The notes beneath the pieces were generated by a model that had not been told where the DNA came from, searched no databases, and saw nothing but the letters and a program-made list of their open reading frames with translations. Shown here piece by piece: positions 1 through 64,000 of a stretch of DNA of 64,000 nucleotides; within the stretch, counting starts at the first letter, position 1, and each line of letters opens with the position of its first letter. Origin of the DNA: Robertkochia solimangrovi (GTDB taxonomy: Bacteria > Bacteroidota > Bacteroidia > Flavobacteriales > Flavobacteriaceae); assembly GCF_007279655.1 (NCBI RefSeq), contig NZ_QKWN01000002.1, positions 1-64,000 on the forward strand, in the 5' to 3' direction. The translations under genes and the position numbers were made by a program.

Positions 1-290
1 AAAACGGAAAACAGTTTACTGCTTCACTGTGTTACGATGTGACTCCGTAACAGGTAACCCAGTAACTCAGTAACCTTGTAAAAGAAAACGGAAAACAGTT
101 TACTTCATTACTGCATTACTGTTTTCTGCATTACTGTTTACAACCCCACTTTAATAATGTAACTAATGTTGAGTTATGAGTTATAGCTTGTGTAACAATA
201 GGGCAAATAACAGGTAACAGAAGTAAACTTCTTAAAAATTTACCATCAATCTCCCTAATATCACCAGTGTCACCAGTGTCACCAGTATCA
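1..290. repeat. Intergenic degenerate repeats, no gene
   Basis: No credible gene. The first 140 bases are a low-complexity mosaic of GTAAC and TTTACTGC-like words (called R2 here); a stretch with AAAACGGAAAACAGTTTACT occurs twice, near 1 and near 79. Bases 259-293 repeat CACCAGTGTCACCAGTATCAC-like words (R3). R2-like and R3-like text recurs at 7050-7200, 8700-8760 and 21433-21510, so these are dispersed intergenic repeat families. Function unknown. Confidence 0.6.
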
Positions 291-1442
291 CTAATATTGT
301 ACGTATTCTATGATTTCAAGTCCGTATCCGATAATTCCAACCCTTTTTGTCTGGGAGGAATTGGATAGAAGTTTGATCTTCGAAATATCGAGATCATGGA
401 GGATCTGAGCCCCAATTCCAAAATCTTTTGAATCCATCACGATCTTAGGAGCTTTGATCTCACCTTCCTGTTGTAACTTTTTAAGCTCGCTGAGACGGTT
501 TAAAAGGTTTAGTGAAGAAGATTCCTGATTGATGAAAACGATAGCACCTTTACCTTCCTCATTGATCGCTCTGAACATATAATCGAGCTTTTTATCGGCA
601 TCGTTGGTTAAAGTACCCAGGATGTCATTATTAACCAGCGTTGAGTTGATCCGGGTAAGCACGGGTTCATCTTTTTTCCAGCTGCCTTTGGTTAGGGCAA
701 TATGGATCTGTTCGTTTGTGGTTTGTTTATAGGCCCGTAATCTGAATTCTCCAAAACGGGTCTGAATATCGAAATCCTCTTTCTTTTCGATAAGGCTGTC
801 GTGCTGCATTCTGTAGGCAACCAGATCTTCGATGGAAACGATCTTGAGGTCGAATTTTTTGGCTACCTTCATAAGTTGGGGTAAACGCGCCATACTTCCG
901 TCTTCATTCATGATCTCTACAATAACCCCTGCTGGATATAATCCGGCAAGTCTTGCAAAGTCTATAGCTGCTTCAGTATGCCCGGTTCTTCTGAGTACGC
1001 CACCTTCCTTAGCTGCCAATGGAAAAATATGTCCTGGTCTGGCCAGATCGAAAGGTCTCGTGTTCTTATCGGTTAAGGCAAGTACGGTTTTAGCCCTGTC
1101 ACTGGCTGATATACCCGTGGTAACTCCATTCCCCCGAAGGTCGATGGATACGGTGAAGGCAGTTTCCATAGGATCGGTATTATTCCCAACCATTGGATGC
1201 AGTTCGAGTTCTTTACAACGTTTTTCAGTGAGGGGTGCACATATAAGTCCTTTCCCGTGCGATGCCATGAAATTGATCATTTCAGGGGTTACACGTTCAG
1301 AGGCTGCTACAAAATCACCTTCATTTTCACGGTTTTCATCATCAACGACGATAATAACCTTCCCATTTCTTATATCTGAAATGGCTTCTTCTATAGTGTT
1401 GAGCTGAATTTTTTTCTCAGACATTTCCGCAGTCGTGATCAT
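291..1442 (-). CDS. ribB: 3,4-dihydroxy-2-butanone-4-phosphate synthase with degenerate GTP cyclohydrolase II domain
   Basis: RibB makes 3,4-dihydroxy-2-butanone 4-phosphate from ribulose 5-phosphate for riboflavin synthesis. Residues about 14-210 form the DHBP synthase domain, with the acidic motif DDENREN-EGD at 34-43, RPGHIFPL at 135-142 and RTGHTEAAI at 152-160. Residues about 225-383 resemble GTP cyclohydrolase II in length and in the C-terminal GYGLEI motif. However, the only cysteines in the protein are at 68 and 76, so the three zinc-binding cysteines of RibA are missing. I infer that only the RibB half is active. It is the last gene of a minus-strand run, 23 bp after the LptF/G-like gene. 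ATG start. Confidence 0.93.
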   Translation of the reverse strand: MITTAEMSEKKIQLNTIEEAISDIRNGKVIIVVDDENRENEGDFVAASERVTPEMINFMASHGKGLICAPLTEKRCKELELHPMVGNNTDPMETAFTVSIDLRGNGVTTGISASDRAKTVLALTDKNTRPFDLARPGHIFPLAAKEGGVLRRTGHTEAAIDFARLAGLYPAGVIVEIMNEDGSMARLPQLMKVAKKFDLKIVSIEDLVAYRMQHDSLIEKKEDFDIQTRFGEFRLRAYKQTTNEQIHIALTKGSWKKDEPVLTRINSTLVNNDILGTLTNDADKKLDYMFRAINEEGKGAIVFINQESSSLNLLNRLSELKKLQQEGEIKAPKIVMDSKDFGIGAQILHDLDISKIKLLSNSSQTKRVGIIGYGLEIIEYVQY

Positions 1443-1465
1443 TGCTATATTTTCGTCAAAGATAC

Positions 1466-2944
1466 TTATTTTGACTCAGTCTCGTCCTTTTTCTTGAGAA
1501 AACTAAAGAGTTTCATGAACCGTTCGATTACTGCACCTGAATCAAAAATGGCCTTGTCTGCAGTTGCTCTTTTGGTAAGAAATATTCCCAATGGAAGCAT
1601 TACCAGGGTAGAGATCCATGCAGCCAGTGCCGGTTCCATACTACCGTCTTCTGCAAAATTGGTAGCGAACATTCCAACGAAAAGATATACCAAAAACAGG
1701 CTGATCGCCAATACCATAGGCAGACCAAGTCCTCCTTTTCGAATGATGGCGCCCAAGGGAGCCCCTACGAAGAACAGAATGAAACAAGCTACTGGTAGGG
1801 CGAACTTGTTATGCAGTGCCAGGTAATGGACATTAATTCTTTTGATACGTATCTGAATATTACTTCCTTTTCTTCGGTTATCCTGAATGGTCTTTAAGCT
1901 GTTGGCAATATCGTTCTTTGCCATATCAAGTAATTGTGAACGTCTCCAGGTTTCAAAATATCCGAGAATATCATCTGTCGTCAGGGTGCTGAGGTCTGCT
2001 GATTCGAGTACTTCGTTCTTTCGGATATTCATCTTCAGTTCCAGTGCTCCACTGCGACGATAGAGATTCTCTCCGAAATTGCTGAAGTACTTTCGGTTAT
2101 CCAGGAAATTGGTGTCGATAGCCCGTAGCAGTTCTTTTGCATTCAGCATCTTATGCGTGTTACTGATGTCTTTTTCATCCAAATCCTGGTTGTTGAGTTG
2201 GCTAAGGTCGATGTTCATCGTATAAGTCTCGAATAACCCTTTGGCAAATGGATATTTTTGTCTTTGTTTGATGGTTTTAGTGAGGATATCCTCATAGTAA
2301 TGACCATCCTTCAGTACCAGTTGCATGTAATTAGATCCTTTGGAGTTTACCAATTCACCGCTTACTGATTTGATCACCTGATTATTCTTACTATTATTGG
2401 CCAGTTTGTGAATTACAACATTGTTCAGGATCTGATCGTTATCCCCGGTCTTTTTTTCAACCTTTATATTGAGTTCGGTTTCAGGTATATTGTTGAAGAT
2501 TCCTTCACTGATAACCATGGCTGGTTTCAGGTTTGCAATGTTCCTGCGCAGATTATAGGATTCGAATTCCGCAGCTGGCATTACGTAGTTTGCAAACAGG
2601 AAAGTTCCGATACTGAGGATAGTTATGAAAACAATGACCCCTCTCATCGCTCTGAATAGGGATATACCCGAAGATTTCATCGCTGCAAACTCATAGTTCT
2701 CCGCAAAACTTCCAAAAGTCATGATGGAAGCCAGGAGTACGGTAAGGGGCAGCACCATTGGGATCAGGTTCGGTGAATAATAGAATAGGAACCTGCCGAC
2801 GATCAGCATATCGATTCCTTTTCCTGCCCATTCATCGATAAAGAACCATATAGATTGGAATACAAAAATCAGCATCAATATGACGAAAGAGCTGATAAAA
2901 TTGTACAAAAATCTGGATAGAATGTACCGGTCTATTAATTTCAC
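1466..2944 (-). CDS. LptF/LptG family permease (YjgP/YjgQ)
   Basis: A 492-residue inner-membrane protein of the YjgP/YjgQ family. These are the permease subunits of the LPS export ABC transporter, which with LptB extract LPS for transfer to the Lpt bridge. Hydrophobic segments lie near residues 12-33, 52-75 and 100-120, then a large periplasmic region, then three more near 375-450. This is the usual 3+3 arrangement. The central domain is rich in lysine and asparagine. It starts 3 bp after the LolA-like gene, so the two envelope genes are probably co-transcribed. LptF and LptG cannot be told apart from this sequence alone, and no partner permease is in the window. Confidence 0.9.
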   Translation of the reverse strand: MKLIDRYILSRFLYNFISSFVILMLIFVFQSIWFFIDEWAGKGIDMLIVGRFLFYYSPNLIPMVLPLTVLLASIMTFGSFAENYEFAAMKSSGISLFRAMRGVIVFITILSIGTFLFANYVMPAAEFESYNLRRNIANLKPAMVISEGIFNNIPETELNIKVEKKTGDNDQILNNVVIHKLANNSKNNQVIKSVSGELVNSKGSNYMQLVLKDGHYYEDILTKTIKQRQKYPFAKGLFETYTMNIDLSQLNNQDLDEKDISNTHKMLNAKELLRAIDTNFLDNRKYFSNFGENLYRRSGALELKMNIRKNEVLESADLSTLTTDDILGYFETWRRSQLLDMAKNDIANSLKTIQDNRRKGSNIQIRIKRINVHYLALHNKFALPVACFILFFVGAPLGAIIRKGGLGLPMVLAISLFLVYLFVGMFATNFAEDGSMEPALAAWISTLVMLPLGIFLTKRATADKAIFDSGAVIERFMKLFSFLKKKDETESK

Positions 2945-2947
2945 TGC

Positions 2948-3592
2948 CTAATTTCTTATGATATAGTAACCCTGGTCGGAATATTTTTCCTCGTCAAAAG
3001 TAAACAAGGATTTTGAAATAGGCTGGTCTGTTTTAAAAGAATTAACTGTGATCGTTGTTTTGGTCCCGTTTTTACCGGTTTCGATCAGGTTATAAATGTG
3101 CTTGGTCTGTTTGTCAATCCCCAATAGAATCTGTTTGATCTCCGATTTGCTATCGATAGGTACGAGTGCTACGTATTGGATCTGTCGGCCTTTAACGTTC
3201 TGTAGGATATCCATTTTATAATTATACCCTTTTTTATAGAAGGTCAGCATTTCAGAGGGGGTTATGGTACCCTCTTCATCTTCTGCGCCTTTCCCATCGA
3301 TCACTACTTCTTCATTCTCAGGAATGATGGTATATGTCTTCTCACCATCGAATATTTTAGTGGCTCCGAGATAATTAAACAGGTACTTATCTCCCTGGAG
3401 AGTTACGTCACCACGGGTTTCCTGATGGATATTCTCCTGGTTGTTATCCAGTGCATATTTGAATTCGATATAAATGTTATCGTAGCTTGTAGCTTTTCCA
3501 TATACTTCATCAAGCAGGGCCTTCGCTTTAGGATCACTTTGTGCGTTTACGAACGTACAGATCATCAGGAGTAAAAAGGCAAATCTCTTCAT
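2948..3592 (-). CDS. LolA-like outer-membrane lipoprotein carrier protein
   Basis: A 214-residue secreted protein with a signal peptide over residues 1-17 (hydrophobic FAFLLLMICTF, then a VNA-Q cleavage site). The rest is beta-rich and reads like the LolA fold: a conserved GDVTLQGDKYLFNYLG segment, PSEMLTFYKKGYNYKM, and a C-terminal FTFDEEKY segment. LolA proteins carry lipoproteins across the periplasm to the outer membrane. Length and context (directly after ftsK, 7 bp, and before the LPS permease) match the usual Bacteroidota arrangement. ATG start. Confidence 0.88.
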   Translation of the reverse strand: MKRFAFLLLMICTFVNAQSDPKAKALLDEVYGKATSYDNIYIEFKYALDNNQENIHQETRGDVTLQGDKYLFNYLGATKIFDGEKTYTIIPENEEVVIDGKGAEDEEGTITPSEMLTFYKKGYNYKMDILQNVKGRQIQYVALVPIDSKSEIKQILLGIDKQTKHIYNLIETGKNGTKTTITVNSFKTDQPISKSLFTFDEEKYSDQGYYIIRN

Positions 3593-3599
3593 TTTAAGC

Positions 3600-6044
3600 T
3601 TAATTTTCGTTGTTTAATAATTGATCCAGGGCAACCATATCCGGTATGAGTACCTGACGTGCCTTGCTTCCTTCGAACGGACCGACGATTCCGGCAGCTT
3701 CGAGCTGATCGATCAATCGGCCGGCACGGTTATACCCCAGTTTTAATTTTCTTTGTAACAGGGATGCCGATCCTTGCTGAGCGATAACGATCACTTCAGC
3801 CGCTTCACGGAATAATGCATCTCTGTCTGATACATCTATATCAAGTGCCGTGCCAGAATCCTCACCGACATATTCCGGAAGGAGGTGTGCATCAGGATAA
3901 GCGCGTTGTCCGCCAATATAGTCAGTGATCTTGGATACTTCAGGCGTATCAACGAAGGCACACTGTAATCGTGTCAGGTCATTACCCTGGGTATATAACA
4001 TATCTCCACGGCCGATAAGTTGATCTGCTCCGGGTGAATCCAGAATCGTTCTTGAGTCGATCTTGGAGGTTACCCGGAAAGCAACCCGCGCAGGGAAGTT
4101 TGCTTTTATAATACCGGTGATCACGTTCACCGAAGGACGTTGTGTTGCTATGATGAGGTGAATTCCGATCGCCCTTGCCAACTGTGCCAGACGAGCGATA
4201 GGTGTCTCAACTTCTTTTCCTGCAGTCATGATGAGATCTGCAAACTCATCTATCACAAGAACGATATAAGGAAGAAACTGGTGTCCGTCATTTGGGTTCA
4301 GTTTACGAGCCTTGAATTTTGTGTTGTATTCCTTGATATTTCGAACCATCGCATTTTTCAAAAGCTCATAGCGATTGTCCATTTCGATACACAGGGAGTT
4401 TAGGGTATTGATCACCTTGGTATTATCGGTAATGATCGCATCTTCACTATCCGGTAGCTTTGCAAGGAAATGCCTTTCGATCTTATTGAAAAGCGTTAGT
4501 TCCACCTTTTTAGGATCCACCAGCACGAATTTAACCTCTGCAGGGTGTTTCTTGTATAAAAGTGAGGTGAGCATAGCATTGAGTCCGACCGACTTACCCT
4601 GACCGGTAGCTCCTGCCATTAACAGGTGAGGCATTTTAGCCAGATCGACGACGAAGGTTTCATTACTGATGGTCTTCCCGAAAGCGATCGGTAGTTCCAT
4701 TTCCGCATTGTGGAATTTCTTGGAAGCGATTACAGAGCGCATCGATACGGTGGAAGCCTTTTTGTTCGGTACTTCGATACCGATGGTACCTTTCCCTGGT
4801 ATCGGAGCAATAATACGGATACCCAGAGCTGAAAGGGAAAGTGCTATATCATCTTCAAGGTTCTTGATTTTGGATATACGAACTCCGGCAGCTGGGACGA
4901 TCTCATATAAAGTTACGGTAGGACCGATAGTAGCTTTGATCTGACTGATATCGATCTTATAGTTTTTAAGCGTATCTACAATACGGTTCTTATTTTCTTC
5001 CAGTTCCTCCTGGTCGATAGTTATGCTACCGGCACCGTAATCATTCAACAGGTCTAATGGAGGGAATTTATAATTGCTTAGTTCCAGTTTCGGGTCAAAT
5101 TCGCCGAAATCACTGACCAGTTTTTCAGCGCGAACTTCAGATTCCTCTTTTTCCTCATGAACTTCAACTTCCATTTGAAGTTCTGTATCACTGTCGGCGG
5201 TATTCTTCGCAACCGATGGTTTAGAATACATATCATTAATACTATGCTTCAGAACGGGTTCGGGTACATCTTCCTCATCATCAGCGACTCTGACCTCAAA
5301 AGAATTTTCGATATCAACATCGGAAGTTTTATCCGGATCCGTGAATTGATCACTGTTGATAACCTGTGGCGTATGCTCTTCTATATCGCTTTGCGTAACG
5401 TTCTCTGTATTGATCGATTTTTCCGGTTTTGTTGCGAAAGTCGCTTCGATCTCACTTCTTGTAACCCGGAAAGCATCCCCGATCTTTTGAGGGGTAAGTT
5501 TCAGGCGTAAGACGGAATAGGTGATCAGCATAAAGAACAGGAGCAGGGCGATGCCGATATTCCCGATATAGGCCCGCATGAAATCGTTCATTTCAAATCC
5601 TATAGTTCCGCCGAGAAGCGGAGCACGGGAAGCGAAAAAACCTAAAAATATCGATAACCAAATAATGATAATGACACCCCAAAACCATCGATTGGTTAGT
5701 TTTTTAGTGTCGATATTCAGGAAAAGGAATAATCCGGTTTGAAATAGAAGGATCAGAAATATAAAGGAAGCGATCCCGAAACCTTTATAGATAAAAAAGT
5801 GGGAAATTCCTGCTCCAAATTTATTGAGCCAATTCTCAGCTTCTACTTGACGATCTCCGAATTCTTTTAGTAAACTCTGATCTTCCTGCCAGGTGGAGAA
5901 GAAGGAAATAAAGGCAATAAAGCATCCGATGCTAAACAGCATCAGTAAACTACCAAGAATGATCTTTTGTTGATGAGAAAGTTGAAATTTTGGTAGTTTT
6001 TTAGTTGAGGATGAATTATTTTTTTTGGTCTTTTTCCTGGCCAT
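3600..6044 (-). CDS. ftsK: FtsK/SpoIIIE DNA translocase
   Basis: A DNA translocase that moves the chromosome termini through the closing septum and supports XerCD dimer resolution. Four N-terminal membrane segments lie near residues 28-52, 88-112, 120-138 and 163-181. An acidic low-complexity linker runs to about 310. The motor domain has Walker A GATGQGKS at 478-485, then LVDPKKVEL and a Walker B segment VLVIDEFADLI. A C-terminal winged-helix gamma domain that reads KOPS sequences contains LLQRKLKLGYNRAGRLIDQLE. I place the start at ATG 6044; an in-frame TTG at 6050 would add two residues. It lies 61 bp downstream of the kinase gene and leads into lolA. Confidence 0.96.
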   Translation of the reverse strand: MARKKTKKNNSSSTKKLPKFQLSHQQKIILGSLLMLFSIGCFIAFISFFSTWQEDQSLLKEFGDRQVEAENWLNKFGAGISHFFIYKGFGIASFIFLILLFQTGLFLFLNIDTKKLTNRWFWGVIIIIWLSIFLGFFASRAPLLGGTIGFEMNDFMRAYIGNIGIALLLFFMLITYSVLRLKLTPQKIGDAFRVTRSEIEATFATKPEKSINTENVTQSDIEEHTPQVINSDQFTDPDKTSDVDIENSFEVRVADDEEDVPEPVLKHSINDMYSKPSVAKNTADSDTELQMEVEVHEEKEESEVRAEKLVSDFGEFDPKLELSNYKFPPLDLLNDYGAGSITIDQEELEENKNRIVDTLKNYKIDISQIKATIGPTVTLYEIVPAAGVRISKIKNLEDDIALSLSALGIRIIAPIPGKGTIGIEVPNKKASTVSMRSVIASKKFHNAEMELPIAFGKTISNETFVVDLAKMPHLLMAGATGQGKSVGLNAMLTSLLYKKHPAEVKFVLVDPKKVELTLFNKIERHFLAKLPDSEDAIITDNTKVINTLNSLCIEMDNRYELLKNAMVRNIKEYNTKFKARKLNPNDGHQFLPYIVLVIDEFADLIMTAGKEVETPIARLAQLARAIGIHLIIATQRPSVNVITGIIKANFPARVAFRVTSKIDSRTILDSPGADQLIGRGDMLYTQGNDLTRLQCAFVDTPEVSKITDYIGGQRAYPDAHLLPEYVGEDSGTALDIDVSDRDALFREAAEVIVIAQQGSASLLQRKLKLGYNRAGRLIDQLEAAGIVGPFEGSKARQVLIPDMVALDQLLNNEN

Positions 6045-6105
6045 TAGCAACTATAGGTTTAAAACAAAAGTACTAATTACAAACGTACAGTTTGCATTTA
6101 TATTT

Positions 6106-6465
6106 TTAAAATATTTTGGGAATGTAAATGATCAATCCGATGATAATGGCGATAATCGCAGTCAGGAAAACAGCTCCAGCGGCCAGATCCTTGACGCTGC
6201 CGATAACCTTATGATAATCGGGATGCACAAAATCGGAGAGCTTTTCGATGGCGGTATTTAAACCTTCTGCTCCCAGAATAACCGCTATGGTTATGAGTTG
6301 TATACACCATTCCGTAGCGGAAATATCAAAGATGAATCCGGCAATACATACCAGAATGGCAATGGTTGTTTGAACCTGAATGCTGGGTTCGGTTGTAATT
6401 AAAAGGTACGCTCCTTTCGAAGCGTACCCGATACTTTTAAGTCTGTTTTTTATAAAGGAATTCAT
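6106..6465 (-). CDS. dgkA: Diacylglycerol kinase (DgkA family)
   Basis: A small integral-membrane kinase of 119 residues, the usual DgkA length, that phosphorylates diacylglycerol or undecaprenol. The signature EGLNTAIEKLSD and the following VKDLAAGAVF are intact. Three hydrophobic helices are visible, ending in IIAIIIGLIIYI. I chose ATG 6465 (MNSFIKNRLKS), which begins 4 bp after the tpx stop. A longer frame reaching 6555 would run into tpx and adds residues unlike the family. The substrate (diacylglycerol or undecaprenol) cannot be decided from sequence. Confidence 0.9.
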   Translation of the reverse strand: MNSFIKNRLKSIGYASKGAYLLITTEPSIQVQTTIAILVCIAGFIFDISATEWCIQLITIAVILGAEGLNTAIEKLSDFVHPDYHKVIGSVKDLAAGAVFLTAIIAIIIGLIIYIPKIF

Positions 6466-6469
6466 CGTT

Positions 6470-6967
6470 TTATAATACGGCAAGTGCTGCCTTGTAATCC
6501 GGCTCATCCACAATTTCAGGAACTTGCTCTGAATAAAGCACTTTTCCAGATTCATCCAGTACGATCACAACGCGACTTAATAACCCTTGTAAAGGCCCGT
6601 CTGTAAAAACAAGACCGTAATCTTCTCCAAACTTACCATCGCGGAAATCCGATAGATTGACGACATTCTCCAATCCTTCAGCGCCGCAAAACCTTGCCTG
6701 AGCGAATGGAAGGTCTTTGGAGATACACAGCACCTTGGTATTTTCCAAAGACGACGCACTCTTATTGAATTCGCGTACCGAAGCAGCACAGGTACCGGTA
6801 TCAACACTTGGGAATATATTCAGGATCACTCGGGAACCCTCAAAGTCATTTAAAGTTTTTCCGGAAAGATCCGTAGCACAAAGCGTGAAGTCCGGAGCTT
6901 TACTACCTGTTTCCGGAAGTGTACCGGAAGTATGAATTTCATTACCTTTTAATGTTACTGTTGCCAT
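6470..6967 (-). CDS. tpx: Thiol peroxidase Tpx
   Basis: An atypical 2-Cys peroxiredoxin that reduces hydrogen peroxide and alkyl hydroperoxides using thioredoxin. At 165 residues it has the family length. The peroxidatic cysteine is Cys60 in PSVDTGTC and the resolving cysteine is Cys94 in ARFCGAEGL, matching the spacing in E. coli Tpx. The conserved SKDLPFAQARFC segment is present. It is the first gene of the minus-strand run and is followed after 4 bp by the diacylglycerol kinase. ATG start. Confidence 0.96.
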   Translation of the reverse strand: MATVTLKGNEIHTSGTLPETGSKAPDFTLCATDLSGKTLNDFEGSRVILNIFPSVDTGTCAASVREFNKSASSLENTKVLCISKDLPFAQARFCGAEGLENVVNLSDFRDGKFGEDYGLVFTDGPLQGLLSRVVIVLDESGKVLYSEQVPEIVDEPDYKAALAVL

Positions 6968-7452
6968 TATGTATATTTAAGTTATATCGTAAAATTACAA
7001 ATTATGAGTTATGAATTAAGCATTAAGAGTTAAGAATTATGGATTATGAATTATTTACTGCGTTTCTGTTTCACCGCTTCACAAGGTAACATGTAACATC
7101 GTAACTAAATCGAATTGAGAATTTAGAATTGAAAATTGAGGATAAGGTAAAAAGCCTACAGCTCACTACACAATTGCCACCAATGCCACTATTGTCACTA
7201 ATTATTGCTTATTTTCTATGTTTAAATGTTAATAATTACGAATAACCGAAAAATCATGCTGTTTGACCCTTTCACTTGAAGGTGAGTTGAATACATGGTA
7301 CTTTCACCCTGTGTTTACAAAATAGTGAATGCCCTTTCTGTACTTGTTGTAGTATAGGTGGTGAAGGACTTATATAAGTTTTGACCCGGTTTGCCCTGAA
7401 TCATGTCTGTGACTTTCTTTACTTATGTCCAAAGCTTTAACCTGTAAAATTT
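6968..7452. other. Divergent intergenic region with dispersed repeats
   Basis: No gene seen. It lies between divergent genes (tpx and the lipoprotein). From 7003 to 7205 it is a mosaic of the three dispersed low-complexity repeats: R1 (TTAAGAATTATGGATTATG-like, 7003-7050), R2 (GTAAC and TTTCACCGCTTCAC-like, 7055-7110), more R1, then R3 (CACTATTGTCACTAAT, 7176-7200). Promoters for both flanking genes should lie here, but I cannot place them with confidence. Confidence 0.5.
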
Positions 7453-8661
7453 ATGACTATGAGAGGGATCTTGTGTACAGGAGTGATGGGCTTATTATTG
7501 ACAGCCTGCTCCCATGATGTTATCGATGTGTTGGATCCGGACAATGACACGGATACTGTTAAAACTTTTACGCTTCACATTCCGGATGTTGATGAACTCA
7601 CATCCTCCACCAATTTATTAAAATCTTCTGCGCGTACGCAAACCGGAGATGTTGAGATGTACTTCGAATGTGGCGAATTCTCATTTACGGAAGAGTATTA
7701 CAGTAATAATGAATCCGGTCTCTATTATGTGAACGCCCTTACCGATAACGATGAAATCATCGGTCATCGTTTATATATAACTTTTGGAGTACCGAGCTAT
7801 GTTACGGGGCAGATATCAAATATTGAGGTGGTATCACCGGATCTCGGTGTTATCTACACGGTAGACCAACTAGAAGGATTTAATCGTCATTGGTTTACGG
7901 TGCCTGAAGTTTCTAATGCAATGTATTTAAAATATGAAACGGAATATGGTACTGTTTTGAGTGACCTTGCCACGGCATCACCAAATGGAGTCTCAATAGA
8001 AGTATGTGATTATACACCAGATTGCGATCTACCAGAAATTCAGAAATTATTGAAACTTCTTCCGGATACTTTTACCGTTAACTTCTACGAAGATGAAACC
8101 TTGGTTAAAAGTCTCACGGATCTCACCGCAGGCGATCATACCGTCGAAATAAGAGGAGGGGTTTATGATATCCGGATTGAAAGTCAGTTTTCGGAAAAGT
8201 CCGGGAATTCGATGATTCCTGAGATGACGACTTTAAATCTTCCTTTAACCGGAGGAGACACCGCTGTAGATCTGGCAAGCAATAATACAGTAGAACTGGA
8301 TGTATACAGCGAATATGCCGCTATATTTACACATAAGAAGGAATTACGCGCTTACACGAATAACGGTAGTTCCATCTTTCCATATTTTTTATATAGTGAG
8401 GAAGGCTCTGCCTATGATGAGTTTCCCTTATGGTCAGTAGATTATGGAGCATACTATTTGGCCTTGTTGCATTCTTCTGCGACGAATCCTGAAATGAAGA
8501 TTTTTAGCAGAGAACAGTCAAATGATCCGTTGCTTTATCAACCTGAAAATCTGAAACCACATACGCTTTATAAGTTACGTGTCTGTGATGTTTACGAACC
8601 GAGTATCACCTGGGAACAACGTGAACTTCCAGAGATCCACTTTACGCTTACAAGACAGTAA
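7453..8661 (+). CDS. Lipoprotein of unknown function
   Basis: Not recognised. The 402-residue product begins with a lipoprotein signal peptide: GILCTGVMGLLLTAC, with the lipobox cysteine at Cys19. A short acidic stretch (DPDNDTDT) follows the lipidated cysteine. The remainder is beta-rich, with many Thr, Asn, Tyr and Glu residues and no enzyme motif I can name. It is a single gene flanked by dispersed repeats and followed by a strong terminator, which suggests a lone accessory surface lipoprotein. A second ATG two codons downstream (7459) could also be the start. Confidence 0.75.
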   Translation: MTMRGILCTGVMGLLLTACSHDVIDVLDPDNDTDTVKTFTLHIPDVDELTSSTNLLKSSARTQTGDVEMYFECGEFSFTEEYYSNNESGLYYVNALTDNDEIIGHRLYITFGVPSYVTGQISNIEVVSPDLGVIYTVDQLEGFNRHWFTVPEVSNAMYLKYETEYGTVLSDLATASPNGVSIEVCDYTPDCDLPEIQKLLKLLPDTFTVNFYEDETLVKSLTDLTAGDHTVEIRGGVYDIRIESQFSEKSGNSMIPEMTTLNLPLTGGDTAVDLASNNTVELDVYSEYAAIFTHKKELRAYTNNGSSIFPYFLYSEEGSAYDEFPLWSVDYGAYYLALLHSSATNPEMKIFSREQSNDPLLYQPENLKPHTLYKLRVCDVYEPSITWEQRELPEIHFTLTRQ

Positions 8662-8760
8662 GAGTTAAGAATTAAGAATTAAGAATTAAGAATTATGGAT
8701 TATTAACTGCGTTACTGCTTCACTGTTTCACAAAGTAACATGTAGCAAGTAACTCAGGTC
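8662..8760. repeat. Dispersed intergenic repeats R1 and R2
   Basis: AT-rich text after the lipoprotein stop repeats AAGAATTAAGAATT four times and then TATGGATTATTAACTG (R1). It continues into TTACTGCTTCACTGTTTCAC with GTAAC words (R2), the same order as at 7003-7110. No gene. Confidence 0.6.
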
Positions 8761-8790
8761 ACTCTGGTATTTTGGGCTAAAGGCCCACAA

Positions 8791-8824
8791 ATAGCGACGA
8801 CACTTTACAGTGCGCCAGCAGACG
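8791..8824 (-). repeat. Degenerate hairpin unit related to the 144-bp repeat
   Basis: Read on the minus strand this segment gives TGCTGGCGCA followed, after a few bases, by AAGTGTCGTCGC. The large repeat at 10427-10457 has the same order: TTTTGCTGGCGCAAAAC, then GAGTGTC. It looks like a decayed single unit of that repeat about 1.6 kb away. Short match, so tentative. Confidence 0.35.
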
Positions 8825-8847
8825 AAAAGCTTTTAACCCAACGATAT

Positions 8848-8881
8848 AAAAAAAAGGCTACCTGAAAGGCAGCCTTTTTTT
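8848..8881. terminator. Bidirectional Rho-independent terminator
   Basis: A-tract, then GGCTACC, loop TGAAA, GGCAGCC, then T-tract. The stem works on both strands and sits between the convergent lipoprotein gene (plus) and the peroxiredoxin operon (minus), so it probably ends both. Confidence 0.85.
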
Positions 8882-8920
8882 CTTTTTCTTTTTCAATTTT
8901 TCCCATCGGGAGGGGAGGAA

Positions 8921-9181
8921 CTATTTATCGATAGAACCAAGAACCCTTTGCATAAAGGCATTGAGTGCCTTTTTTTCGTCTAATCCGTCCTCGCGAATCA
9001 TTTTATTGACCTCCAGGGCTCCATACATATTGGAAAGCAATTCTCCTATCACATCCAATTCTTCATCTTTTAATGAAGGTACTTCCGTTATTGCTTCCAG
9101 TGTTTCAATGGTTTCAATAACATAATCCTGGTCGTTCTCAGCGATGAACTTCGATAGTTGTTTAATTACCGGCAGCTTCAT
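8921..9181 (-). CDS. Small conserved protein of the thioredoxin-peroxiredoxin operon
   Basis: An 86-residue, mostly helical, acidic protein (MKLPVIKQLSKFI at the start, NAFMQRVLGS near the end) with no cysteine, signal peptide or membrane segment. From memory of flavobacterial genomes, a protein of this size sits beside this thioredoxin and peroxiredoxin pair (possibly the family labelled DUF6952); I could not check this. Its start overlaps the thioredoxin gene by 20 bp, so translation is probably coupled. A role in peroxide defence is inferred from context only. Confidence 0.8.
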   Translation of the reverse strand: MKLPVIKQLSKFIAENDQDYVIETIETLEAITEVPSLKDEELDVIGELLSNMYGALEVNKMIREDGLDEKKALNAFMQRVLGSIDK

Positions 9182-9476
9182 CTATAAAAGATTTTAGGAC
9201 ATCAGTTTTATTGGTCTGAACCTGGTTCGCTACAGTTCCGTTCTTAAAAACGGCGAACGTAGGAAGGTTATCAACGTTAGCCAGTTTCCTTGATTCAGGA
9301 TATTTCTCAGCATCCACGATCGCAAAAGTTGCATTCTCGTGCTCCTGAGAGAACTTCTTGAACTTAGGCTTCATGATGCGGCAATTACCACACCATCCGG
9401 CTGAATACTGTACAAATACAGTTTCGTTCTCCTTTACCAGTTCAGTTAAATTATCTTGTGCTAATTCTACTAACAT
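9162..9476 (-). CDS. Thioredoxin family protein
   Basis: A 104-residue cytoplasmic thioredoxin-fold protein. The active site is W-C-G-N-C at 28-32, differing from canonical CGPC by Asn for Pro, and the cis-proline loop reads NLPTF. No signal peptide. It lies 7 bp after the peroxiredoxin gene and overlaps the next small gene. It is therefore the likely electron donor to the adjacent 2-Cys peroxiredoxin. The CGNC site should alter its redox potential compared with general thioredoxin. Confidence 0.9.
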   Translation of the reverse strand: MLVELAQDNLTELVKENETVFVQYSAGWCGNCRIMKPKFKKFSQEHENATFAIVDAEKYPESRKLANVDNLPTFAVFKNGTVANQVQTNKTDVLKSFIDEAAGN

Positions 9477-9483
9477 TATATGC

Positions 9484-10122
9484 TTAGTTTACGCTTAAAT
9501 ATTCAGCAACTCCGGTTCTGTTTGCAGACATTGCCTGTTTTCCTTCTTCCCAGTTTGCAGGACAAACTTCACCATTCTTCTGAACGTGTGCATAAGCATC
9601 GATCAAACGAAGGAATTCGTTTACGTTTCTTCCCACTGGCATATGGTTAACACCTTCATGAAATACTAAACCGTCTTCATCGATCAGGTAGGTTGCACGA
9701 TACGTAACGTTATCACCTTCGTAAACATAGGAATCAGTTTCTTCGTTATAGGTTTCAGAAGAAAGATCAAGGATACGAAGCATATTAGCAAGGTTTCTGT
9801 TGCTATCTGCTATCAGTGGATAAGTTACTCCTTCGATTCCACCATTATCTTTTGCAGTATTCAACCAAGCGAAGTGAACTTCAGCAGTATCGCATGAAGC
9901 ACCGATCACTAGGGTATTTCTTTTTTCAAATTCAGGAAGAGCTGCCTGGAAAGCATGTAACTCTGTAGGACAAACAAAGGTGAAATCCTTTGGATACCAG
10001 AACAGGATTACTTTCTTTTTATTCTTGATCGCCTCTTCAAGAACATTGATCTTAAAAGTGTCTCCCATTTCATTCATTGCATCAACTGCAATATTTGGAA
10101 ATTTTTTACCTACTAAAGCCAT
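9484..10122 (-). CDS. Typical 2-Cys peroxiredoxin (AhpC/Prx1 family)
   Basis: A 212-residue peroxidase of the AhpC/TSA family. The peroxidatic Cys51 is in FTFVCPTE and the resolving Cys187 is in EVCPANW, as in typical 2-Cys enzymes. The family motif VIGASCDTAEVHFAW is intact. It leads the three-gene operon peroxiredoxin, thioredoxin, 86-residue protein. The 616 bp between its start and the convergent repeat cassette contains its promoter, which I could not place. ATG start. Confidence 0.94.
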   Translation of the reverse strand: MALVGKKFPNIAVDAMNEMGDTFKINVLEEAIKNKKKVILFWYPKDFTFVCPTELHAFQAALPEFEKRNTLVIGASCDTAEVHFAWLNTAKDNGGIEGVTYPLIADSNRNLANMLRILDLSSETYNEETDSYVYEGDNVTYRATYLIDEDGLVFHEGVNHMPVGRNVNEFLRLIDAYAHVQKNGEVCPANWEEGKQAMSANRTGVAEYLSVN

Positions 10123-10338
10123 TTAAATTTTTGTATTAATGTGTTAAACTTTACCGCAAAAATACGACTTCAGCTCAGGGTGTAACTGCCTTTTAGATTA
10201 TATTAACTTATGATAAAATAGGCTTCTCTAATGGGCGTAAAAAAGAGGGGCGAATTATGATTAATCCTTAATTTTTGGGGGAGGAAATTGTGTACTTCGT
10301 AACGAAAACGTTAGAATGTTTTGGGGTTTTTAAATATG

Positions 10339-10482
10339 AATTTGTACTAACCCAGTGACGTGCACCTGACGGTGCTTAGTGTCGATCTTGATTGCTGACG
10401 CAATCAATTCTCTAGTGTCGCGGGTTGTTTTGCTGGCGCAAAACTCCCTTGAGTGTCCTTACGGCTCGCTTCGCATTGCCTT
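10339..10482 (+). repeat. 144-bp repeat, copy A (left inverted repeat)
   Basis: Identical base for base to the reverse complement of 11196-11339, and nearly identical to 12895-13026. Inside are three hairpins: GCACC-TGAC-GGTGC (10362-10375), TTGATTGC-TGAC-GCAATCAA (10388-10407) and GTTTTGC-TGGC-GCAAAAC (10427-10444). Each is followed by AGTGTC (10378, 10414, 10452), giving a module period of 36-38 bases. No target-site duplication is evident at the outer ends. Confidence 0.9.
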
Positions 10483-10629
10483 TTTGGGTTCGCTGCGCAT
10501 CGCCTTTTTGGGCTCGCTTCGCATTGCTTTTTTGGGCTCGCTTCGCATTGCTTTTTTGGGCTCGCTTCGCATTGCTTTTTTGGGGCTCGCTTCGCATTGC
10601 TTTTTTGGGCTCGCTTCGCATTGCTTTTT
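10463..10629 (+). repeat. 24-bp tandem array, about 7 units
   Basis: Seven units of about 24 bp with consensus GGGCTCGCTTCGCATTGCTTTTT follow copy A directly and overlap its last 20 bases. Unit 2 differs (TTCGCTGCGCATCGCC) and unit 6 has an extra G. Units touch each other with no unique spacers. Long open frames on both strands here, giving peptides such as NAKRAQKS repeated, are a by-product of the 24-base period. Confidence 0.85.
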
Positions 10630-10708
10630 GTACCGGATCGTATTTATTGATCATGTACTTGACATAAATGTCATTTAAAGGATTTTCCATATTTCAATCT
10701 TTTATGTG

Positions 10709-10730
10709 TAGAAAAAATTCTATAATATAG
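10709..10730 (+). promoter_or_regulatory. Palindromic promoter/operator of the four-helix-bundle gene
   Basis: TAGAAAAAATTCTATAATATAG lies 20-41 bases upstream of the start. It begins with the inverted repeat TAGAA-N4-TTCTA. Nearly the same sequence precedes the other two intact four-helix-bundle genes (13341-13360 and 28909-28931 minus), so it is probably a shared promoter with an overlapping operator. The regulator is unknown. Confidence 0.5.
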
Positions 10731-10749
10731 ATTTCTAAACTAAATTATT

Positions 10750-11118
10750 ATGGGAGTAATATCAGATAAGAGTTTTCAATTTGCCTTGAATGTGGTTGAT
10801 GTTTTTAAACAATTAAATTTAGAAAAGAAGGAGTTTGTTATGAGTAAGCAACTTCTTCGCTCAGGAACAGCGATCGGTGCATTGTATCGCGAAGCAGAAT
10901 ATGCGGAAACGAGATTGGATTTTATCCATAAACTTTCCATTGCTCAGAAGGAATGCAGTGAATCTATATACTGGATCGAACTCTTGCGCTTGGCAGAACT
11001 TATCGACCAGAAAGATTATGAAACTCTTACCACCCAATCCATGAACCTGATGCAACTTATAAAAAGATCCATCATAACCGCCAAGTCCAATAAGTCGGAC
11101 AAAAAGGAAGAAAAATGA
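10750..11118 (+). CDS. Four-helix-bundle protein (23S rRNA IVS-protein family), copy 1
   Basis: A 122-residue, mostly helical protein of the TIGR02436/PF05635 family, first known from intervening sequences in bacterial 23S rRNA. Family landmarks are present: SFQFALNVVDVF, LRSGTAIGALYREAEYAE, DFIHKLSIAQKECSESIYWIELL and a basic C-terminus. Related proteins form pentameric barrels, and the Avd protein of diversity-generating retroelements shares this fold; a nucleic-acid-binding role is plausible but unproven. The gene lies between perfect 144-bp inverted repeats, as in an IVS, but no rRNA is nearby. Intact, with a palindromic promoter upstream. Confidence 0.88.
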   Translation: MGVISDKSFQFALNVVDVFKQLNLEKKEFVMSKQLLRSGTAIGALYREAEYAETRLDFIHKLSIAQKECSESIYWIELLRLAELIDQKDYETLTTQSMNLMQLIKRSIITAKSNKSDKKEEK

Positions 11119-11125
11119 GCCTGCG

Positions 11126-11217
11126 AAGAAGAAAACCTGAGCCCGCGATGAAAGCAATGCGGAGCGAGCCCCAAAAGGCAATGCGACAATAAAATAAGGC
11201 AATGCGAAGCGAGCCGT
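11126..11217 (-). repeat. Degenerate array units preceding copy B
   Basis: Three to four diverged units, read on the minus strand as GGCTCGCTTCGCATTGCC, TTATTGTCGCATTGCC, GGCTCGCTCCGCATTGC and a weaker one. They lie inward of the right inverted repeat and mirror the array inward of copy A. The cassette is therefore symmetric even beyond the 144-bp repeats. Confidence 0.6.
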
Positions 11218-11339
11218 AAGGACACTCAAGGGAGTTTTGCGCCAGCAAAACAACCCGCGACACTAGAGAATTGATTGCGTCAGCAATCAAGATCGACACT
11301 AAGCACCGTCAGGTGCACGTCACTGGGTTAGTACAAATT
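11196..11339 (-). repeat. 144-bp repeat, copy B (right inverted repeat)
   Basis: Exact reverse complement of 10339-10482, including all three hairpins. It ends one base before the stop codon of nhaC (11341-11343, minus strand), so it forms the immediate 3' flank of that gene. An RNA crossing both copies could form a 144-bp stem. Confidence 0.9.
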
Positions 11340-11340
11340 A

Positions 11341-12792
11341 TTATTTCTTAACCAACCTCCTGATCTTAATATTCAACGCCGCAAACAATAAGGTCATAAA
11401 CGGACTCAAATAATTGAAAAACGCATACCCCATATAAGAAACCGTATCTACCCCAAGTACGCCACTTTGATAGGCACCACAGGTATTCCAGGGAACAAGA
11501 ACCGAAGTAACTGTACCTGAATCCTCCAGAGTACGACTTAGATTTTCCGGCGCGAGACCTTTATCCCTAAAGGCCTTTGCATACATTTTGCCAGGTACTA
11601 CGATAGCGAGATACTGGTCTGATGCAGTAGCATTCAGAATCACGCAACTTCCTACAGTACTGGCGAATAATCCGAATACCGTATGAAATGCTTTTAGTAA
11701 GGCACCACTGATTCTGGATAAGGCACCAATACCATCCATGATACCACCAAAGACCATGGCACAAAGTATAAGCCAGATAGTCCCGAGCATTCCCTGCATT
11801 CCTCCGGAAGTGAAAAGATCATTAAGAGTAGCGTTAGTAGTTTCAACCGCAGTATCCACGGTGATCGCATTCATTAGTCCTTTATAACCAGAGATAAAAT
11901 TCAGATTGTCTGCCCCGGATACTGCCAGAACGATATCCGGTTGAAAGATCAACGCAAAGATTCCTCCTAAAAGCGTACCTACCAGCAGGGCAGGAAGTGG
12001 AGGCGTTTTCATAACGATCAGACTGATCACGGCAACAGGTACCAGAAACAACCAAGGCGTAATATTAAAAGCTTCATCGATCGATGCAAGCATTCCCGAA
12101 GTATCAGGGGCTGCAGATGTATCTAAAGTTAATCCTATAATTGTGAAAATAATAAGTGTAATAATAATCGTAGGTACCGTGGTAATCGCCATATAACGAA
12201 TATGGGTGAACAGGTCAGTACCCGCCATTGCAGGGGCAAGGTTGGTGGTATCACTCATCGGGGACATTTTATCTCCGAAATAAGCTCCGGATATAACAGC
12301 ACCAGCCGTCATTCCTGAAGGGATTCCCAATGCATTACCAATTCCCACCAGTGCAATACCAACGGTAGCAGAAGTGGTCCAGCTACTTCCGGTAGCGATA
12401 GAAATAATAGCACAGATCACTACACTGGCAGCCAAAAAGAAGGTTGGATTCAAAATTTGTAAGCCGTAATAGATCATGGCAGGGATTACGCCACTGATTA
12501 ACCATGTTCCCGCTAAAGCACCTACAAAAAGCAGAATGAGGATGGCACCGGAGGTCGATTTAATATTATGAGCGACCTCTTCCATCATGGTATCAAAACT
12601 CACTTTGTTCCATAAACCTACCAATGCCGCAACCGCACCTCCAATAAGCAGAATGAACTGATTACTTCCACTGAGTGCATCATCACCATAAACAAAAACA
12701 TTAAAAGCCAGCAGGCCCACTAAAATAACAATAGGAAGCAACGCTTCCCAAATACTCAATTCTTTGTTTTCGATGATCTTTTCGTCTTCCAT
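11341..12792 (-). CDS. nhaC: Na+/H+ antiporter NhaC family
   Basis: A 483-residue inner-membrane protein with about twelve hydrophobic helices. NhaC carriers exchange external protons for internal sodium, as expected in a marine or salt-tolerant bacterium. Typical conserved stretches are present: ATGSSWTTSATVGIALVGIG, GDKMSPMSDTTNLAPAMAGTDLF in the first half, and ASDQYLAIVVPGKMYAKAF and LEDSGTVTSVLVPWNTCGAY in the second. It is a single gene bracketed by repeat copies B (1 bp beyond its stop) and C (103 bp upstream of its start) in opposite orientation, so it could be inverted by homologous recombination. Confidence 0.92.
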   Translation of the reverse strand: MEDEKIIENKELSIWEALLPIVILVGLLAFNVFVYGDDALSGSNQFILLIGGAVAALVGLWNKVSFDTMMEEVAHNIKSTSGAILILLFVGALAGTWLISGVIPAMIYYGLQILNPTFFLAASVVICAIISIATGSSWTTSATVGIALVGIGNALGIPSGMTAGAVISGAYFGDKMSPMSDTTNLAPAMAGTDLFTHIRYMAITTVPTIIITLIIFTIIGLTLDTSAAPDTSGMLASIDEAFNITPWLFLVPVAVISLIVMKTPPLPALLVGTLLGGIFALIFQPDIVLAVSGADNLNFISGYKGLMNAITVDTAVETTNATLNDLFTSGGMQGMLGTIWLILCAMVFGGIMDGIGALSRISGALLKAFHTVFGLFASTVGSCVILNATASDQYLAIVVPGKMYAKAFRDKGLAPENLSRTLEDSGTVTSVLVPWNTCGAYQSGVLGVDTVSYMGYAFFNYLSPFMTLLFAALNIKIRRLVKK

Positions 12793-12894
12793 GAAGTGGG
12801 CTTTTAGGGAGTTTTTTAAAAATTAGTTGTAATGTTACGATTTACTGTGACATTTTCCAAACCTTTATCCAGTGGTAGGTACCATTGGATGAAG

Positions 12895-13026
12895 ATTTGC
12901 ACTAACCCAGTGACGTGCACCTGACGGTGCTTAGTGTCGATCTTGATTGCTGACGCAATCAATTCTCTAGTGTCGCGGGTTGTTTTGCTGGCGCAAAACT
13001 CCCTTGAGTGTCTTTACTGCTCGCTG
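12895..13026 (+). repeat. 144-bp repeat, copy C
   Basis: Same sequence and orientation as copy A from ATTTG(C)ACTAACCCAG through CTTGAGTGTC, with a few substitutions near both ends (C for T at 12900; TCTTTACTG for CCTTACGG near 13010). All three tetraloop hairpins are preserved without change. It leads directly into the array at 13019. Confidence 0.88.
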
Positions 13027-13300
13027 TCGCATCGCTCTATTTTACTGTCGCATTGTTTTCTCGCTGGCGCATTGTTTTCTCGCTGGCGCATTGTTTTCTC
13101 TCGCTGTCGCATTGTTTTCTCTCGCTGTCGCATTGTTTTCTCGCTGGCGCATTGTTTTATTTTACTGGCGCATTGTTTTCTCTCGCTGTCGCATTGTTTT
13201 CTCTCGCTGTCGCATCGCTTTATTTTACTGGCGCATTGTTTTCTCTCGCTGTCGCATCGCCTTATTTTACTGGCGCATTGTTTTTTCGCTGGCGCATTGA
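13019..13300 (+). repeat. 19-23-bp tandem array, about 14 units
   Basis: Fourteen units built on CGCTG(G/T)CGCATTGTTTTCT, some ending in ATTTTA instead. The core GCTGNCGCA is the same as the loop-and-arm core of the hairpins in the 144-bp repeat (GCTGACGCA, GCTGGCGCA), so the array may have grown from that motif. Units are contiguous without spacers. Open frames through this stretch are artefacts of the repeat. Confidence 0.85.
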
Positions 13301-13340
13301 CTGCCGTTTTTGCTTTTGAAAACATCAAATTAAATCTATA

Positions 13341-13360
13341 TAGAAAATTTACTATATTTG
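13341..13360 (+). promoter_or_regulatory. Palindromic promoter/operator of the second four-helix-bundle gene
   Basis: TAGAAAATTTACTATATTTG lies 14-33 bases before the start codon. The last eight bases, TATATTTG, match the Bacteroidota minus-7 consensus TAnnTTTG. The first 14 match the near-palindrome found upstream of copies 1 and 5. Confidence 0.55.
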
Positions 13361-13373
13361 TAAGAAAAAGATT

Positions 13374-13715
13374 ATGAATGATCCCGGATTGACTATATGG
13401 AAACGATGTCTGCATCTAAGTGTTTTATTACATAAGATCACCAGAAATTTAAATTATCCCGATCAATTTAAGATAACAGCGAACATCCGCAGACTTGCTA
13501 TCAGGATACCATCGGTATTGATTTATGGTGCGAGTTTGCAAAATCCGGAAAGTTATCAAACCTATTTAAAAATTACAGTGTCCCTGTTGAATGAGTTAGA
13601 GATCTATTTGAAATTACTTCAAAGTGCAACAGGATACCAAACCCATAAGATCATCCAGTGTGAAGTAAGCGTAATCAGATCTATGATTTGCGACTCCCTG
13701 ATCTCTGAAAACTAA
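13374..13715 (+). CDS. Four-helix-bundle protein, copy 2 (divergent subfamily)
   Basis: A 113-residue all-helical protein. It keeps the general pattern of the family (aromatic and leucine-rich helix 1, then ITANIRRLAIRIPSVLIYGAS in place of LLRSGTAIGALYREA, then YLKITVSLLNELEIYLKLL) but is clearly diverged from the other copies. It is probably a member of the four-helix-bundle/Avd-like superfamily. The fold is a fair guess; the function is unknown. It lies downstream of repeat copy C and its array, in the same order as copy 1 (repeat, array, palindromic promoter, gene). ATG start. Confidence 0.75.
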   Translation: MNDPGLTIWKRCLHLSVLLHKITRNLNYPDQFKITANIRRLAIRIPSVLIYGASLQNPESYQTYLKITVSLLNELEIYLKLLQSATGYQTHKIIQCEVSVIRSMICDSLISEN

Positions 13716-14108
13716 TTTTAAATATTCCTAAAATCCTGTACAAACTTTGAAAGAAGATTTATGCTGAACTATTCGATAAATTAACAAAAGTTAAAAAACG
13801 GGGACCAGATTACATAATACAATTTAGTCTTTTACGGATTATAATTATACTCTTATAAGTATAGAACTACAGGTCCATATTATCCGTTAAATTTTAATGC
13901 TTTCTGTTGTAAGAAAGCAATCGATTATTTTGGTGGTTTCATCGAATACACTGATAATCAGTAAAGTGCGTTAGAGCCTTCTCTGTTTAAACTCTGGTGT
14001 CAAAAAGAAAGAAAAATCGCTATATATTATTGATAATAAGCTATTTACGTGTTTTTCTAATTCATTTATTTGACATAACTTTTGACTTTGAATGCAAATT
14101 GTGATAGC
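13716..14108. other. AT-rich intergenic region
   Basis: No gene seen. It holds one hairpin, TGCTTTCT-gttgta-AGAAAGCA (13898-13919), without a T-tract. The promoter of the downstream sulfotransferase gene should be here but I cannot place it. Confidence 0.4.
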
Positions 14109-14855
14109 ATGGATGTGACCCGAATTTATAATGCGATTCAGAGCCGGGGGAAAAGGAATACCTTAAAAATTGTGAATCGGTTGTATAATGGTTCTTATGA
14201 AGGTGGAAAGATTTTTTGTATCGGACTTCATAAAACCGGTACGTCGACACTCGCTCATTTTGTGGAGTGTTTTGGTTTGAAAGTAACTCATTCTGTTGAT
14301 TGGATCGATAATCCGTCTAAGATCAGTAAGTATGATTTTTTCTCCGATGGTGGAAGTCATTTTGATGGGATGAATGAAATCGATTATAAGTGGCTCTTCT
14401 ATGAATACCCCGATGCGTTGTTTATTCTTCAGACACGGGATACCCGTAAATGGTTAATGTCTAAATTGAGGCATGCGGGTTGGAATGAAGAGACTTGTCC
14501 GGAACCTGATGATATCGCAAAAATAAGTCAGGAAAACTGGAGGGGGAAGACACTCTTACATATTCAGAAATATGTCGAGCACAAAAGTAATTATGAACGA
14601 TCCATACGTGAGTTCTTTGAGGAAAATGGTAAAGATCGATTATATGAAATCGATATAACCGATAAAATGAAGCAGGAGAAATATTTAAAAGGATTGAAGT
14701 CATTTTTAAATCTGAGATCGGTAGTGCCGGTAGAACTTCCTCATTCGAACAGACTTCGAAATAGTTTTAAATTACCTCCGGAGGTTTCAGATTTTATCGA
14801 AAAATTATTTGATGAGGATATTACGGAAAGTTCTGCTAAAAATCAGGCAAGCTAA
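14109..14855 (+). CDS. Sulfotransferase-family protein
   Basis: A 248-residue cytoplasmic protein with a PAPS-binding P-loop, GLHKTGTSTL at 39-48. It also has a second conserved segment, FILQTRDTRKWLMSKLRHAGWN, where the family binds the 3'-phosphate (Arg and Ser/Lys positions). It probably transfers sulfate from PAPS to a carbohydrate. It stands alone, 8 kb before the polysaccharide locus, with its own terminator. I chose ATG 14109; an in-frame TTG at 14082 would add nine residues. The acceptor is unknown. Confidence 0.82.
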   Translation: MDVTRIYNAIQSRGKRNTLKIVNRLYNGSYEGGKIFCIGLHKTGTSTLAHFVECFGLKVTHSVDWIDNPSKISKYDFFSDGGSHFDGMNEIDYKWLFYEYPDALFILQTRDTRKWLMSKLRHAGWNEETCPEPDDIAKISQENWRGKTLLHIQKYVEHKSNYERSIREFFEENGKDRLYEIDITDKMKQEKYLKGLKSFLNLRSVVPVELPHSNRLRNSFKLPPEVSDFIEKLFDEDITESSAKNQAS

Positions 14856-14867
14856 AGAGATATTGTG

Positions 14868-14894
14868 CTCGCTATTGTAAGCAGCGAGGTTTTT
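14868..14894 (+). terminator. Likely terminator of the sulfotransferase gene
   Basis: CTCGCT, a nine-base loop, AGCGAG, then GTTTTTG, 13 bases after the stop codon. The stem is six base pairs, so moderate strength. Confidence 0.55.
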
Positions 14895-14975
14895 GTTACG
14901 ATCAATTAGCTGAATATTTTAATTTCCTGTTTCTCCGTTAACCAAAAGAAACCGGTGTCCTTGAACTTGGTGATC

Positions 14976-15020
14976 ATTACATCGCAAAACGGAGATAGTA
15001 ATCTCCGCTGCGATTGTAAT
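14976..15020. terminator. Long hairpin between convergent genes
   Basis: An interrupted stem: ATTAC-ATCGCA, then inner CGGAGAT-agta-ATCTCCG, closing with TGCGAT-T-GTAAT. It lies 10 bases beyond the stop of the minus-strand lyase gene and between two convergent genes. No clear T-tract, so it may be a terminator or an mRNA 3'-end stabiliser. Confidence 0.5.
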
Positions 15021-15030
15021 AAAGTTATAT

Positions 15031-16236
15031 TTAGTTTGAAGCAACATGTGCAGTTTGAAAGCATTTTTTCATTTCTGAATAGGTTCGCTCGATATCATTG
15101 TCGAGTCCGATTGAAAAACGAATTAATCCGTCACTTAATCCCATTTCTTCTTGCTCCTCTAATGGTATTTCAGAGGAAGTGGACGTCCCGGGAGCGCTGA
15201 ATAGTGTTTTATAGAACCCTAGTGATACGGCAAGATAACCGAGATTTCTTTCCTGCATCATTTCCATAAGTTCATTAGCGCGTTCCAGTGAGCCAACGTC
15301 AATTGTAAGCATACCACCATAACCATATTCGGAATTCATTTGATTCTTAAACAATAAATGACCTTTATGAGAAGGTAAACCGGGATAAACCACTTTAAAT
15401 CCGTCTTTTTCAAATTGTTGGGCCAGGTATAGTGCATTTTCACTGTGTTTTTTCATGCGGATATGCAGCGTTCTCAGGTTTTTCAAAATCGAAGCAGCAC
15501 GTAGACTGTCCATTGTACTTCCTAAAAGCATTCCAGCACCATCATTGACATCCTTTAGGGCGAGACAGAATTCTGTGGAACCACAGACAACACCACCGAC
15601 ACAGTCGGATGCTCCATTGATGAATTTGGTCAGACTATGGATCACCACATCAGCTCCCATTTTGGCTGGTGCAATATTGAGAGGTGAAAAGGTGTTATCA
15701 ACTACCAGTTTGATTCCATGTTTACGGCAGATGCGGGAAAGTTCTTTTATATCGGCAACTTCAAGAAGCGGATTGCTCACAGCTTCACAAAATATCACCT
15801 TGGTTTCAGGGGTGATGGCAGCTTCGACTTTTTCAGGATCGGTAATATCGACGAATGATGTACCTATCTCAAAACGGGGAAGGAAATTTTTCATGAAGGC
15901 ATAGGTACCTCCATAGATCGTTCTGCTGGAAACAATATGATCGCCGGTGCCACAAAGTTGTAGAAGTACCGCGGTGATCGCGCCCATACCGCTGGCAGTC
16001 ACATTGGCTGATTCAGTTCCTTCCATGGCAGCCAAGGCTTCACCCAGGTAAAGATTGGATGGAGATGAATGGCGTGAATAGAGGTAACAGCCTTCCGTAT
16101 TTCCTTCGAAGGTATCGAACATCGTTTTTGCAGATAAAAAAGTATACGTGGATGAATCGGAGATCGAAGGATTGACACCCCCGAATTCGCCAAAATATTG
16201 CAGGTCCTGTATTTTGTCAGCCGGATTGAATTTCAT
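15031..16236 (-). CDS. PLP-dependent trans-sulfuration enzyme, methionine gamma-lyase-like
   Basis: A 401-residue enzyme of the Cys/Met metabolism PLP family (cystathionine gamma-lyase, methionine gamma-lyase, cystathionine gamma-synthase). The PLP lysine is Lys204 in VIHSLTKFINGASD; SGMGAI at 82-87 and YSRHSSPSN at 53-61 bind the phosphate. The YSRHSSPSN segment differs from the usual YTRLGNPT, so the exact reaction is uncertain. A divergent Lrp/AsnC regulator starts 156 bp away, a pairing common for methionine gamma-lyase. I chose ATG 16236; an upstream TTG at 16263 would add nine residues. Confidence 0.85.
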   Translation of the reverse strand: MKFNPADKIQDLQYFGEFGGVNPSISDSSTYTFLSAKTMFDTFEGNTEGCYLYSRHSSPSNLYLGEALAAMEGTESANVTASGMGAITAVLLQLCGTGDHIVSSRTIYGGTYAFMKNFLPRFEIGTSFVDITDPEKVEAAITPETKVIFCEAVSNPLLEVADIKELSRICRKHGIKLVVDNTFSPLNIAPAKMGADVVIHSLTKFINGASDCVGGVVCGSTEFCLALKDVNDGAGMLLGSTMDSLRAASILKNLRTLHIRMKKHSENALYLAQQFEKDGFKVVYPGLPSHKGHLLFKNQMNSEYGYGGMLTIDVGSLERANELMEMMQERNLGYLAVSLGFYKTLFSAPGTSTSSEIPLEEQEEMGLSDGLIRFSIGLDNDIERTYSEMKKCFQTAHVASN

Positions 16237-16352
16237 GATGTTTTGGATTAAGATTTTATACAAATTTCTATAGTAGCAGTTTAAAAATCAATAAATAAAT
16301 TATTTTATAGATTATAATTCTATTTATGGAAATAAATTTAGATTAATTTTCA

Positions 16353-16360
16353 TATTTTTG
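16353..16360 (+). promoter_or_regulatory. Possible minus-7 element for the Lrp-type regulator
   Basis: TATTTTTG fits the TAnnTTTG consensus 32 bases before the start. I see no good minus-33 element at the right distance. The surrounding AT-rich 156-bp divergent gap is where the regulator would be expected to bind. Confidence 0.3.
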
Positions 16361-16392
16361 AATAGAAAGTAGATTTACCCTGAAAAATATTC

Positions 16393-16836
16393 ATGATGCA
16401 ACTGGATAATACTGACCTGAAACTGATCTCATTAGTTCAGAAAGACGCCAAACAGACTACAAAACAATTGGCATTACAGCTTGAATTATCAAATACAGCA
16501 GTGTATGAACGGGTTCGAAAATTGGAAAGAGAAGGCGTGATTACCGGGTATACCGCTTTATTAGACCGGGAAAAATTAGGGAAATCATTTGTAGCCTTCT
16601 GTCATGTCCGTTTAGCACGTCATACCGCAGATAATGTAAAGGAGTTTGAAAGGGCAGTAGTTAGGTTGACGGAAGTAGCTGAATGTTATCATGTAAGTGG
16701 TGATTACGATTACATGTTAAAGATCTTTGTAGCGGACATGCCGGCCTATCGCCAGTTCATGGTAGAAAAGCTCACCGGATTACCGCATATTGGAAATACC
16801 CATTCTGTTTTTATGATTGGGGGGATTAAGGAGTAA
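16393..16836 (+). CDS. Lrp/AsnC family transcriptional regulator
   Basis: A 147-residue regulator with an N-terminal winged helix-turn-helix (about 5-60; KQLALQLELSNTAVYERVRKLEREGVI is the recognition region) and a C-terminal RAM ligand-binding domain (about 68-145; VAECYHVSGDYDYMLKI). Such proteins respond to amino acids. Because it is divergent to the trans-sulfuration enzyme, it most likely controls that gene in response to methionine or a related amino acid; this is inferred from position. The first two codons are both ATG (16393 and 16396). Confidence 0.92.
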   Translation: MMQLDNTDLKLISLVQKDAKQTTKQLALQLELSNTAVYERVRKLEREGVITGYTALLDREKLGKSFVAFCHVRLARHTADNVKEFERAVVRLTEVAECYHVSGDYDYMLKIFVADMPAYRQFMVEKLTGLPHIGNTHSVFMIGGIKE

Positions 16837-16872
16837 TGAAATTCATTTAAATAAGTATATTGATTCTAATTT

Positions 16873-17769
16873 TTACCTAAAATTAGCTACAAATAAAGTA
16901 TCCTGCATCCCTTTCAAAATGCCTATCAATTCATTTGTATATCTTTCTGCTCCATCAGTGTTTAAATGATCCGAGTTGTAAAATAAACTGTCCGGATATT
17001 TTTTGAAGGTGAGATCTATTATGGTATTGTTTTTTTCTAATTTTCGCTTTAATTTATTAAATCTATTTAAATTAATTTCGGGAATATGCGTTTGATAGGT
17101 TTTATGAACTGGATGGCTAACCAATATGAGCTTTACATTTTTTGAAATACATAAATTAACTATCGAATCTAAATAGGAAATAGCGGTTTCTGAATTTCCT
17201 ACTAAATTATCATCTTCATAATAATGTCTCTTAATGGAGGATTCCCAATCACTTGGATCATTAAGATTTGAATTTTCATAGTGACCAATGTATTGAATAT
17301 GATCTTCCCAAATTTTCAATGCATTAAATTTCATCCATGTTTTGAAAAGGATATAATAATTTAATTTTATTTTTTTATTGAGGTTGTAATAATCCTGTAT
17401 CGGATAACTCCTTTTAAACATTTCGTAAGCCCATTTCTCGTTTGAGAATTTTAAGTCATTAAATGCCGAAATGTTATGTGGTGCAAAACCTAATATTAAC
17501 GTGTCTGGAATATTTTTTTTGAAAACTTTTTTGATTTTCCAAAAACTAATGACGTAGGGTTCGCCATTTTGAGAAATGTTTAAAGCATTATTGAACTTGT
17601 CTGGATTTATTCCTCTGTGAGTGTGTGAATCTCCATCAATTAAAATATCAAACTTTTTTAAATTAAGGTCTACGTCGTTGTAAGCATGGTAATTTAAAAT
17701 AATATTCGTCCCAAAGTATATTAAAATTGGAATAAAAAATAGTGATAATTTTTTAATGAACTTTTTCAT
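16873..17769 (-). CDS. Membrane-anchored SGNH-type protein, partner of the MBOAT acyltransferase
   Basis: A 298-residue protein with one N-terminal membrane anchor (about 5-24) and an SGNH/GDSL-hydrolase-like extracytoplasmic domain. The motif GDSHTH at 46-51 supplies the presumed catalytic Ser48, and SDHLN near 266-270 supplies the Asp and His. It follows the MBOAT gene by a single base. In alginate-type acetylation systems (AlgI with AlgJ/AlgX) this pairing moves an acyl group across the membrane and onto a polymer. I chose ATG 17769; the longer frame to 17826 lies inside the MBOAT gene. Confidence 0.78.
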   Translation of the reverse strand: MKKFIKKLSLFFIPILIYFGTNIILNYHAYNDVDLNLKKFDILIDGDSHTHRGINPDKFNNALNISQNGEPYVISFWKIKKVFKKNIPDTLILGFAPHNISAFNDLKFSNEKWAYEMFKRSYPIQDYYNLNKKIKLNYYILFKTWMKFNALKIWEDHIQYIGHYENSNLNDPSDWESSIKRHYYEDDNLVGNSETAISYLDSIVNLCISKNVKLILVSHPVHKTYQTHIPEINLNRFNKLKRKLEKNNTIIDLTFKKYPDSLFYNSDHLNTDGAERYTNELIGILKGMQDTLFVANFR

Positions 17770-17770
17770 G

Positions 17771-19216
17771 TCAAAATTGGAAATAAATAAATTCCTGTTG
17801 CTTACCGGAGCCATAGAAAATTGCAAAAAGAATTAAGTAATAAAATGCCCATTTTATGGGGCGTTTCCATTCTAAACCAAATTTTTCCAAGGCATATTCT
17901 CCTGTTCTGCCTTTCCATTCAATAAAGATGAAAATGGTTAATAAAGCTAGAATTGTTTTGTATTTCCAATAGGAACTTAACAAAATATAGGAACCAGGGT
18001 GGTGAAACATATCAAAGATATATTGAATGGCATGGGATACATTTTCGGCTCTGAAAAATATCCAGGCAATTACGGTTAGTCCAAATGTTATCAGCATCAT
18101 TGATAACTCTTTTAAGGAAGGTAATGGTTTACTGTGTGCAACAATATCTATATGGTTCCTGTTATTTTTGGTTATTAACAGTGGAAGAAAATAAATAGCA
18201 TTTAGTGCACCCCAAACAATAAAGGTCCAGTTAGCACCATGCCAGAAGCCGCTAACAATAAAAATTATAAAGGTGTTTCTAATCTTCATACTGTTACTTC
18301 CGCGACTTCCTCCCAATGGAATGTATAAGTAATCTCTGAACCAAGTACTAAGTGAGATATGCCAGCGTCTCCAGAATTCAGCGATATCTCTGGAAAAATA
18401 GGGGAAGGCAAAATTCTTCATCAGATCAAAGCCAAATAAACGGGAAACTCCAATGGCAATGTCGGAATATCCGGAAAAGTCACCGTAGATCTGAAAAGTA
18501 AAGAATATGGCCCCTAATGCCAGCGTACTTCCTGAGTATTGATCACTATTATTGAAGATCTGATTGGCGATTTCGGCACAATTGTCGGCAATGACCACTT
18601 TTTTAAACAACCCCCATAGTATCTGTCGCATACCATCTACGGCCAGGGCATATTCAAATCGACGTTTTTTATAGAATTGGGGTAACAGATGTACGGCCCT
18701 TTCAATAGGTCCGGCTACTAATTGCGGAAAGAAGCTCACAAAGGCAGTGAAGGCGATAAAGTCTTTGGTGGGTTCAAGTTTCTTTTTGTATACATCGATG
18801 GTATAGCTAAGGGTTTGAAAGGTATAGAAGCTAATTCCCACTGGAAGGATAATATTTAAAGAATTCGCATTGATCGGCATGCCTAAAAAGGAAAATGCGG
18901 TAATGAAATTATCCAGGAAGAAATTGTAATATTTAAAGAACCCCAGAAATCCTAAATTGATCAGAATACTACACCATAACAGGAACTTTCTTTTACCGGT
19001 ATGATCCGTCTGATCTAAGGTGCGACCTATCAAATAATCAATGACTGTACTAAATAAGATGAGAGACAGAAAGCGCCAGTCCCACCAGCCATAAAAGATA
19101 TAACTGGCAAAAACGATTATAAGGTTCTGCAATTTCAGGTTGTTGGGGAATACAAACCAATAGATAATAAATACAATCGGCAGGAATATGGCAAAATCCA
19201 GGGAATTGAATAACAT
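17771..19216 (-). CDS. MBOAT family O-acyltransferase (AlgI/DltB type)
   Basis: A 481-residue polytopic membrane enzyme that passes acyl groups, usually acetyl, across the inner membrane for modification of an exported polysaccharide. Family hallmarks are FWRRWHISLSTWFRDYLYIP (from about 281), LGGSRGS, and the invariant catalytic His326 in SGFWHGANW. About ten hydrophobic helices are visible. It is the first gene of a two-gene operon with the SGNH protein. The true start is ATG 19216; a TTG at 19246 is less likely. The target polymer may be the product of the nearby polysaccharide locus, but this is a guess. Confidence 0.92.
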   Translation of the reverse strand: MLFNSLDFAIFLPIVFIIYWFVFPNNLKLQNLIIVFASYIFYGWWDWRFLSLILFSTVIDYLIGRTLDQTDHTGKRKFLLWCSILINLGFLGFFKYYNFFLDNFITAFSFLGMPINANSLNIILPVGISFYTFQTLSYTIDVYKKKLEPTKDFIAFTAFVSFFPQLVAGPIERAVHLLPQFYKKRRFEYALAVDGMRQILWGLFKKVVIADNCAEIANQIFNNSDQYSGSTLALGAIFFTFQIYGDFSGYSDIAIGVSRLFGFDLMKNFAFPYFSRDIAEFWRRWHISLSTWFRDYLYIPLGGSRGSNSMKIRNTFIIFIVSGFWHGANWTFIVWGALNAIYFLPLLITKNNRNHIDIVAHSKPLPSLKELSMMLITFGLTVIAWIFFRAENVSHAIQYIFDMFHHPGSYILLSSYWKYKTILALLTIFIFIEWKGRTGEYALEKFGLEWKRPIKWAFYYLILFAIFYGSGKQQEFIYFQF

Positions 19217-19470
19217 TTTTGGTTGAGCTAATAAATTCAGAAACAAATCTAAAAGATTATTTGAGGGAAATATAATCGATTAAAGAAAAAGCATTAAAAT
19301 TCTCTAATATTTAATATTAGTCAGGTAAATTTTTGTAAATCATAAACTCTTAAAAGTTACAAGTCATCATTAATCCGTGAAATCCAAAACAATCCAGACA
19401 ATCTGTGTCCTATATAAAAGAACATTTGTATTTTTGTTATTCGTATAAAAAATTGAATTAAAGTCTACAT

Positions 19471-20877
19471 ATGAATTCATACGATGTAGCCGTTATCGGC
19501 TCCGGACCCGGTGGGTATGTTGCAGCGATCCGTTGTGCCCAACTGGGTATGAAAACTGCAATCATTGAAAAATATAGCACCTTAGGTGGAACCTGTTTAA
19601 ATGTGGGATGTATTCCATCAAAAGCATTATTAGACTCATCACACCATTATGAAGATGCGATCAAACATTTTGAGGAACATGGAATTGAGATTCCCGGAGA
19701 AGTGAAGGTGAATCTTGAGCAGATGATCTCCAGAAAGCAAGGCGTTGTTGATCAGACCACGAAGGGAATTGAGTTTCTGATGAGCAAGAATAAGATCGAT
19801 GTTTATCAGGGGATCGGTAGTTTCAAAGATAAAACCAAAATCGATATTACCAAGGAAGACGGAAGTATTGAAACGATTGAAGCTGTAAAATCGATCATTG
19901 CAACAGGTTCTAAGCCTTCGACATTACCATTTATCAACATAGATAAGGAGCGCGTGATTACCTCTACTGAAGCTTTAAAGCTCAAGGAGATCCCAAAGCA
20001 TCTGGTAATTATCGGTGGAGGAGTTATCGGATTAGAACTCGGACAGGTATATCGCCGCTTGGGAGCTGAAGTTTCCGTAGTGGAATATATGGATCGTATC
20101 ATACCAACTATGGATGGCGGTTTGTCGAAAGAATTGACACGAACGCTAAAAAAATCCGGATTTAAGTTCTATACCTCTCACAAGGTGAAAGAAGTTACCC
20201 GAACCGGTGATGAAGTGATTGTGAAAGCGGATGATAAGAAAGGCAATGAAGTGGAGTTCAAAGGAGATTATTGTCTGGTTTGTGTAGGGCGTCGTCCTTA
20301 CACTGACGGATTAAAGCCAGAGAATGCCGGAGTAAAATTAAATGAAAGAGGTCAGATCGAGGTAAATGATCATCTGCAAACCTCATCAGAAAATATTTAT
20401 GCCATCGGCGATGTGATTAAAGGAGCAATGCTAGCGCATAAAGCCGAGGAAGAAGGTACGTTGGTTGCAGAATTTATGGCAGGACAAAAGCCACATATCG
20501 ATTATAATTTAATCCCGGGGGTGGTCTATACCTGGCCTGAAGTTGCTGCAGTTGGTAAAACGGAGGAGCAATTAAAGGAAGCTGGTGTTAACTATAAGAC
20601 CGGTCAATTCCCGATGAGAGCTTTAGGTAGAGCAAGAGCCAGTATGGATATCGATGGTTTTGTAAAGATTCTTGCGGATGCAGAAACCGATGAAGTACTT
20701 GGAGTTCATATGATCGGAGCCAGGGTAGCTGACCTGATCGCAGAAGCGGTAACCGCAATGGAATTCCGTGCCAGTGCCGAAGATATCTCAAGAATGAGTC
20801 ATGCCCATCCTACCTATGCGGAAGCGGTTAAGGAAGCCGCATTGGCCGCTACGGATGACCGAGCGCTGCACGTGTAA
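19471..20877 (+). CDS. lpdA: Dihydrolipoyl dehydrogenase
   Basis: The E3 flavoenzyme of pyruvate and 2-oxoglutarate dehydrogenase complexes, 468 residues. It shows the FAD-binding VIGSGPGGYVAA (8-19), redox-active Cys42 and Cys47 in GGTCLNVGCIPSK, the NAD-binding VIIGGGVIGLELG, and the C-terminal catalytic pair His446 and Glu451 in HAHPTYAEA. A minus-7-like TATTTTTG lies at 19429-19436. No E1 or E2 gene is nearby, so it is a free-standing lpd as in many flavobacteria. A very long hairpin terminator follows directly. Confidence 0.97.
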   Translation: MNSYDVAVIGSGPGGYVAAIRCAQLGMKTAIIEKYSTLGGTCLNVGCIPSKALLDSSHHYEDAIKHFEEHGIEIPGEVKVNLEQMISRKQGVVDQTTKGIEFLMSKNKIDVYQGIGSFKDKTKIDITKEDGSIETIEAVKSIIATGSKPSTLPFINIDKERVITSTEALKLKEIPKHLVIIGGGVIGLELGQVYRRLGAEVSVVEYMDRIIPTMDGGLSKELTRTLKKSGFKFYTSHKVKEVTRTGDEVIVKADDKKGNEVEFKGDYCLVCVGRRPYTDGLKPENAGVKLNERGQIEVNDHLQTSSENIYAIGDVIKGAMLAHKAEEEGTLVAEFMAGQKPHIDYNLIPGVVYTWPEVAAVGKTEEQLKEAGVNYKTGQFPMRALGRARASMDIDGFVKILADAETDEVLGVHMIGARVADLIAEAVTAMEFRASAEDISRMSHAHPTYAEAVKEAALAATDDRALHV

Positions 20878-20878
20878 C

Positions 20879-20936
20879 AATATTTATAAATGAAAAAAGC
20901 GCCATATTATCGGCGCTTTTTTCATTTATAAATATT
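20879..20936. terminator. Terminator of lpdA with a 25-bp perfect stem
   Basis: Left arm 20879-20903, loop ATATTATC, right arm 20912-20936, all 25 pairs matching. The GC core is GCGCC/GGCGC flanked by A6/T6. It starts one base after the stop codon and can act in both directions. Confidence 0.92.
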
Positions 20937-20960
20937 ATGAAGTGACACTGGTGATATTGG

Positions 20961-21326
20961 TTATTCCGAATCTTTATCTTGCATATTTACCTTTGCTGTA
21001 TAGATTGCCTTTGATAAGAGCTTCATTAGCTGTTTAGACTGATAGTAGAGAGGGTCAAAGTCTTTTTTCGATATTTGCTTTGTTGAGCAGAGGAGTGCTA
21101 TCCAGTAGATGGATTCGTTACATTCTTTTTGTGCAATGGCCATTTTATGAATGAAGTCCTTTCTGGATTCAGCATATTCCGCTTTCCGGTACAAAGCACC
21201 TACAGCTACTCCCGAACGTAAAAGTTGTTAACCAATAATTTGATCACGGTCATTTTTGTTAAGTGATTTACAAATTTCTATTATGTCCTTAGCGAATTGA
21301 AAACTTATATCTGAAATGGCGCCCAT
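20961..21326 (-). pseudogene. Four-helix-bundle protein, copy 3, broken by a stop codon
   Basis: Read from ATG 21326 the frame gives MGAISDISFQFAKDIIEI and continues in one frame to 20961 (122 codons, the same length as copy 1). TAA at 21228-21230 interrupts it at codon 33. The stop falls where other copies have Lys or Asn before QLLRSG. Everything after it is well preserved (QLLRSGVAVGALYRKAEYAES, AQKECNESIYWIALL), so the mutation looks recent. Translation could resume only from an internal start. It lies directly after the lpdA terminator, on the opposite strand. Confidence 0.82.
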
Positions 21327-21432
21327 ATTTTGTTTATTTGATTTTAAACTTATAGAAAATAACCTATATAATTTAAAAATTTCAAATTATAATCCCTAAT
21401 AAATATTTTCCTTAAAACACCAAAAAGGCAAT

Positions 21433-21510
21433 TTCACCAGTGTCAATATTGTCGCTATTGTCCCTAGTATCACCAGTGTCACTATTGTCCCTAGCATCAC
21501 CAGTGTCCCT
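21433..21510. repeat. Tandem R3 repeats
   Basis: Units built from ATCACCAGTGTC and ACTATTGTCCCTAG alternate about three times. The same family is at 259-293 and 7176-7200. It lies upstream of the broken four-helix-bundle copy 3 (on its own strand) and 170 bp before the FMN reductase gene. Confidence 0.6.
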
Positions 21511-21676
21511 AAATTTTTATCAGTATTTGTTTGTATAAATTAAGGATTTCTTAAAAATTGTCTTTCAGTGAAATAGGTTGATTATTATTCAAAATAAACC
21601 ACCTATATTCGATAGTAACTACTACTTAAATTACTAAAAGACAATAAAATTTAACCATTACCAAAACTTTAGCATA

Positions 21677-22216
21677 GTGAAACGAATTTTGGCTTTCGCA
21701 GGAAGTAATTCTTCCACCTCTATCAACTATGAGTTAGTATCATATACCGTATCCTTGATCGATGATTACGAGATACAGTTACTGAATATGTCTAAAATGC
21801 CCTTTCCGCTGTATAGTGCAGATATGGAAAAGGCAGAAGGGTTTAAAAATTCTTTGATCGAGCTCCGGGAAGATATTATCGAAGCAGATGGAATTATCAT
21901 TGGGGTAAACGAGCATAACAGAAATCTATCGGCATATTTTAAAAATCTGATCGATTGGTTATCCCGATTAGACAGGAAATTTTTGGATAAAAAACCAGTT
22001 ATGCTGACCAGTACATCGGATGGTGATTTTGGTGGCTCACGGTCCTTGAAAATCGCTTCGGAGACCTTGCCGCGATTTGGTGCAGAGATTGTTTCAACCT
22101 TTTCTTTACCAAATTACAGTAAGAATTTCTCGGAGAAGAAAGGGATTATCACCGATGAAACCCTGAAGGAGGAAAACAAAAAAGCATTGGATCAATTTCT
22201 GAGTTCGTTAATTTAA
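21677..22216 (+). CDS. NADPH-dependent FMN reductase family protein
   Basis: A 179-residue flavodoxin-fold oxidoreductase. The N-terminal AGSNSSTSINYEL (from residue 7) is the FMN-phosphate loop, and GVNEHNRNLSAYFKNLIDWLSR corresponds to the flavin-contacting loop of YieF/ChrR-type quinone reductases. Likely cytoplasmic, reducing quinones, azo compounds or FMN with NAD(P)H. It is a single gene. The start is GTG 21677, since no upstream ATG fits. Confidence 0.85.
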   Translation: MKRILAFAGSNSSTSINYELVSYTVSLIDDYEIQLLNMSKMPFPLYSADMEKAEGFKNSLIELREDIIEADGIIIGVNEHNRNLSAYFKNLIDWLSRLDRKFLDKKPVMLTSTSDGDFGGSRSLKIASETLPRFGAEIVSTFSLPNYSKNFSEKKGIITDETLKEENKKALDQFLSSLI

Positions 22217-22236
22217 AGGCTTAAGGGTAGAGAAAG

Positions 22237-22257
22237 TTATAGTTAGTCTAACTATAA
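22237..22257 (+). terminator. Weak hairpin after the FMN reductase gene
   Basis: TTATAGTTA-GTC-TAACTATAA, 20 bases after the stop, with no following T-run. It may be a weak terminator. Bases 22258-22322 beyond it are R1-like AT-rich repeat text (CAATTCTCAATTCTCAAT and TTCTTAATTCTTAG). Confidence 0.4.
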
Positions 22258-22374
22258 TCAATTCTCAATTCTCAATTTTCAATTCTCTCTTAACATATAT
22301 CAATAATTCTTAATTCTTAGTTCCGGATTGATAAGGTGTTTCCCTATATTCGCATAAAAACATGAAATTAGATT

Positions 22375-23658
22375 ATGCCAGATAAAATTGCAGTTATCGG
22401 GCTCGGCTATGTGGGATTACCGCTTGCCAGACTCTTTGCCACGAAATATCCTGTTATCGGTTTCGATATTAATGAATCGAGGGTTTCCGAAATAAATAAT
22501 GGCAAGGATCATACGTTGGAAGTTGAAGAAGATCTTTTAAAGGAAGTTCTGTTAAAGAAAGTACCTGACTCAGATATCCATGGATTATTCTGTTCTTCTG
22601 ATCTTTCCGACCTGAAGAGTTGCAATATATTTATCGTGACGGTTCCTACTCCGGTTGATAAGAATAACCAACCTGTATTAACCCCCTTGGTTAAAAGTAG
22701 TGAAACTGTAGGAAGTGTATTGAAGCAAGGTGATATTGTGATCTATGAATCAACGGTCAATCCCGGTGTTACTGAAGATGTATGTGTGCCGGTTTTGGAG
22801 AGGGTGAGCGGACTCAAATTTAATCAGGATTTTTTTGCAGGATATTCTCCTGAACGGATCAATCCAGGCGATAAAGAAAGAACAATTGAAAAAATTTTAA
22901 AGATTACATCAGGTTCAACTCCGGAAATTGCGGATAAGGTGGATGCATTGTATGCTTCTATTATAAAGGCAGGGACTCATAAAGCTCCATCCATAAAAGT
23001 AGCAGAGGCTGCTAAAGTTATTGAGAACTCGCAAAGAGATATCAATATTGCTTTTATGAATGAGTTATCTAAGATATTTAATCTTTTGGGAATAAAAACC
23101 AAGGATGTTCTGGAAGCCGCAGGAACAAAATGGAATTTTCTCAGGTTTACTCCGGGATTGGTGGGAGGACATTGCATTGGGGTAGATCCATATTATCTGG
23201 CGCAAAAAGCTCAGGAAGTTGGGTATTATCCGGAGATCATCTTAACAGGAAGACGATTAAATGACGGTATGGGATCTTATGTAGCTAAGGAAGTGATTCG
23301 TCATATGGTCTTAAGGGATATTCGGGTGAAAGAAGCGGAAATTCTTGTTTTAGGAATGACTTTTAAGGAAAATTGTCCGGATGTAAGAAATACCAGGGTG
23401 ATCGATGTTATTCAGAACCTTTCGGATTATCAACCGAATATCACCGTTTGGGATACCTGGGCAAATCCAAGAGAAGTCAAAGAGGAATATGGTATAGAAA
23501 TCGTGACATCACTGCCGGAGAAAAAATATGATGCAATAGTCCTAACCGTTGCTCATAAAGAATTTATGGATTTGAATCTGGAAGTACTAAAGAAGGAAAA
23601 TTGTTTGGTTTATGATGTAAAAGGTGTACTCGGAGAAAAGGCTGATGCAGGACTTTGA
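22375..23658 (+). CDS. Nucleotide-sugar 6-dehydrogenase (TviB/WbpA type)
   Basis: A 427-residue NAD-dependent enzyme that oxidises a UDP-hexosamine (UDP-GlcNAc or UDP-GalNAc type) to its uronic acid. It shows the Rossmann motif [12 protein letters not shown] (7-18), [10 protein letters not shown] (157-166) and the catalytic Cys267 in [12 protein letters not shown]. The [10 protein letters not shown] and GRRLNDGMG segments fit the Vi-antigen TviB/WbpA branch better than UDP-glucose dehydrogenase. It is the first gene of the polysaccharide region, separated from the Wza-like gene by a broken four-helix-bundle copy. Exact sugar unproven. Confidence 0.9.
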
Positions 23659-23676
23659 AATTATAGATTATAAATT

Positions 23677-24029
23677 TTAGTGTTTTGAATTTTCTTTTGT
23701 TGAGATTATTATTTTGGTTAATATTTTCATGATACTCATACATTTTTCATTAAGCTCTTTAATTTTTATGTGATCAACAAAGGATGTTTTTTCCAAAATC
23801 GCAAGCCAATATATGGTTTCATTGCATTCCTTTTGGCAATAGCTGATTTATGAATAAAATCAGCTTTGGATTCAGCATATTCGGCTTCTCTGTAAAGAGT
23901 ACCTATTGCTGTTCCTGAACGAAAAATTTGTTTACTTAAAAGAAATTCATGATGTTTCTTTTGTAGGATTTGATAATAATGAAGAATTTCAATTGCAAAT
24001 TCGAAACTTAGGTCTTTTATAACATTCAA
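23677..24029 (-). pseudogene. Four-helix-bundle protein, copy 4, broken by a one-base deletion
   Basis: From ATG 24029 the frame reads MNVIKDLSFEFAIEIL and SKQIFRSGTAIGTLYREAEYAESKADFIHKSAIA, then leaves the family sequence at about 23832-23838. There GCCAAAAGG stands where GCNCAAAAGG is expected. Shifting one base restores QKECNETIYWLAILEKTSF and a normal C-terminus, ending at TAA 23677-23679 (ISTKENSKH). The total of 353 bases is one short of 118 codons. A simple recent deletion explains this; programmed frameshifting is less likely. Confidence 0.82.
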
Positions 24030-24380
24030 GAAAAATAAGGCTTAGAATTAGTTTCAGATATAACTGTCAGGTGGAACTCAAATAAAATTGCAGGTAACAA
24101 GTTAATTCTAATGAATTTTAAAAAAGTCTGGGATAGTTTTACTTAGATATTATGGATATCAAAACCGATATTTTAACATATGAAAATATAATTAATAGAG
24201 AATACCATAGTTATGAATATTGAGTATTGATGGAAATGAATATGTAAAATTATAATTTAACATTTACAAATTACACTAGAGACTGATTTAAAATATGTTT
24301 AAAAAAAATACTTATAACTTACCACTAATAACTTACAACTATAATTATTTATATTTGACTCAAAATAACATTACCAATCT
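24030..24380. other. AT-rich region before the export operon
   Basis: No gene seen. Very AT-rich. It carries the putative promoter of the Wza-like gene at 24350. Confidence 0.4.
24350..24357 (+). promoter_or_regulatory. Putative minus-7 promoter element of the polysaccharide export genes
   Basis: TATATTTG is a perfect match to TAnnTTTG, 23 bases before the Wza-like start. A minus-33 element is not clear. Confidence 0.45.
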
Positions 24381-25166
24381 ATGAATATAACCTCCCGCAT
24401 CAGGCTGATGATGATGGCCTTAATCATTATTTCATGTTTGTCTTCCTGTGTTTCTAAAAAGAAGGTGCTTTATTTTCAAGGGATTGAGGATTTGCCTGAA
24501 GAGGTAATCACCGAATCCTATACATCAAAGATTCAACCGAGTGATATGCTTCAGATTCGAGTTTCTGCATTGGATAATGAAGCAGTTCAACCTTTCAATA
24601 TGGGCACGGGCAATAATGGTAGTTCCGGAGGTGGAAATAATGGAGGTGGTTCACGTCAGGCCAATACATTTTTGGTTGATGAAGACGGTTATATCGATTA
24701 TCCTTATTTGGGAGCTTTAAAGGTTTCTGGGATGACACGAAAAGAGTTAACCGCTGTTCTTAAAGAAAAAATCAGTGAATATGTAGTCGATCCGGTTGTA
24801 GTGGTTCTGGTTCAAAACCATGAGGTTATGATATTAGGGGAAGTAGCACACCCCGGACCGGTTAGTATCGATGCGGAAAGATTGACTATAGTTCAGGCTT
24901 TAGGGAAAGCAGGGGATTTAACCATTAATTCCAAGCGGCAGAATATCCTTGTGATTAGAGAAGAAGATGGAGTCAAAAAGTATTTCAGAGTTGATGTCAC
25001 TAAAGCTGAGTTTATGAATTCACCCGGTTATTATCTTAAACGAAATGACATAGTATATGTTGAACCAAATAACTTTAAAATTCAGACACCATTTCGTGGT
25101 AGTTTTGGCTTTTTTACGGCAGTTACCTCATTTGTCATAGGTTTAATTGCTTTATTAACAAGATAG
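24381..25166 (+). CDS. Polysaccharide export outer-membrane lipoprotein (Wza-like)
   Basis: A 261-residue lipoprotein: signal peptide 1-22 with lipobox LSSC and lipidated Cys23. The polysaccharide export domain covers about 45-135 and an SLBB-type domain about 145-205 (HEVMILGEVAHPGPV). A C-terminal hydrophobic helix (about 240-259) spans the outer membrane in Wza. A Gly/Asn-rich insertion (74-92) interrupts the export domain. It forms the exit channel for the exported polysaccharide and is followed after 6 bp by the Wzc-like kinase. Confidence 0.93.
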   Translation: MNITSRIRLMMMALIIISCLSSCVSKKKVLYFQGIEDLPEEVITESYTSKIQPSDMLQIRVSALDNEAVQPFNMGTGNNGSSGGGNNGGGSRQANTFLVDEDGYIDYPYLGALKVSGMTRKELTAVLKEKISEYVVDPVVVVLVQNHEVMILGEVAHPGPVSIDAERLTIVQALGKAGDLTINSKRQNILVIREEDGVKKYFRVDVTKAEFMNSPGYYLKRNDIVYVEPNNFKIQTPFRGSFGFFTAVTSFVIGLIALLTR

Positions 25167-25172
25167 GAGTTT

Positions 25173-27566
25173 ATGCAAGAAGCAGTCATTCAGGATAATA
25201 AGGGAAACGGAAAAGATAAGGATCCGCATATTAAAGAAATTATCATCCGATATTTAAGATACTGGCCATGGATCTTGGCATCGACGGTCATTAGTTTAGC
25301 GGTAGCAATGTTCTATCTTCGATACGAAACTCCAATATATCAAACGAGTTCACGTATTATAATACGTGGAGGCAATAGCGGGGGTGAAGCATCAGAAATT
25401 ACAGCGCTGCAAAAGCTTGGTGTATTAAGTAGTTTGACTTCTAATAGCCTGGAGAATGAGATCGAGGTGTTGCGATCAGAACGATTGATGTTGCCGGTGG
25501 TGGAAAATCTTTCTTTGAATATTCAATACTATATCGACGATGGATTTAATCTTAGGGAAGTTTATGGCAATACTCCATTTGTTATTCGGGTTATCAGTTT
25601 TGATGAGGACGTGAATCCACCGGGAGATTTTCTGGATTTCAATATGATCAATAGCGAAGAAATTCGTATTGGAGATGAACTCAATGGAAAGGTGTATGAA
25701 ATGGGGACTTCCATAGTATTGCCTTTTGGAACCATTATGGTGCTGCCTAATTCTAATGAACGGAAAGTTAGGTTGTTAGGACGTAAGCTCGCATATCATG
25801 TAAAGATTTCAAAGCCTGAAAGTATTGCTTCCGGATTAGCAAGAGGAATTAATGTAAATCCATCAAATCGAGGTAGTTCTGTAATTAATATTTCCTTATT
25901 ATACCCAGTAAGGAGTAAAGCTGAGGATTTATTAAACGAGTTGGTGGATCAATATAACCGTGATGCTATCACCGATAATAATTTAATCGCCAAAAATACT
26001 GCTGATTTTATCGATGACCGTTTGCGCATTATTTCTACTGAATTAGATTCTGTTGAAACAAATAAAGTTGAATTTAAGTCTTCTAACAAAATAACAGACA
26101 TCGGTGCCAAAGCAGGGTATTATGTTTCAACGGCAAATCAATATAGTCAATCTCAACTTAATTATCTCACGAGAATAGAGATTATAAAAAGCATAATGGA
26201 TTATCTGGATCAACAAGATAATTCTAAAATGTTGCCGACCAATTTGGGGGCTATTGAAGGAAGTTCAATAGGTCAAATTGGAGAGTATAATAAGTTAGTG
26301 GTAGAGAGAAAGGAGCTAAGAGAGTCAACTACAGAAAAGAACCCAATAGTTAGAAATTTAGATGCTCAAATCGATGAGTTGCGAGGGATTATAATGGAAA
26401 GCCTAAAAGCTGAGATGTCTTCCATAGAAATTGTTTTGTCTGATTTAAGGGCTAGAGAAGATGTTATGAATTCAGAGCTTTCCCAGGTGCCATTAAAGGA
26501 AAAGGAATTCAGAGGTATTGAGCGGCAGCAGGGAATTAAGGAAGCACTTTATTTATTTCTATTGCAAAAAAGAGAGGAAGCTTCGATTTCCATGGCTATA
26601 ACGGCTCCTAAGGCTAAGATTGTTGATTATGCAAAAAGTTCCTATACGCCAGTAACACCTCAAAGAGAAAAGATATTGGGGGGAGCGGTTTTATTGGGAT
26701 TGCTTTTACCGATATTAATAGTCTATTTACGTGACTTGTTGAATAGTAAAATTGTGGATCGAAGAGATATAGAAAGTCGACTTCGAAATATAAGTATATT
26801 AGGAGAAGTTCCAAGAATGACCGGTAAGGTGGAAGAGTATGTCAGTGCTGATGACCGGTCAATTTTAGCGGAAGCTTTCCGGATTATGCGTACCAATTTA
26901 CAATATATGTTTGTGCGTATGGAAGACCGGGAGCAAGGTAAAGTGATATTGGTGACTTCAACGACCAAAGGTGAAGGAAAATCTTTTACATCAGCAAATC
27001 TTGCTTTAACCTTAGCTAATACCAGAAAAAGAACGGTATTGTTGGGGGCTGATATGAGGAATCCTCAATTGTCCAAATACTTTAAACTTCATAAAGAAGA
27101 TAATGGTCTTTCCAATTTATTATATGATACCAATATATCAATGGACGATATTTTGAAAGAGTCTGGTATCAATGATTATTTGTATTTGATTACATCAGGT
27201 GTAATTCCTCCAAATCCGGCAGAATTATTGTTAAGCAGAAGATTAGGCGAATTATTTGATTTGTTGCGTAAGAAATTCGATTATATAATAATTGATACCG
27301 CACCTCTACTTTTGGTAGCTGATACCTTTATTGTAGAACCCTTTGCGGATGTAACGCTTTATGTGATGCGATCGGAGTACAGTGAATTACATTTTACAGA
27401 TTTTCTGGATGATGCCATGCGTAATAAAAAATTAAAGAATGTATCCATTGTTTTAAATGATGTTTCCATGAATAATTTTGGGTATGGCAATAAGTATGGC
27501 TATACCTATGGCGGGGAAAAACATGGATTGAGAGCACGAATAAAAAATATGTTTCAGAAAAGTTAA
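25173..27566 (+). CDS. Polysaccharide co-polymerase / tyrosine autokinase (Wzc-like)
   Basis: A 797-residue inner-membrane protein joining a Wzz-type chain-length domain to a cytoplasmic BY-kinase. Membrane helices lie near 33-49 and 502-520, with a large coiled-coil-rich periplasmic part between. The kinase has Walker A STTKGEGKS at 596-604, Walker A' LGADMRNP and a Walker B region YIIIDTAPLLL. The C-terminal tyrosine cluster (Tyr771, 775, 777, 779) is the expected autophosphorylation site. It should control chain length and export with the preceding Wza-like channel. Confidence 0.95.
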   Translation: MQEAVIQDNKGNGKDKDPHIKEIIIRYLRYWPWILASTVISLAVAMFYLRYETPIYQTSSRIIIRGGNSGGEASEITALQKLGVLSSLTSNSLENEIEVLRSERLMLPVVENLSLNIQYYIDDGFNLREVYGNTPFVIRVISFDEDVNPPGDFLDFNMINSEEIRIGDELNGKVYEMGTSIVLPFGTIMVLPNSNERKVRLLGRKLAYHVKISKPESIASGLARGINVNPSNRGSSVINISLLYPVRSKAEDLLNELVDQYNRDAITDNNLIAKNTADFIDDRLRIISTELDSVETNKVEFKSSNKITDIGAKAGYYVSTANQYSQSQLNYLTRIEIIKSIMDYLDQQDNSKMLPTNLGAIEGSSIGQIGEYNKLVVERKELRESTTEKNPIVRNLDAQIDELRGIIMESLKAEMSSIEIVLSDLRAREDVMNSELSQVPLKEKEFRGIERQQGIKEALYLFLLQKREEASISMAITAPKAKIVDYAKSSYTPVTPQREKILGGAVLLGLLLPILIVYLRDLLNSKIVDRRDIESRLRNISILGEVPRMTGKVEEYVSADDRSILAEAFRIMRTNLQYMFVRMEDREQGKVILVTSTTKGEGKSFTSANLALTLANTRKRTVLLGADMRNPQLSKYFKLHKEDNGLSNLLYDTNISMDDILKESGINDYLYLITSGVIPPNPAELLLSRRLGELFDLLRKKFDYIIIDTAPLLLVADTFIVEPFADVTLYVMRSEYSELHFTDFLDDAMRNKKLKNVSIVLNDVSMNNFGYGNKYGYTYGGEKHGLRARIKNMFQKS

Positions 27567-27667
27567 TGTAAATGGAAAGCGCCTTTTAAATTTCAAATAA
27601 TAAAAAATTAAAATTTGAGATTAACCAAATAAAAGTAGGTGTTTGCATTTTTGATTTAAGATAGAAT

Positions 27668-28159
27668 ATGGGCGAAGGTAATTGGCAAGTTGTCTGTACA
27701 AAGTCAAGATGGGAGAAGAAAGTAGCAAAAGGATTATCTGATCTTGGTATCGAAGTCTATTGTCCTATGATAACGGAAATCCGGCAATGGAGCGATCGTA
27801 AAAAAAAAGTCAAATCCCCTTTAATTCCCTCATATATTTTTATACGAATTGCAGATAAGAATAGAAATTTAATTTTTGATATTCCAGGGGTGCAGCGTTA
27901 TCTTTTCTGGCAGGGCAAACCTGCGATGGTCCGGGATAAAGAAATTCAACTTCTACGAGCTTGGCTTGACGATAAGATCTATTCTGAAGTGCAATATTCC
28001 AATCTTGAACCTGGAGTATCACTGGAAGTTTCCGGTGGTGTTTTTAAAGGGCAATCTGCCATTGTGGTAGAAGCTGGAGGTAATCGGGTTAAGCTTGCTT
28101 TGCCTCAGCTTAATTGCGTAGTTCGTCTCCGACTACAGGACGTAGGTATTTCGCGTTAA
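27668..28159 (+). CDS. UpxY-type transcription antiterminator (NusG paralogue)
   Basis: A 163-residue NusG-like protein: NGN domain about 6-105 (WQVVCTKSRWEKKVAKGLSDLGIEVYCP is typical) and a KOW domain about 112-160 (EVSGGVFKGQSAIVVEAGGNRV). UpxY proteins bind elongating polymerase and stop premature termination in capsule operons of Bacteroides. Here it is third in the locus, after the Wza/Wzc-like pair, and 1 kb before the dTDP-rhamnose genes. I infer it supports read-through of the more than 34-kb downstream run. No UpxZ partner was seen. Confidence 0.9.
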   Translation: MGEGNWQVVCTKSRWEKKVAKGLSDLGIEVYCPMITEIRQWSDRKKKVKSPLIPSYIFIRIADKNRNLIFDIPGVQRYLFWQGKPAMVRDKEIQLLRAWLDDKIYSEVQYSNLEPGVSLEVSGGVFKGQSAIVVEAGGNRVKLALPQLNCVVRLRLQDVGISR

Positions 28160-28521
28160 TATATTGATTATCTGTAAAAATCACAATTAAAATCACTCTT
28201 TTTAATTCTAATAATTATTCGGATTTCACAGCAATAATTTATGATATTGTCGTTTAATTGAATGAATAATTAGCTAACATTTAATTGTGGAAAAGTTGTC
28301 CTATTTTTAAGGTTAAGAGTTAGTTAAAACGGGAATTTTTTGTTCTCTTTGTTATAAATCCCAACCCATCTATCCGGCATAAAATGTGACCGGATACGGC
28401 GAAGCCGTGGGGCGGATTATGGATTAAGAGTTATGAATTAAGAATTAAGGATTAAGGATTATGGGTTATGGATTATGGATTAAGAATTTAGAATTAAGAA
28501 TTATGGATTAAGAATTAAGGA
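28160..28521. other. Intergenic region with hairpin and R1 repeats
   Basis: No gene. A GC-rich island near 28374-28416 in an AT-rich setting includes the hairpin ACGGC-GAA-GCCGT and CCGGATACGG words. Bases 28417-28520 are R1 repeats (GGATTATGGATTAAGAATT in several permutations). Confidence 0.5.
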
Positions 28522-28887
28522 TTATGGATTATGTATATCTCTGTTGTTGTTTTTTGTGGTTAATATGATTGATATTAGAATTTTTTTTAATCTTTTTGAT
28601 TGTTTCTCTAGTGGAGTTAGATGTGACGGAGTTAATTCGCCTGTGGTTTTTAAGAGCTTAAGCCAATATATGGATTCATTACATTCTTTTAATGCTATCG
28701 ATAGTTTATGTATGAAATCTTTTGTTGATTGGGCATAAGTAGCCTCAGCATATAAGGCAGCAACGGCGGTACCTGATCGTAAAAGTTGATTACTGATTAT
28801 AAACTCTTTATTCTCCTTTTGTAATTTTTTACAGCAATGATAAATCTTAACAGCAAAATCAAAACTTTGTTCTCTAATAGCATTCAT
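28522..28887 (-). CDS. Four-helix-bundle protein (23S rRNA IVS-protein family), copy 5
   Basis: A complete 121-residue member of the same family as copies 1, 3 and 4: MNAIREQSFDFAVKIYH, NQLLRSGTAVAALYAEATYAQ, DFIHKLSIALKECNESIYWLKLL and a basic Lys/Arg/Asn-rich tail. It is on the minus strand inside the polysaccharide locus, between upxY and rfbB, opposite to all neighbours. It has the shared palindromic promoter upstream but not the 144-bp repeats; R1 repeats lie on both sides instead. Function unknown; RNA or DNA binding is inferred from the family. Confidence 0.87.
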   Translation of the reverse strand: MNAIREQSFDFAVKIYHCCKKLQKENKEFIISNQLLRSGTAVAALYAEATYAQSTKDFIHKLSIALKECNESIYWLKLLKTTGELTPSHLTPLEKQSKRLKKILISIILTTKNNNRDIHNP

Positions 28888-28908
28888 AATGATATAGGTT
28901 ATTGGAAA

Positions 28909-28931
28909 CTATGAATATAGAAAATTTTCTA
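28909..28931 (-). promoter_or_regulatory. Palindromic promoter/operator of four-helix-bundle copy 5
   Basis: On the minus strand: TAGAAAATTTTCTA, a perfect 14-base palindrome (28918-28931), running into TATATTCATAG. It sits 22-44 bases before the start and aligns with the elements at 10709 and 13341. Confidence 0.55.
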
Positions 28932-28943
28932 CAAAATAAAAAA

Positions 28944-29160
28944 CAATTAATCCTTAATCCATAATGCATAATTCAAAAAGCTTTAAGTTTGTTGAATCAA
29001 AAAGGGAAAATACCGATCATTAAGAATCAAAAAACCAATTAATCCTTAATCCATAATTCTTAATTCAAAAAGCTTTAAGGATGTTATTTCAAAGAGGATA
29101 ATTGCCGATCATTAAGAATCAAAAACCAATTAATCCTTAATTCTTAATCCATAATTCAAA
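28944..29160. repeat. About 92-bp tandem duplication, 2.4 copies
   Basis: Units start at 28944, 29036 and 29127 with CAATTAATCCTTAATCCATAA-like text (third unit partial). Shared interior words are TTCAAAAAGCTTTAAG and CGATCATTAAGAATCAAAAA. The ends are R1 repeat text, so slippage or recombination between R1 repeats may have created it. It is the upstream region of rfbB. Confidence 0.7.
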
Positions 29161-29191
29161 AAACAATTTTTATAGAAAAATCAATTTCTTT

Positions 29192-30271
29192 ATGGAAGTT
29201 AAAGGTCAATTTATAAAGTCAGTATTAGTTACCGGAGGAGCTGGGTTCATCGGAAGTCACGTGGTAAGAAGGTTCGTTAAGGAATATCCGGATTATCAAA
29301 TTTTTAATCTGGATGCATTAACCTATGCCGGTAATTTGGAGAATCTAAGAGATATTGAGGGAGCTCCCAATTATACCTTTGTGAAAGGGGATATTACCGA
29401 TGCGATATTTATTGATGAATTGTTCACGAAGTACCGTTTTGAGGGCGTAGTACATCTGGCTGCGGAATCGCATGTGGATCGCTCGATTACAGATCCGCTT
29501 GCTTTTGCTAAGACGAACATTCTGGGTACCATGATCCTTTTAAATGCTTTTAAAAATTCCTGGGAAGGGAATTGGGAAGGGAAACGTTTCTATCATGTAA
29601 GTACTGATGAGGTTTATGGAAGTCTTGGTGAAGACGGCCTCTTTACAGAAACGACTGCCTATGATCCTAATTCACCCTATTCTGCATCCAAAGCCAGTTC
29701 CGATCATTTTGTTAGGGCTTATGGCGAGACCTACGGCCTCCCATATGTGTTGACGAACTGTTCCAATAATTATGGTCCGAATCATTTTCCAGAAAAGCTG
29801 ATTCCTTTATTTATAAATAATATCATTAACCATAAACCATTACCGGTCTATGGGGATGGAAATTATACCAGAGATTGGCTTTATGTCATCGATCATGCAC
29901 GGGCTATCGATCTTGTCTTTCATAATGGAGTGAATGCTGAAACATATAATATTGGTGGTTTTAATGAATGGAAGAATATAGATCTGGTAAAACTATTGTG
30001 CGCGATCATGGATAAAAAACTGGATCGTGAAGCAGGAAGTTCAGAACAACTGATTACCTATGTTAAAGACAGACCCGGACATGACCTTCGTTACGCGATT
30101 GATGCGACGAAGATTAACAAAGAACTTGGCTGGGAGCCCAGTGTAACGTTCGAGGAAGGCCTGGATGCAACGGTAGATTGGTTCTTGAATAACAAATCCT
30201 GGTTAGAACATGTAACATCAGGATCCTACCGTGAATATTACGACAAACAATATAATTCTGAATTAGAGTAA
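29192..30271 (+). CDS. rfbB: dTDP-glucose 4,6-dehydratase
   Basis: Second step of dTDP-L-rhamnose synthesis. A 359-residue short-chain dehydrogenase with the NAD loop TGGAGFIGSH (14-23) and catalytic Tyr163 and Lys167 in YSASKASSDH. STDEVYGSL supplies the Thr/Asp/Glu dehydratase residues. The conserved FHNGVNAETYNIGGFNEW segment fits RmlB. It heads the rmlBACD-like order rfbB, rfbA, rfbC, rfbD, with R1 repeats in the gaps. ATG start. Confidence 0.96.
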   Translation: MEVKGQFIKSVLVTGGAGFIGSHVVRRFVKEYPDYQIFNLDALTYAGNLENLRDIEGAPNYTFVKGDITDAIFIDELFTKYRFEGVVHLAAESHVDRSITDPLAFAKTNILGTMILLNAFKNSWEGNWEGKRFYHVSTDEVYGSLGEDGLFTETTAYDPNSPYSASKASSDHFVRAYGETYGLPYVLTNCSNNYGPNHFPEKLIPLFINNIINHKPLPVYGDGNYTRDWLYVIDHARAIDLVFHNGVNAETYNIGGFNEWKNIDLVKLLCAIMDKKLDREAGSSEQLITYVKDRPGHDLRYAIDATKINKELGWEPSVTFEEGLDATVDWFLNNKSWLEHVTSGSYREYYDKQYNSELE

Positions 30272-30336
30272 GTGGTTTATTTCTTAACTCATAATCCATA
30301 ATTCTTAATCCTTAATCCTTAATCCTTAATTCAAAT
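30272..30336. repeat. R1 repeats between rfbB and rfbA
   Basis: ATAATCCATAATTCTTAATCCTTAATCC and repeats, the same R1 family in reverse orientation. No gene. Confidence 0.55.
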
Positions 30337-31215
30337 ATGCGCGGCATTATCCTCGCCGGTGGCTCCGGTACCAGACTTTATCCCATAACGCAAAGTACCT
30401 CTAAGCAATTACTTCCGATCTATGATAAACCTATGATCTATTATCCATTATCGGTTTTGATGTTGTCAGGTATACGTGAGATCCTGATTATATCCACTCC
30501 GGAAGATCTGCCCAGATTTGAAAGCTTACTAGGTAATGGTAGTACGTTAGGTTTAAACCTGCAATACAAAGTGCAACCTTCACCAGACGGACTTGCTCAG
30601 GCGTTTATTTTGGGTGAGGATTTTATCGGAGATCAGGATGTTTGTATGGTTTTGGGAGATAATATTTTTTATGGACATGGCCTTCCGAATATGCTTCGTA
30701 ATGCGGTAAAGCGTGTAGCAGAGGAAAGTAAGGCTACTGTATTTGGATATTATGTGAATGATCCGAATCGATATGGAGTAGTGGAGTTTGATAAAGATCG
30801 CAATGCGATAAGTATCGAGGAAAAACCATTGGAACCTAAAAGTAATTATGCAGTGACCGGACTTTACTTTTATCCAAATTCGGTTATCGAAATTGCTAAA
30901 AATGTAAAACCAAGTGCTCGTGGCGAACTGGAGATCACTTCCGTAAATCAGGAATACCTGGAAAAAGGTTCACTCATGGTGGAATTAATGGGAAGAGGAT
31001 ATGCATGGTTAGATACCGGGACTCATGAAAGTCTGCTCGATGCTTCCAATTACATCTATACCATCGAAAAACGTCAGGGCTTGAAGATTGCCTGTATAGA
31101 AGAGATCGCTTATGAAATGGGATATATAAGCAAAGAAAATCTTTTAGCGTTAGCTGAACCGCTGAAAAAGAATAATTACGGTCAGTACCTGATCAAACGG
31201 GCCAGTAGGAATTAA
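30337..31215 (+). CDS. rfbA: Glucose-1-phosphate thymidylyltransferase
   Basis: First step of dTDP-L-rhamnose synthesis: glucose 1-phosphate plus dTTP gives dTDP-glucose. At 292 residues it has the family length. The nucleotide-binding [11 protein letters not shown] is at 8-18. [26 protein letters not shown] and [18 protein letters not shown] are all typical of RmlA. ATG start. Its neighbours are the other three rml genes. Confidence 0.97.
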
Positions 31216-31315
31216 GAATTTAGAATGAAGAATTAAGAATGAAGAATGAAGAATTAAGAATTATGGATTATGAATTATTCCAATCAATTCTCAATTATCA
31301 ATTCTCAATTACATA
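31216..31315. repeat. R1 repeats between rfbA and rfbC
   Basis: Repeated GAATGAAGAATTAAGAAT, then ATTCTCAATTATCAATTCTC. No gene seen. Confidence 0.55.
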
Positions 31316-31331
31316 AATTTATAAGTATTAA

Positions 31332-31883
31332 ATGAAATTTACCAGAACGGAAATTCCAGATGTGATCATAGCGGAACCTATGGTTTTTGAAGATGAACGA
31401 GGCTACTTTGCAGAGACCTTTCGTTTGGATCAATTAGAAGCATTCACTGGCAATACCTATAACTTTTGTCAGGATAATGAAAGTAAATCGAGCTTTGGAG
31501 TCTTAAGAGGGTTGCACTATCAGTTGCCTCCCTTTGCACAAACAAAACTCGTTAGGGTGATCAAAGGGAAAGTGCTGGATGTAGCAGTGGATATTCGCAA
31601 AGGATCTCCGACTTTTGGAAAACACGTTAGTGTGGAACTTTCTGAAACTGATAAAAGACAATTGCTTGTTCCCAGAGGATTTGCACATGGTTTTGTGGTT
31701 CTAAGTGAAGCGGCTATCTTTTCGTATAAGGTTGATAATTATTACAGCCCAGAAAGCGAAAGAGGTATCATTTATAATGATTCGGAGCTCAATATCGACT
31801 GGAAGATCGAAACAAAAGACATCCAGGTATCCCCAAAAGATCAAATAGCGCCTTCCTTCAAAGAAGCAGATTATTTTACTTGA
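31332..31883 (+). CDS. rfbC: dTDP-4-dehydrorhamnose 3,5-epimerase
   Basis: Third step of dTDP-L-rhamnose synthesis, a 183-residue cupin-fold epimerase. His62 in VLRGLHYQLPP is the catalytic base; KLVRVIKGKVLDVAVDIRKGSPTFGK and VPRGFAHGFVVLSE are signature segments. ATG start. It is followed by a 236-bp gap that holds an interesting hairpin before rfbD. Confidence 0.97.
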   Translation: MKFTRTEIPDVIIAEPMVFEDERGYFAETFRLDQLEAFTGNTYNFCQDNESKSSFGVLRGLHYQLPPFAQTKLVRVIKGKVLDVAVDIRKGSPTFGKHVSVELSETDKRQLLVPRGFAHGFVVLSEAAIFSYKVDNYYSPESERGIIYNDSELNIDWKIETKDIQVSPKDQIAPSFKEADYFT

Positions 31884-32047
31884 GAGATCTATTTCTTAAA
31901 ATTTTTTTGTCCTATATCATGGCAGGCGAGGAATCCACATTTCGAAAAAGCGTTAAATAAAATTCTGTTTGAACTTTATCCCGAAGGGTAAAGTGAGTTA
32001 ATTTTATTTAGTTTTTGAGAAATTATTGGATCGCCGAATGATTAAGA

Positions 32048-32087
32048 CTTGACTTTTTGGTTCGTTTTGTGTCAAGACAAAATGAAC
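32048..32087 (+). other. Possible pseudoknot or hairpin between rfbC and rfbD
   Basis: GTTC-g-TTTTGT, loop GTCAAG, ACAAAA-t-GAAC (32060-32087). The six-base loop is exactly complementary to CTTGAC at 32048-32053. The two pairings could coexist as an H-type pseudoknot or compete. I have a memory of similar text in other flavobacterial genomes but could not check it. Confidence 0.4.
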
Positions 32088-32119
32088 ATAAATAATATTT
32101 TAAGTTCAAATTTTATTAA

Positions 32120-32995
32120 ATGGGGTATAAAGCGAAAGATAAAATAATATTAGTAACCGGTTCCAACGGCCAGTTAGGTATGGAACTCCAGGCCATAGCC
32201 GATAATTACGATTACACATTCAAATTTACCGATCGGGAAGAGTTGGATATCACCAATCGTGATCTTGTTCTGAATTTTGTGACAGGGCTCAAACCTTACG
32301 CAATAATCAATGCTGCTGCTTATACAGCTGTGGATAAGGCAGAAGAGGATGAGGAGAATGCCGATAAAGTAAATCACCTGGCAGTTTCCTATTTGGCAGA
32401 AGCCGCCAAAGAAAATGGTTCAAAATTGGTTCACATATCCACTGATTACGTTTTTGATGGAATGGCTACAGAACCTTATAAACCGAATGATCCTACAAGT
32501 CCGCAGGGAGTTTATGGAAAGACGAAGCTTGCCGGGGAGGAAGAAATAAAGAAGTTGGCACCGGATAATTCAGTGATCATACGAACCTCCTGGTTATATT
32601 CGGTTTATGGAAATAATTTTGTAAAGACCATGATTCGCTTAGGTAAAGAAGGTAAGGACCTGAAGGTCGTTGACGATCAGCTTGGGAGTCCGACGAATGC
32701 TGCAGATCTTGCAAATGCCATCATGGAAATTCTACCTAAATTATCACATTCAGGGAGTCGGACATATCATTTTTCAAATACAGGAACCTGTACCTGGTAT
32801 GGATTTGCTGCAAAGATCTTTGAATTAGCAGCAATTGAAGTAAATCTATCTCCTGTAACTTCTGATAAGTTTCCCACAAAGGCAAAACGGCCTAAATACA
32901 GTGTAATGTCTTGTGTAGGTTTAACCTCGGATTATGATTTAAAAATTTCTGATTGGATAAATAGTCTATCGCTAAATATAAACTCATTAAAATAA
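32120..32995 (+). CDS. rfbD: dTDP-4-dehydrorhamnose reductase
   Basis: Last step of dTDP-L-rhamnose synthesis, NAD(P)H dependent, 291 residues. It has the Rossmann loop TGSNGQLG (about 13-20), INAAAYTAVDKAE, STDYVFDG and the catalytic YGKTKLAGE. The tail PKYSVMSC resembles the family PxxSxL region but with Met-Ser-Cys. It completes the rhamnose set. Genes after it are mostly more AT-rich, marking the start of the glycosyltransferase region. Confidence 0.95.
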   Translation: MGYKAKDKIILVTGSNGQLGMELQAIADNYDYTFKFTDREELDITNRDLVLNFVTGLKPYAIINAAAYTAVDKAEEDEENADKVNHLAVSYLAEAAKENGSKLVHISTDYVFDGMATEPYKPNDPTSPQGVYGKTKLAGEEEIKKLAPDNSVIIRTSWLYSVYGNNFVKTMIRLGKEGKDLKVVDDQLGSPTNAADLANAIMEILPKLSHSGSRTYHFSNTGTCTWYGFAAKIFELAAIEVNLSPVTSDKFPTKAKRPKYSVMSCVGLTSDYDLKISDWINSLSLNINSLK

Positions 32996-33027
32996 TAATT
33001 TAATGGGAATTGAATGTTTTAGAAAGT

Positions 33028-33903
33028 ATGAATAAATCTTTTATAAAGATGGTTAAGGATTTAAAATCGCAATTAGATTATAAATTAAATAGATCTAAAT
33101 ATGAATTTTATCCTGTATTCTTAATTGGATGTGGTAGATCTGGAACAACTATTCTTGGTGAAACTTTAGGGAAACATTCTGACATTTCTTATTTAAATGA
33201 AAGACGGGATCTTTGGCATCAGGCTTATCCTGAGTTCGATATATGGTCCGATAATGTTGAAAATCCAAAGCTAATTGCAGAGAAAAAGGATCATATAAAT
33301 GCAAAAACTGATTTACTTCAGTTCCTGTTTCATAAAGAACAAGTGAAGGATCGATGTAAAGTATTATTGGAAAAACTGCCAATAAATAACTTCAGGCTTG
33401 AGTTTTTAAATGAGGCTTTTCCTGATGCAAAATACATTTATTTACATAGAAATGGATTAGAAGTGGCAACTTCAATTGAGAAGTTAGCTAATGCAGGAAA
33501 TTGGTATGGTGAAAATTCTTCAAAATGGAAGTTATTGAATGATTTAATCAAGAATAATGAAGAATTTCAAGATTTTAAATTAGATAATTTCGAAAAAGGA
33601 CTACTTGAATGGAGATTTTCTCTGGAGCGTTCTGAAATGTTTTTTGAGTCTAGTAACCCTGCTAATTTGCATAGATTATCTTATAAATCCTTTATAGATA
33701 ATCCTGAATTTCAGCTAAAAATGATATTTGATTTTCTTGAGCTTGATCTTGATGTAAAAGAATTAAAAATGATGGCTGAGTCAATTAATCGTAAGAGTAA
33801 GATTATTCATGAAATTACTGACAAGGAAAGATTATTAGGAGGCGTTAATCTAGAATTATCAGTTAAGGATGAATTAAGAGTAAGTTATAATAATCCAGAA
33901 TAG
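33028..33903 (+). CDS. Sulfotransferase-family protein
   Basis: A 291-residue protein with the PAPS-binding P-loop GCGRSGTTIL at 34-43 and a later segment KYIYLHRNGLEVATSIEKLANAG, where family members bind the 3'-phosphate of PAPS. No signal peptide, so it should act in the cytoplasm on lipid-linked or nucleotide-linked sugars before export. I chose ATG 33028; TTG 33010 would add six residues. It is the first of four sulfotransferase-like genes in the locus. Confidence 0.84.
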   Translation: MNKSFIKMVKDLKSQLDYKLNRSKYEFYPVFLIGCGRSGTTILGETLGKHSDISYLNERRDLWHQAYPEFDIWSDNVENPKLIAEKKDHINAKTDLLQFLFHKEQVKDRCKVLLEKLPINNFRLEFLNEAFPDAKYIYLHRNGLEVATSIEKLANAGNWYGENSSKWKLLNDLIKNNEEFQDFKLDNFEKGLLEWRFSLERSEMFFESSNPANLHRLSYKSFIDNPEFQLKMIFDFLELDLDVKELKMMAESINRKSKIIHEITDKERLLGGVNLELSVKDELRVSYNNPE

Positions 33904-33957
33904 AAATATTTAAAATTAAGAAATATAAAAATAGATCACTGATTTAATTAGTTTCAT

Positions 33958-34821
33958 ATGTCACAAGATTTTAAATCCACTAAAAAAATTACCATTTATC
34001 AACCACAACCGAATCTTTCATTTATTAAATTATTTAATGAAATTATTAAGGATTTAAAGCCAGCTAATGAATTGGGTTTTCAATTAGCTAAGCGTGATGT
34101 AAAGGCTGCCTATAGACAATCCGTACTAGGTGTTGTATGGGCGTTTATTCCTCCGATTGTTACGTCTTTAATCTGGATATTCCTTAACAGTTCTAACACA
34201 ATTAAAATACAAGAAACACCAATACCTTATCCGGTCTTTGTGTTAACGGGTACATTGCTTTGGCAAATTCTTGCAGAATCTGTAGGACAACCTCTTAAAA
34301 GTGTTAAGTCAGGTAAGAGTATTTTAGCAAAACTTAATTTCCCCAGGGAGTCATTGTTAGTTCATGGTTTATATTCATTATTGTTCAACTCTAGTTTAAG
34401 AGTATTAATAATAATAGCTGTATTAATTGTTTTTCAAATTAATCCGGGTTGGCAGGTTCTTGGATTTATTCCATTGTTTTTTGGATTGATGGTAACTGGG
34501 TTTTCAATAGGTCTTATATCTCTTCCAATTGGAATGATGTATGGTGATATTGCAAGGTTTATTCCTTTTATGATGCAATTCTTTATGTATATATCACCAG
34601 TAATTTATCCAATTCCTGATGAGGGAGTCTTTGCAATTTTTAATAAAATAAATCCATTTAGATTTCTTATAGAAACAAGTAGGAATATCTTAACCGGACA
34701 AACCGTAGATTACTTATTACAGACCGGAATTGTTTTGATTATTTCATTTATAATTTTAATAATAGGTGTAATAATTTTTAGATTTATTATGCCTGTGATT
34801 ATTGAAAGAGTTGGTTCTTAG
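33958..34821 (+). CDS. ABC-2 type polysaccharide exporter, permease (Wzm-like)
   Basis: A 287-residue membrane subunit of an O-antigen/capsule ABC exporter. About six hydrophobic helices follow a cytoplasmic N-terminus with LAKRDVKAAYRQSVLGVVWAF, the amphipathic gate-helix region typical of Wzm/TagG proteins. MYISPVIYPIPD near the C-terminus is also typical. It is followed 46 bp later by its ATPase. It carries complete polymer or undecaprenyl-linked glycan across the inner membrane. Confidence 0.93.
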   Translation: MSQDFKSTKKITIYQPQPNLSFIKLFNEIIKDLKPANELGFQLAKRDVKAAYRQSVLGVVWAFIPPIVTSLIWIFLNSSNTIKIQETPIPYPVFVLTGTLLWQILAESVGQPLKSVKSGKSILAKLNFPRESLLVHGLYSLLFNSSLRVLIIIAVLIVFQINPGWQVLGFIPLFFGLMVTGFSIGLISLPIGMMYGDIARFIPFMMQFFMYISPVIYPIPDEGVFAIFNKINPFRFLIETSRNILTGQTVDYLLQTGIVLIISFIILIIGVIIFRFIMPVIIERVGS

Positions 34822-34867
34822 GTTTAGATTTATATACTTGGTGTTTTCAATATTTTAAAAAATAATT

Positions 34868-36049
34868 ATGTCTGAAGTTTTAATTAAAGTTGACAATGTT
34901 TCTAAAAAGTTCTGTAGGGATTTAAAAAAATCTTTATGGTATGGAGTAAAAGATATGTCTTCAGCCTTACTGTCTAATAGGAATAATGAATTGAAATTAC
35001 GAGATGGAGAGTTTTGGGCGGTTAGAAATGTTTCTTTTGAATTGAAACGAGGGGAATGTTTGGGATTGATTGGTCATAATGGAGCTGGTAAATCGACCTT
35101 ATTAAAAATGATAAACGGGTTAATACGCCCAGATGAAGGTACTATTACAATGGTGGGTAAAATTGGAGCCCTAATTGAGTTGGGTGCTGGATTTAACCCA
35201 ATATTGACAGGGAGGGAAAATATTTACAACAATGGGATGGTGCTTGGTTTCAGCAGAAAGGAAATCGATGAAAAATATGATGATATAGTAAATTTCTCAG
35301 AAATAGGTGAATTCATAGATTCACCGGTTCAAAATTATAGTTCCGGTATGAAAGTCAGATTAGGTTTTGCTGTAGCAGCCCAATTAGAAACGGACATTCT
35401 AATAATAGATGAAGTCTTGGCTGTTGGTGATTTGGGTTTCAGAATTAAATGTTTGAATAGAATTTCCCAATTGATAAAGAAGACTGCAATTATATTTGTG
35501 AGTCATTCGATGCCACAAATTGCTCGAATTTCTACACATGGCATTTTATTAAGTTCGGGAAAGATCGATTATATAGGTGATAATGTTCCGGAACTTGTGA
35601 ATAAATATTACCAGAAGTTTGAAAGTGGGGTAAATGAATCTTCCATTGATGAGGATTTTGATTATAATTCTATTAGTATTAATGGTAATATCGTTGAGGT
35701 AGGGGATAATATTCAAATGAATTATAGGGATAACTTTGTTTTTGAAGCTAATCTATATTCTAAATTAAACAAAGAGGTACTTGTGTCCCTTAGAGTAGTA
35801 TTTTTTGACATCGAACAAAAGGCTTGTGCAGAATCATCCGTTGAAGATATCACTGTTTATCCTGGGAAGGAAAATAGACTCAGGCTTGAAATCGGAAATT
35901 TGCTACTGGCAAATAATAATTATTCTTTGAATTTTGAAATTTTTGAACAATTAGAGAACGTTCGAGGTAAGGTATATCGATTTGAAAAAAATTATATCAA
36001 TTTAAATATTCGTGGAATTAATGCTACTTGGGCTCCAGTCAAGTTTTAG
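34868..36049 (+). CDS. ABC-2 type polysaccharide exporter, ATP-binding protein (Wzt-like)
   Basis: A 393-residue ATPase: Walker A GHNGAGKST at 69-77, signature YSSGMKVRLGF at 157-167 and Walker B ILIIDEVLAVGD at 177-188. About 150 residues beyond the core ATPase form a beta-rich C-terminal domain. In Wzt proteins this domain binds the modified end of the finished chain and gates export. It pairs with the preceding permease. Confidence 0.94.
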   Translation: MSEVLIKVDNVSKKFCRDLKKSLWYGVKDMSSALLSNRNNELKLRDGEFWAVRNVSFELKRGECLGLIGHNGAGKSTLLKMINGLIRPDEGTITMVGKIGALIELGAGFNPILTGRENIYNNGMVLGFSRKEIDEKYDDIVNFSEIGEFIDSPVQNYSSGMKVRLGFAVAAQLETDILIIDEVLAVGDLGFRIKCLNRISQLIKKTAIIFVSHSMPQIARISTHGILLSSGKIDYIGDNVPELVNKYYQKFESGVNESSIDEDFDYNSISINGNIVEVGDNIQMNYRDNFVFEANLYSKLNKEVLVSLRVVFFDIEQKACAESSVEDITVYPGKENRLRLEIGNLLLANNNYSLNFEIFEQLENVRGKVYRFEKNYINLNIRGINATWAPVKF

Positions 36050-36055
36050 AGTAAA

Positions 36056-36844
36056 ATGAAGAATGTTTTAATTTTAGGTTCCGGAAGGAGTGGAACAAGT
36101 ATGTTGACGGGTATTTTGGCAGACTCAGGATATCATTTAGGGGATAGAAGTGATTATTTAGGAATCAATAAAGCTAACCCTAAAGGTTTTTTTGAAGATT
36201 ATGAAGTCAATACTATAAATGAAGATCTCATTGCTTTAAACATCATTAATATTCCTGAAAATATTAGGATGAGATTTTTTAGATCCTTTACATTTTATCG
36301 GGCACGCTGGTTAGCTCAAATTCCGTCATTTATAAAATTTAAATCTAACAATGCACTGGATGCCAGAATAAAGGATGTTGTAAATAATAAACCTTTCTGT
36401 TATAAGGACCCTAGATTTTCTTATACATTGCCAGTTTGGGATAAGTTTCTGAATGAGGATACCGTTTATTTAGTGATATACAGAGAACCTTGGAAAACAG
36501 CAGAAAGTATTGTTAGGGAATGTAATGAGAATCCAGCGATACAGGAAAAACTTAAAATGACCTATGACTCTGCTTTAAATACATGGAAATGTATGTATGA
36601 ATTTCTGCTTAAAACATACAATCAATCTAATGATAAAAGTAGATGGATGTTTATTCATTATAATCAAACATTTGAAAGGGAGACTATTCAAAATATTGAA
36701 GAATTAATTCTGGTAAATGTAAATGCCGATTTTGCGGAAAAACATATAAGTAGAACTAAATCCTCAACAAGGACAATTTCCAGGAAAATTGCTCATATCT
36801 ATAAAAGTTTGAATGAATTGGCCAATTATAATCCTGAAAACTAA
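36056..36844 (+). CDS. Sulfotransferase-family protein
   Basis: A 262-residue cytoplasmic protein with P-loop GSGRSGTSML at 8-17 and the second PAPS-contacting segment VYLVIYREPWKTAESIVREC. DPRFSYTLPVWDKFL is also seen in this family. It starts 6 bp after the Wzt-like gene and 9 bp before the next glycosyltransferase. It may sulfate a sugar of the repeat unit, or the terminal sugar recognised by Wzt; both are guesses. Confidence 0.82.
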   Translation: MKNVLILGSGRSGTSMLTGILADSGYHLGDRSDYLGINKANPKGFFEDYEVNTINEDLIALNIINIPENIRMRFFRSFTFYRARWLAQIPSFIKFKSNNALDARIKDVVNNKPFCYKDPRFSYTLPVWDKFLNEDTVYLVIYREPWKTAESIVRECNENPAIQEKLKMTYDSALNTWKCMYEFLLKTYNQSNDKSRWMFIHYNQTFERETIQNIEELILVNVNADFAEKHISRTKSSTRTISRKIAHIYKSLNELANYNPEN

Positions 36845-36853
36845 TTTATAAGA

Positions 36854-37996
36854 ATGAGTAAGGTATTATTTGTATTACATGATGCAAACCGTTCTGGAGC
36901 TCAAATTTTTATTCTGCAATTAATGCAATATTTAAAGTTTCAGTTTAATTTGAAATTTGAAATACTATTAAGAAATGCAGATGGAGATCTTCTTGATGAA
37001 TATAGATCTCTAGCTGATTGTCATTATTGGAATATAAAACATGTATCTAACAGATCATCATTTCTTAGGTCAAAAATTGACAGCAGAAAAAGAGCGAGAG
37101 CGAGGGAGGAATTGAAGGCTTATCTCGCGGGTGCAGACTTTTCTCTTATATATAATAATACCATAACTAATGGTGCATTGATAAATGAATTGAGCTTTTT
37201 AAAAAAACCAGTGCTTACACATGTTCATGAGATGCAGCATTGGATTGAGAAAAGTGGTAAAAAAAATTTAACCTTCATCAAAGAAAATACAAATTTATTT
37301 ATAGCGGTTTCCAATGCAGTTAAAAATTGCTTAGTAAATGAATATGATGTAAATCCTGAATCTGTTGAAGTCATTTACGGTTTTGTAAACTTTGAACAAA
37401 TTCAAAAAAATAAAGGAATTAATTCCCTTAAATCCTTGCTTAAACTACCGAATGATACCATTATTATTGGAGCTTGTGGAGCGGAGATATGGAGAAAAGG
37501 TAAAGATTGGTTTATTCCGGTTGCAATAGATTTGTTGAGTGATGTGAACGACCACAGGGTCCATTTTGTATGGATCGGTGGATCCTTAAATGAGAGTTTA
37601 AATTTTGATTTAAGGATGAGCGGATTGAAAGATAGAGTACATTTTATAAAACATTTGCCTGAAGCCAGTACCTATTTTGGTGATTTTAAAATTTTTGCAA
37701 TGTTATCGAGGGAAGATCCATTTCCACTGGTAAATTTAGAAGCTGCAGCTCAAGGAGTACCTATTATCACGTTTGATAAGAATGGAGGCACTCGGGAGTT
37801 AGTGGATAAGGGAATTGGAATCACAGTTCCTTATGGGAACTTAAAGAAATTTGCCGATGGCATCAGGTCACTTTTAATTGATGACATGACTTATAATCGA
37901 TATAAAGAAAATGCTATAGAGGTTATAAAAAATGACCACGATATTAGCATTATTGCAACTGAAATTCATAAAGTAATAAATAGATTCAATGGATAA
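36854..37996 (+). CDS. Glycosyltransferase family 4 protein
   Basis: A 380-residue GT-B enzyme. The N-terminal domain begins VLFVLHDANRSGAQIF; the C-terminal nucleotide-sugar domain contains IGACGAEIWRKGKDWF, FVWIGG and the E-x7-E motif region REDPFPLVNLEAAAQGVPII. It resembles the gene at 44002 in the same places (HEAKRSGAP, SREEAFGLVALENAYAGVPL), so the two are probably paralogues. It overlaps the next gene by 8 bp. Donor and acceptor unknown. Confidence 0.9.
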   Translation: MSKVLFVLHDANRSGAQIFILQLMQYLKFQFNLKFEILLRNADGDLLDEYRSLADCHYWNIKHVSNRSSFLRSKIDSRKRARAREELKAYLAGADFSLIYNNTITNGALINELSFLKKPVLTHVHEMQHWIEKSGKKNLTFIKENTNLFIAVSNAVKNCLVNEYDVNPESVEVIYGFVNFEQIQKNKGINSLKSLLKLPNDTIIIGACGAEIWRKGKDWFIPVAIDLLSDVNDHRVHFVWIGGSLNESLNFDLRMSGLKDRVHFIKHLPEASTYFGDFKIFAMLSREDPFPLVNLEAAAQGVPIITFDKNGGTRELVDKGIGITVPYGNLKKFADGIRSLLIDDMTYNRYKENAIEVIKNDHDISIIATEIHKVINRFNG

Positions 37997-39152
37997 CCTT
38001 AAGTTATTATCAATATATCTTCCTCAATTTCATCCAATACCAGAAAATGATAAAGCATGGGGTGAAGGTTTTACAGAATGGACGAATGTAAAGAAATCTA
38101 AACCATTATTTGATGGTCATTATCAACCTCATGTACCTCATAGTTCTATTGGCTATTATGATTTAGAGGATCCAAATACCCTTGTTGAACAAGCTAAATT
38201 AGCTAGAGAATATGGCATATATGGTTTTGCTTATTATCATTATTGGTTCAATGGTAAAAGATTGTTGAATCTTCCTATAGATAATATGTTATCACAAAAA
38301 AAGCCTGATTTTCCATTTTGTTTGATATGGGCAAATGAAAATTGGACCAAACGATGGGATGGTAAGGATGAAGAAGTGATTATGAAGCAGGATTACTCAC
38401 TGGAGGATGATAAAGAACATATGGAATTTTTATGTAATAATGTGTTCAACGATGAGAGATATATTTGTGTGGATGATAAACCGGTATTTATAATTTACAA
38501 GACTGAATTGTTTCCAGACATAAAAAAAACGGTTGATGTTTGGAGAAAGACTGCAAAAGAGCATGGGTTCAAAGATCTGTATTTGGTCAGAGTAGAAAGT
38601 ATTTCAAGGACCGATCCTTCTTCTATAGAATTTGATGCTGCAATGGAATTTGCACCTGACTGGAATAGTGTGCAACCAAGCACTGAGCATCAAAATTTAA
38701 AATCGAGAGATTATGCTCTTACAGTATTCAATATGCTATTGAAAAAATATGATTATAAGGTCTATCGATCCGTCTTTCCCGGATGGGATAACACTGCACG
38801 AAGAGGGGAGAATGCAACTATTTTTCTTGGTGCAAATAATGATATCTTTGAATATTTTCTTAAATGTACTATCCAAAATACCTTGAAATTAAATAAAAAT
38901 GAACAATTTTTATTTGTCAATGCATGGAATGAATGGGCTGAAGGATGTCACCTGGAACCAGATGAAAAAAATGGGTTTAAAACACTTGATATTATTAAAA
39001 GACTTACCTCTAATAAAGAGTCAGTACAACTATATAATCAATATTTAAATGCATTGGAAAGAGCGGAGAAAGTGAAAAGTTCGAATTCGTATAAACTCGG
39101 AAATGCAATTCTTAATCCCTTTTCCAGAATAAAGAAAATATTAAATGGTTAA
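37989..39152 (+). CDS. WbsX-like protein with GH99-like domain
   Basis: A 387-residue protein of the WbsX family (glycosyltransferase WbsX, related to GH99 endo-mannosidases). Signature segments are YLPQFHPIPENDKAWGEGFTEW near the N-terminus, YGFAYYHYWFNGKRLLNLP, PFCLIWANENWTKRWDG and the C-terminal NAWNEWAEGCHLEPD. Members are common in O-antigen loci. Whether they build or trim glycans is unsettled. No signal peptide, so cytoplasmic. It overlaps both neighbours by 8 bp. Confidence 0.9.
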   Translation: MDNLKLLSIYLPQFHPIPENDKAWGEGFTEWTNVKKSKPLFDGHYQPHVPHSSIGYYDLEDPNTLVEQAKLAREYGIYGFAYYHYWFNGKRLLNLPIDNMLSQKKPDFPFCLIWANENWTKRWDGKDEEVIMKQDYSLEDDKEHMEFLCNNVFNDERYICVDDKPVFIIYKTELFPDIKKTVDVWRKTAKEHGFKDLYLVRVESISRTDPSSIEFDAAMEFAPDWNSVQPSTEHQNLKSRDYALTVFNMLLKKYDYKVYRSVFPGWDNTARRGENATIFLGANNDIFEYFLKCTIQNTLKLNKNEQFLFVNAWNEWAEGCHLEPDEKNGFKTLDIIKRLTSNKESVQLYNQYLNALERAEKVKSSNSYKLGNAILNPFSRIKKILNG

Positions 39153-40080
39153 CGTCTCCGTTATTCTTCCCAATTATAACCATGAAAAATTTCTTGAGCG
39201 TCGCATTCATACTATTTTAAATCAGACATATCAGGACTTTGAATTAATTGTTCTGGATGATTGTAGCAAAGATGATAGCGTACAAATTTTAAAGAAATAT
39301 TCAAACCACCCAAAAGTCACCCATATTGTTTTAAATGAGAAAAATAGTGGTAGTACTTTTATCCAATGGAAAAAAGGAATTGATTTAGCTCAGGGTAAAT
39401 TTATATGGATAGCTGAAAGTGACGATGAAGCTTCCCCTCATTTTCTTGAAAAACTGGTTCCGGTTTTGGACCGTGATAATAGTTTAGGCTTAGTTTATTC
39501 TCAAAGTCTAGTTATTGATGAGAATTCTGAGATTCTTTACAATAAGATCGAATGGACAAACGATTTATCTGAGATACATTGGAAGGAAGATTTTAAAAAC
39601 TCCGGAAAGGATGAATGTCTGAATTATCTGTGCTTTAAGAATACAATCCCAAATGCCAGCGCGGTTATTTTTAGAAAAAAAGCTATTATCAATAGTCCAT
39701 TACCGGTCGAAATGAAAATGACAGGTGATTGGTATTTTTGGGTTTCAATCCTTGGGAATACAAATCTTGCATTTATAGCTGAACCTCTTAATTTTTTCAG
39801 AGAAACGCAAACTTCAACCAGAGTTCATAATACGATCAAGAAAAGAATTCGTAGGCTCGAAGAAGGATTACTAGTAAGCCTATTGATTGTAAAATTATAT
39901 AATCCCAAAAATGATGCATTTATTGCTGAGGTCAAAAGAAATCTTCTAAGCTATTTCGAATTGTGTGGTTACAAAGTATTTCTTACGAAACCTCTATTTT
40001 GGAATATGTTCTTTTCAAAATATAATTATGTTCTATTGGATACTTTGTACCAGTATTCTTCTCAAAGAAAATTGAAATGA
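39145..40080 (+). CDS. Glycosyltransferase family 2 protein
   Basis: A 311-residue GT-A enzyme. The N-terminal VSVILPNYNHEKFLERRIHTIL and VLDDCSKDDS are typical, and the metal-binding acidic motif is ESDDE in FIWIAESDDEA. It is closely similar to the gene at 43015 through the first 120 residues, so it is a paralogue. No membrane helix. It overlaps the next gene by the ATGA tetranucleotide. Confidence 0.92.
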   Translation: MVNVSVILPNYNHEKFLERRIHTILNQTYQDFELIVLDDCSKDDSVQILKKYSNHPKVTHIVLNEKNSGSTFIQWKKGIDLAQGKFIWIAESDDEASPHFLEKLVPVLDRDNSLGLVYSQSLVIDENSEILYNKIEWTNDLSEIHWKEDFKNSGKDECLNYLCFKNTIPNASAVIFRKKAIINSPLPVEMKMTGDWYFWVSILGNTNLAFIAEPLNFFRETQTSTRVHNTIKKRIRRLEEGLLVSLLIVKLYNPKNDAFIAEVKRNLLSYFELCGYKVFLTKPLFWNMFFSKYNYVLLDTLYQYSSQRKLK

Positions 40081-41195
40081 TGAAAAAAAAGATTGCGATT
40101 GTTTCTCCCAACAAGAATATTTATTCAGAATCATTTATAGAGGCTCATAAGAATTTTTTAATCGGTGAGAAGCATTATTTATATGGTGATTTGATTCCCG
40201 GTTTTTCTGATTTGAAAGGCTCATTAAAGCAATATTACTTCAGAAACAACTCTAAAGAAAAGATCGCTAAATTACTGCCTGTTTTTATTTATAATCGTAT
40301 AATCAAGCCAAAAAAAGAGATAGATTATTTGCGTTTCTATCTAAAGAACGAAAGGATCAAATCGGTATTAGCTGAATATGGGACAACCGGTGCCAAGATA
40401 GCAGCTGTGTGTGAAGAACTAAACATTGATTTAATTGTGCATTTTCATGGATATGATGCATCGAAATATGAGGTATTAGAAGCAAATGAAAATGCGTACA
40501 GAATAATGTTTAACACCGCTAAAACAATAATAGTGGTTTCTGATAAAATGTTTGAGCAAATAAAGGGATTAGGTTGTCCACCCAAAAAAATTATTAAAAA
40601 TACCTATGGACCCAGAAATGAATTCTTTTCAATAGAAAGGACGAACGTACAAAAACATTTTATAGGATTAGGAAGATTTGTTGACAAAAAAGCTCCTTAT
40701 TATACGATATTGGCATTTAGAGAAGTTCTTAAAGAGCATCCCGAAGCCAAATTGACTATTGGAGGAGATGGGCCATTGCTTAATTCATGCAGAAACTTAG
40801 TTAGATTTTTAGATATGGAATCCTCTGTACTTCTTCCGGGGGTCTTACTTAGAGAGAATTTTATCGATCTGTTAACCGACTCAATAGCATTTGTCCAACA
40901 TTCAATAATTGCTGAGGATGGAGATATGGAAGGTACGCCGGTTGCTATTTTAGAAGCATCTGCTGCAGGGTTACCGGTAATAGCTACCTACCATGCAGGA
41001 ATTCCTGATGTCATAGAGCATGGAAAACATGGCTTTTTAGTCAGTGAGCATGATATTGAAAGTATGGCAAAATATATGAATCAACTTCTTGATGATATTG
41101 AGATGTCAAAAAAGATGGGTAGTAATGCCCGAACTAATATTTTGGAGAATTATACCATTGAAAGACACATTAAAGTTATCCAGGATTTATTATAG
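40077..41195 (+). CDS. Glycosyltransferase family 4 protein
   Basis: A 372-residue GT-B enzyme. The first domain includes HFHGYDASKYEVLE; the second includes GLGRFVDKKAPYYTI, LTIGGDGPL and the E-x7-E region EGTPVAILEASAAGLPVIATYHAGIPDVIEHG. It resembles WcaL/colanic-acid type transferases. The start is ATG 40077, overlapping the previous stop. The next gene starts 40 bp downstream. Confidence 0.92.
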   Translation: MMKKKIAIVSPNKNIYSESFIEAHKNFLIGEKHYLYGDLIPGFSDLKGSLKQYYFRNNSKEKIAKLLPVFIYNRIIKPKKEIDYLRFYLKNERIKSVLAEYGTTGAKIAAVCEELNIDLIVHFHGYDASKYEVLEANENAYRIMFNTAKTIIVVSDKMFEQIKGLGCPPKKIIKNTYGPRNEFFSIERTNVQKHFIGLGRFVDKKAPYYTILAFREVLKEHPEAKLTIGGDGPLLNSCRNLVRFLDMESSVLLPGVLLRENFIDLLTDSIAFVQHSIIAEDGDMEGTPVAILEASAAGLPVIATYHAGIPDVIEHGKHGFLVSEHDIESMAKYMNQLLDDIEMSKKMGSNARTNILENYTIERHIKVIQDLL

Positions 41196-41235
41196 ATAAA
41201 AATTAATTTTAGATGCATTTGCATAATATTGCTAC

Positions 41236-42270
41236 ATGATTTCCATTATAATTCCGGTATTTAATCGAGAAAAATATATTGAATATACACTACGCTCAGT
41301 TCTTGATCAGAATTATGATTATTGGGAATGTATTGTGGTTGATGATGGATCGACAGATAATTCAATTAAGATTATTGAATCGTTCTGTAAGGAGGATTCG
41401 CGTTTTCAATTAGTTCATCGAAAGCAATTGCCTAAAGGAGCTCCAACATGCAGGAATATAGGGTTGGATATGGCTAATGGTAAATATGTGATATTTTTAG
41501 ATAGTGATGATTTACTGGCAAGCGATTGTTTACCCACTCGAATCAAATTAATGGATTGTTCTAAAGAAATGGATTTTGGAGTTTTTAGGGGAATGTTGTT
41601 TGCTCAGCATATGGGAGATAAAAATGTATTGATATCTTCATTTGAAAGTAAAGACATCGACCCGATTTTATCATTTATTAATTTAGATATTCCCTGGATA
41701 ACGCTGAATCCAATTTACAGAATAGAATCGCTACGGATAAATCATATAAAATGGGATGAAGACCTGAAAGGCTATCAGGATATTGATTTTCATATGAATT
41801 GTATTTCTAAGAATTTAAAATTTAAAATTTTTGATAAGTCCTTACCAGATTGCTTTTGGCGTGTAGAAAATGAAGATAAGATGGGGTTGAGTCTTACAAA
41901 ACTCAATTTTTTTGAAAGTAATAATAAGTTCATCGTTAATTTAATTACATATTTAAAAGAATTAAAAAGATTTGGTCGCCGGGAGAAGATCTCATTAATA
42001 AAATTTTGCAGACCCTACTTTGATAACATGATTCTTTTAAAGGAGAACAAAGAAACCTTTAAAATTGTTGATTTTATGGGAGAAAATCAATTGTTAACGA
42101 AACCTTTTTGTCTTTGGCTTAAATTAAACACAATCATTCAGATCTATTCTAATTATAGCATTCTAAAGAAATTGAGTTACAGATTAACACATAAACTAGT
42201 TTGGGGAAAAACACGTACTAATTATAGAAAAAAGTTCTTTTGTACCACTGAATTTGAGCCTATTATATGA
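41236..42270 (+). CDS. Glycosyltransferase family 2 protein
   Basis: A 344-residue GT-A enzyme with ISIIIPVFNREKYIEYTLRSVL, VDDGSTDNS and the DXD-type motif in VIFLDSDDLLA. The C-terminal hundred residues are basic and specific to this protein. It has no membrane segment and probably adds one residue to a lipid-linked repeat. It overlaps the following GT2 gene by 4 bp. Confidence 0.92.
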   Translation: MISIIIPVFNREKYIEYTLRSVLDQNYDYWECIVVDDGSTDNSIKIIESFCKEDSRFQLVHRKQLPKGAPTCRNIGLDMANGKYVIFLDSDDLLASDCLPTRIKLMDCSKEMDFGVFRGMLFAQHMGDKNVLISSFESKDIDPILSFINLDIPWITLNPIYRIESLRINHIKWDEDLKGYQDIDFHMNCISKNLKFKIFDKSLPDCFWRVENEDKMGLSLTKLNFFESNNKFIVNLITYLKELKRFGRREKISLIKFCRPYFDNMILLKENKETFKIVDFMGENQLLTKPFCLWLKLNTIIQIYSNYSILKKLSYRLTHKLVWGKTRTNYRKKFFCTTEFEPII

Positions 42271-43022
42271 ATGAAAATAGCCTCTCCTTTACCATAATTA
42301 TACCAACTTATAATTGCAAAAAAGTAATTTCTGATGCAATAAATTCTGTTGTACTTCAAACTTTTTCAAATTATGAAATAGTTTGTGTTGATGGTGCATC
42401 TGTTGATGGAACGGTTGAAGTTTTAAATGAATATGCAAATAAATATTCTTTCGTGAGGGTTTTGTCAGAACCGGATTCAGGGATATATGATGCGATGAAT
42501 AAAGGGGTTTCAATGGCAGAAGGAGATTGGATTTTGTTTCTTGGAGCTGATGATAAACTTTATTCAAAGCATACTTTGGAAACGGTTTATAGAATGATAA
42601 AGTCTAACAATTTTGACTTTGTCTATGGGGATGTAGTGTTACAAGGTTCTACTAAAATATATGATGGACGATTCAATTTATTTAAATTGAATTTTAAGAA
42701 CATTTGTCACCAGGCGATTTTTTATCATAATAGATTATTTGCTAAAGGAAATACTTTTGATATTGATTTGCGTGTTAACGCAGATTGGGAATTTAATTTG
42801 AAATGCTTTTTAGATCCTACTATACGAAAAAAATATATTCCAATTGTGATCTCAGAGTTCAATGAAACAGGAACAAGTTCAAATACGGAAGATGATATCG
42901 TTCATAGGAGACAGCAGTTGAGAAAAAGAATGCCTTATTGGATCAGAGTCTTTTTCAAATACAGACATACGAAGTTCGTAAGATTGATTTCTAGATTTTT
43001 TTTAAATAATCGTTATGCCTAA
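42267..43022 (+). CDS. Glycosyltransferase family 2 protein (WcaE-like)
   Basis: A short 251-residue GT-A enzyme with TIIIPTYNCKKVISDAINSV, CVDGASVDGT, the PDSGIYDAMNKG signature and the acidic site GADD in FLGADDKL. This PDSGIYDA subgroup includes colanic-acid WcaE-type transferases. The partial gene at the right end of the window (63614) is of the same type. It overlaps neighbours by 4 and 8 bp. Confidence 0.9.
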   Translation: MNENSLSFTIIIPTYNCKKVISDAINSVVLQTFSNYEIVCVDGASVDGTVEVLNEYANKYSFVRVLSEPDSGIYDAMNKGVSMAEGDWILFLGADDKLYSKHTLETVYRMIKSNNFDFVYGDVVLQGSTKIYDGRFNLFKLNFKNICHQAIFYHNRLFAKGNTFDIDLRVNADWEFNLKCFLDPTIRKKYIPIVISEFNETGTSSNTEDDIVHRRQQLRKRMPYWIRVFFKYRHTKFVRLISRFFLNNRYA

Positions 43023-43980
43023 GGTATCTGTTGTTATTCCAAATTATAATCATGAAAAGTTTTTAGAAAGGAGAATTGACTCCGTTTTAGGCCAGACTTA
43101 CAAAGATTATGAATTGATAATATTAGATGATCAGTCAACTGACAATAGTTCGCAAATCATTGAAAAATATGTAAATAAGAATCCTGAGTTGATTAAATAT
43201 TTTCCTAATTCCAATAATTCAGGTTCCCCTTTTCATCAATGGAATAAAGGAATTGAACTGGCAGTGGGAGAGTTTATATGGATAGCCGAAAGTGATGATC
43301 TTGCAGATAATAATTTCCTGGAAGAAATGACTTCTGTGCTCGAGAATGACAGTGATATTGGATTGGTTTCCTGTATTTCTCAGGCCATTGATCAGGATGA
43401 TCGAATTATCAGTGAAATTCATCCTGTAGTAAAACCCTATGCAAATGATATTTATCCTGTTAAGGATGAAGTGAAAATATTTAAGGGGGAATATTTTATC
43501 AGGCATTTGCTGATTAAGCGATGTTTGATACCCAATATTAGTGGCGTACTTTTTCGGAAGCAATGTTACCTGGATTCAGGAGGTTTGAATATTGATTACT
43601 CAAGAATAGGAGATTTTGAACTATATTTTAGGATGTTCAATAATTTTGATGTTGCATTTCTTCACAAAAGCCTCAACTATACGAGATATCATGATGATAA
43701 ACTTTCAGCGACTAACACGAGGGTTTCCTTTGAGGAGTTGAGTAGATTATATACTTCGGTATTTAATACTTTTAATGTCTCATGGAAGGAGCGGCAAGAG
43801 ATCGTAGCTTTTTATTATACGGTTTATAAACATGATATTTTTTATAATAAAAAGTTTACTTATCCTGAGAAGTTATCAATTTTTCATCATCTGGGAAAGA
43901 TATCTCCTCGTACTTATAAGGAATTTATAAGATTTTTTATAGGGCATGTATTGTACAGAACAAAGACCCATTTTAGATAA
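43015..43980 (+). CDS. Glycosyltransferase family 2 protein
   Basis: A 321-residue GT-A enzyme: VSVVIPNYNHEKFLERRIDSVL, LDDQSTDNS, and ESDDLADNN as the metal site. It is a paralogue of the gene at 39145. With its downstream GT4 neighbour (44002) it repeats the gene types of 36854-39145, which suggests an old segmental duplication followed by divergence. Confidence 0.92.
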   Translation: MPKVSVVIPNYNHEKFLERRIDSVLGQTYKDYELIILDDQSTDNSSQIIEKYVNKNPELIKYFPNSNNSGSPFHQWNKGIELAVGEFIWIAESDDLADNNFLEEMTSVLENDSDIGLVSCISQAIDQDDRIISEIHPVVKPYANDIYPVKDEVKIFKGEYFIRHLLIKRCLIPNISGVLFRKQCYLDSGGLNIDYSRIGDFELYFRMFNNFDVAFLHKSLNYTRYHDDKLSATNTRVSFEELSRLYTSVFNTFNVSWKERQEIVAFYYTVYKHDIFYNKKFTYPEKLSIFHHLGKISPRTYKEFIRFFIGHVLYRTKTHFR

Positions 43981-44001
43981 CTGTTATTGGTAGGATTTTC
44001 T

Positions 44002-45144
44002 ATGAAAAAGATTCTATTTGTTACACACGAAGCCAAACGATCTGGTGCTCCCTTGTACCTGTATGGACTTATTTCTGAGTTCGTGAAATTTGATAAATTT
44101 GAAATATCAGTATTGATTCAAAGTAATGGGGAGCTTGAAGAGGATTTTTCAAAGTACGCTTCTATATATAAGTATATTCCAGATTTCTTAAGATCAAAAA
44201 GTATTGTTATTAGAACCCTTCTAAAGATTTTGGGCAGAAATAGAACATTAAAACTGTATCAGAAGAATTTGGTTAAAAACATTGATAATCAAAATTTTGA
44301 TATCATATATTTCAACTCTCTTGCTTCTTTTCGCACTTTCAATCTTTTAAAGAAATTAGAATCTAAGAAAATAGTTCATGTGCATGAATTGGAAATGGTG
44401 ATAAAAGGTTTCGATCAGGCTTCAATAGAGACTATGCTGAGGGAAAGTGATAGAATTATATCCAGTCAGCGATGTATTTCAAAGATGCTTTTAACCACTT
44501 ATGAGATTGATCCTAAAAAGCTCATAGAGAATAATGTTTTCCTAAATCCTATAATGCAACTAAAAATTGATGGTTTTGAAAAGGGAAAGGAAAAGGCCAG
44601 ATTTGTCATTGGTGGTTCAGGACCGGTTGAAAAACGTAAAGGAACCGATATTTTTATAGATTTTGCAATTCGATTTTTAAAGTTGCATACTAATTTACCT
44701 ATCGATTTTATTTGGATCGGCAATAACAGTTCCTCTTTATATGAAATTTTAAAAAATAAGTTGAAAGCTGAAGGACTGACAGATCGAATTTTTTTCACGG
44801 GAAAAGTTACTAATCCTGAAGAACATTTCACTTTACTAAGTACATTCTTTCTTTCCTCAAGAGAAGAAGCATTTGGTTTGGTTGCTCTGGAAAATGCATA
44901 TGCAGGTGTCCCCTTGATAAGTTTTAATATAGATGGAGATCTTCCTCTATTTATTAATAAATTTAAATGTGGGTCTGTGATTGAAATGAATGATTTTGAA
45001 GCATTCGAAAAATTTATTCTCAATTTGTATGGAGATGGAGATTTACTTAAAGAATATGGGAGGAAAGGTAAGCAGGGCGTGATTAAGGAATTTTTAGTAG
45101 ACGAACAGGTAGGTAAAATTGCAAAAGAAATTATTTCCTTATGA
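44002..45144 (+). CDS. Glycosyltransferase family 4 protein
   Basis: A 380-residue GT-B enzyme. It begins MKKILFVTHEAKRSGAPLYL. The second domain has GGSGPVEKRKGTDIFIDFA, DFIWIGNN and the E-x7-E region SREEAFGLVALENAYAGVPLISF. I chose ATG 44002; TTG 43987 would add five residues. Paralogue of the gene at 36854. It overlaps the next gene by 4 bp. Confidence 0.91.
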   Translation: MKKILFVTHEAKRSGAPLYLYGLISEFVKFDKFEISVLIQSNGELEEDFSKYASIYKYIPDFLRSKSIVIRTLLKILGRNRTLKLYQKNLVKNIDNQNFDIIYFNSLASFRTFNLLKKLESKKIVHVHELEMVIKGFDQASIETMLRESDRIISSQRCISKMLLTTYEIDPKKLIENNVFLNPIMQLKIDGFEKGKEKARFVIGGSGPVEKRKGTDIFIDFAIRFLKLHTNLPIDFIWIGNNSSSLYEILKNKLKAEGLTDRIFFTGKVTNPEEHFTLLSTFFLSSREEAFGLVALENAYAGVPLISFNIDGDLPLFINKFKCGSVIEMNDFEAFEKFILNLYGDGDLLKEYGRKGKQGVIKEFLVDEQVGKIAKEIISL

Positions 45145-46658
45145 TATCGATTATAATTCCATCCAGAATTCCAGATAATTTGCATAGGACTAAGGAAAGT
45201 ATTGAAAAGACTATTGGTGTTCCATTCCAGTTAATTCATTATAATAATATTTCTGATGGATTGGGTATCATACAGATTTTTGATGCTACCATAAAATCAG
45301 CGATATATGATAATATAGTATTTTGTCACGACGATATCATATTTCATTGCGAGGATTGGGGGAAGGAAGTTGTTAATTTATTGAGCAAAGCTGAGATCGG
45401 GCTTGTTGGGGTTTCCGGAGCAACTTATAAATCTGAATTTTCAACTTCATGGGTATCTGTTGATCCAATCTATTACAGGAGTAGTGCCTTTTTTAAGGAT
45501 GCAAGCACATTAAATAAAGAAAATTACAAAGACGAATATTCCGTGGTTGCTTGTATTGATGGAATGTTTATGGGAATTCGGAAGGAGACTTGGAGTGATT
45601 TAAACATTGATAAGGACTTATCCGGATTTCATTTATATGATATGGAGCTATCTTTGAAAGTAGCTGAAATAGGGTTAAAAACAATAGTTGCCAATAAGAT
45701 TATTGTACAACATTTGTCAGAAGGAAAATTTGATAAAAATTGGCTTCTTCAATCAAAAGCTTGGCATGATAAAAACCAAAATAAATTACCGATTGCGGTT
45801 GAGAATATAAGTGATGAAGAAAAGAAAATATTAAAGGTTGATGCTTTAAAGAAATGGATTTTGGTAAGAACTAAGCATAACTTCCTGGATTTTGGCATGA
45901 TCAAAGAATTTGAAATGTTGTTTTTTACCCATAGAAGTTTTGATATAACTTTCATGAAAAGAATTTCTAAGGGTCTTGCAAAAAGGATGTATCTGAATTT
46001 AAAGAGTTCTTCAGCCAATCTAAAAAGGACTTTGCTAAATAATATTCTGGTTAAAAGAAGCAAGAACCCTGAATTCTGTATTATATCGAATAATTGTTGG
46101 GGAGGAGATGTATATGAGGCTTTTAAAAGGGAATATAATACTCCGTTTATAGGATTATTTATAAATGCCCCTTGCTATTTGAAATTAATTAAAAATCTGG
46201 ATTTTTATTTGAATTGTGAATTGAGGTTTATCAAATATTCGAAATACGATATAAAGAATATAACCTATCCCGTTGGATTATTGAATGAAGAGATAGAGAT
46301 ACATTTTTTGCATTATAATAATGAGAATGAAGCGATACAAAAATGGAAGAGGCGAATATCCAGAATGCCTGCCGATTCTAAAAAATTTATATTTAAGATG
46401 GATGATCGTGACTTTGCTGATGAATCTTTAATGATAGAATTTCATAAGTTACCGTTTAAGAAAAAACTTTCCTTCTCTAAGAGCAAGTTGCATTATTCTG
46501 AAAATATTAAATTGACCAACCCGGAAGATCTTATTTTACTTTATACAACGTATTCTTTACTAGATCTTTCTCTATTCTTGAGAACAGGTATAATAAAAAA
46601 TACTAAGTTCAATATAAATCTCACTAAAATAATAAAATATCCCTCTAAGTGGGCATGA
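45141..46658 (+). CDS. Two-domain protein: GT2-like glycosyltransferase fused to a DUF1919-like domain
   Basis: A 505-residue protein. Residues 1-220 look like a GT-A glycosyltransferase: ISIIIPSRIPDNLHRTKESI, the acidic site CHDDIIF at 62-68, and FHLYDMELSLKVAE. Residues about 307-485 match my memory of DUF1919, found alone in polysaccharide loci: PEFCIISNNCWGGDVYEAF, YNTPFIGLFI, FKMDDRDFADE. A basic linker joins them. The fusion suggests that the DUF1919 part acts on the product of the transferase. It overlaps the previous and next genes by 4 bp each. Confidence 0.82.
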   Translation: MISIIIPSRIPDNLHRTKESIEKTIGVPFQLIHYNNISDGLGIIQIFDATIKSAIYDNIVFCHDDIIFHCEDWGKEVVNLLSKAEIGLVGVSGATYKSEFSTSWVSVDPIYYRSSAFFKDASTLNKENYKDEYSVVACIDGMFMGIRKETWSDLNIDKDLSGFHLYDMELSLKVAEIGLKTIVANKIIVQHLSEGKFDKNWLLQSKAWHDKNQNKLPIAVENISDEEKKILKVDALKKWILVRTKHNFLDFGMIKEFEMLFFTHRSFDITFMKRISKGLAKRMYLNLKSSSANLKRTLLNNILVKRSKNPEFCIISNNCWGGDVYEAFKREYNTPFIGLFINAPCYLKLIKNLDFYLNCELRFIKYSKYDIKNITYPVGLLNEEIEIHFLHYNNENEAIQKWKRRISRMPADSKKFIFKMDDRDFADESLMIEFHKLPFKKKLSFSKSKLHYSENIKLTNPEDLILLYTTYSLLDLSLFLRTGIIKNTKFNINLTKIIKYPSKWA

Positions 46659-47824
46659 CAAAAGTAATATATATATTACCGGATGTAGATGCAGGTGTTA
46701 CCTCTATTGTAAGAAACCTATTAAAGTTTCGAGATAAAACTGCAGGAATAAACTACAAAGTGATATTAACCAGAGAAATAGAGAGAAACTCAAATCATGT
46801 AGACTATAAATTAGATGCTGATGAACAGCACGTGTTAACCTATAGTAAATATGAGAACTTATATGCAGTTTTTAATCGATTAAAAAGGGAAATCCAATCA
46901 CCAGAGGATATTATTGTGGCAAATGATGGTCTTGAATTACGCATGATCAATGCGTTGGGGATAAAAAATCGAGTTGTTTATATTATTCATGGAGACTTTG
47001 AATATTATTATGGTTTAATCAGGAAGTATGGAGGAATCATTGACAAAATTATTGCCTACAGCAGTGAGATAGAGGTAAAGGTAAATAAACTGGTTGCAGA
47101 TCTGAACTTCTCCATTGAGGTTGAATTGAATTATTATCCAGTACCAGAAATCGAAATTAAAAAAGATTTTGAAAGATCAATTGATTTACTGTTTGTGGGT
47201 ACCTTTGTTAAAAGGAAAGGCGTTCAGTATCTCCTTCAGATATATCAAAAGTTACGGTCTGAAAATGTTCATTTTAATCTACATCTTGTTGGAGGTGGAG
47301 AACTTGAAAAGGAACTTTTTGATGCTTTCAGAAATGAAAAGAGCGTTGTATTCCATGGATTGTTATCGAATGATAAAGTCATTGAAATAATGAAAATGTC
47401 AAAAGTACTTTTGTTTCCGTCCTTATCGGAAGGACTGCCAAATGTACTCGTTGAAGCTATGAAGGCAGGATGTGTACCGATTAGTCATGACTTACCCAGT
47501 GGGGTACATGATCTTATAGACCATGGTGTTACCGGATACATTGTTAATATTGGAGCAATAGATGAATTTTCTGCTTATGCAGAGAGTTTACTTTTAAATC
47601 AGAATATCAGAGAAGACATTTCTGTTCGTACCAGTTCAAAAATGAACGATATGTTTGAGCCTTTCGAAAATGCTAAAAAATATGAGAAAACTATTTTAGG
47701 TACAAGTGGTAAAAAAATAAAGGTCTATAATAAGATCAATGAAGGAGGATTTTTGAATAAACCTTTCATGCCTAATTTTTTTGTAAAAGTAATCAGGCGT
47801 CTAAAATTGAATAGTAAATTATAA
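46655..47824 (+). CDS. Glycosyltransferase family 4 protein
   Basis: A 389-residue GT-B enzyme: TKVIYILPDVDAGVTSIVRNLL at the start, LLFVGTFVKRKGVQYLL and HLVGGGELEKEL in the donor domain, and E-x7-E in LSEGLPNVLVEAMKAGCVPI. I chose ATG 46655 because it forms a standard ATGA overlap with the previous stop; a GTG at 46649 would add two residues. The last 40 residues are basic. Confidence 0.91.
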   Translation: MTKVIYILPDVDAGVTSIVRNLLKFRDKTAGINYKVILTREIERNSNHVDYKLDADEQHVLTYSKYENLYAVFNRLKREIQSPEDIIVANDGLELRMINALGIKNRVVYIIHGDFEYYYGLIRKYGGIIDKIIAYSSEIEVKVNKLVADLNFSIEVELNYYPVPEIEIKKDFERSIDLLFVGTFVKRKGVQYLLQIYQKLRSENVHFNLHLVGGGELEKELFDAFRNEKSVVFHGLLSNDKVIEIMKMSKVLLFPSLSEGLPNVLVEAMKAGCVPISHDLPSGVHDLIDHGVTGYIVNIGAIDEFSAYAESLLLNQNIREDISVRTSSKMNDMFEPFENAKKYEKTILGTSGKKIKVYNKINEGGFLNKPFMPNFFVKVIRRLKLNSKL

Positions 47825-47868
47825 AAGATCTTAATTCTTCATTTTGAAGAATAAAACTGTATTTTTCT

Positions 47869-48765
47869 GTGGATAAAAGTATTGAAAGAATTTATATATC
47901 TTGTCACAAAGGTGATTTTTGGCAAACTAAGATTTGTGTGGCCTCTATTCGGTATTGGTATCCGCAAATTCCAATTTTTTTGATAAAGGATCTGAGCAGT
48001 GGGCAATTCGATACCTCATTCTTGGAGTATAAGTTTAATGTTGATATAGCAAAGTTCCCAATAGATAAATTTGGCTGGGGTGTTTCAAAATTAGAACCCT
48101 ATTTTATCGAAGAAAAGGTGAGATGCTTAATATTGGACTCCGATATTGTTTTTCTTGGAAAAGTGATCGATTATTTAAACATATACGAGGAAACAATCGT
48201 CGTGTCATCGGATGGAATTAAGGATGAAACCTCGGCTTGGTTTAAGCGAACTTATTATGATCTACATCAAATTAATAGCAAAATAGATCCGGATTTTAAA
48301 TATCCTGGTTTTACCTTTAACACTGGTCAATTGGTAGTTGATACAAATCTATTAAGTCGTTCCGATTTTGATTTTGCAATTGAATGGTCGACACCTCCAA
48401 AAGTGAAACAGCCTGAAATTTTTGCTTGTGCAGATCAGGGAATTCTTAATTATTATCTTCCTTACCTTGAACAGCAGGGTAATTTGAAAATTGCAAAGTC
48501 TTCATTTAAGATTTGGGGGAATAGTCCTGAAGTTAATACTATCGATCTAAAGATTATTCAAAGGAAAGAGGGATATCCGAAATTAATTCATTGGGCGGGT
48601 GGCTTTAGATTTATGGAACAATTGAATCGCAGGGATGTTATAGAGTTTTATCAAAAAGAATACTATTCCAGGTTTAGTTTTGGCGAGTTAAGAAGAAAAA
48701 TTGAAAACTTTAAGCTTACAATAAAGTTTAAATACATTTTGTCGATTTATAAAAGATTAAAGTAA
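47869..48765 (+). CDS. GT-A fold glycosyltransferase-like protein
   Basis: A 298-residue protein resembling GT8-type enzymes: RIYISCHKGDFWQTKICVASIRYWYP at the start, the acidic site LDSDIVF, FNTGQLVVD and LIHWAGGFRF near the end, where GT8 enzymes carry the HWxG-like loop. The start is uncertain: GTG 47869 is the only good candidate, 44 bp after the previous gene. The next gene begins at its stop codon (TAATG). Confidence 0.78.
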   Translation: MDKSIERIYISCHKGDFWQTKICVASIRYWYPQIPIFLIKDLSSGQFDTSFLEYKFNVDIAKFPIDKFGWGVSKLEPYFIEEKVRCLILDSDIVFLGKVIDYLNIYEETIVVSSDGIKDETSAWFKRTYYDLHQINSKIDPDFKYPGFTFNTGQLVVDTNLLSRSDFDFAIEWSTPPKVKQPEIFACADQGILNYYLPYLEQQGNLKIAKSSFKIWGNSPEVNTIDLKIIQRKEGYPKLIHWAGGFRFMEQLNRRDVIEFYQKEYYSRFSFGELRRKIENFKLTIKFKYILSIYKRLK

Positions 48766-49637
48766 TGAGCCCTTTAGTTTCTGTTTTAATGACGGTATAT
48801 AACCGTGAGGAGTATATTGCTCAGGCTATTGAAAGTGTTTTAAATTCAACCTTTAATAGTTGGGAATTGATTATAGTTGATGATGGTAGTACCGATAGCT
48901 CTTTGGAAATTGCTAATAAATATGCAAAAACGGATTCCCGGATTCATGTTTACATGAACGAAGTAAATTTAGGGGATTATCCCAACAGGAATAAAGCAGC
49001 TTCCTATGCCAAGGGTAAATATTTGAAATATGTGGATGCCGATGATTTAATATACCCATATGGTCTTGAGCAACTGGTATTTTACATGGATCAATTTCCG
49101 GAAGCTGGCTATGGGTTGTGCTCGCTAGAGCAGGATTCAAACCGGATTTATCCTTTTTGTTTAAATTCGGAAGAGACTTTCAGAAGAAATTATATTGAAG
49201 GTAAATCTATTTTCCATAAAGCGCCATTGTCGAGTATTATTAGAAAGGATGCGTTTGATCAGGTTGGAGGATTTTCAGAGGTAAGACATTTTGGTGATTT
49301 TGAGATGTGGCATAAATTATCCATGAGGTATCCACTTGTCTTAATGCCACATGGTATTGTTTGGTATCGTGTTAGTGCAAATCAGGAAGCAGCCAAAAGA
49401 AGGGCGAAACCTTTACTTCCGGTAATGACTTTTCAGGCTGCTGAGAATTACGTATTGAAAGAGGATTTTCCTCTGAAAGGGGAGGAAAGAATACAGGTAA
49501 AGAAGCAGTATGAAAAACTTATTGCATCAGCAGTTATTTTTGGTTACAGAAAATGGGGAATTAAAACAGGAAATGAAATCCGTAAACTCGCTAAATTAAA
49601 TTATACTCAATTAATTGTCAATAAATTTTTAAACTGA
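48765..49637 (+). CDS. Glycosyltransferase family 2 protein
   Basis: A 290-residue GT-A enzyme: VSVLMTVYNREEYIAQAIESVL, VDDGSTDSS and the metal site VDADDL, preceded by KGKYLKY. No membrane segment. It shares one base with the previous stop codon and is followed 5 bp later by an acyltransferase gene. Confidence 0.93.
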   Translation: MSPLVSVLMTVYNREEYIAQAIESVLNSTFNSWELIIVDDGSTDSSLEIANKYAKTDSRIHVYMNEVNLGDYPNRNKAASYAKGKYLKYVDADDLIYPYGLEQLVFYMDQFPEAGYGLCSLEQDSNRIYPFCLNSEETFRRNYIEGKSIFHKAPLSSIIRKDAFDQVGGFSEVRHFGDFEMWHKLSMRYPLVLMPHGIVWYRVSANQEAAKRRAKPLLPVMTFQAAENYVLKEDFPLKGEERIQVKKQYEKLIASAVIFGYRKWGIKTGNEIRKLAKLNYTQLIVNKFLN

Positions 49638-49642
49638 TCTTT

Positions 49643-50389
49643 ATGAGAGTACTAATAAATTTAATACGTTTCTTTATGGATCGTGTTTTAAGAAATATTT
49701 ATTGGATCTTTCGTCTTTTAAATGCAGATATCGCTAGCACAGTATCGATTGCATTTCCAATTATCGTTGAAGGAAAGGGAAGAATTAGGTTAGGTGCCAA
49801 CACTAAAATTGGTCGTAATGTTGAATTAGGAGTGGGTGAGGGTGCAAAACTTCATATTGTGTCCAATGGAGAAATTCAAAAAGAGTCTATAATTCGTATT
49901 TCCAAGGATTGTAATCTTTTGGCAGGTGATGCTTTTAAATTAGGAAAAAGTACGAGGTTATTTGTACAGCAGGACTGGGAAATTCAGAATAATGTACATA
50001 TTGAAACCCATTGTGATATCTTTTCAAGGGAAAGTGGTTATTTTGGTAAATTAACCATCGGTCAGGGTACCCATATTGGTGACTATACAATTATTGATGT
50101 TTGTGATAATATTACCATTGGAGACAATGTTGCAATCGGGCCTAATTGTACCATTTATTCTCATGACCATGATTATACGAATAAGAAGCTGCCGGCCTGG
50201 CAGGGAGGCGTTATTACAAAGCCCGTGAAAATAGCGGATGGTGCATGGATAGGCAGTAATGTAACTATTTTACCCGGAGTATGTATTGGAGAGAGATGTG
50301 TAGTAGCTGCCGGAAGTGTAGTAACAAAAGATGTTATAAAAGAAACGATTGTCGGAGGTGTTCCGGCGAAGCCAATAAAGACCATATAA
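49643..50389 (+). CDS. Left-handed beta-helix acyltransferase
   Basis: A 248-residue hexapeptide-repeat protein. Repeats with I/V-G-x-x-x pattern run from about residue 45 to the end (IRLGANTKIGRNVELG, ITIGDNVAIGPNCTIYSHDHDY, IADGAWIGSNVTILPGVCIG, VPAKPI). The His-Asp-His stretch HDHDY is the usual catalytic loop. It probably O-acetylates a sugar of the repeat unit in the cytoplasm. It lies between two glycosyltransferase genes at 5 and 3 bp spacing. Confidence 0.92.
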   Translation: MRVLINLIRFFMDRVLRNIYWIFRLLNADIASTVSIAFPIIVEGKGRIRLGANTKIGRNVELGVGEGAKLHIVSNGEIQKESIIRISKDCNLLAGDAFKLGKSTRLFVQQDWEIQNNVHIETHCDIFSRESGYFGKLTIGQGTHIGDYTIIDVCDNITIGDNVAIGPNCTIYSHDHDYTNKKLPAWQGGVITKPVKIADGAWIGSNVTILPGVCIGERCVVAAGSVVTKDVIKETIVGGVPAKPIKTI

Positions 50390-50392
50390 AAT

Positions 50393-51139
50393 ATGCAGAA
50401 TAAAGGCGTAATTTATACAGCCAGCGGTAAAAAATATGTTAAAGAAGCTATTCATTCCGCTAAATCCATAAAGAAATATAATAAGGATTTAAAGGTTACA
50501 TTATTTACTTGTGATCAGGATGTGAAGAGTAAATACTTTGACAATGTTATTGTTCAGCCTAATAACAAGCATCCACAAAAATATAAAATTGAAAATATGG
50601 TTAATTCACCATATGATCATACTTTATATATAGATTCCGATACAGAAATCACTGCAAGTATCGCAGAATTATTCGATTTTCTTTTGATCTATGATATGGG
50701 GTTAACGAATAGGGTTTATTGTAATTTTGATAATCCAAAAAAAATAATTTTCATCGATTATATAGATAAAGAGTGTTATAACGGGGGTTTTTTATTATTT
50801 AATAAAACCAAAGAGACCACAGAATTTCTTTCTCAATGGTCGAAAATCATGAATAGAAATAAGGATGATGAGATTCGACCAGGATCTCCAACCGGCGACC
50901 AAATTCCACTCAATAACCTTATATTCAAAGAGAATTTATTGGAAAGTTTAGGTATAAAATATGTAATTCTTCCAAACAAAATATACAATGCTAGGCCATG
51001 GTGCTGGAAACCGATGAAAGAAGCCGGTGAATTCCAAAATATAAAGATTTTACATAACAAAGGATTGAATGTATCCCTATATACCAAAGTAATTAGAAAA
51101 ATTAAACATAAGATTAAATCTACTTATGCCAATAGATAG
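50393..51139 (+). CDS. GT-A fold glycosyltransferase-like protein
   Basis: A 248-residue protein with a nucleotide-diphospho-sugar transferase look: GVIYTASGKKYVKEAIHSAKSI, the acidic site YIDSDTEI, YNGGFLLFN and SPTGDQIPLNNLIF. It is probably an inverting or retaining transferase of the GT8/GT77-like class. No membrane helix. It overlaps the sulfotransferase gene that follows by 14 bp. Confidence 0.78.
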   Translation: MQNKGVIYTASGKKYVKEAIHSAKSIKKYNKDLKVTLFTCDQDVKSKYFDNVIVQPNNKHPQKYKIENMVNSPYDHTLYIDSDTEITASIAELFDFLLIYDMGLTNRVYCNFDNPKKIIFIDYIDKECYNGGFLLFNKTKETTEFLSQWSKIMNRNKDDEIRPGSPTGDQIPLNNLIFKENLLESLGIKYVILPNKIYNARPWCWKPMKEAGEFQNIKILHNKGLNVSLYTKVIRKIKHKIKSTYANR

Positions 51140-51824
51140 AGAAAAGCAGTTAATATTTGTTCATATACCTAAAGTTGCCGGTACCAGTATAGAAAAAGCA
51201 TTCAATATGTATGGAGATCACTTTAATAGTAGTTTCGAGAATGCATTTGGTCAATATAGCCATGAAAATGAAACTTATGCTTTACAGCATATAAGCATTT
51301 TTCAATTAGAAAAATTGGGTATACTTCAGGGTGATAAGTTAAAGAAATTTTATTCTTTTTGTTTTGTAAGAAATCCTTGGGATAGAGCTGTTTCAGATTT
51401 TAAATGGCATAGATCTGTAAGAAATAAAAATTTTAAATTCAGAGCATATCTAAAGGAAGCTTTGAATATAACCCAGCAATATGAAAAGAATCGAACCATA
51501 AATTATACAAATTGTCATTACGTACCCCAATCCTGGTATATTTATGATTCTGAAGGAGTTAAAGGAGTTGACTTCATAGGGAAATATGAAAGTTTAGAAA
51601 AGGATATAAACTTTATTATGACACAACATAAAATGGAAGAAGTTAGCTTAACCAATAGTAATCAAGGAAAAGCTATACCTTATGTTTTTTATTTTTTGGA
51701 CATTAGAAATATTTTTCTGATCAGTAAAATCTATAGGGAAGATATCAAAAACTTTAACTATACCTTTTTCAAAAGCAATGCGCTTAAGTTGTTTGTTAGT
51801 AGGGTATTAAAGAAAATCGGGTAA
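51126..51824 (+). CDS. Sulfotransferase-family protein (Sulfotransfer_2 type)
   Basis: A 232-residue protein with P-loop HIPKVAGTSIEKAF at 13-26 and the downstream segment FCFVRNPWDRAVSDFKWHR that binds the 3'-phosphate. This pair is typical of carbohydrate sulfotransferases acting on chondroitin-type or uronate-rich polymers. No N-terminal membrane anchor is seen, unlike animal relatives, so it acts in the cytoplasm. It starts inside the end of the previous gene. Confidence 0.88.
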   Translation: MPIDREKQLIFVHIPKVAGTSIEKAFNMYGDHFNSSFENAFGQYSHENETYALQHISIFQLEKLGILQGDKLKKFYSFCFVRNPWDRAVSDFKWHRSVRNKNFKFRAYLKEALNITQQYEKNRTINYTNCHYVPQSWYIYDSEGVKGVDFIGKYESLEKDINFIMTQHKMEEVSLTNSNQGKAIPYVFYFLDIRNIFLISKIYREDIKNFNYTFFKSNALKLFVSRVLKKIG

Positions 51825-51848
51825 ATTTCAAACAGTTTTTTTATCATT

Positions 51849-52814
51849 GTGTCTAAAGTTTCAATCATAATACCAATTTTTAATTCTGAGAATTATATAA
51901 TTCAAACTCTAAATTCCGTATTCAGCCAGGAATTACAGAATTTTGAAATTATTATGATCGATGATAATTCAACAGATAATTCATTTGAGATTATTCAAGA
52001 ATTCAGATCAGAGCAGGTTAGGATATTTAAAAATTTAAAAAGTGGTGCGTGCGCTGCCAGAAATTATGGTTTTAGTCTCTCAACGGGGGATTATATTCAA
52101 TATTTGGACGCCGATGATCTCCTTAGTAATGACAAGTTACAAAAACAGGTAGCTATCTTACGAGAAAATCCGGAACATATTGCCGTTTGTAATACAGCTG
52201 TCTTTTTCGATGATCCCGAATCTGGTAAGATCACCGATACATCATATTTATATACAACGAATGATGTTGATGAATTTTTATTGAATCTTTATGGAGCGGA
52301 AGGAAATCCACATATGATTCAAACTTCGGCCTGGTTAACTCCTCGAGCATTGATAGAGAAAGCAGGTCCTTGGGATGAAAATCTATTGAGAGATCAGGAT
52401 GGGGAATTCTTTTGCAGGGTATTGTCAAAGGCTAAGGGGGTACAATATGTTGAAGGTCCCGTAAATTACTATCGAAAATACAGATTGGGGTCAAATATTA
52501 CATCAGCAAAATTAATGTCATTTTATCAAAGTGAATTTGATGCAATACAGTCAAAGGAAAACATTTTGCAGCATACCTCGCATCAGGAGAAATACCGAAA
52601 AGCAATGGCGCTTCAATATAAACGCTTAGCCGTCAATACGTATCCACAATTTAAGGAACTAAGTAATCGATCTATCCAAAAGGCTAAGGCTTTGGGAGGT
52701 AGTTCATATATACCTTTATTGGGAGGAAGATTCATCGAGACTTTAAATAGTCTTTTTGGATGGAAAGTTGCACGATCAGCGCGTTATCACCTTCATAATA
52801 TTTTAAATAGATAA
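51849..52814 (+). CDS. Glycosyltransferase family 2 protein
   Basis: A 321-residue GT-A enzyme: VSIIIPIFNSENYIIQTLNSVF, IDDNSTDNS and YLDADDLLSND. The start is taken as GTG 51849 because MSKVSIII is the expected N-terminus and no ATG is available. It follows the sulfotransferase by 24 bp. Confidence 0.91.
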   Translation: MSKVSIIIPIFNSENYIIQTLNSVFSQELQNFEIIMIDDNSTDNSFEIIQEFRSEQVRIFKNLKSGACAARNYGFSLSTGDYIQYLDADDLLSNDKLQKQVAILRENPEHIAVCNTAVFFDDPESGKITDTSYLYTTNDVDEFLLNLYGAEGNPHMIQTSAWLTPRALIEKAGPWDENLLRDQDGEFFCRVLSKAKGVQYVEGPVNYYRKYRLGSNITSAKLMSFYQSEFDAIQSKENILQHTSHQEKYRKAMALQYKRLAVNTYPQFKELSNRSIQKAKALGGSSYIPLLGGRFIETLNSLFGWKVARSARYHLHNILNR

Positions 52815-52825
52815 ATTAAGTTCAC

Positions 52826-54097
52826 TTGGAGTCCTTCTTATTTATTACTTCGGCGAATCTTGCCTCGAATCCAAGGCTATACAAAGAAATTACATCCGCA
52901 TTGATTGCTGGTTATAATGTCACTTTAATACAATTTAAACTTGGAAATTGGAGCGATGAAAATACGGAAATTATAAAGGGAAAATTATTAGTAGATTTTC
53001 CACAAAGCATTGATTTTATTACTTTAAAAGCAACAGCAGAAAATAAACTGGATTATTTATTATGGGGAAGTCTTGAAAAGTTATGCAGGAAGACTTACAG
53101 GTTATTTAAAAAAAGCACTTTGATTACTGCACTTGCATCTTCGAGAAGGTCTGTTCAGTTGTATCGGAAAATGCGAGAATTAAAGCATATACCAAATTTA
53201 ATCATCGCGCATAACCTGGCCGCCTTATATCCTGCATTTCAATTTTCAAAAAAGCATCAAATTCCTTTCACCTTTGATGTTGAAGATTACCATCCAGGTG
53301 AAGACATTTCCTTTGACCGTAGTAATGAACGTTTACGGCGAGAGAGATTAATGCGTGATTTGATACCAGAAGCTACCGCAGTAACCCATGCAAGTCCACT
53401 CATTGAAAGCACTACTCTTGAATTGACAGGGAAAATATCAAAATCAACGGTTGTATTAAATGGTTTCAATGAATATGAATTTGAGTCACCATTCGAAAAT
53501 AGACAGAACCTTCCAAGGTTTATCTGGTTTTCTCAAAAAATAGGACGGGGACGCGGGCTTGAGGAATTATTTGAAGCCTTCAAACAGGTCGCGGACTTTT
53601 CGGAAGCTGCTTGTGAAATTTATCTGATAGGAGAATTAGAAACAGGATTTAATCAGGAAGTCTTACAGCCTTTTGTCGAAACTATTGCGAATAGTTCTAT
53701 AGATATAAAATGTCTTGAGCCGATGGCTCAGGCTGTTTTGCATCGTATGCTTAGAGAATTTGATATTGGTTTGGCACTGGAATTTAACACGACCGATCTT
53801 AACAGACAACTATGTATTACCAATAAAATTTTGGCATATGCACAATCCGGGATTTATATTCTCGCAACGGATACACCTGCTCAAAAATCATTTATTAAAG
53901 AATTTAATGATTTAGGTTGTTTAACAGGCCAGAATATCAGTGATCTGAAGAATACGATTTTAAAGATCATAGAAGAAATAGAAAGTATTAGAGCAAATAG
54001 ATCGGAAAGATTTCGTATTGGAAGTCAGTTTAGTTGGGATAACGAGTCTGTTAAGATCATTGCATTATGGAAAGAAATTTTAGATGGAACAAAATAA
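52826..54097 (+). CDS. Glycosyltransferase (GT-B, family 4-like)
   Basis: A 423-residue GT-B-type protein: FLFITSANLASNPRLYKEI at the start, HNLAALYPAFQFSKKHQIPFTFDVEDYHPGE mid-protein, and FIWFSQKIGRGRGLEELFEAF opening the donor domain. The E-x7-E motif is less clear than in its neighbours. The start is TTG 52826; no ATG is available nearby, so the start is uncertain. It overlaps the next gene by 14 bp. Confidence 0.82.
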   Translation: MESFLFITSANLASNPRLYKEITSALIAGYNVTLIQFKLGNWSDENTEIIKGKLLVDFPQSIDFITLKATAENKLDYLLWGSLEKLCRKTYRLFKKSTLITALASSRRSVQLYRKMRELKHIPNLIIAHNLAALYPAFQFSKKHQIPFTFDVEDYHPGEDISFDRSNERLRRERLMRDLIPEATAVTHASPLIESTTLELTGKISKSTVVLNGFNEYEFESPFENRQNLPRFIWFSQKIGRGRGLEELFEAFKQVADFSEAACEIYLIGELETGFNQEVLQPFVETIANSSIDIKCLEPMAQAVLHRMLREFDIGLALEFNTTDLNRQLCITNKILAYAQSGIYILATDTPAQKSFIKEFNDLGCLTGQNISDLKNTILKIIEEIESIRANRSERFRIGSQFSWDNESVKIIALWKEILDGTK

Positions 54098-55388
54098 AAC
54101 CTTATTGATTATTTACCCACATTGGTTTCCAGCTAATCTTGCCGGTGTCCAAAGACCACGGCTGATCGGTAATTATTTACCAGAACTGGGATGGAATGTC
54201 AGGGTTTTAACGGTAAAAGAAACATATTTTGAAGAGAAACCAGATCCGGATTTTGAAAAATTATTTGCTTCTCATTTTGACACCACCCGAGTAGATGCAT
54301 TTCCTGTGACTAACCCCAGAGTTATCGGTGATATTGGATTAAGGGCATTTTATCAGTTATATAAGGAAGGACTCAAGGTTTTAAAATCAGAATCCATCGA
54401 TTTTATGTGGTTACCGATCCCTTCATTTTATAATGCCTTACTCGGTAGGTTACTCTATGAAAAGACTAGGGTACCTTATGGAGTAGATTATATAGATCCT
54501 TGGGTTAGAGATATTAGCAATCAAAATAATTTACGAGCTAAGGTTAGTCAGTGGTTTGCACGATTTCTTGAACCTATTTCAATTAAAAAAGCGTCCTTGA
54601 TCAGTGGTGTATCTGCCCCTTACTATACTCCCGCATTGGAAAGAAATTTCCCTGATATTTATGAAAAGAATGGAAGGTTAAAAACGTTATTTCGGAATCC
54701 AAATACAAATGAAAACCTGGTACAGGTTGCTATGCCATATGGGTTTGACCCGAATGATCATGCTGTTGAAATAGAAGGTTTAAAGTTGCCGTGGAGTGAA
54801 ATTCCGGAATGTAAACCCTGGATATATGCCGGTGCTTTTTTGCCTAATTCTCATCTATTTGTGGATAGTCTTTTTCAATCGATAGCATCATTAAAAAAGA
54901 GAGACCTATGGGATCCGGCTATACGACTGTTTTTTATAGGAACAGGACCTTATCCTGCAAAAAGAATCACGGCATATGCGGCCGATCATGGAATTGAGGA
55001 TATTGTTATAGAAGATAGAGAGCGTCATCCTTTTCTACATATACTGAATTATCTGAGTAAAGCTGACAAAGTCATGTTGATTGGTAGTACGGAGAAACAC
55101 TATACGGCCTCTAAGACATTTCAATGTATTTTAAGTAAAAGACCAATTTTAGCGATACTTCATGAATTAAGTTCAGCTACCGGTATCTTGAAGAAATGTC
55201 AAGCCAATAATTATTTAGTGAACTATACTGAAAATTTAAATACAGAAGGCTTGAATATGATGATTGAAGATAAATTATCTGATCTTCAACATATCGATGA
55301 GGTGGCTTATAATTTATTGCCATTGGAAGAATTTACCTCCTATGAATCAGCTAAAAAACTTTCAATTGCAATTCATTCTATATTATAA
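54084..55388 (+). CDS. Glycosyltransferase (GT-B, family 4-like)
   Basis: A 434-residue GT-B-type protein: LIIYPHWFPANLAGVQRPRLIGNYLPELGWNVRVLTV is the typical N-terminal domain of this family, and VDYIDPWVRD follows. The donor domain includes WIYAGAFLPNSHLFVDSLF and FIGTGPYPAKR. No membrane segment. It overlaps the preceding gene by 14 bp and is followed after 10 bp by a sulfotransferase gene. Confidence 0.83.
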   Translation: MEQNKTLLIIYPHWFPANLAGVQRPRLIGNYLPELGWNVRVLTVKETYFEEKPDPDFEKLFASHFDTTRVDAFPVTNPRVIGDIGLRAFYQLYKEGLKVLKSESIDFMWLPIPSFYNALLGRLLYEKTRVPYGVDYIDPWVRDISNQNNLRAKVSQWFARFLEPISIKKASLISGVSAPYYTPALERNFPDIYEKNGRLKTLFRNPNTNENLVQVAMPYGFDPNDHAVEIEGLKLPWSEIPECKPWIYAGAFLPNSHLFVDSLFQSIASLKKRDLWDPAIRLFFIGTGPYPAKRITAYAADHGIEDIVIEDRERHPFLHILNYLSKADKVMLIGSTEKHYTASKTFQCILSKRPILAILHELSSATGILKKCQANNYLVNYTENLNTEGLNMMIEDKLSDLQHIDEVAYNLLPLEEFTSYESAKKLSIAIHSIL

Positions 55389-55398
55389 TTAATTTAAA

Positions 55399-56382
55399 AT
55401 GGAGATTAAATTAACCATTGATAAGATTAAGGAATGTATAATTTTTTATAGATATGTTCGTTTTGCAAAAATTAAGCAGAATGAAAATATTTTAATTTAT
55501 GGGATTTCCAGAGGAGGAACAACGATGTTGGCTCAAGCTATTGAAAAGGGTTTAAATGCCCGATTGATTTGGGAGCCACTTTTTAGGTATAAGAAGGTAT
55601 CTTTCAATTGGATCAATCCATATTCGGTTCAGAAATATTCTGATTTAAATCTAGGTTGGACACCATATCTGCCGGAAAATTTGAAGAATAGAGAAGTCTA
55701 TTCTTTTTTTAAAGATTTATTCAATCTTAAGGTTAGAAATATTAGGTTCTTCCGTTATTCAAAGGGCAATGATTTTTCAAAAGCAAAATTTACAGTGATT
55801 AAATTTTGCTTTGCCAATTTTGCTTATGCATATCTTCAAAAAAAATTTCAACAAAAATCAATTATATTATTGAGGCATCCGTTTGCAATTGCTGCGTCAT
55901 CCTTGAATTTTGGAAAAAACTTTGATTGGCATAAATCAAATTTTTCTACTTGGAAATTTAAAGTTAATTCTCCTTTTGATGACAAATCTCTAGAGAGTTA
56001 TAATGACCATATTGAACTTATCAATTCCCCTTTTACCTTATTGGTATATCAGATAGTTTTGCAATATAAATTTGTATTAGAAAATAGGTTACCTGAAAAT
56101 TCTGTTGTTGTTTTCTATGAAGAATGTCTGATTAATCCCCTAGCTGTAGCAAATAAAATACAGTCGTGCTTAAACTTGAAATTGAATACGGAGTTTCAAA
56201 ATCAGATGAGAAAAGCCAGTTTTAGTTCCAAAGCTGGTCACACCAGTAAAAATGTCTATACACAATTAGCAAAATGGCAAAAAGACGTTCCTATAAATGA
56301 ACAAGAAAGTGGATTGAAGATCTTTAAGGCAATGGATTTCAATGTTTACTCACAAGAATTAGAACCTATGATTAAATTATGA
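55399..56382 (+). CDS. Sulfotransferase-family protein
   Basis: A 327-residue protein with P-loop GISRGGTTML at 35-44 and the later segment SIILLRHPFAIAASSLNFG, corresponding to the 3'-phosphate-binding region. EPLF shortly after the P-loop is also seen in this family. It is the fourth sulfotransferase in the locus and the most diverged. It overlaps the following glycosyltransferase by 4 bp. Confidence 0.78.
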   Translation: MEIKLTIDKIKECIIFYRYVRFAKIKQNENILIYGISRGGTTMLAQAIEKGLNARLIWEPLFRYKKVSFNWINPYSVQKYSDLNLGWTPYLPENLKNREVYSFFKDLFNLKVRNIRFFRYSKGNDFSKAKFTVIKFCFANFAYAYLQKKFQQKSIILLRHPFAIAASSLNFGKNFDWHKSNFSTWKFKVNSPFDDKSLESYNDHIELINSPFTLLVYQIVLQYKFVLENRLPENSVVVFYEECLINPLAVANKIQSCLNLKLNTEFQNQMRKASFSSKAGHTSKNVYTQLAKWQKDVPINEQESGLKIFKAMDFNVYSQELEPMIKL

Positions 56383-57536
56383 CGAAACTTGCAATTGTCA
56401 CAACACATCCCATTCAATATTACGCGCCCTGGTTCTCGAAGTTATCTGATCAGGAAAATGTAGCATTAAAGGTTTTTTATACTTGGTCGCAGTCTAAAAA
56501 ACAAGTGGTAGATCATAAATTCGGAAAGGTTATCACCTGGGATATACCTTTATTAGAGGGTTATGATTACGAGTTCGTTAAAAATCAATCATCTGAACCA
56601 GGTTCACATCATTTTAAAGGAATATATAATCCGACATTGATCCATGATCTGGAATGTTGGAATCCAGATGTGATTCTGGTTATGGGTTGGAATTTCAAAA
56701 GCCATTTAAAAGTGATACGTCATTTTAAAGGCAAAGTAAAACTTGTTACCAGAGGTGATTCCACTTTGTTGGATGAAAAGGCAGGTTTGAAACAAATACT
56801 TAGAAGAATTTGGCTAACCTGGTTGTATAAGCATTTTGATATTGCTTTTTATGTAGGTCAGAATAATAAAGATTATTATATTAAACATGGCGTTCCCTTA
56901 AGTAAATTACGTGTTGCCCCACACGCTATCGATAATTTTAGGTTTTCAGGGAATGAAGTTTTAGATTTTGAAGAGCAGTCGTTAATTTGGAGACATGAAT
57001 TGGGTATTGAGGATGATGAATTGGTTTTACTCTTTGCTGGAAAATTGGAGTCAAAAAAAGACCCGGAAATACTAGTGGAATTGATGGAACGATTGCAAAA
57101 TCCAAAAATACGTTTGGTATTGGTAGGAAACGGTCCTATGGAAGATAAGTTAAAGCAACGATCAATCGCGGATAACAGGATCATTTTTGTATCTTTTCAA
57201 AATCAGTCGAAAATGCCATTGGTCTACCGTTTAGGTAATATAACTATCTTACCATCTAAAGGTCCCGGAGAGACTTGGGGCCTGGCGGTAAATGAGTCAA
57301 TGGCAAGTAGTCGTCCTGTTATTGTTACTGATAAAGTTGGATGCGCTCCTGACCTTGTTGTATCCGGCGAAACAGGTTGGATTTTTCCAGCAGGTAATAT
57401 TAAAGCATTGGAGACTATTGTTACGAATTTAAGCAAACAACAATTATTCGAAATGGGGCAAATTGCAAGAAATAGAATAGAGAATTGGAATTTCGGAGCA
57501 ATCGTGACCGCCATTACCGATGCGATCTCCGAATAA
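56379..57536 (+). CDS. Glycosyltransferase family 4 protein
   Basis: A 385-residue GT-B enzyme: LAIVTTHPIQYYAPWFSKL at the start, LVTRGDSTLLDEKAG, then LFAGKLESKKDPEILVELM and LVLVGNGPMEDKL. The E-x7-E region reads PGETWGLAVNESMASSRPVIV. It is joined to the previous gene by a 4-bp overlap and to the next by TAA followed directly by ATG. Confidence 0.93.
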   Translation: MTKLAIVTTHPIQYYAPWFSKLSDQENVALKVFYTWSQSKKQVVDHKFGKVITWDIPLLEGYDYEFVKNQSSEPGSHHFKGIYNPTLIHDLECWNPDVILVMGWNFKSHLKVIRHFKGKVKLVTRGDSTLLDEKAGLKQILRRIWLTWLYKHFDIAFYVGQNNKDYYIKHGVPLSKLRVAPHAIDNFRFSGNEVLDFEEQSLIWRHELGIEDDELVLLFAGKLESKKDPEILVELMERLQNPKIRLVLVGNGPMEDKLKQRSIADNRIIFVSFQNQSKMPLVYRLGNITILPSKGPGETWGLAVNESMASSRPVIVTDKVGCAPDLVVSGETGWIFPAGNIKALETIVTNLSKQQLFEMGQIARNRIENWNFGAIVTAITDAISE

Positions 57537-58556
57537 ATGAAGATATTATATATAGGACAATACGGGTATGGTACCACCAGCAGAATGCGAGGGGAGGTTC
57601 TCAAGGATATTCTAAATCCGAAAGACTTTATCGTTACAGATACTAGAGTTCCTTATTTCATGTTACATCCTTTTTTAAGGAGTATCGGGTTTCGATTTAA
57701 AAAAGGACCTTTAATTTCCAAGATCAATAATTTTATAGTCGATGAGGTTAGTAGAATTGATGGGCGTTTAGATCTTGTTTGGGTCGATAAGGGAATTTTT
57801 ATCAAACCGGAAATAATTAAACTTTTAAAGGGGAAAAGTGATAAAATTATTCACTTTACTCCAGACATGGCTTTTTTCGATAACCGATCAAAAAAGTTCT
57901 ATAGATCGTTACATTTATATGATTATGTGATTACCACAAAAGAACCAGAAGTGAATTTTTATAAAGAATATATTTCTGATGAAAAAATTGTTTTGAGTAC
58001 TCAAGGTTATAGCAGATCAATACATCATCCTTATAATAGTTTTGAGGAGAAAAAATATGATATAGGTTTTGTTGGGCTTTATGAAAAGCATAGAGCGGAA
58101 ATTCTTCAGGTATTGATCGATAATGGTTATTCTATTGCATTCGCGGGGAATGGTTGGACTGAATTTATGAGTCGTAATGCAAATAACCCGAGAGTTCATT
58201 ATAAAGGGAAAGGACTTTTTGGAGAAAATTACGCTAAATTAATATCAGAGTGTAAATTCGGACTTGGCTTGCTTTCTAAAAAATTTCCTGAATTACATAC
58301 GACAAGAACCTTTGAAATTCCTGCCTGTGGCACTGCTTTAATAACTGAAAGTACAGAACAAACTGAAAAATATTTTGAAAGTGATGAAGTTTTGTTCTAT
58401 TCAGAAGCCAAGGATTTATTGGAGCAATTAAGTTATTATCTAAGTGCCCCTCCTCGATTAATCGAATTGACTAAAAAAGGTGCGGAAAGGGTAGTGAAGG
58501 ATCAGCGGGATTATGAATCGGTTATGAAGGAGATTTTGAAAAAAATTGGATATTGA
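57537..58556 (+). CDS. Glycosyltransferase, CgeB/GT1-like
   Basis: A 339-residue protein resembling CgeB-type glycosyltransferases: KILYIGQYGYGTTSRMRGEVL, LVWVDKGIFIKPEI, YDIGFVGLYEKHRAEIL, and the C-terminal LHTTRTFEIPACGTALITE, followed by acidic residues contacting the donor. It begins immediately after the previous stop and overlaps the next gene by 4 bp (TTG start of the latter). Confidence 0.85.
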   Translation: MKILYIGQYGYGTTSRMRGEVLKDILNPKDFIVTDTRVPYFMLHPFLRSIGFRFKKGPLISKINNFIVDEVSRIDGRLDLVWVDKGIFIKPEIIKLLKGKSDKIIHFTPDMAFFDNRSKKFYRSLHLYDYVITTKEPEVNFYKEYISDEKIVLSTQGYSRSIHHPYNSFEEKKYDIGFVGLYEKHRAEILQVLIDNGYSIAFAGNGWTEFMSRNANNPRVHYKGKGLFGENYAKLISECKFGLGLLSKKFPELHTTRTFEIPACGTALITESTEQTEKYFESDEVLFYSEAKDLLEQLSYYLSAPPRLIELTKKGAERVVKDQRDYESVMKEILKKIGY

Positions 58557-59668
58557 AAAAATTAGCGGTCATTCACTTTCTACCTCTGGAAGACTATCCT
58601 CCAATTTTAAATTTATTAGCTATACTGGATGATGATCCGGAAATTATCACAAAGGCTTATTCTACTCAAAAATTTAAAAAAGTTGAGAGTCCAACTCTTA
58701 AAAATGTGGAAATTCAAAGATCAAAATTACCTACTCTGAAGTCAAATAGGATAGTAAGATCTCTTTATTATATTAATTTTATATGGAAAACATTGCGCGG
58801 TTTGATCGCTTACCGACCTGACCTGATACTTTATTATGATCCATTCTCCATCGGGCCGATTTATCTTTATAGTAAATACTTTAACCCAAATTCAATAGTA
58901 TTGGGGCATTACCATGAGTTATTTACATCGGAATGGTATAAAAAGGCGATGTTAATGGTCAGACTTTTTCATAATTGGGAGAAATCTTATATCTATAGAA
59001 AAGTTGATTGGATATCACAAACAAATGAAGAAAGAGTAAGGCTTTTTTTAGAGCAAAATCCCTTAGTTGATAAAAGTAAGTTACATGTTGTTCCTAATTA
59101 TCCACCACTTATCTGGAAGGATATGGTTGTTAAAGTATCTAATAATGATAATATATTAAAGCTGGTTTATGTAGGTGCTATATCTTTAAGGAATACATAT
59201 ATTAAGGAAGTTTGTGAGTGGGTTGATAAAAGTGAATCTCTGATGACATTAGATATATATTCCAATAATTACGATAAGGAAACTTACAGTTACTTAACTA
59301 ATTTAAAGAAGGATTATATAAAATTTTATTATAAAGGAATAGCTTATGACGATCTACCGAAAATTCTACCGAAATATTCTGTCGGCTTGATTTTATATAA
59401 AGCTGACGATCTAAACTTTAAGTTTAATGCCCCTAATAAATTATTTGAATATTATCGTTGTGGATTAAAAGTATGGTGTTCGGAAGATATGATAGGGTTA
59501 AAAAATATAATTTCGGAAGAGGAATTAAACCTGGAATATTTAAATTTTAATAATTTACCTCACCTAAAAGAACTTATCTTCGTTCAGGATAGGAAGAATA
59601 TGATATTAAATAGTAAATATAGTGCTGAAACTGCATTGAAAGAATTGATAAACGCTGTTAAAGTATAG
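58553..59668 (+). CDS. Glycosyltransferase (GT-B type)
   Basis: A 371-residue GT-B-type protein: LAVIHFLPLEDYPPILNLLAIL, IGPIYLYSKYF, VLGHYHELFTSEWY, LKLVYVGAISLRNTY, and NAPNKLFEYYRCGLKVW near the end, the usual donor-site helix of this group. The start is TTG 58553 overlapping the previous stop, since no ATG lies near. Confidence 0.84.
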   Translation: MKKLAVIHFLPLEDYPPILNLLAILDDDPEIITKAYSTQKFKKVESPTLKNVEIQRSKLPTLKSNRIVRSLYYINFIWKTLRGLIAYRPDLILYYDPFSIGPIYLYSKYFNPNSIVLGHYHELFTSEWYKKAMLMVRLFHNWEKSYIYRKVDWISQTNEERVRLFLEQNPLVDKSKLHVVPNYPPLIWKDMVVKVSNNDNILKLVYVGAISLRNTYIKEVCEWVDKSESLMTLDIYSNNYDKETYSYLTNLKKDYIKFYYKGIAYDDLPKILPKYSVGLILYKADDLNFKFNAPNKLFEYYRCGLKVWCSEDMIGLKNIISEEELNLEYLNFNNLPHLKELIFVQDRKNMILNSKYSAETALKELINAVKV

Positions 59669-59674
59669 GGATAA

Positions 59675-60934
59675 ATGAATGTCTGGTCGATAATTGGTGT
59701 AATATTGGTAATTATACTGTTTATTCAATTTTTTTCCAGATTAGGAAAGGAATTACCTTTATTGGAAATGATGGCCCTTATAGCCAGTTTACAATGGATT
59801 ATTGGTCCTGTTATAAGCTATAGTTCTGATTATCAGCACTATAGATATTATATGTATGTGCCAGAAGAGGAATATATGAGCTTTGTGGTACCTGGCCTAT
59901 CTATTTTTTGTTTAGCTTTATTATATAAGAAGCCTAATATAACGGTTAATGATAAAGTTTTCACATTATTTTCGGATAAGGGTAAATATATACTTCTTGT
60001 AGGTATTTTATCGGATATTGCATCGATTTTTGCGCCTCCATCTCTACTTTTCTTTTTCTTCATCGTAAGTCAGTTTAAGTTTGTTGGCGCTGGTATTCTA
60101 TTATTTTCAACGAATAAGATCGACCGGTATTATTTTATTGGTGGTATAGGATATCTTGTGTTTAGATCATTAAATCAGGCATTATTTCATGAACTCATTT
60201 TATGGTCGGCATTTATGTATCTTATTTGGGCATTAAGAAATAAACCAAGTAATCGGACCATTTTTTTAACTATTGGAATTGGAATTATTGGGTTAATTGG
60301 TCTGCAATCCGTTAAATCTGCATATAGGGATGCTATTAAAGATAATGAGAATAGCAATAAAATTGCCTTGATGTTTAGTTTATTATCAGATGAATGGAGT
60401 AAAAGTTCCTATGATGATATTGAAAAGGAAGAAGAGGAACAAATGGTGAATGTTAGACTTAATCAGGGCTGGATCATATCGGCAATAATGGATTATACTC
60501 CAGAATATGAACCCTATGCAAATGGTGAAACGATAACCACTGCTATAAGTGCAAGTTTACTTCCGAGATTTTTGTTTCCAAATAAGAAAGAAGCAGGGGG
60601 GCAGGAGAATTTTGAAAGATTTACTGGTTTGCCAATTGATAAAGGGACCTCGATGGGCATTAGTATCATCGGTGAAGCCTATGCTAATTATGGTGTAATT
60701 GGAGGTATCATCTTTATGGGATTCTGGGGCCTATTCTTATTGGTAATCTGGAAGTTTTTAATAAAAATGTTTATTAAACATCCACTGATCTTATTCTTTT
60801 TACCTATGTTATTTTTACAGGTAGTTAAGGCAGAAACTGAGTTTGCAACAGTGTTAAATCACCTTATAAAATCTTGTATAGTTCTTTTGATGTTCTATTG
60901 GTTTGCAACCAAGGCGCTGAAATGGGAAATCTAA
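59675..60934 (+). CDS. Polytopic membrane protein, probable polysaccharide polymerase (Wzy-like)
   Basis: A 419-residue integral-membrane protein with about ten hydrophobic helices (for example IIGVILVIILFIQFF at the start and LILFFLPMLFLQVV near the end). A large extracytoplasmic loop around 230-320 holds charged residues and PRFLFPNKKEAGGQENFERFTGLP. This topology and loop text match O-antigen polymerase and oligosaccharide repeat-unit polymerase proteins. It would link lipid-borne repeats in the periplasm. Wzy proteins are too diverse for certainty; an O-antigen ligase is an alternative. Confidence 0.75.
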   Translation: MNVWSIIGVILVIILFIQFFSRLGKELPLLEMMALIASLQWIIGPVISYSSDYQHYRYYMYVPEEEYMSFVVPGLSIFCLALLYKKPNITVNDKVFTLFSDKGKYILLVGILSDIASIFAPPSLLFFFFIVSQFKFVGAGILLFSTNKIDRYYFIGGIGYLVFRSLNQALFHELILWSAFMYLIWALRNKPSNRTIFLTIGIGIIGLIGLQSVKSAYRDAIKDNENSNKIALMFSLLSDEWSKSSYDDIEKEEEEQMVNVRLNQGWIISAIMDYTPEYEPYANGETITTAISASLLPRFLFPNKKEAGGQENFERFTGLPIDKGTSMGISIIGEAYANYGVIGGIIFMGFWGLFLLVIWKFLIKMFIKHPLILFFLPMLFLQVVKAETEFATVLNHLIKSCIVLLMFYWFATKALKWEI

Positions 60935-60944
60935 ATTGAGTTAA

Positions 60945-61934
60945 ATGCTGGCATTAATTTTTAGGAAAAAGAGCCCGACCTTTCATAGCATTGAAGTATT
61001 ATTTGAAAGTCTTTTGCCTTACATCAGGAATAAGATGGAAGTGGAAAAGCTTGAGGTGCCAGAGGAAGGGGTTGGTTTAGTAACTTTTATTAGGAATATA
61101 AAGTTTATCAATAGGAATAAAAAAGCGATCAATCATATAACCGGACATGTAAATTATCTAATTCCTTTTTGTGGTAAGAACTCCATTCTTACCATACATG
61201 ATATAGGATCTCTTTTTAAAGGTAACATAGTTAAACAATCTGTTCTTGAATTTTTATTTTTAATAGTTCCACTTCGAAAAGCAAAAGTGGTCACTGTAAT
61301 TTCAGATTTTTCTAAGAAAGAATTACTTCTCAAATACCCTTGGGTCTCATCAAAATTACAGGTTATTTATAATCCGGTGAATCCTGATCTAAAATTTAAA
61401 ATTTCAGAGTTTAATGCCGAAAGGCCAAGTATTCTTCATGTAGGTACAAAATCGAATAAGAATCTAGAAAATACGATAAGAGCACTGGATGGAATTGCGT
61501 GTAAACTTTTAATTATTGGTAAATTAAGTGATGAACAGCGTGTGCTGTTGCAACAGCACCAAATAGATTATCAAAATTATCAAAATTTACCTTTTGATAA
61601 GGTTAAAGGGCTCTATGAGCAATGTGATTTGGTCTCTTTTATTTCTTTTTATGAAGGATTTGGGATGCCAGTTATTGAAGCACAACAGGTCGGAAGGCCC
61701 GTGATTACTTCTCCTATGGCTTCTATACCCGAAGTCGCTGGTAGCGGTGCTTGTTTCGTAGATCCACATAATGTGGCTGATATGAGAAGCGGATACCTTA
61801 GATTGATCAATGACAGCGTTTACAGAAATGAATTGGTTCGGGAAGGAATGAACAATGTAAAGAGATTTCAAATCGAAAATATAGCGGACGAATATCTAAA
61901 AATATATTATTCATTAGGTGGAGAACAAGGCTGA
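60945..61934 (+). CDS. Glycosyltransferase family 4 protein
   Basis: A 329-residue GT-B enzyme, short for the family. Conserved segments are ITGHVNYLIPF, SILTIHDIGSL, PSILHVGTKSNKNLENTIRAL, and the E-x7-E region FYEGFGMPVIEAQQVGRPVITS followed by SIPEVAGSGACFVDP. It resembles mannosyltransferase-like GT4 proteins. ATG start, 10 bp after the polymerase gene; it overlaps the next gene by 17 bp. Confidence 0.92.
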   Translation: MLALIFRKKSPTFHSIEVLFESLLPYIRNKMEVEKLEVPEEGVGLVTFIRNIKFINRNKKAINHITGHVNYLIPFCGKNSILTIHDIGSLFKGNIVKQSVLEFLFLIVPLRKAKVVTVISDFSKKELLLKYPWVSSKLQVIYNPVNPDLKFKISEFNAERPSILHVGTKSNKNLENTIRALDGIACKLLIIGKLSDEQRVLLQQHQIDYQNYQNLPFDKVKGLYEQCDLVSFISFYEGFGMPVIEAQQVGRPVITSPMASIPEVAGSGACFVDPHNVADMRSGYLRLINDSVYRNELVREGMNNVKRFQIENIADEYLKIYYSLGGEQG

Positions 61935-63063
61935 AATATTAGTTTTTATCGATTGGTTCTTACCCGGGTATAAAGCAGGGGGGCCAATTCAATCCGTTAA
62001 AAATCTTATTGATCTTTTAAAGAAGGACTATAATTTTTATTTGGTGACCTCAAATAAGGATGAAGGAGAAACTTTGGCCTATGAGGGAATAATTCCCGGT
62101 ATTTGGTATGAAAAGGAAGGATATTGGATACAATATCTCGACGATTCGATGCAGCATGTATCTTATTTTAAAAAGCTGATATCAGAGCATGATTTTGAAA
62201 ATATTTATATAAACTCTATGTTCTCTCCAGGATTTTCGATCAAACCTCTATACGCTGCTATAAGTACGAATAAATCGGTAATTCTGGCACCCAGAGGTAT
62301 GTTAGGAGCGGGAGCTCTGGAAATTAAATCGTTCAAAAAAATGGTATATCTTTCCGCTTTTAAAGCTTTAGGCTGGCATAAAAAATTGGTCTGGCATGCG
62401 ACTGCAGATACGGAATACCATGAAATTCAAAAGATTTTTGGAAAAGTTCATACACATATAATCTCTAATGTTTCTGCTGCTTCACAAGATTATTTATCCA
62501 AAATAAAAGTTAAGAATGATCTGAATTTGTTTTTTCTTTCCAGAATCAGTTTTAAAAAGAATTTACTGGATGCCATAGGATATCTTAAGTACATACCGGA
62601 ATCATATTCGGTAAAATTTACAATTATAGGTCCGATCGAGGAATCCGAATATTGGAAATCCTGTAAAACTCAAATAGAACAATTGCCTGCACATATTAGA
62701 TGTAATTTTATTGGCCCAGTAGCCAATGATCGTATAGCTAGTTTACTTCATGAACAGCATGTATTATTATTACCAACAAGGAGTGAAAATTACGGTCATG
62801 TAATAGTAGAGTCCTGGCAAAATGGTTGTCCGGTAATAATTTCTGATCAGACTCCCTGGAAGAATTTACACGAGCATAAACTTGGTTATGAATTACCGTT
62901 AATCAAGGGCAGAAAGTTTATAAAAGCGATCATAAACTTTGCTGGAATGAAGCAACAAGAATTTAATGAATGGTCCCATTCCAGCTATAATTATAGTATT
63001 TCCCTTTCTGATAAGAATACTATTAAATCCAAGTATAAAAATTTGTTCAAGGATAAATTATGA
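61918..63063 (+). CDS. Glycosyltransferase family 4 protein
   Basis: A 381-residue GT-B enzyme: VFIDWFLPGYKAGGPIQSVKNL is a typical N-terminus, followed by LAPRGMLGAGALEIKSFKK and LFFLSRISFKKNLLDAI. The E-x7-E region is RSENYGHVIVESWQNGCPVIIS. GTG start at 61918, inside the end of the previous gene. It overlaps the WcaF-like gene by 4 bp. Confidence 0.92.
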   Translation: MENKAEILVFIDWFLPGYKAGGPIQSVKNLIDLLKKDYNFYLVTSNKDEGETLAYEGIIPGIWYEKEGYWIQYLDDSMQHVSYFKKLISEHDFENIYINSMFSPGFSIKPLYAAISTNKSVILAPRGMLGAGALEIKSFKKMVYLSAFKALGWHKKLVWHATADTEYHEIQKIFGKVHTHIISNVSAASQDYLSKIKVKNDLNLFFLSRISFKKNLLDAIGYLKYIPESYSVKFTIIGPIEESEYWKSCKTQIEQLPAHIRCNFIGPVANDRIASLLHEQHVLLLPTRSENYGHVIVESWQNGCPVIISDQTPWKNLHEHKLGYELPLIKGRKFIKAIINFAGMKQQEFNEWSHSSYNYSISLSDKNTIKSKYKNLFKDKL

Positions 63064-63611
63064 AAGTAGAATTATCCAAATTTGATAATTCCTGGTATAT
63101 TCCAGGAGGTGGATTTATAAAAAGAGGAATATGGTATTTCGTAAATCATTGTGTTTTCAGAACTCCAATTCCATTTCCATCCGCTCTTAAATGTATGATT
63201 TTACGTTGGTTTGGAGGAGAGATCGGTAAGGAAGTGGTCCTCAAACCTCGCATAAATATTAAATATCCATGGCGATTGTTTATCGGAGATCATTCCTGGA
63301 TAGGGGAAGGGGTCTGGATTGATAATCTTGACGATGTTACCATAGGTGCTAATGTTTGTGTCTCCCAGGATGCCTACCTGCTTTGCGGAAATCATGACTT
63401 TAAAAAGGAAGCTTTTGATCTTATCACTAAACCTATTGTATTGGAAGACGGAAGCTGGATAGGAGCGAGATCTATTGTTTGCCCAGGAGTAAAGACCGGT
63501 ACGAATTCAGTATTAACGGTAGGTTCTGTTGCGAGCCATGACCTGTTTCCATTTGGCATCTACCGCGGTAATCCTGCTACATTCATTAAAGAACGGAAGT
63601 TCGAGTCTTAA
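63060..63611 (+). CDS. wcaF: Colanic-acid-type O-acetyltransferase, WcaF-like
   Basis: A 183-residue hexapeptide acyltransferase close to WcaF: GGGFIKRGIWYFVNHCVFRTPIPFPSALKCMILRWFG at the start and a left-handed beta-helix from about 60 on (IGDHSWIGEGVWIDN, IGANVCVSQDAYLLCGNHDF). CGNHD carries the catalytic His. It probably acetylates a sugar of the repeat unit. ATG start; followed after 2 bp by a GT2 gene that leaves the window. Confidence 0.93.
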   Translation: MKVELSKFDNSWYIPGGGFIKRGIWYFVNHCVFRTPIPFPSALKCMILRWFGGEIGKEVVLKPRINIKYPWRLFIGDHSWIGEGVWIDNLDDVTIGANVCVSQDAYLLCGNHDFKKEAFDLITKPIVLEDGSWIGARSIVCPGVKTGTNSVLTVGSVASHDLFPFGIYRGNPATFIKERKFES

Positions 63612-63613
63612 AT

Positions 63614-64000
63614 ATGAAGATATCACTAATTACCGCTACTTTTAATAGCGAGGCTACCTTGCAAATTTGCATTGAGGCAATTAGAAAATTGCAGTTTGAA
63701 GATCTGGAATATATCGTGATCGATGGAGGATCTACGGATGGTACGCTGGAAATCATCGCACATAACCGGGATATCATTACCTCGACGATATCGGAAAAAG
63801 ATGATGGTATCTATGATGCGTTGAACAAAGGTTTAGCAATTGCTACCGGAGAAGTGATCGGATTTATGCATTCTGATGATCTGCCTGCCTCGAACGCTAT
63901 ATTCAATCGAATCGAAAAGGAACTGGAAGACCCGAATATAGACGGTGTTTACGGAGATCTGCATTATGTGGATAAAACAAACCCTGAAAAGATCATCCGC
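63614..64000 (+). CDS. Glycosyltransferase family 2 protein (WcaE-like), partial
   Basis: Open from ATG 63614 to the window edge (129 codons). The translation starts MKISLITATFNSEATLQICI and contains VIDGGSTDGTLEII, the KDDGIYDALNKG signature and the metal site HSDDL. WcaF followed by a WcaE-type GT2 is a common pairing in colanic-acid-like loci. The C-terminal part lies outside. Confidence 0.9.
   Translation, partial: MKISLITATFNSEATLQICIEAIRKLQFEDLEYIVIDGGSTDGTLEIIAHNRDIITSTISEKDDGIYDALNKGLAIATGEVIGFMHSDDLPASNAIFNRIEKELEDPNIDGVYGDLHYVDKTNPEKIIR

Follow-up and report, generated by a model that had tools for sequence, protein, structure and literature searches.

The described systems closest to the locus analyzed here are the intervening sequences (IVSs) in the 23S rRNA genes of Coxiella and Leptospira, in which an S23p/IVP gene, of the same protein family as the gene studied here, lies in the loop of a stem (PMC4990558, text available in part). 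The Coxiella IVS protein is believed not to be produced in vivo, according to the available sections of that paper (PMC4990558). Heptameric repeats of the GGGNATC type have been described in Xanthomonas and Nostoc. Two Xanthomonas genomes contain 70 and 75 convergent inverted heptamer pairs, Nostoc PCC 7120 contains few pairs and no plasmid copies, and the heptamer loci are reported to be stable and in general unassociated with mobile elements; the terms 'S23' and 'four helix' have no occurrences in the available part of the text (PMC4692102).

The window, a 64,000-nucleotide stretch from Robertkochia solimangrovi (contig NZ_QKWN01000002.1, positions 1 to 64,000), contains at 10339-11339 a cassette that an earlier note had described as an IVS-like layout, with a gene in the loop, outside rRNA. 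This description proved accurate. The two 144-bp arms, each a copy of a dispersed repeat (R), are exact reverse complements, and the match stops at their outer ends. A single credible gene and no transposase were found between them, and the stop codon of nhaC starts at 11341, a single base (11340) beyond the right arm (Table 1). The gene product matches PF05635 (E 8.6e-21, 74.6 bits against a cut-off of 33.8) and TIGR02436 (E 1.7e-24, 86.2 bits against a cut-off of 24), with a solved relative in PDB 2rld (E 1.8e-29). Two features of an IVS are therefore present, namely terminal inverted repeats (the exact 144-bp arms) enclosing a gene in the loop, and an IVP/S23 four-helix-bundle (4HB) protein encoded by that gene. 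The cassette is located between prx and nhaC, outside any 23S rRNA gene, and an RNA family search of positions 8000-15000 of the window returned no rRNA family. The RNA fold of 10340-11338 has an energy of -515 kcal/mol, compared with -269 ± 8 in 20 shuffles, a low value of the kind that any long inverted repeat gives. No target-site duplication is visible at 10329-10338 / 11340-11350, where the congeners are too diverged to fix the junction.

Table 1. Features of the cassette, its neighbors and the other 4HB genes of the window
Feature	Position	Strand	Evidence or remark
prx, left neighbor; brackets the insertion site together with nhaC	9484-10122		prx-nhaC adjacency kept in 4/4 congeners
Left inverted arm, R copy	10339-10482	+	Exact reverse complement of 11196-11339
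Left arm, three-hairpin core following a 15-bp lead	10354-10457	+	R copy alignment
Tail of left arm, tandem array, unit 24-25 bp, 6 overlapping copies	10457-10629	+	
TAGAAAAAATTCTATA palindrome, promoter/operator-like	10709-10724	+	Recurs upstream of 4HB genes in the genus
4HB (IVP family) gene, 122 aa	10750-11118	+	PF05635, TIGR02436, PDB 2rld
Shorter tail array of right arm, inverted relative to left tail	11119-11195	-	Inverted repeat pairs
Right inverted arm, second R copy	11196-11339	-	Repeat search, arm comparison
nhaC-type Na+/H+ antiporter, right neighbor	11341-12792	-	PF03553
Third R copy, other side of nhaC	12894-13035	+	121/124 bases identical to arm over the compared stretch
Tail array of third R copy	13036-13300	+	Sequence; period-21 window
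TAGAAAATTTACTATA motif of second 4HB gene	13341-13356	+	Palindrome pattern search
Second 4HB gene, one-sided	13374-13715	+	PF05635
4HB pseudogene, internal TAA, 16-bp perfect inverted match AGTGACACTGGTGATA	21012-21308	-	Score 32
Broken 4HB gene, arms not detected	23716-24014	-	
4HB gene between inverted AATTAAGAATTATGGATT-type arrays	28522-28887	-	Inverted score 56, direct 24

We conclude that 10339-11339 probably represents a filled instance of an IVS-like mobile cassette, consisting of arm, 4HB gene and inverted arm, that occupies an ancestral prx-nhaC gap and has no recognized transposase; how it moves, and whether its protein binds the arms, we infer. The earlier note had suggested mobility, and had named fixation of the cassette at this site in all relatives as an observation that would speak against it. 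In all four congeners the prx-nhaC gap measures 146-207 bp and lacks both gene and arrays, so the cassette is not fixed, and an empty orthologous site, as expected of a mobile element, exists at prx-nhaC.

Similar differences between species were found at other sites of the five genus genomes (G000 to G004). The mscL-asd gap is empty in G004, and G001 has an arm-gene-arm arrangement at asd. The purD gap is empty in G003 and occupied by arm-gene-arm in G004, by a gene with arrays that match more weakly (28-32) in G002, and by a degenerate 4HB gene in G001. In the assemblies compared, gene and arrays are both absent from six empty sites that have the same neighbors. Arrays lacking a 4HB gene were seen at the tpx site of G004 (L064, 10728-11517) and beside asd in G002 and G003 (L216, L217), where the upstream neighbor differs. 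These arrays are nested or one-sided, of heptad or octad type, contain no 4HB frame, and lie at or near the cassette sites of other species. The arrays may thus in part outlast or precede the gene; we read the gene-free arrays as remnants, and they could instead be targets.

At the 3' end of purD in G002 and G004 (L220/L223), a perfect 15-bp fold-back of the purD sequence upon itself was noticed by eye where the cassette begins, with a sequence that differs between the species. No such fold-back was seen in G003 or G000, both of which lack a cassette there.

By a two-flank test, the 51 4HB genes of the five genomes fall at 39 sites, which is an upper count because 18 further pairs share one flank; nine sites are common to at least two genomes. 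Two of the shared sites are occupied by genes from both major clades of the tree (15 and 36 rows, split 100/99, bootstrap not settled), and several 4HB copies are broken. The spread of sites and the mixture of clades fit repeated insertion with quick decay.

The occurrence of inverted arms was assayed by aligning the 560 bp upstream of each gene to the reverse complement of the 560 bp downstream, with a threshold score of at least 35. In the genus, in which each genome has 7-15 PF05635 matches, 26 of 51 4HB loci reached this threshold, compared with 61 of 2550 mismatched flank pairs (9/504 within one genome) and 1/51 in direct orientation. Among other ORFs, all taken from repeat-rich surroundings (window, R loci, nhaC loci), 4/228 did so; when only other ORFs with gaps of 80 bp or more to either side were counted (77), nhaC alone reached 35, by way of the R copies around it. 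The 51 loci derive from 58 PF05635 rows. Four fragments were merged or counted with a neighbor (G004:C3:519541, G004:C3:512253, G001:C6:353383 and one G000:C14:237xx), three weak fragments were excluded (G004:C3:514769, G004:C3:514900, G001:C1:14931), and the adjacent G002:C70:7421 and 7824 were counted as two loci.

The arrangement is not confined to the genus. 4HB/IVP genes were present in 85 of 118 Bacteroidota genomes sampled, and from these matches 90 loci were taken, 30 as returned by the search and 60 chosen among the matches listed (high-scoring, spread over genomes and selected before their flanks were seen). Inverted arms scoring at least 35 were found at 34/90 of these loci (mismatched pairs, 63/8010; direct orientation, 4/90). 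At the threshold used, arms were absent from 25/51 genus and 56/90 phylum loci. Plasmid genes were represented by 18 of 32 matching records, all cyanobacterial, with 400-bp flanks. Here 10/18 loci scored at least 30 (17/306 mismatched, 1/18 direct), and 7/18 scored at least 35 (12/306 mismatched). Clear arms were also seen in four of five named relatives identified by sequence (a Bacteroidia MAG, Bacteroides oleiciplenus, Flammeovirga aprica and a Clostridia MAG); the fifth was ambiguous, with direct and inverted scores alike.

As judged from these alignments, 4HB genes outside rRNA often bear two arms that match each other and differ from locus to locus. Inverted arms around such genes are common, and the finding is broader than the earlier note had supposed, the 144-bp repeat being local arm material and not a hallmark. 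No report of inverted heptad arms around 4HB genes was recognized in the literature searched, which comprised largely titles and the starts of abstracts, with few subscription journals.

Three cyanobacterial plasmid loci (L231, 1189-1548; L232, 1189-1557; L238, 1189-1545) have a 4HB gene either between cas6 and cas4, with a type I-D neighborhood in L232, or between cas10 and a Cmr3-family gene. The 23S rRNA IVP domain is named in a figure legend of a CRISPR survey (PMC10910872, available in part).

Among the other 4HB genes of the window, the one at 13374-13715, which the earlier note did not mention, is a weaker family member (PF05635, 34.2 bits against 33.8; TIGR02436, 26.7 against 24), and a downstream arm was not found there, the inverted score of 22 lying within the shuffles. 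The inverted score of the pseudogene at 21012-21308 lies under the threshold of 35 and over the shuffle maximum of 28. Beside this pseudogene, 27-bp tandem repeats with CACCAGTGTC occupy 21436-21510; their AGTGTC/AGTGAC motif is reminiscent of the one in R, and R may be derived from such an arm. Low-complexity DNA of the AATTAAGAATTATGGATT type was observed at 28420-28535 and 28940-29160, flanking one 4HB gene, and again at 8661-8700. Such DNA may be left over from older 4HB cassettes.

The arms vary in sequence among loci, with units such as GGGTTAT, GGTTATGA, GGTCGGT, AGTAATC and GGGAACA, among others. The best period among 60 arms was 7 in 38/60 and 8 in 15/60. On the strand reading into the gene, G exceeded C in 25/26 genus and 29/34 phylum upstream arms. 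The arms are mostly tandem heptads or octads with G over C on the coding strand before the gene. Strictly periodic windows lie upstream of 28/51 genus 4HB genes, compared with 15/224 control ORFs; in the phylum sample they were found at 9/90, hardly over the controls, which suggests that outside the genus the arrays have less length or have decayed further.

At 30/51 genus loci the 5' arm is followed, ahead of the gene, by a palindrome of the type TAGAAAATTTTCTATA, against an expectation of 0.005 per 160 bp for the strict pattern. A looser form was found at 0/90 phylum loci. This palindrome resembles the Bacteroidetes -7 promoter box. Transcripts starting there would carry only the 3' arm.

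What is special to the cassette at prx-nhaC is that its arms are made of the dispersed palindromic repeat R of the species. The earlier note had named wide spread of the 144-bp repeat without linked 4HB genes as an observation that would refute its reading. The repeat does recur, with 24 matches in the 4.4-Mb genome, a number that includes partial copies and copies at contig ends. In the 17 other R loci that were fetched, some shortened by contig ends, no 4HB sequence was found at E 1e-3. The repeat is spread without linked 4HB genes, and R alone therefore does not define the cassette.

An alignment of 20 R copies (19 distinct) showed three common hairpins with AGTGWC-type motifs between them; the GC-rich tandem tails that follow the copies vary. 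The hairpins are preserved through two-sided changes, seen in 14 of 379 cells and 6/20 pairs (shuffles, 3.0 cells and 1.4 pairs). In the copy at L046 6256-6379, inspected by eye, a long unrelated stem takes the place of the first hairpin and the second stem also differs, so that the structure is kept while the sequence is replaced. By DNA search, R was found in its own genome and in none of 59 other relatives, including the four congeners (1/60). A covariance model likewise recovered R from its own genome only (1/249 family genomes), in a shallow search that scored 14 candidates per genome in the entries listed, among which G002 is the only one of the four congeners. Plasmids and phages gave no match at E 1e-5. 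A known RNA family as the identity of R was rejected, with no match at E<=1 over the R copies within positions 8000-15000 of the window. A partner gene common to the R loci was also rejected: two ORF pairs (27-31% identity) and two translated-repeat matches were found, and none recurs at many loci.

Several contigs of G000 (C1, C4, C5, C6, C7, C11, C17) terminate in or near R copies and tail arrays. The arrays are hence perhaps longer than assembled, and R copies under-counted.

The dispersal of R bears on the alternative that the arms are two REP/MITE-like repeat copies, inserted in opposite orientation around a 4HB gene by chance at this locus. The 24 matches of R and the 17 R loci lacking a 4HB gene are consistent with such a coincidence, and nhaC, which also lies between inverted (outward) R copies, tops the control list. 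However, 2/6 4HB loci of this genome touch R, where about 0.05 would be expected, although these two loci are neighbors and may represent one event, and the other 4HB loci have unrelated arms that are equally inverted. We regard chance insertion as possible, though not likely.

A second alternative is that the arms were selected as RNA, with a read-through stem that protects or terminates the transcript, or undergoes RNase III cleavage like the stems of 23S rRNA IVSs, and with the gene as a harmless passenger or stem-binder. The cyanobacterial plasmids lend themselves to this account. There, 14/18 4HB genes are co-directional with both listed neighbors (2/18 run against both and 2 are mixed), in counts that include the near copies L236 and L237 and rest on incomplete gene tables, and in many of them the arms are no more than about 45 bp away from the frame. 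The Coxiella IVS offers a precedent, with a 28-bp stem, excision by RNase III and heptamers before the ORF (PMC4990558, in the sections available). An RNA role is thus suited to the cyanobacterial genes, which run with both neighbors. In the genus studied here, however, the 5' arm contains the promoter-like motif, and the gene opposes both neighbors at the tpx and nhaC sites and faces purD at the purD site. Even on the plasmids, the best arms of the cas6-cas4 cases lie at least 158 bp upstream, and the cas10-Cmr3 case, with a score of 29, narrowly misses the threshold. Selection of the arms as RNA seems to us a tenable but improbable general account.

Alternatively, the arms could be scars of replication or repair, produced by slippage and fold-back template switching near small mobile genes, with no role for the protein. 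Tandem arrays also lie upstream of 15/224 control genes, and the perfect 15-bp fold-backs noticed by eye where purD ends in G002 and G004 would suit this origin. It leaves unexplained, however, why matching inverted pairs occur at 4HB genes and hardly at other genes (4/228), and we consider it unlikely. The resemblance of PF05635 to Avd of diversity-generating retroelements (PMC10053308, available in part) could suggest that the arrays are written by a reverse transcriptase with the 4HB protein as its Avd-like partner, but RVT_1 is absent from 5/5 genus genomes, each with its 7-15 PF05635 matches, which makes such a partnership most improbable.

Returning to the preferred reading, a mobile arm-gene-arm cassette, its arms at prx-nhaC are identical to each other, whereas the other long R copies differ by 6-18% and the third copy by 2%. 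A perfect match between the arms amid diverged copies points to a recent duplication or conversion, and we propose that the two R arms became identical by one or the other of these routes. The 4HB protein may bind one strand of the array, at 7-8 nt per subunit, or the hairpin; the Xanthomonas relative forms a five-membered ring, according to the available part of its description (PMC4990558). The cassette could move through a single-stranded hairpin, of RNA or DNA, and fold-back repair of this hairpin would use one arm as the template for the other. If a cassette is part of an operon, as on the cyanobacterial plasmids, the stem could also be excised from the transcript, as RNase III does with 23S rRNA IVSs.

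Searches for the enzymes of known partners gave negative results. Y1_Tnp (PF01797) had 0 matches in the R. solimangrovi genome, with 5/14 control genomes positive, and RVT_1 (PF00078) had none in the five genus genomes (0/5), with 3/14 control genomes positive. RAYT and retroelement partners are thus unlikely, and a RAYT was disfavored as the partner given the lack of Y1_Tnp in the own genome.

Protein and arm similarity were correlated (Mantel r 0.185, with 0/2000 permutations as high), but the highest-identity pairs are near-identical orthologues, and for this reason we draw no conclusion on protein-arm specificity from the correlation. Against the proposed mechanism, near-identical orthologues showed no compensatory arm changes: in a trio the self and cross scores were equal, a group of four was mixed, and a pair showed none. 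At the tpx site, the cross-species pair of the G002 upstream and G003 downstream arms (41) scored as high as the self pair of G003, and at the purD site G002 reached no more than 28. The published statements on the Coxiella IVS protein (PMC4990558) and on the stability of the heptamer loci (PMC4692102) also count against the preferred reading.

4HB/IVP genes are common in Bacteroidota, and the literature read assigns them no function beyond rRNA inserts and DGR-like settings. If they belong to arm-gene-arm mobile cassettes, they would constitute a large class of bacterial mobile elements lacking a recognized transposase, and an origin would be offered for inverted heptameric repeats so far described without one. 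The direct question raised would be whether the protein binds its own heptad strand. A wider proposal, which we put forward as a speculation with the odds well against it, is that a widespread class of transposase-free mobile elements encodes 4HB (IVP) proteins as its only agents, each cassette bringing its own pair of inverted heptad arms, which the ring protein would recognize strand by strand. Scattered heptamer repeats in Bacteroidota, in cyanobacteria and possibly in Xanthomonas, together with dispersed palindromes like R, would then be non-autonomous relatives or footprints of these elements, as REPs are of RAYTs.

REP and BIME elements are extragenic hairpin repeats associated with RAYT (Y1) transposases. 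R is like them a dispersed extragenic hairpin repeat, but differs in having three hairpins with AGTGWC motifs and in residing in a genome from which Y1_Tnp is absent. The GGGNATC repeats of Xanthomonas and Nostoc share with the arms described here a heptad period, G-richness and an intergenic location, but have one common motif per genome, unlike the locus-specific arms (PMC4692102, in the available part). The P6b stem of the Nostoc trnL intron resembles the heptad stem in consisting of complementary 7-nt repeats that expand and are exchanged; it lies within a group I intron and, in the text available, is not described with a gene in the loop (PMC4476775). Avd of diversity-generating retroelements is a related four-helix bundle (PMC10053308, in part), whereas no reverse transcriptase was found in the five genus genomes (PF00078). 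The 23S rRNA IVSs remain the closest comparison, and the heptamer repeats beside the Coxiella ORF resemble the heptad arms (PMC4990558, in the sections available). Unlike these IVSs, the cassettes described here are intergenic or intercistronic, occupy many sites per genome and have no rRNA host; their arms are locus-specific tandem arrays and, in this genus, a promoter-like motif lies near the gene. Because of its location outside rRNA, the cassette at 10339-11339 does not belong to the class of 23S rRNA IVSs, and is IVS-like in its layout.
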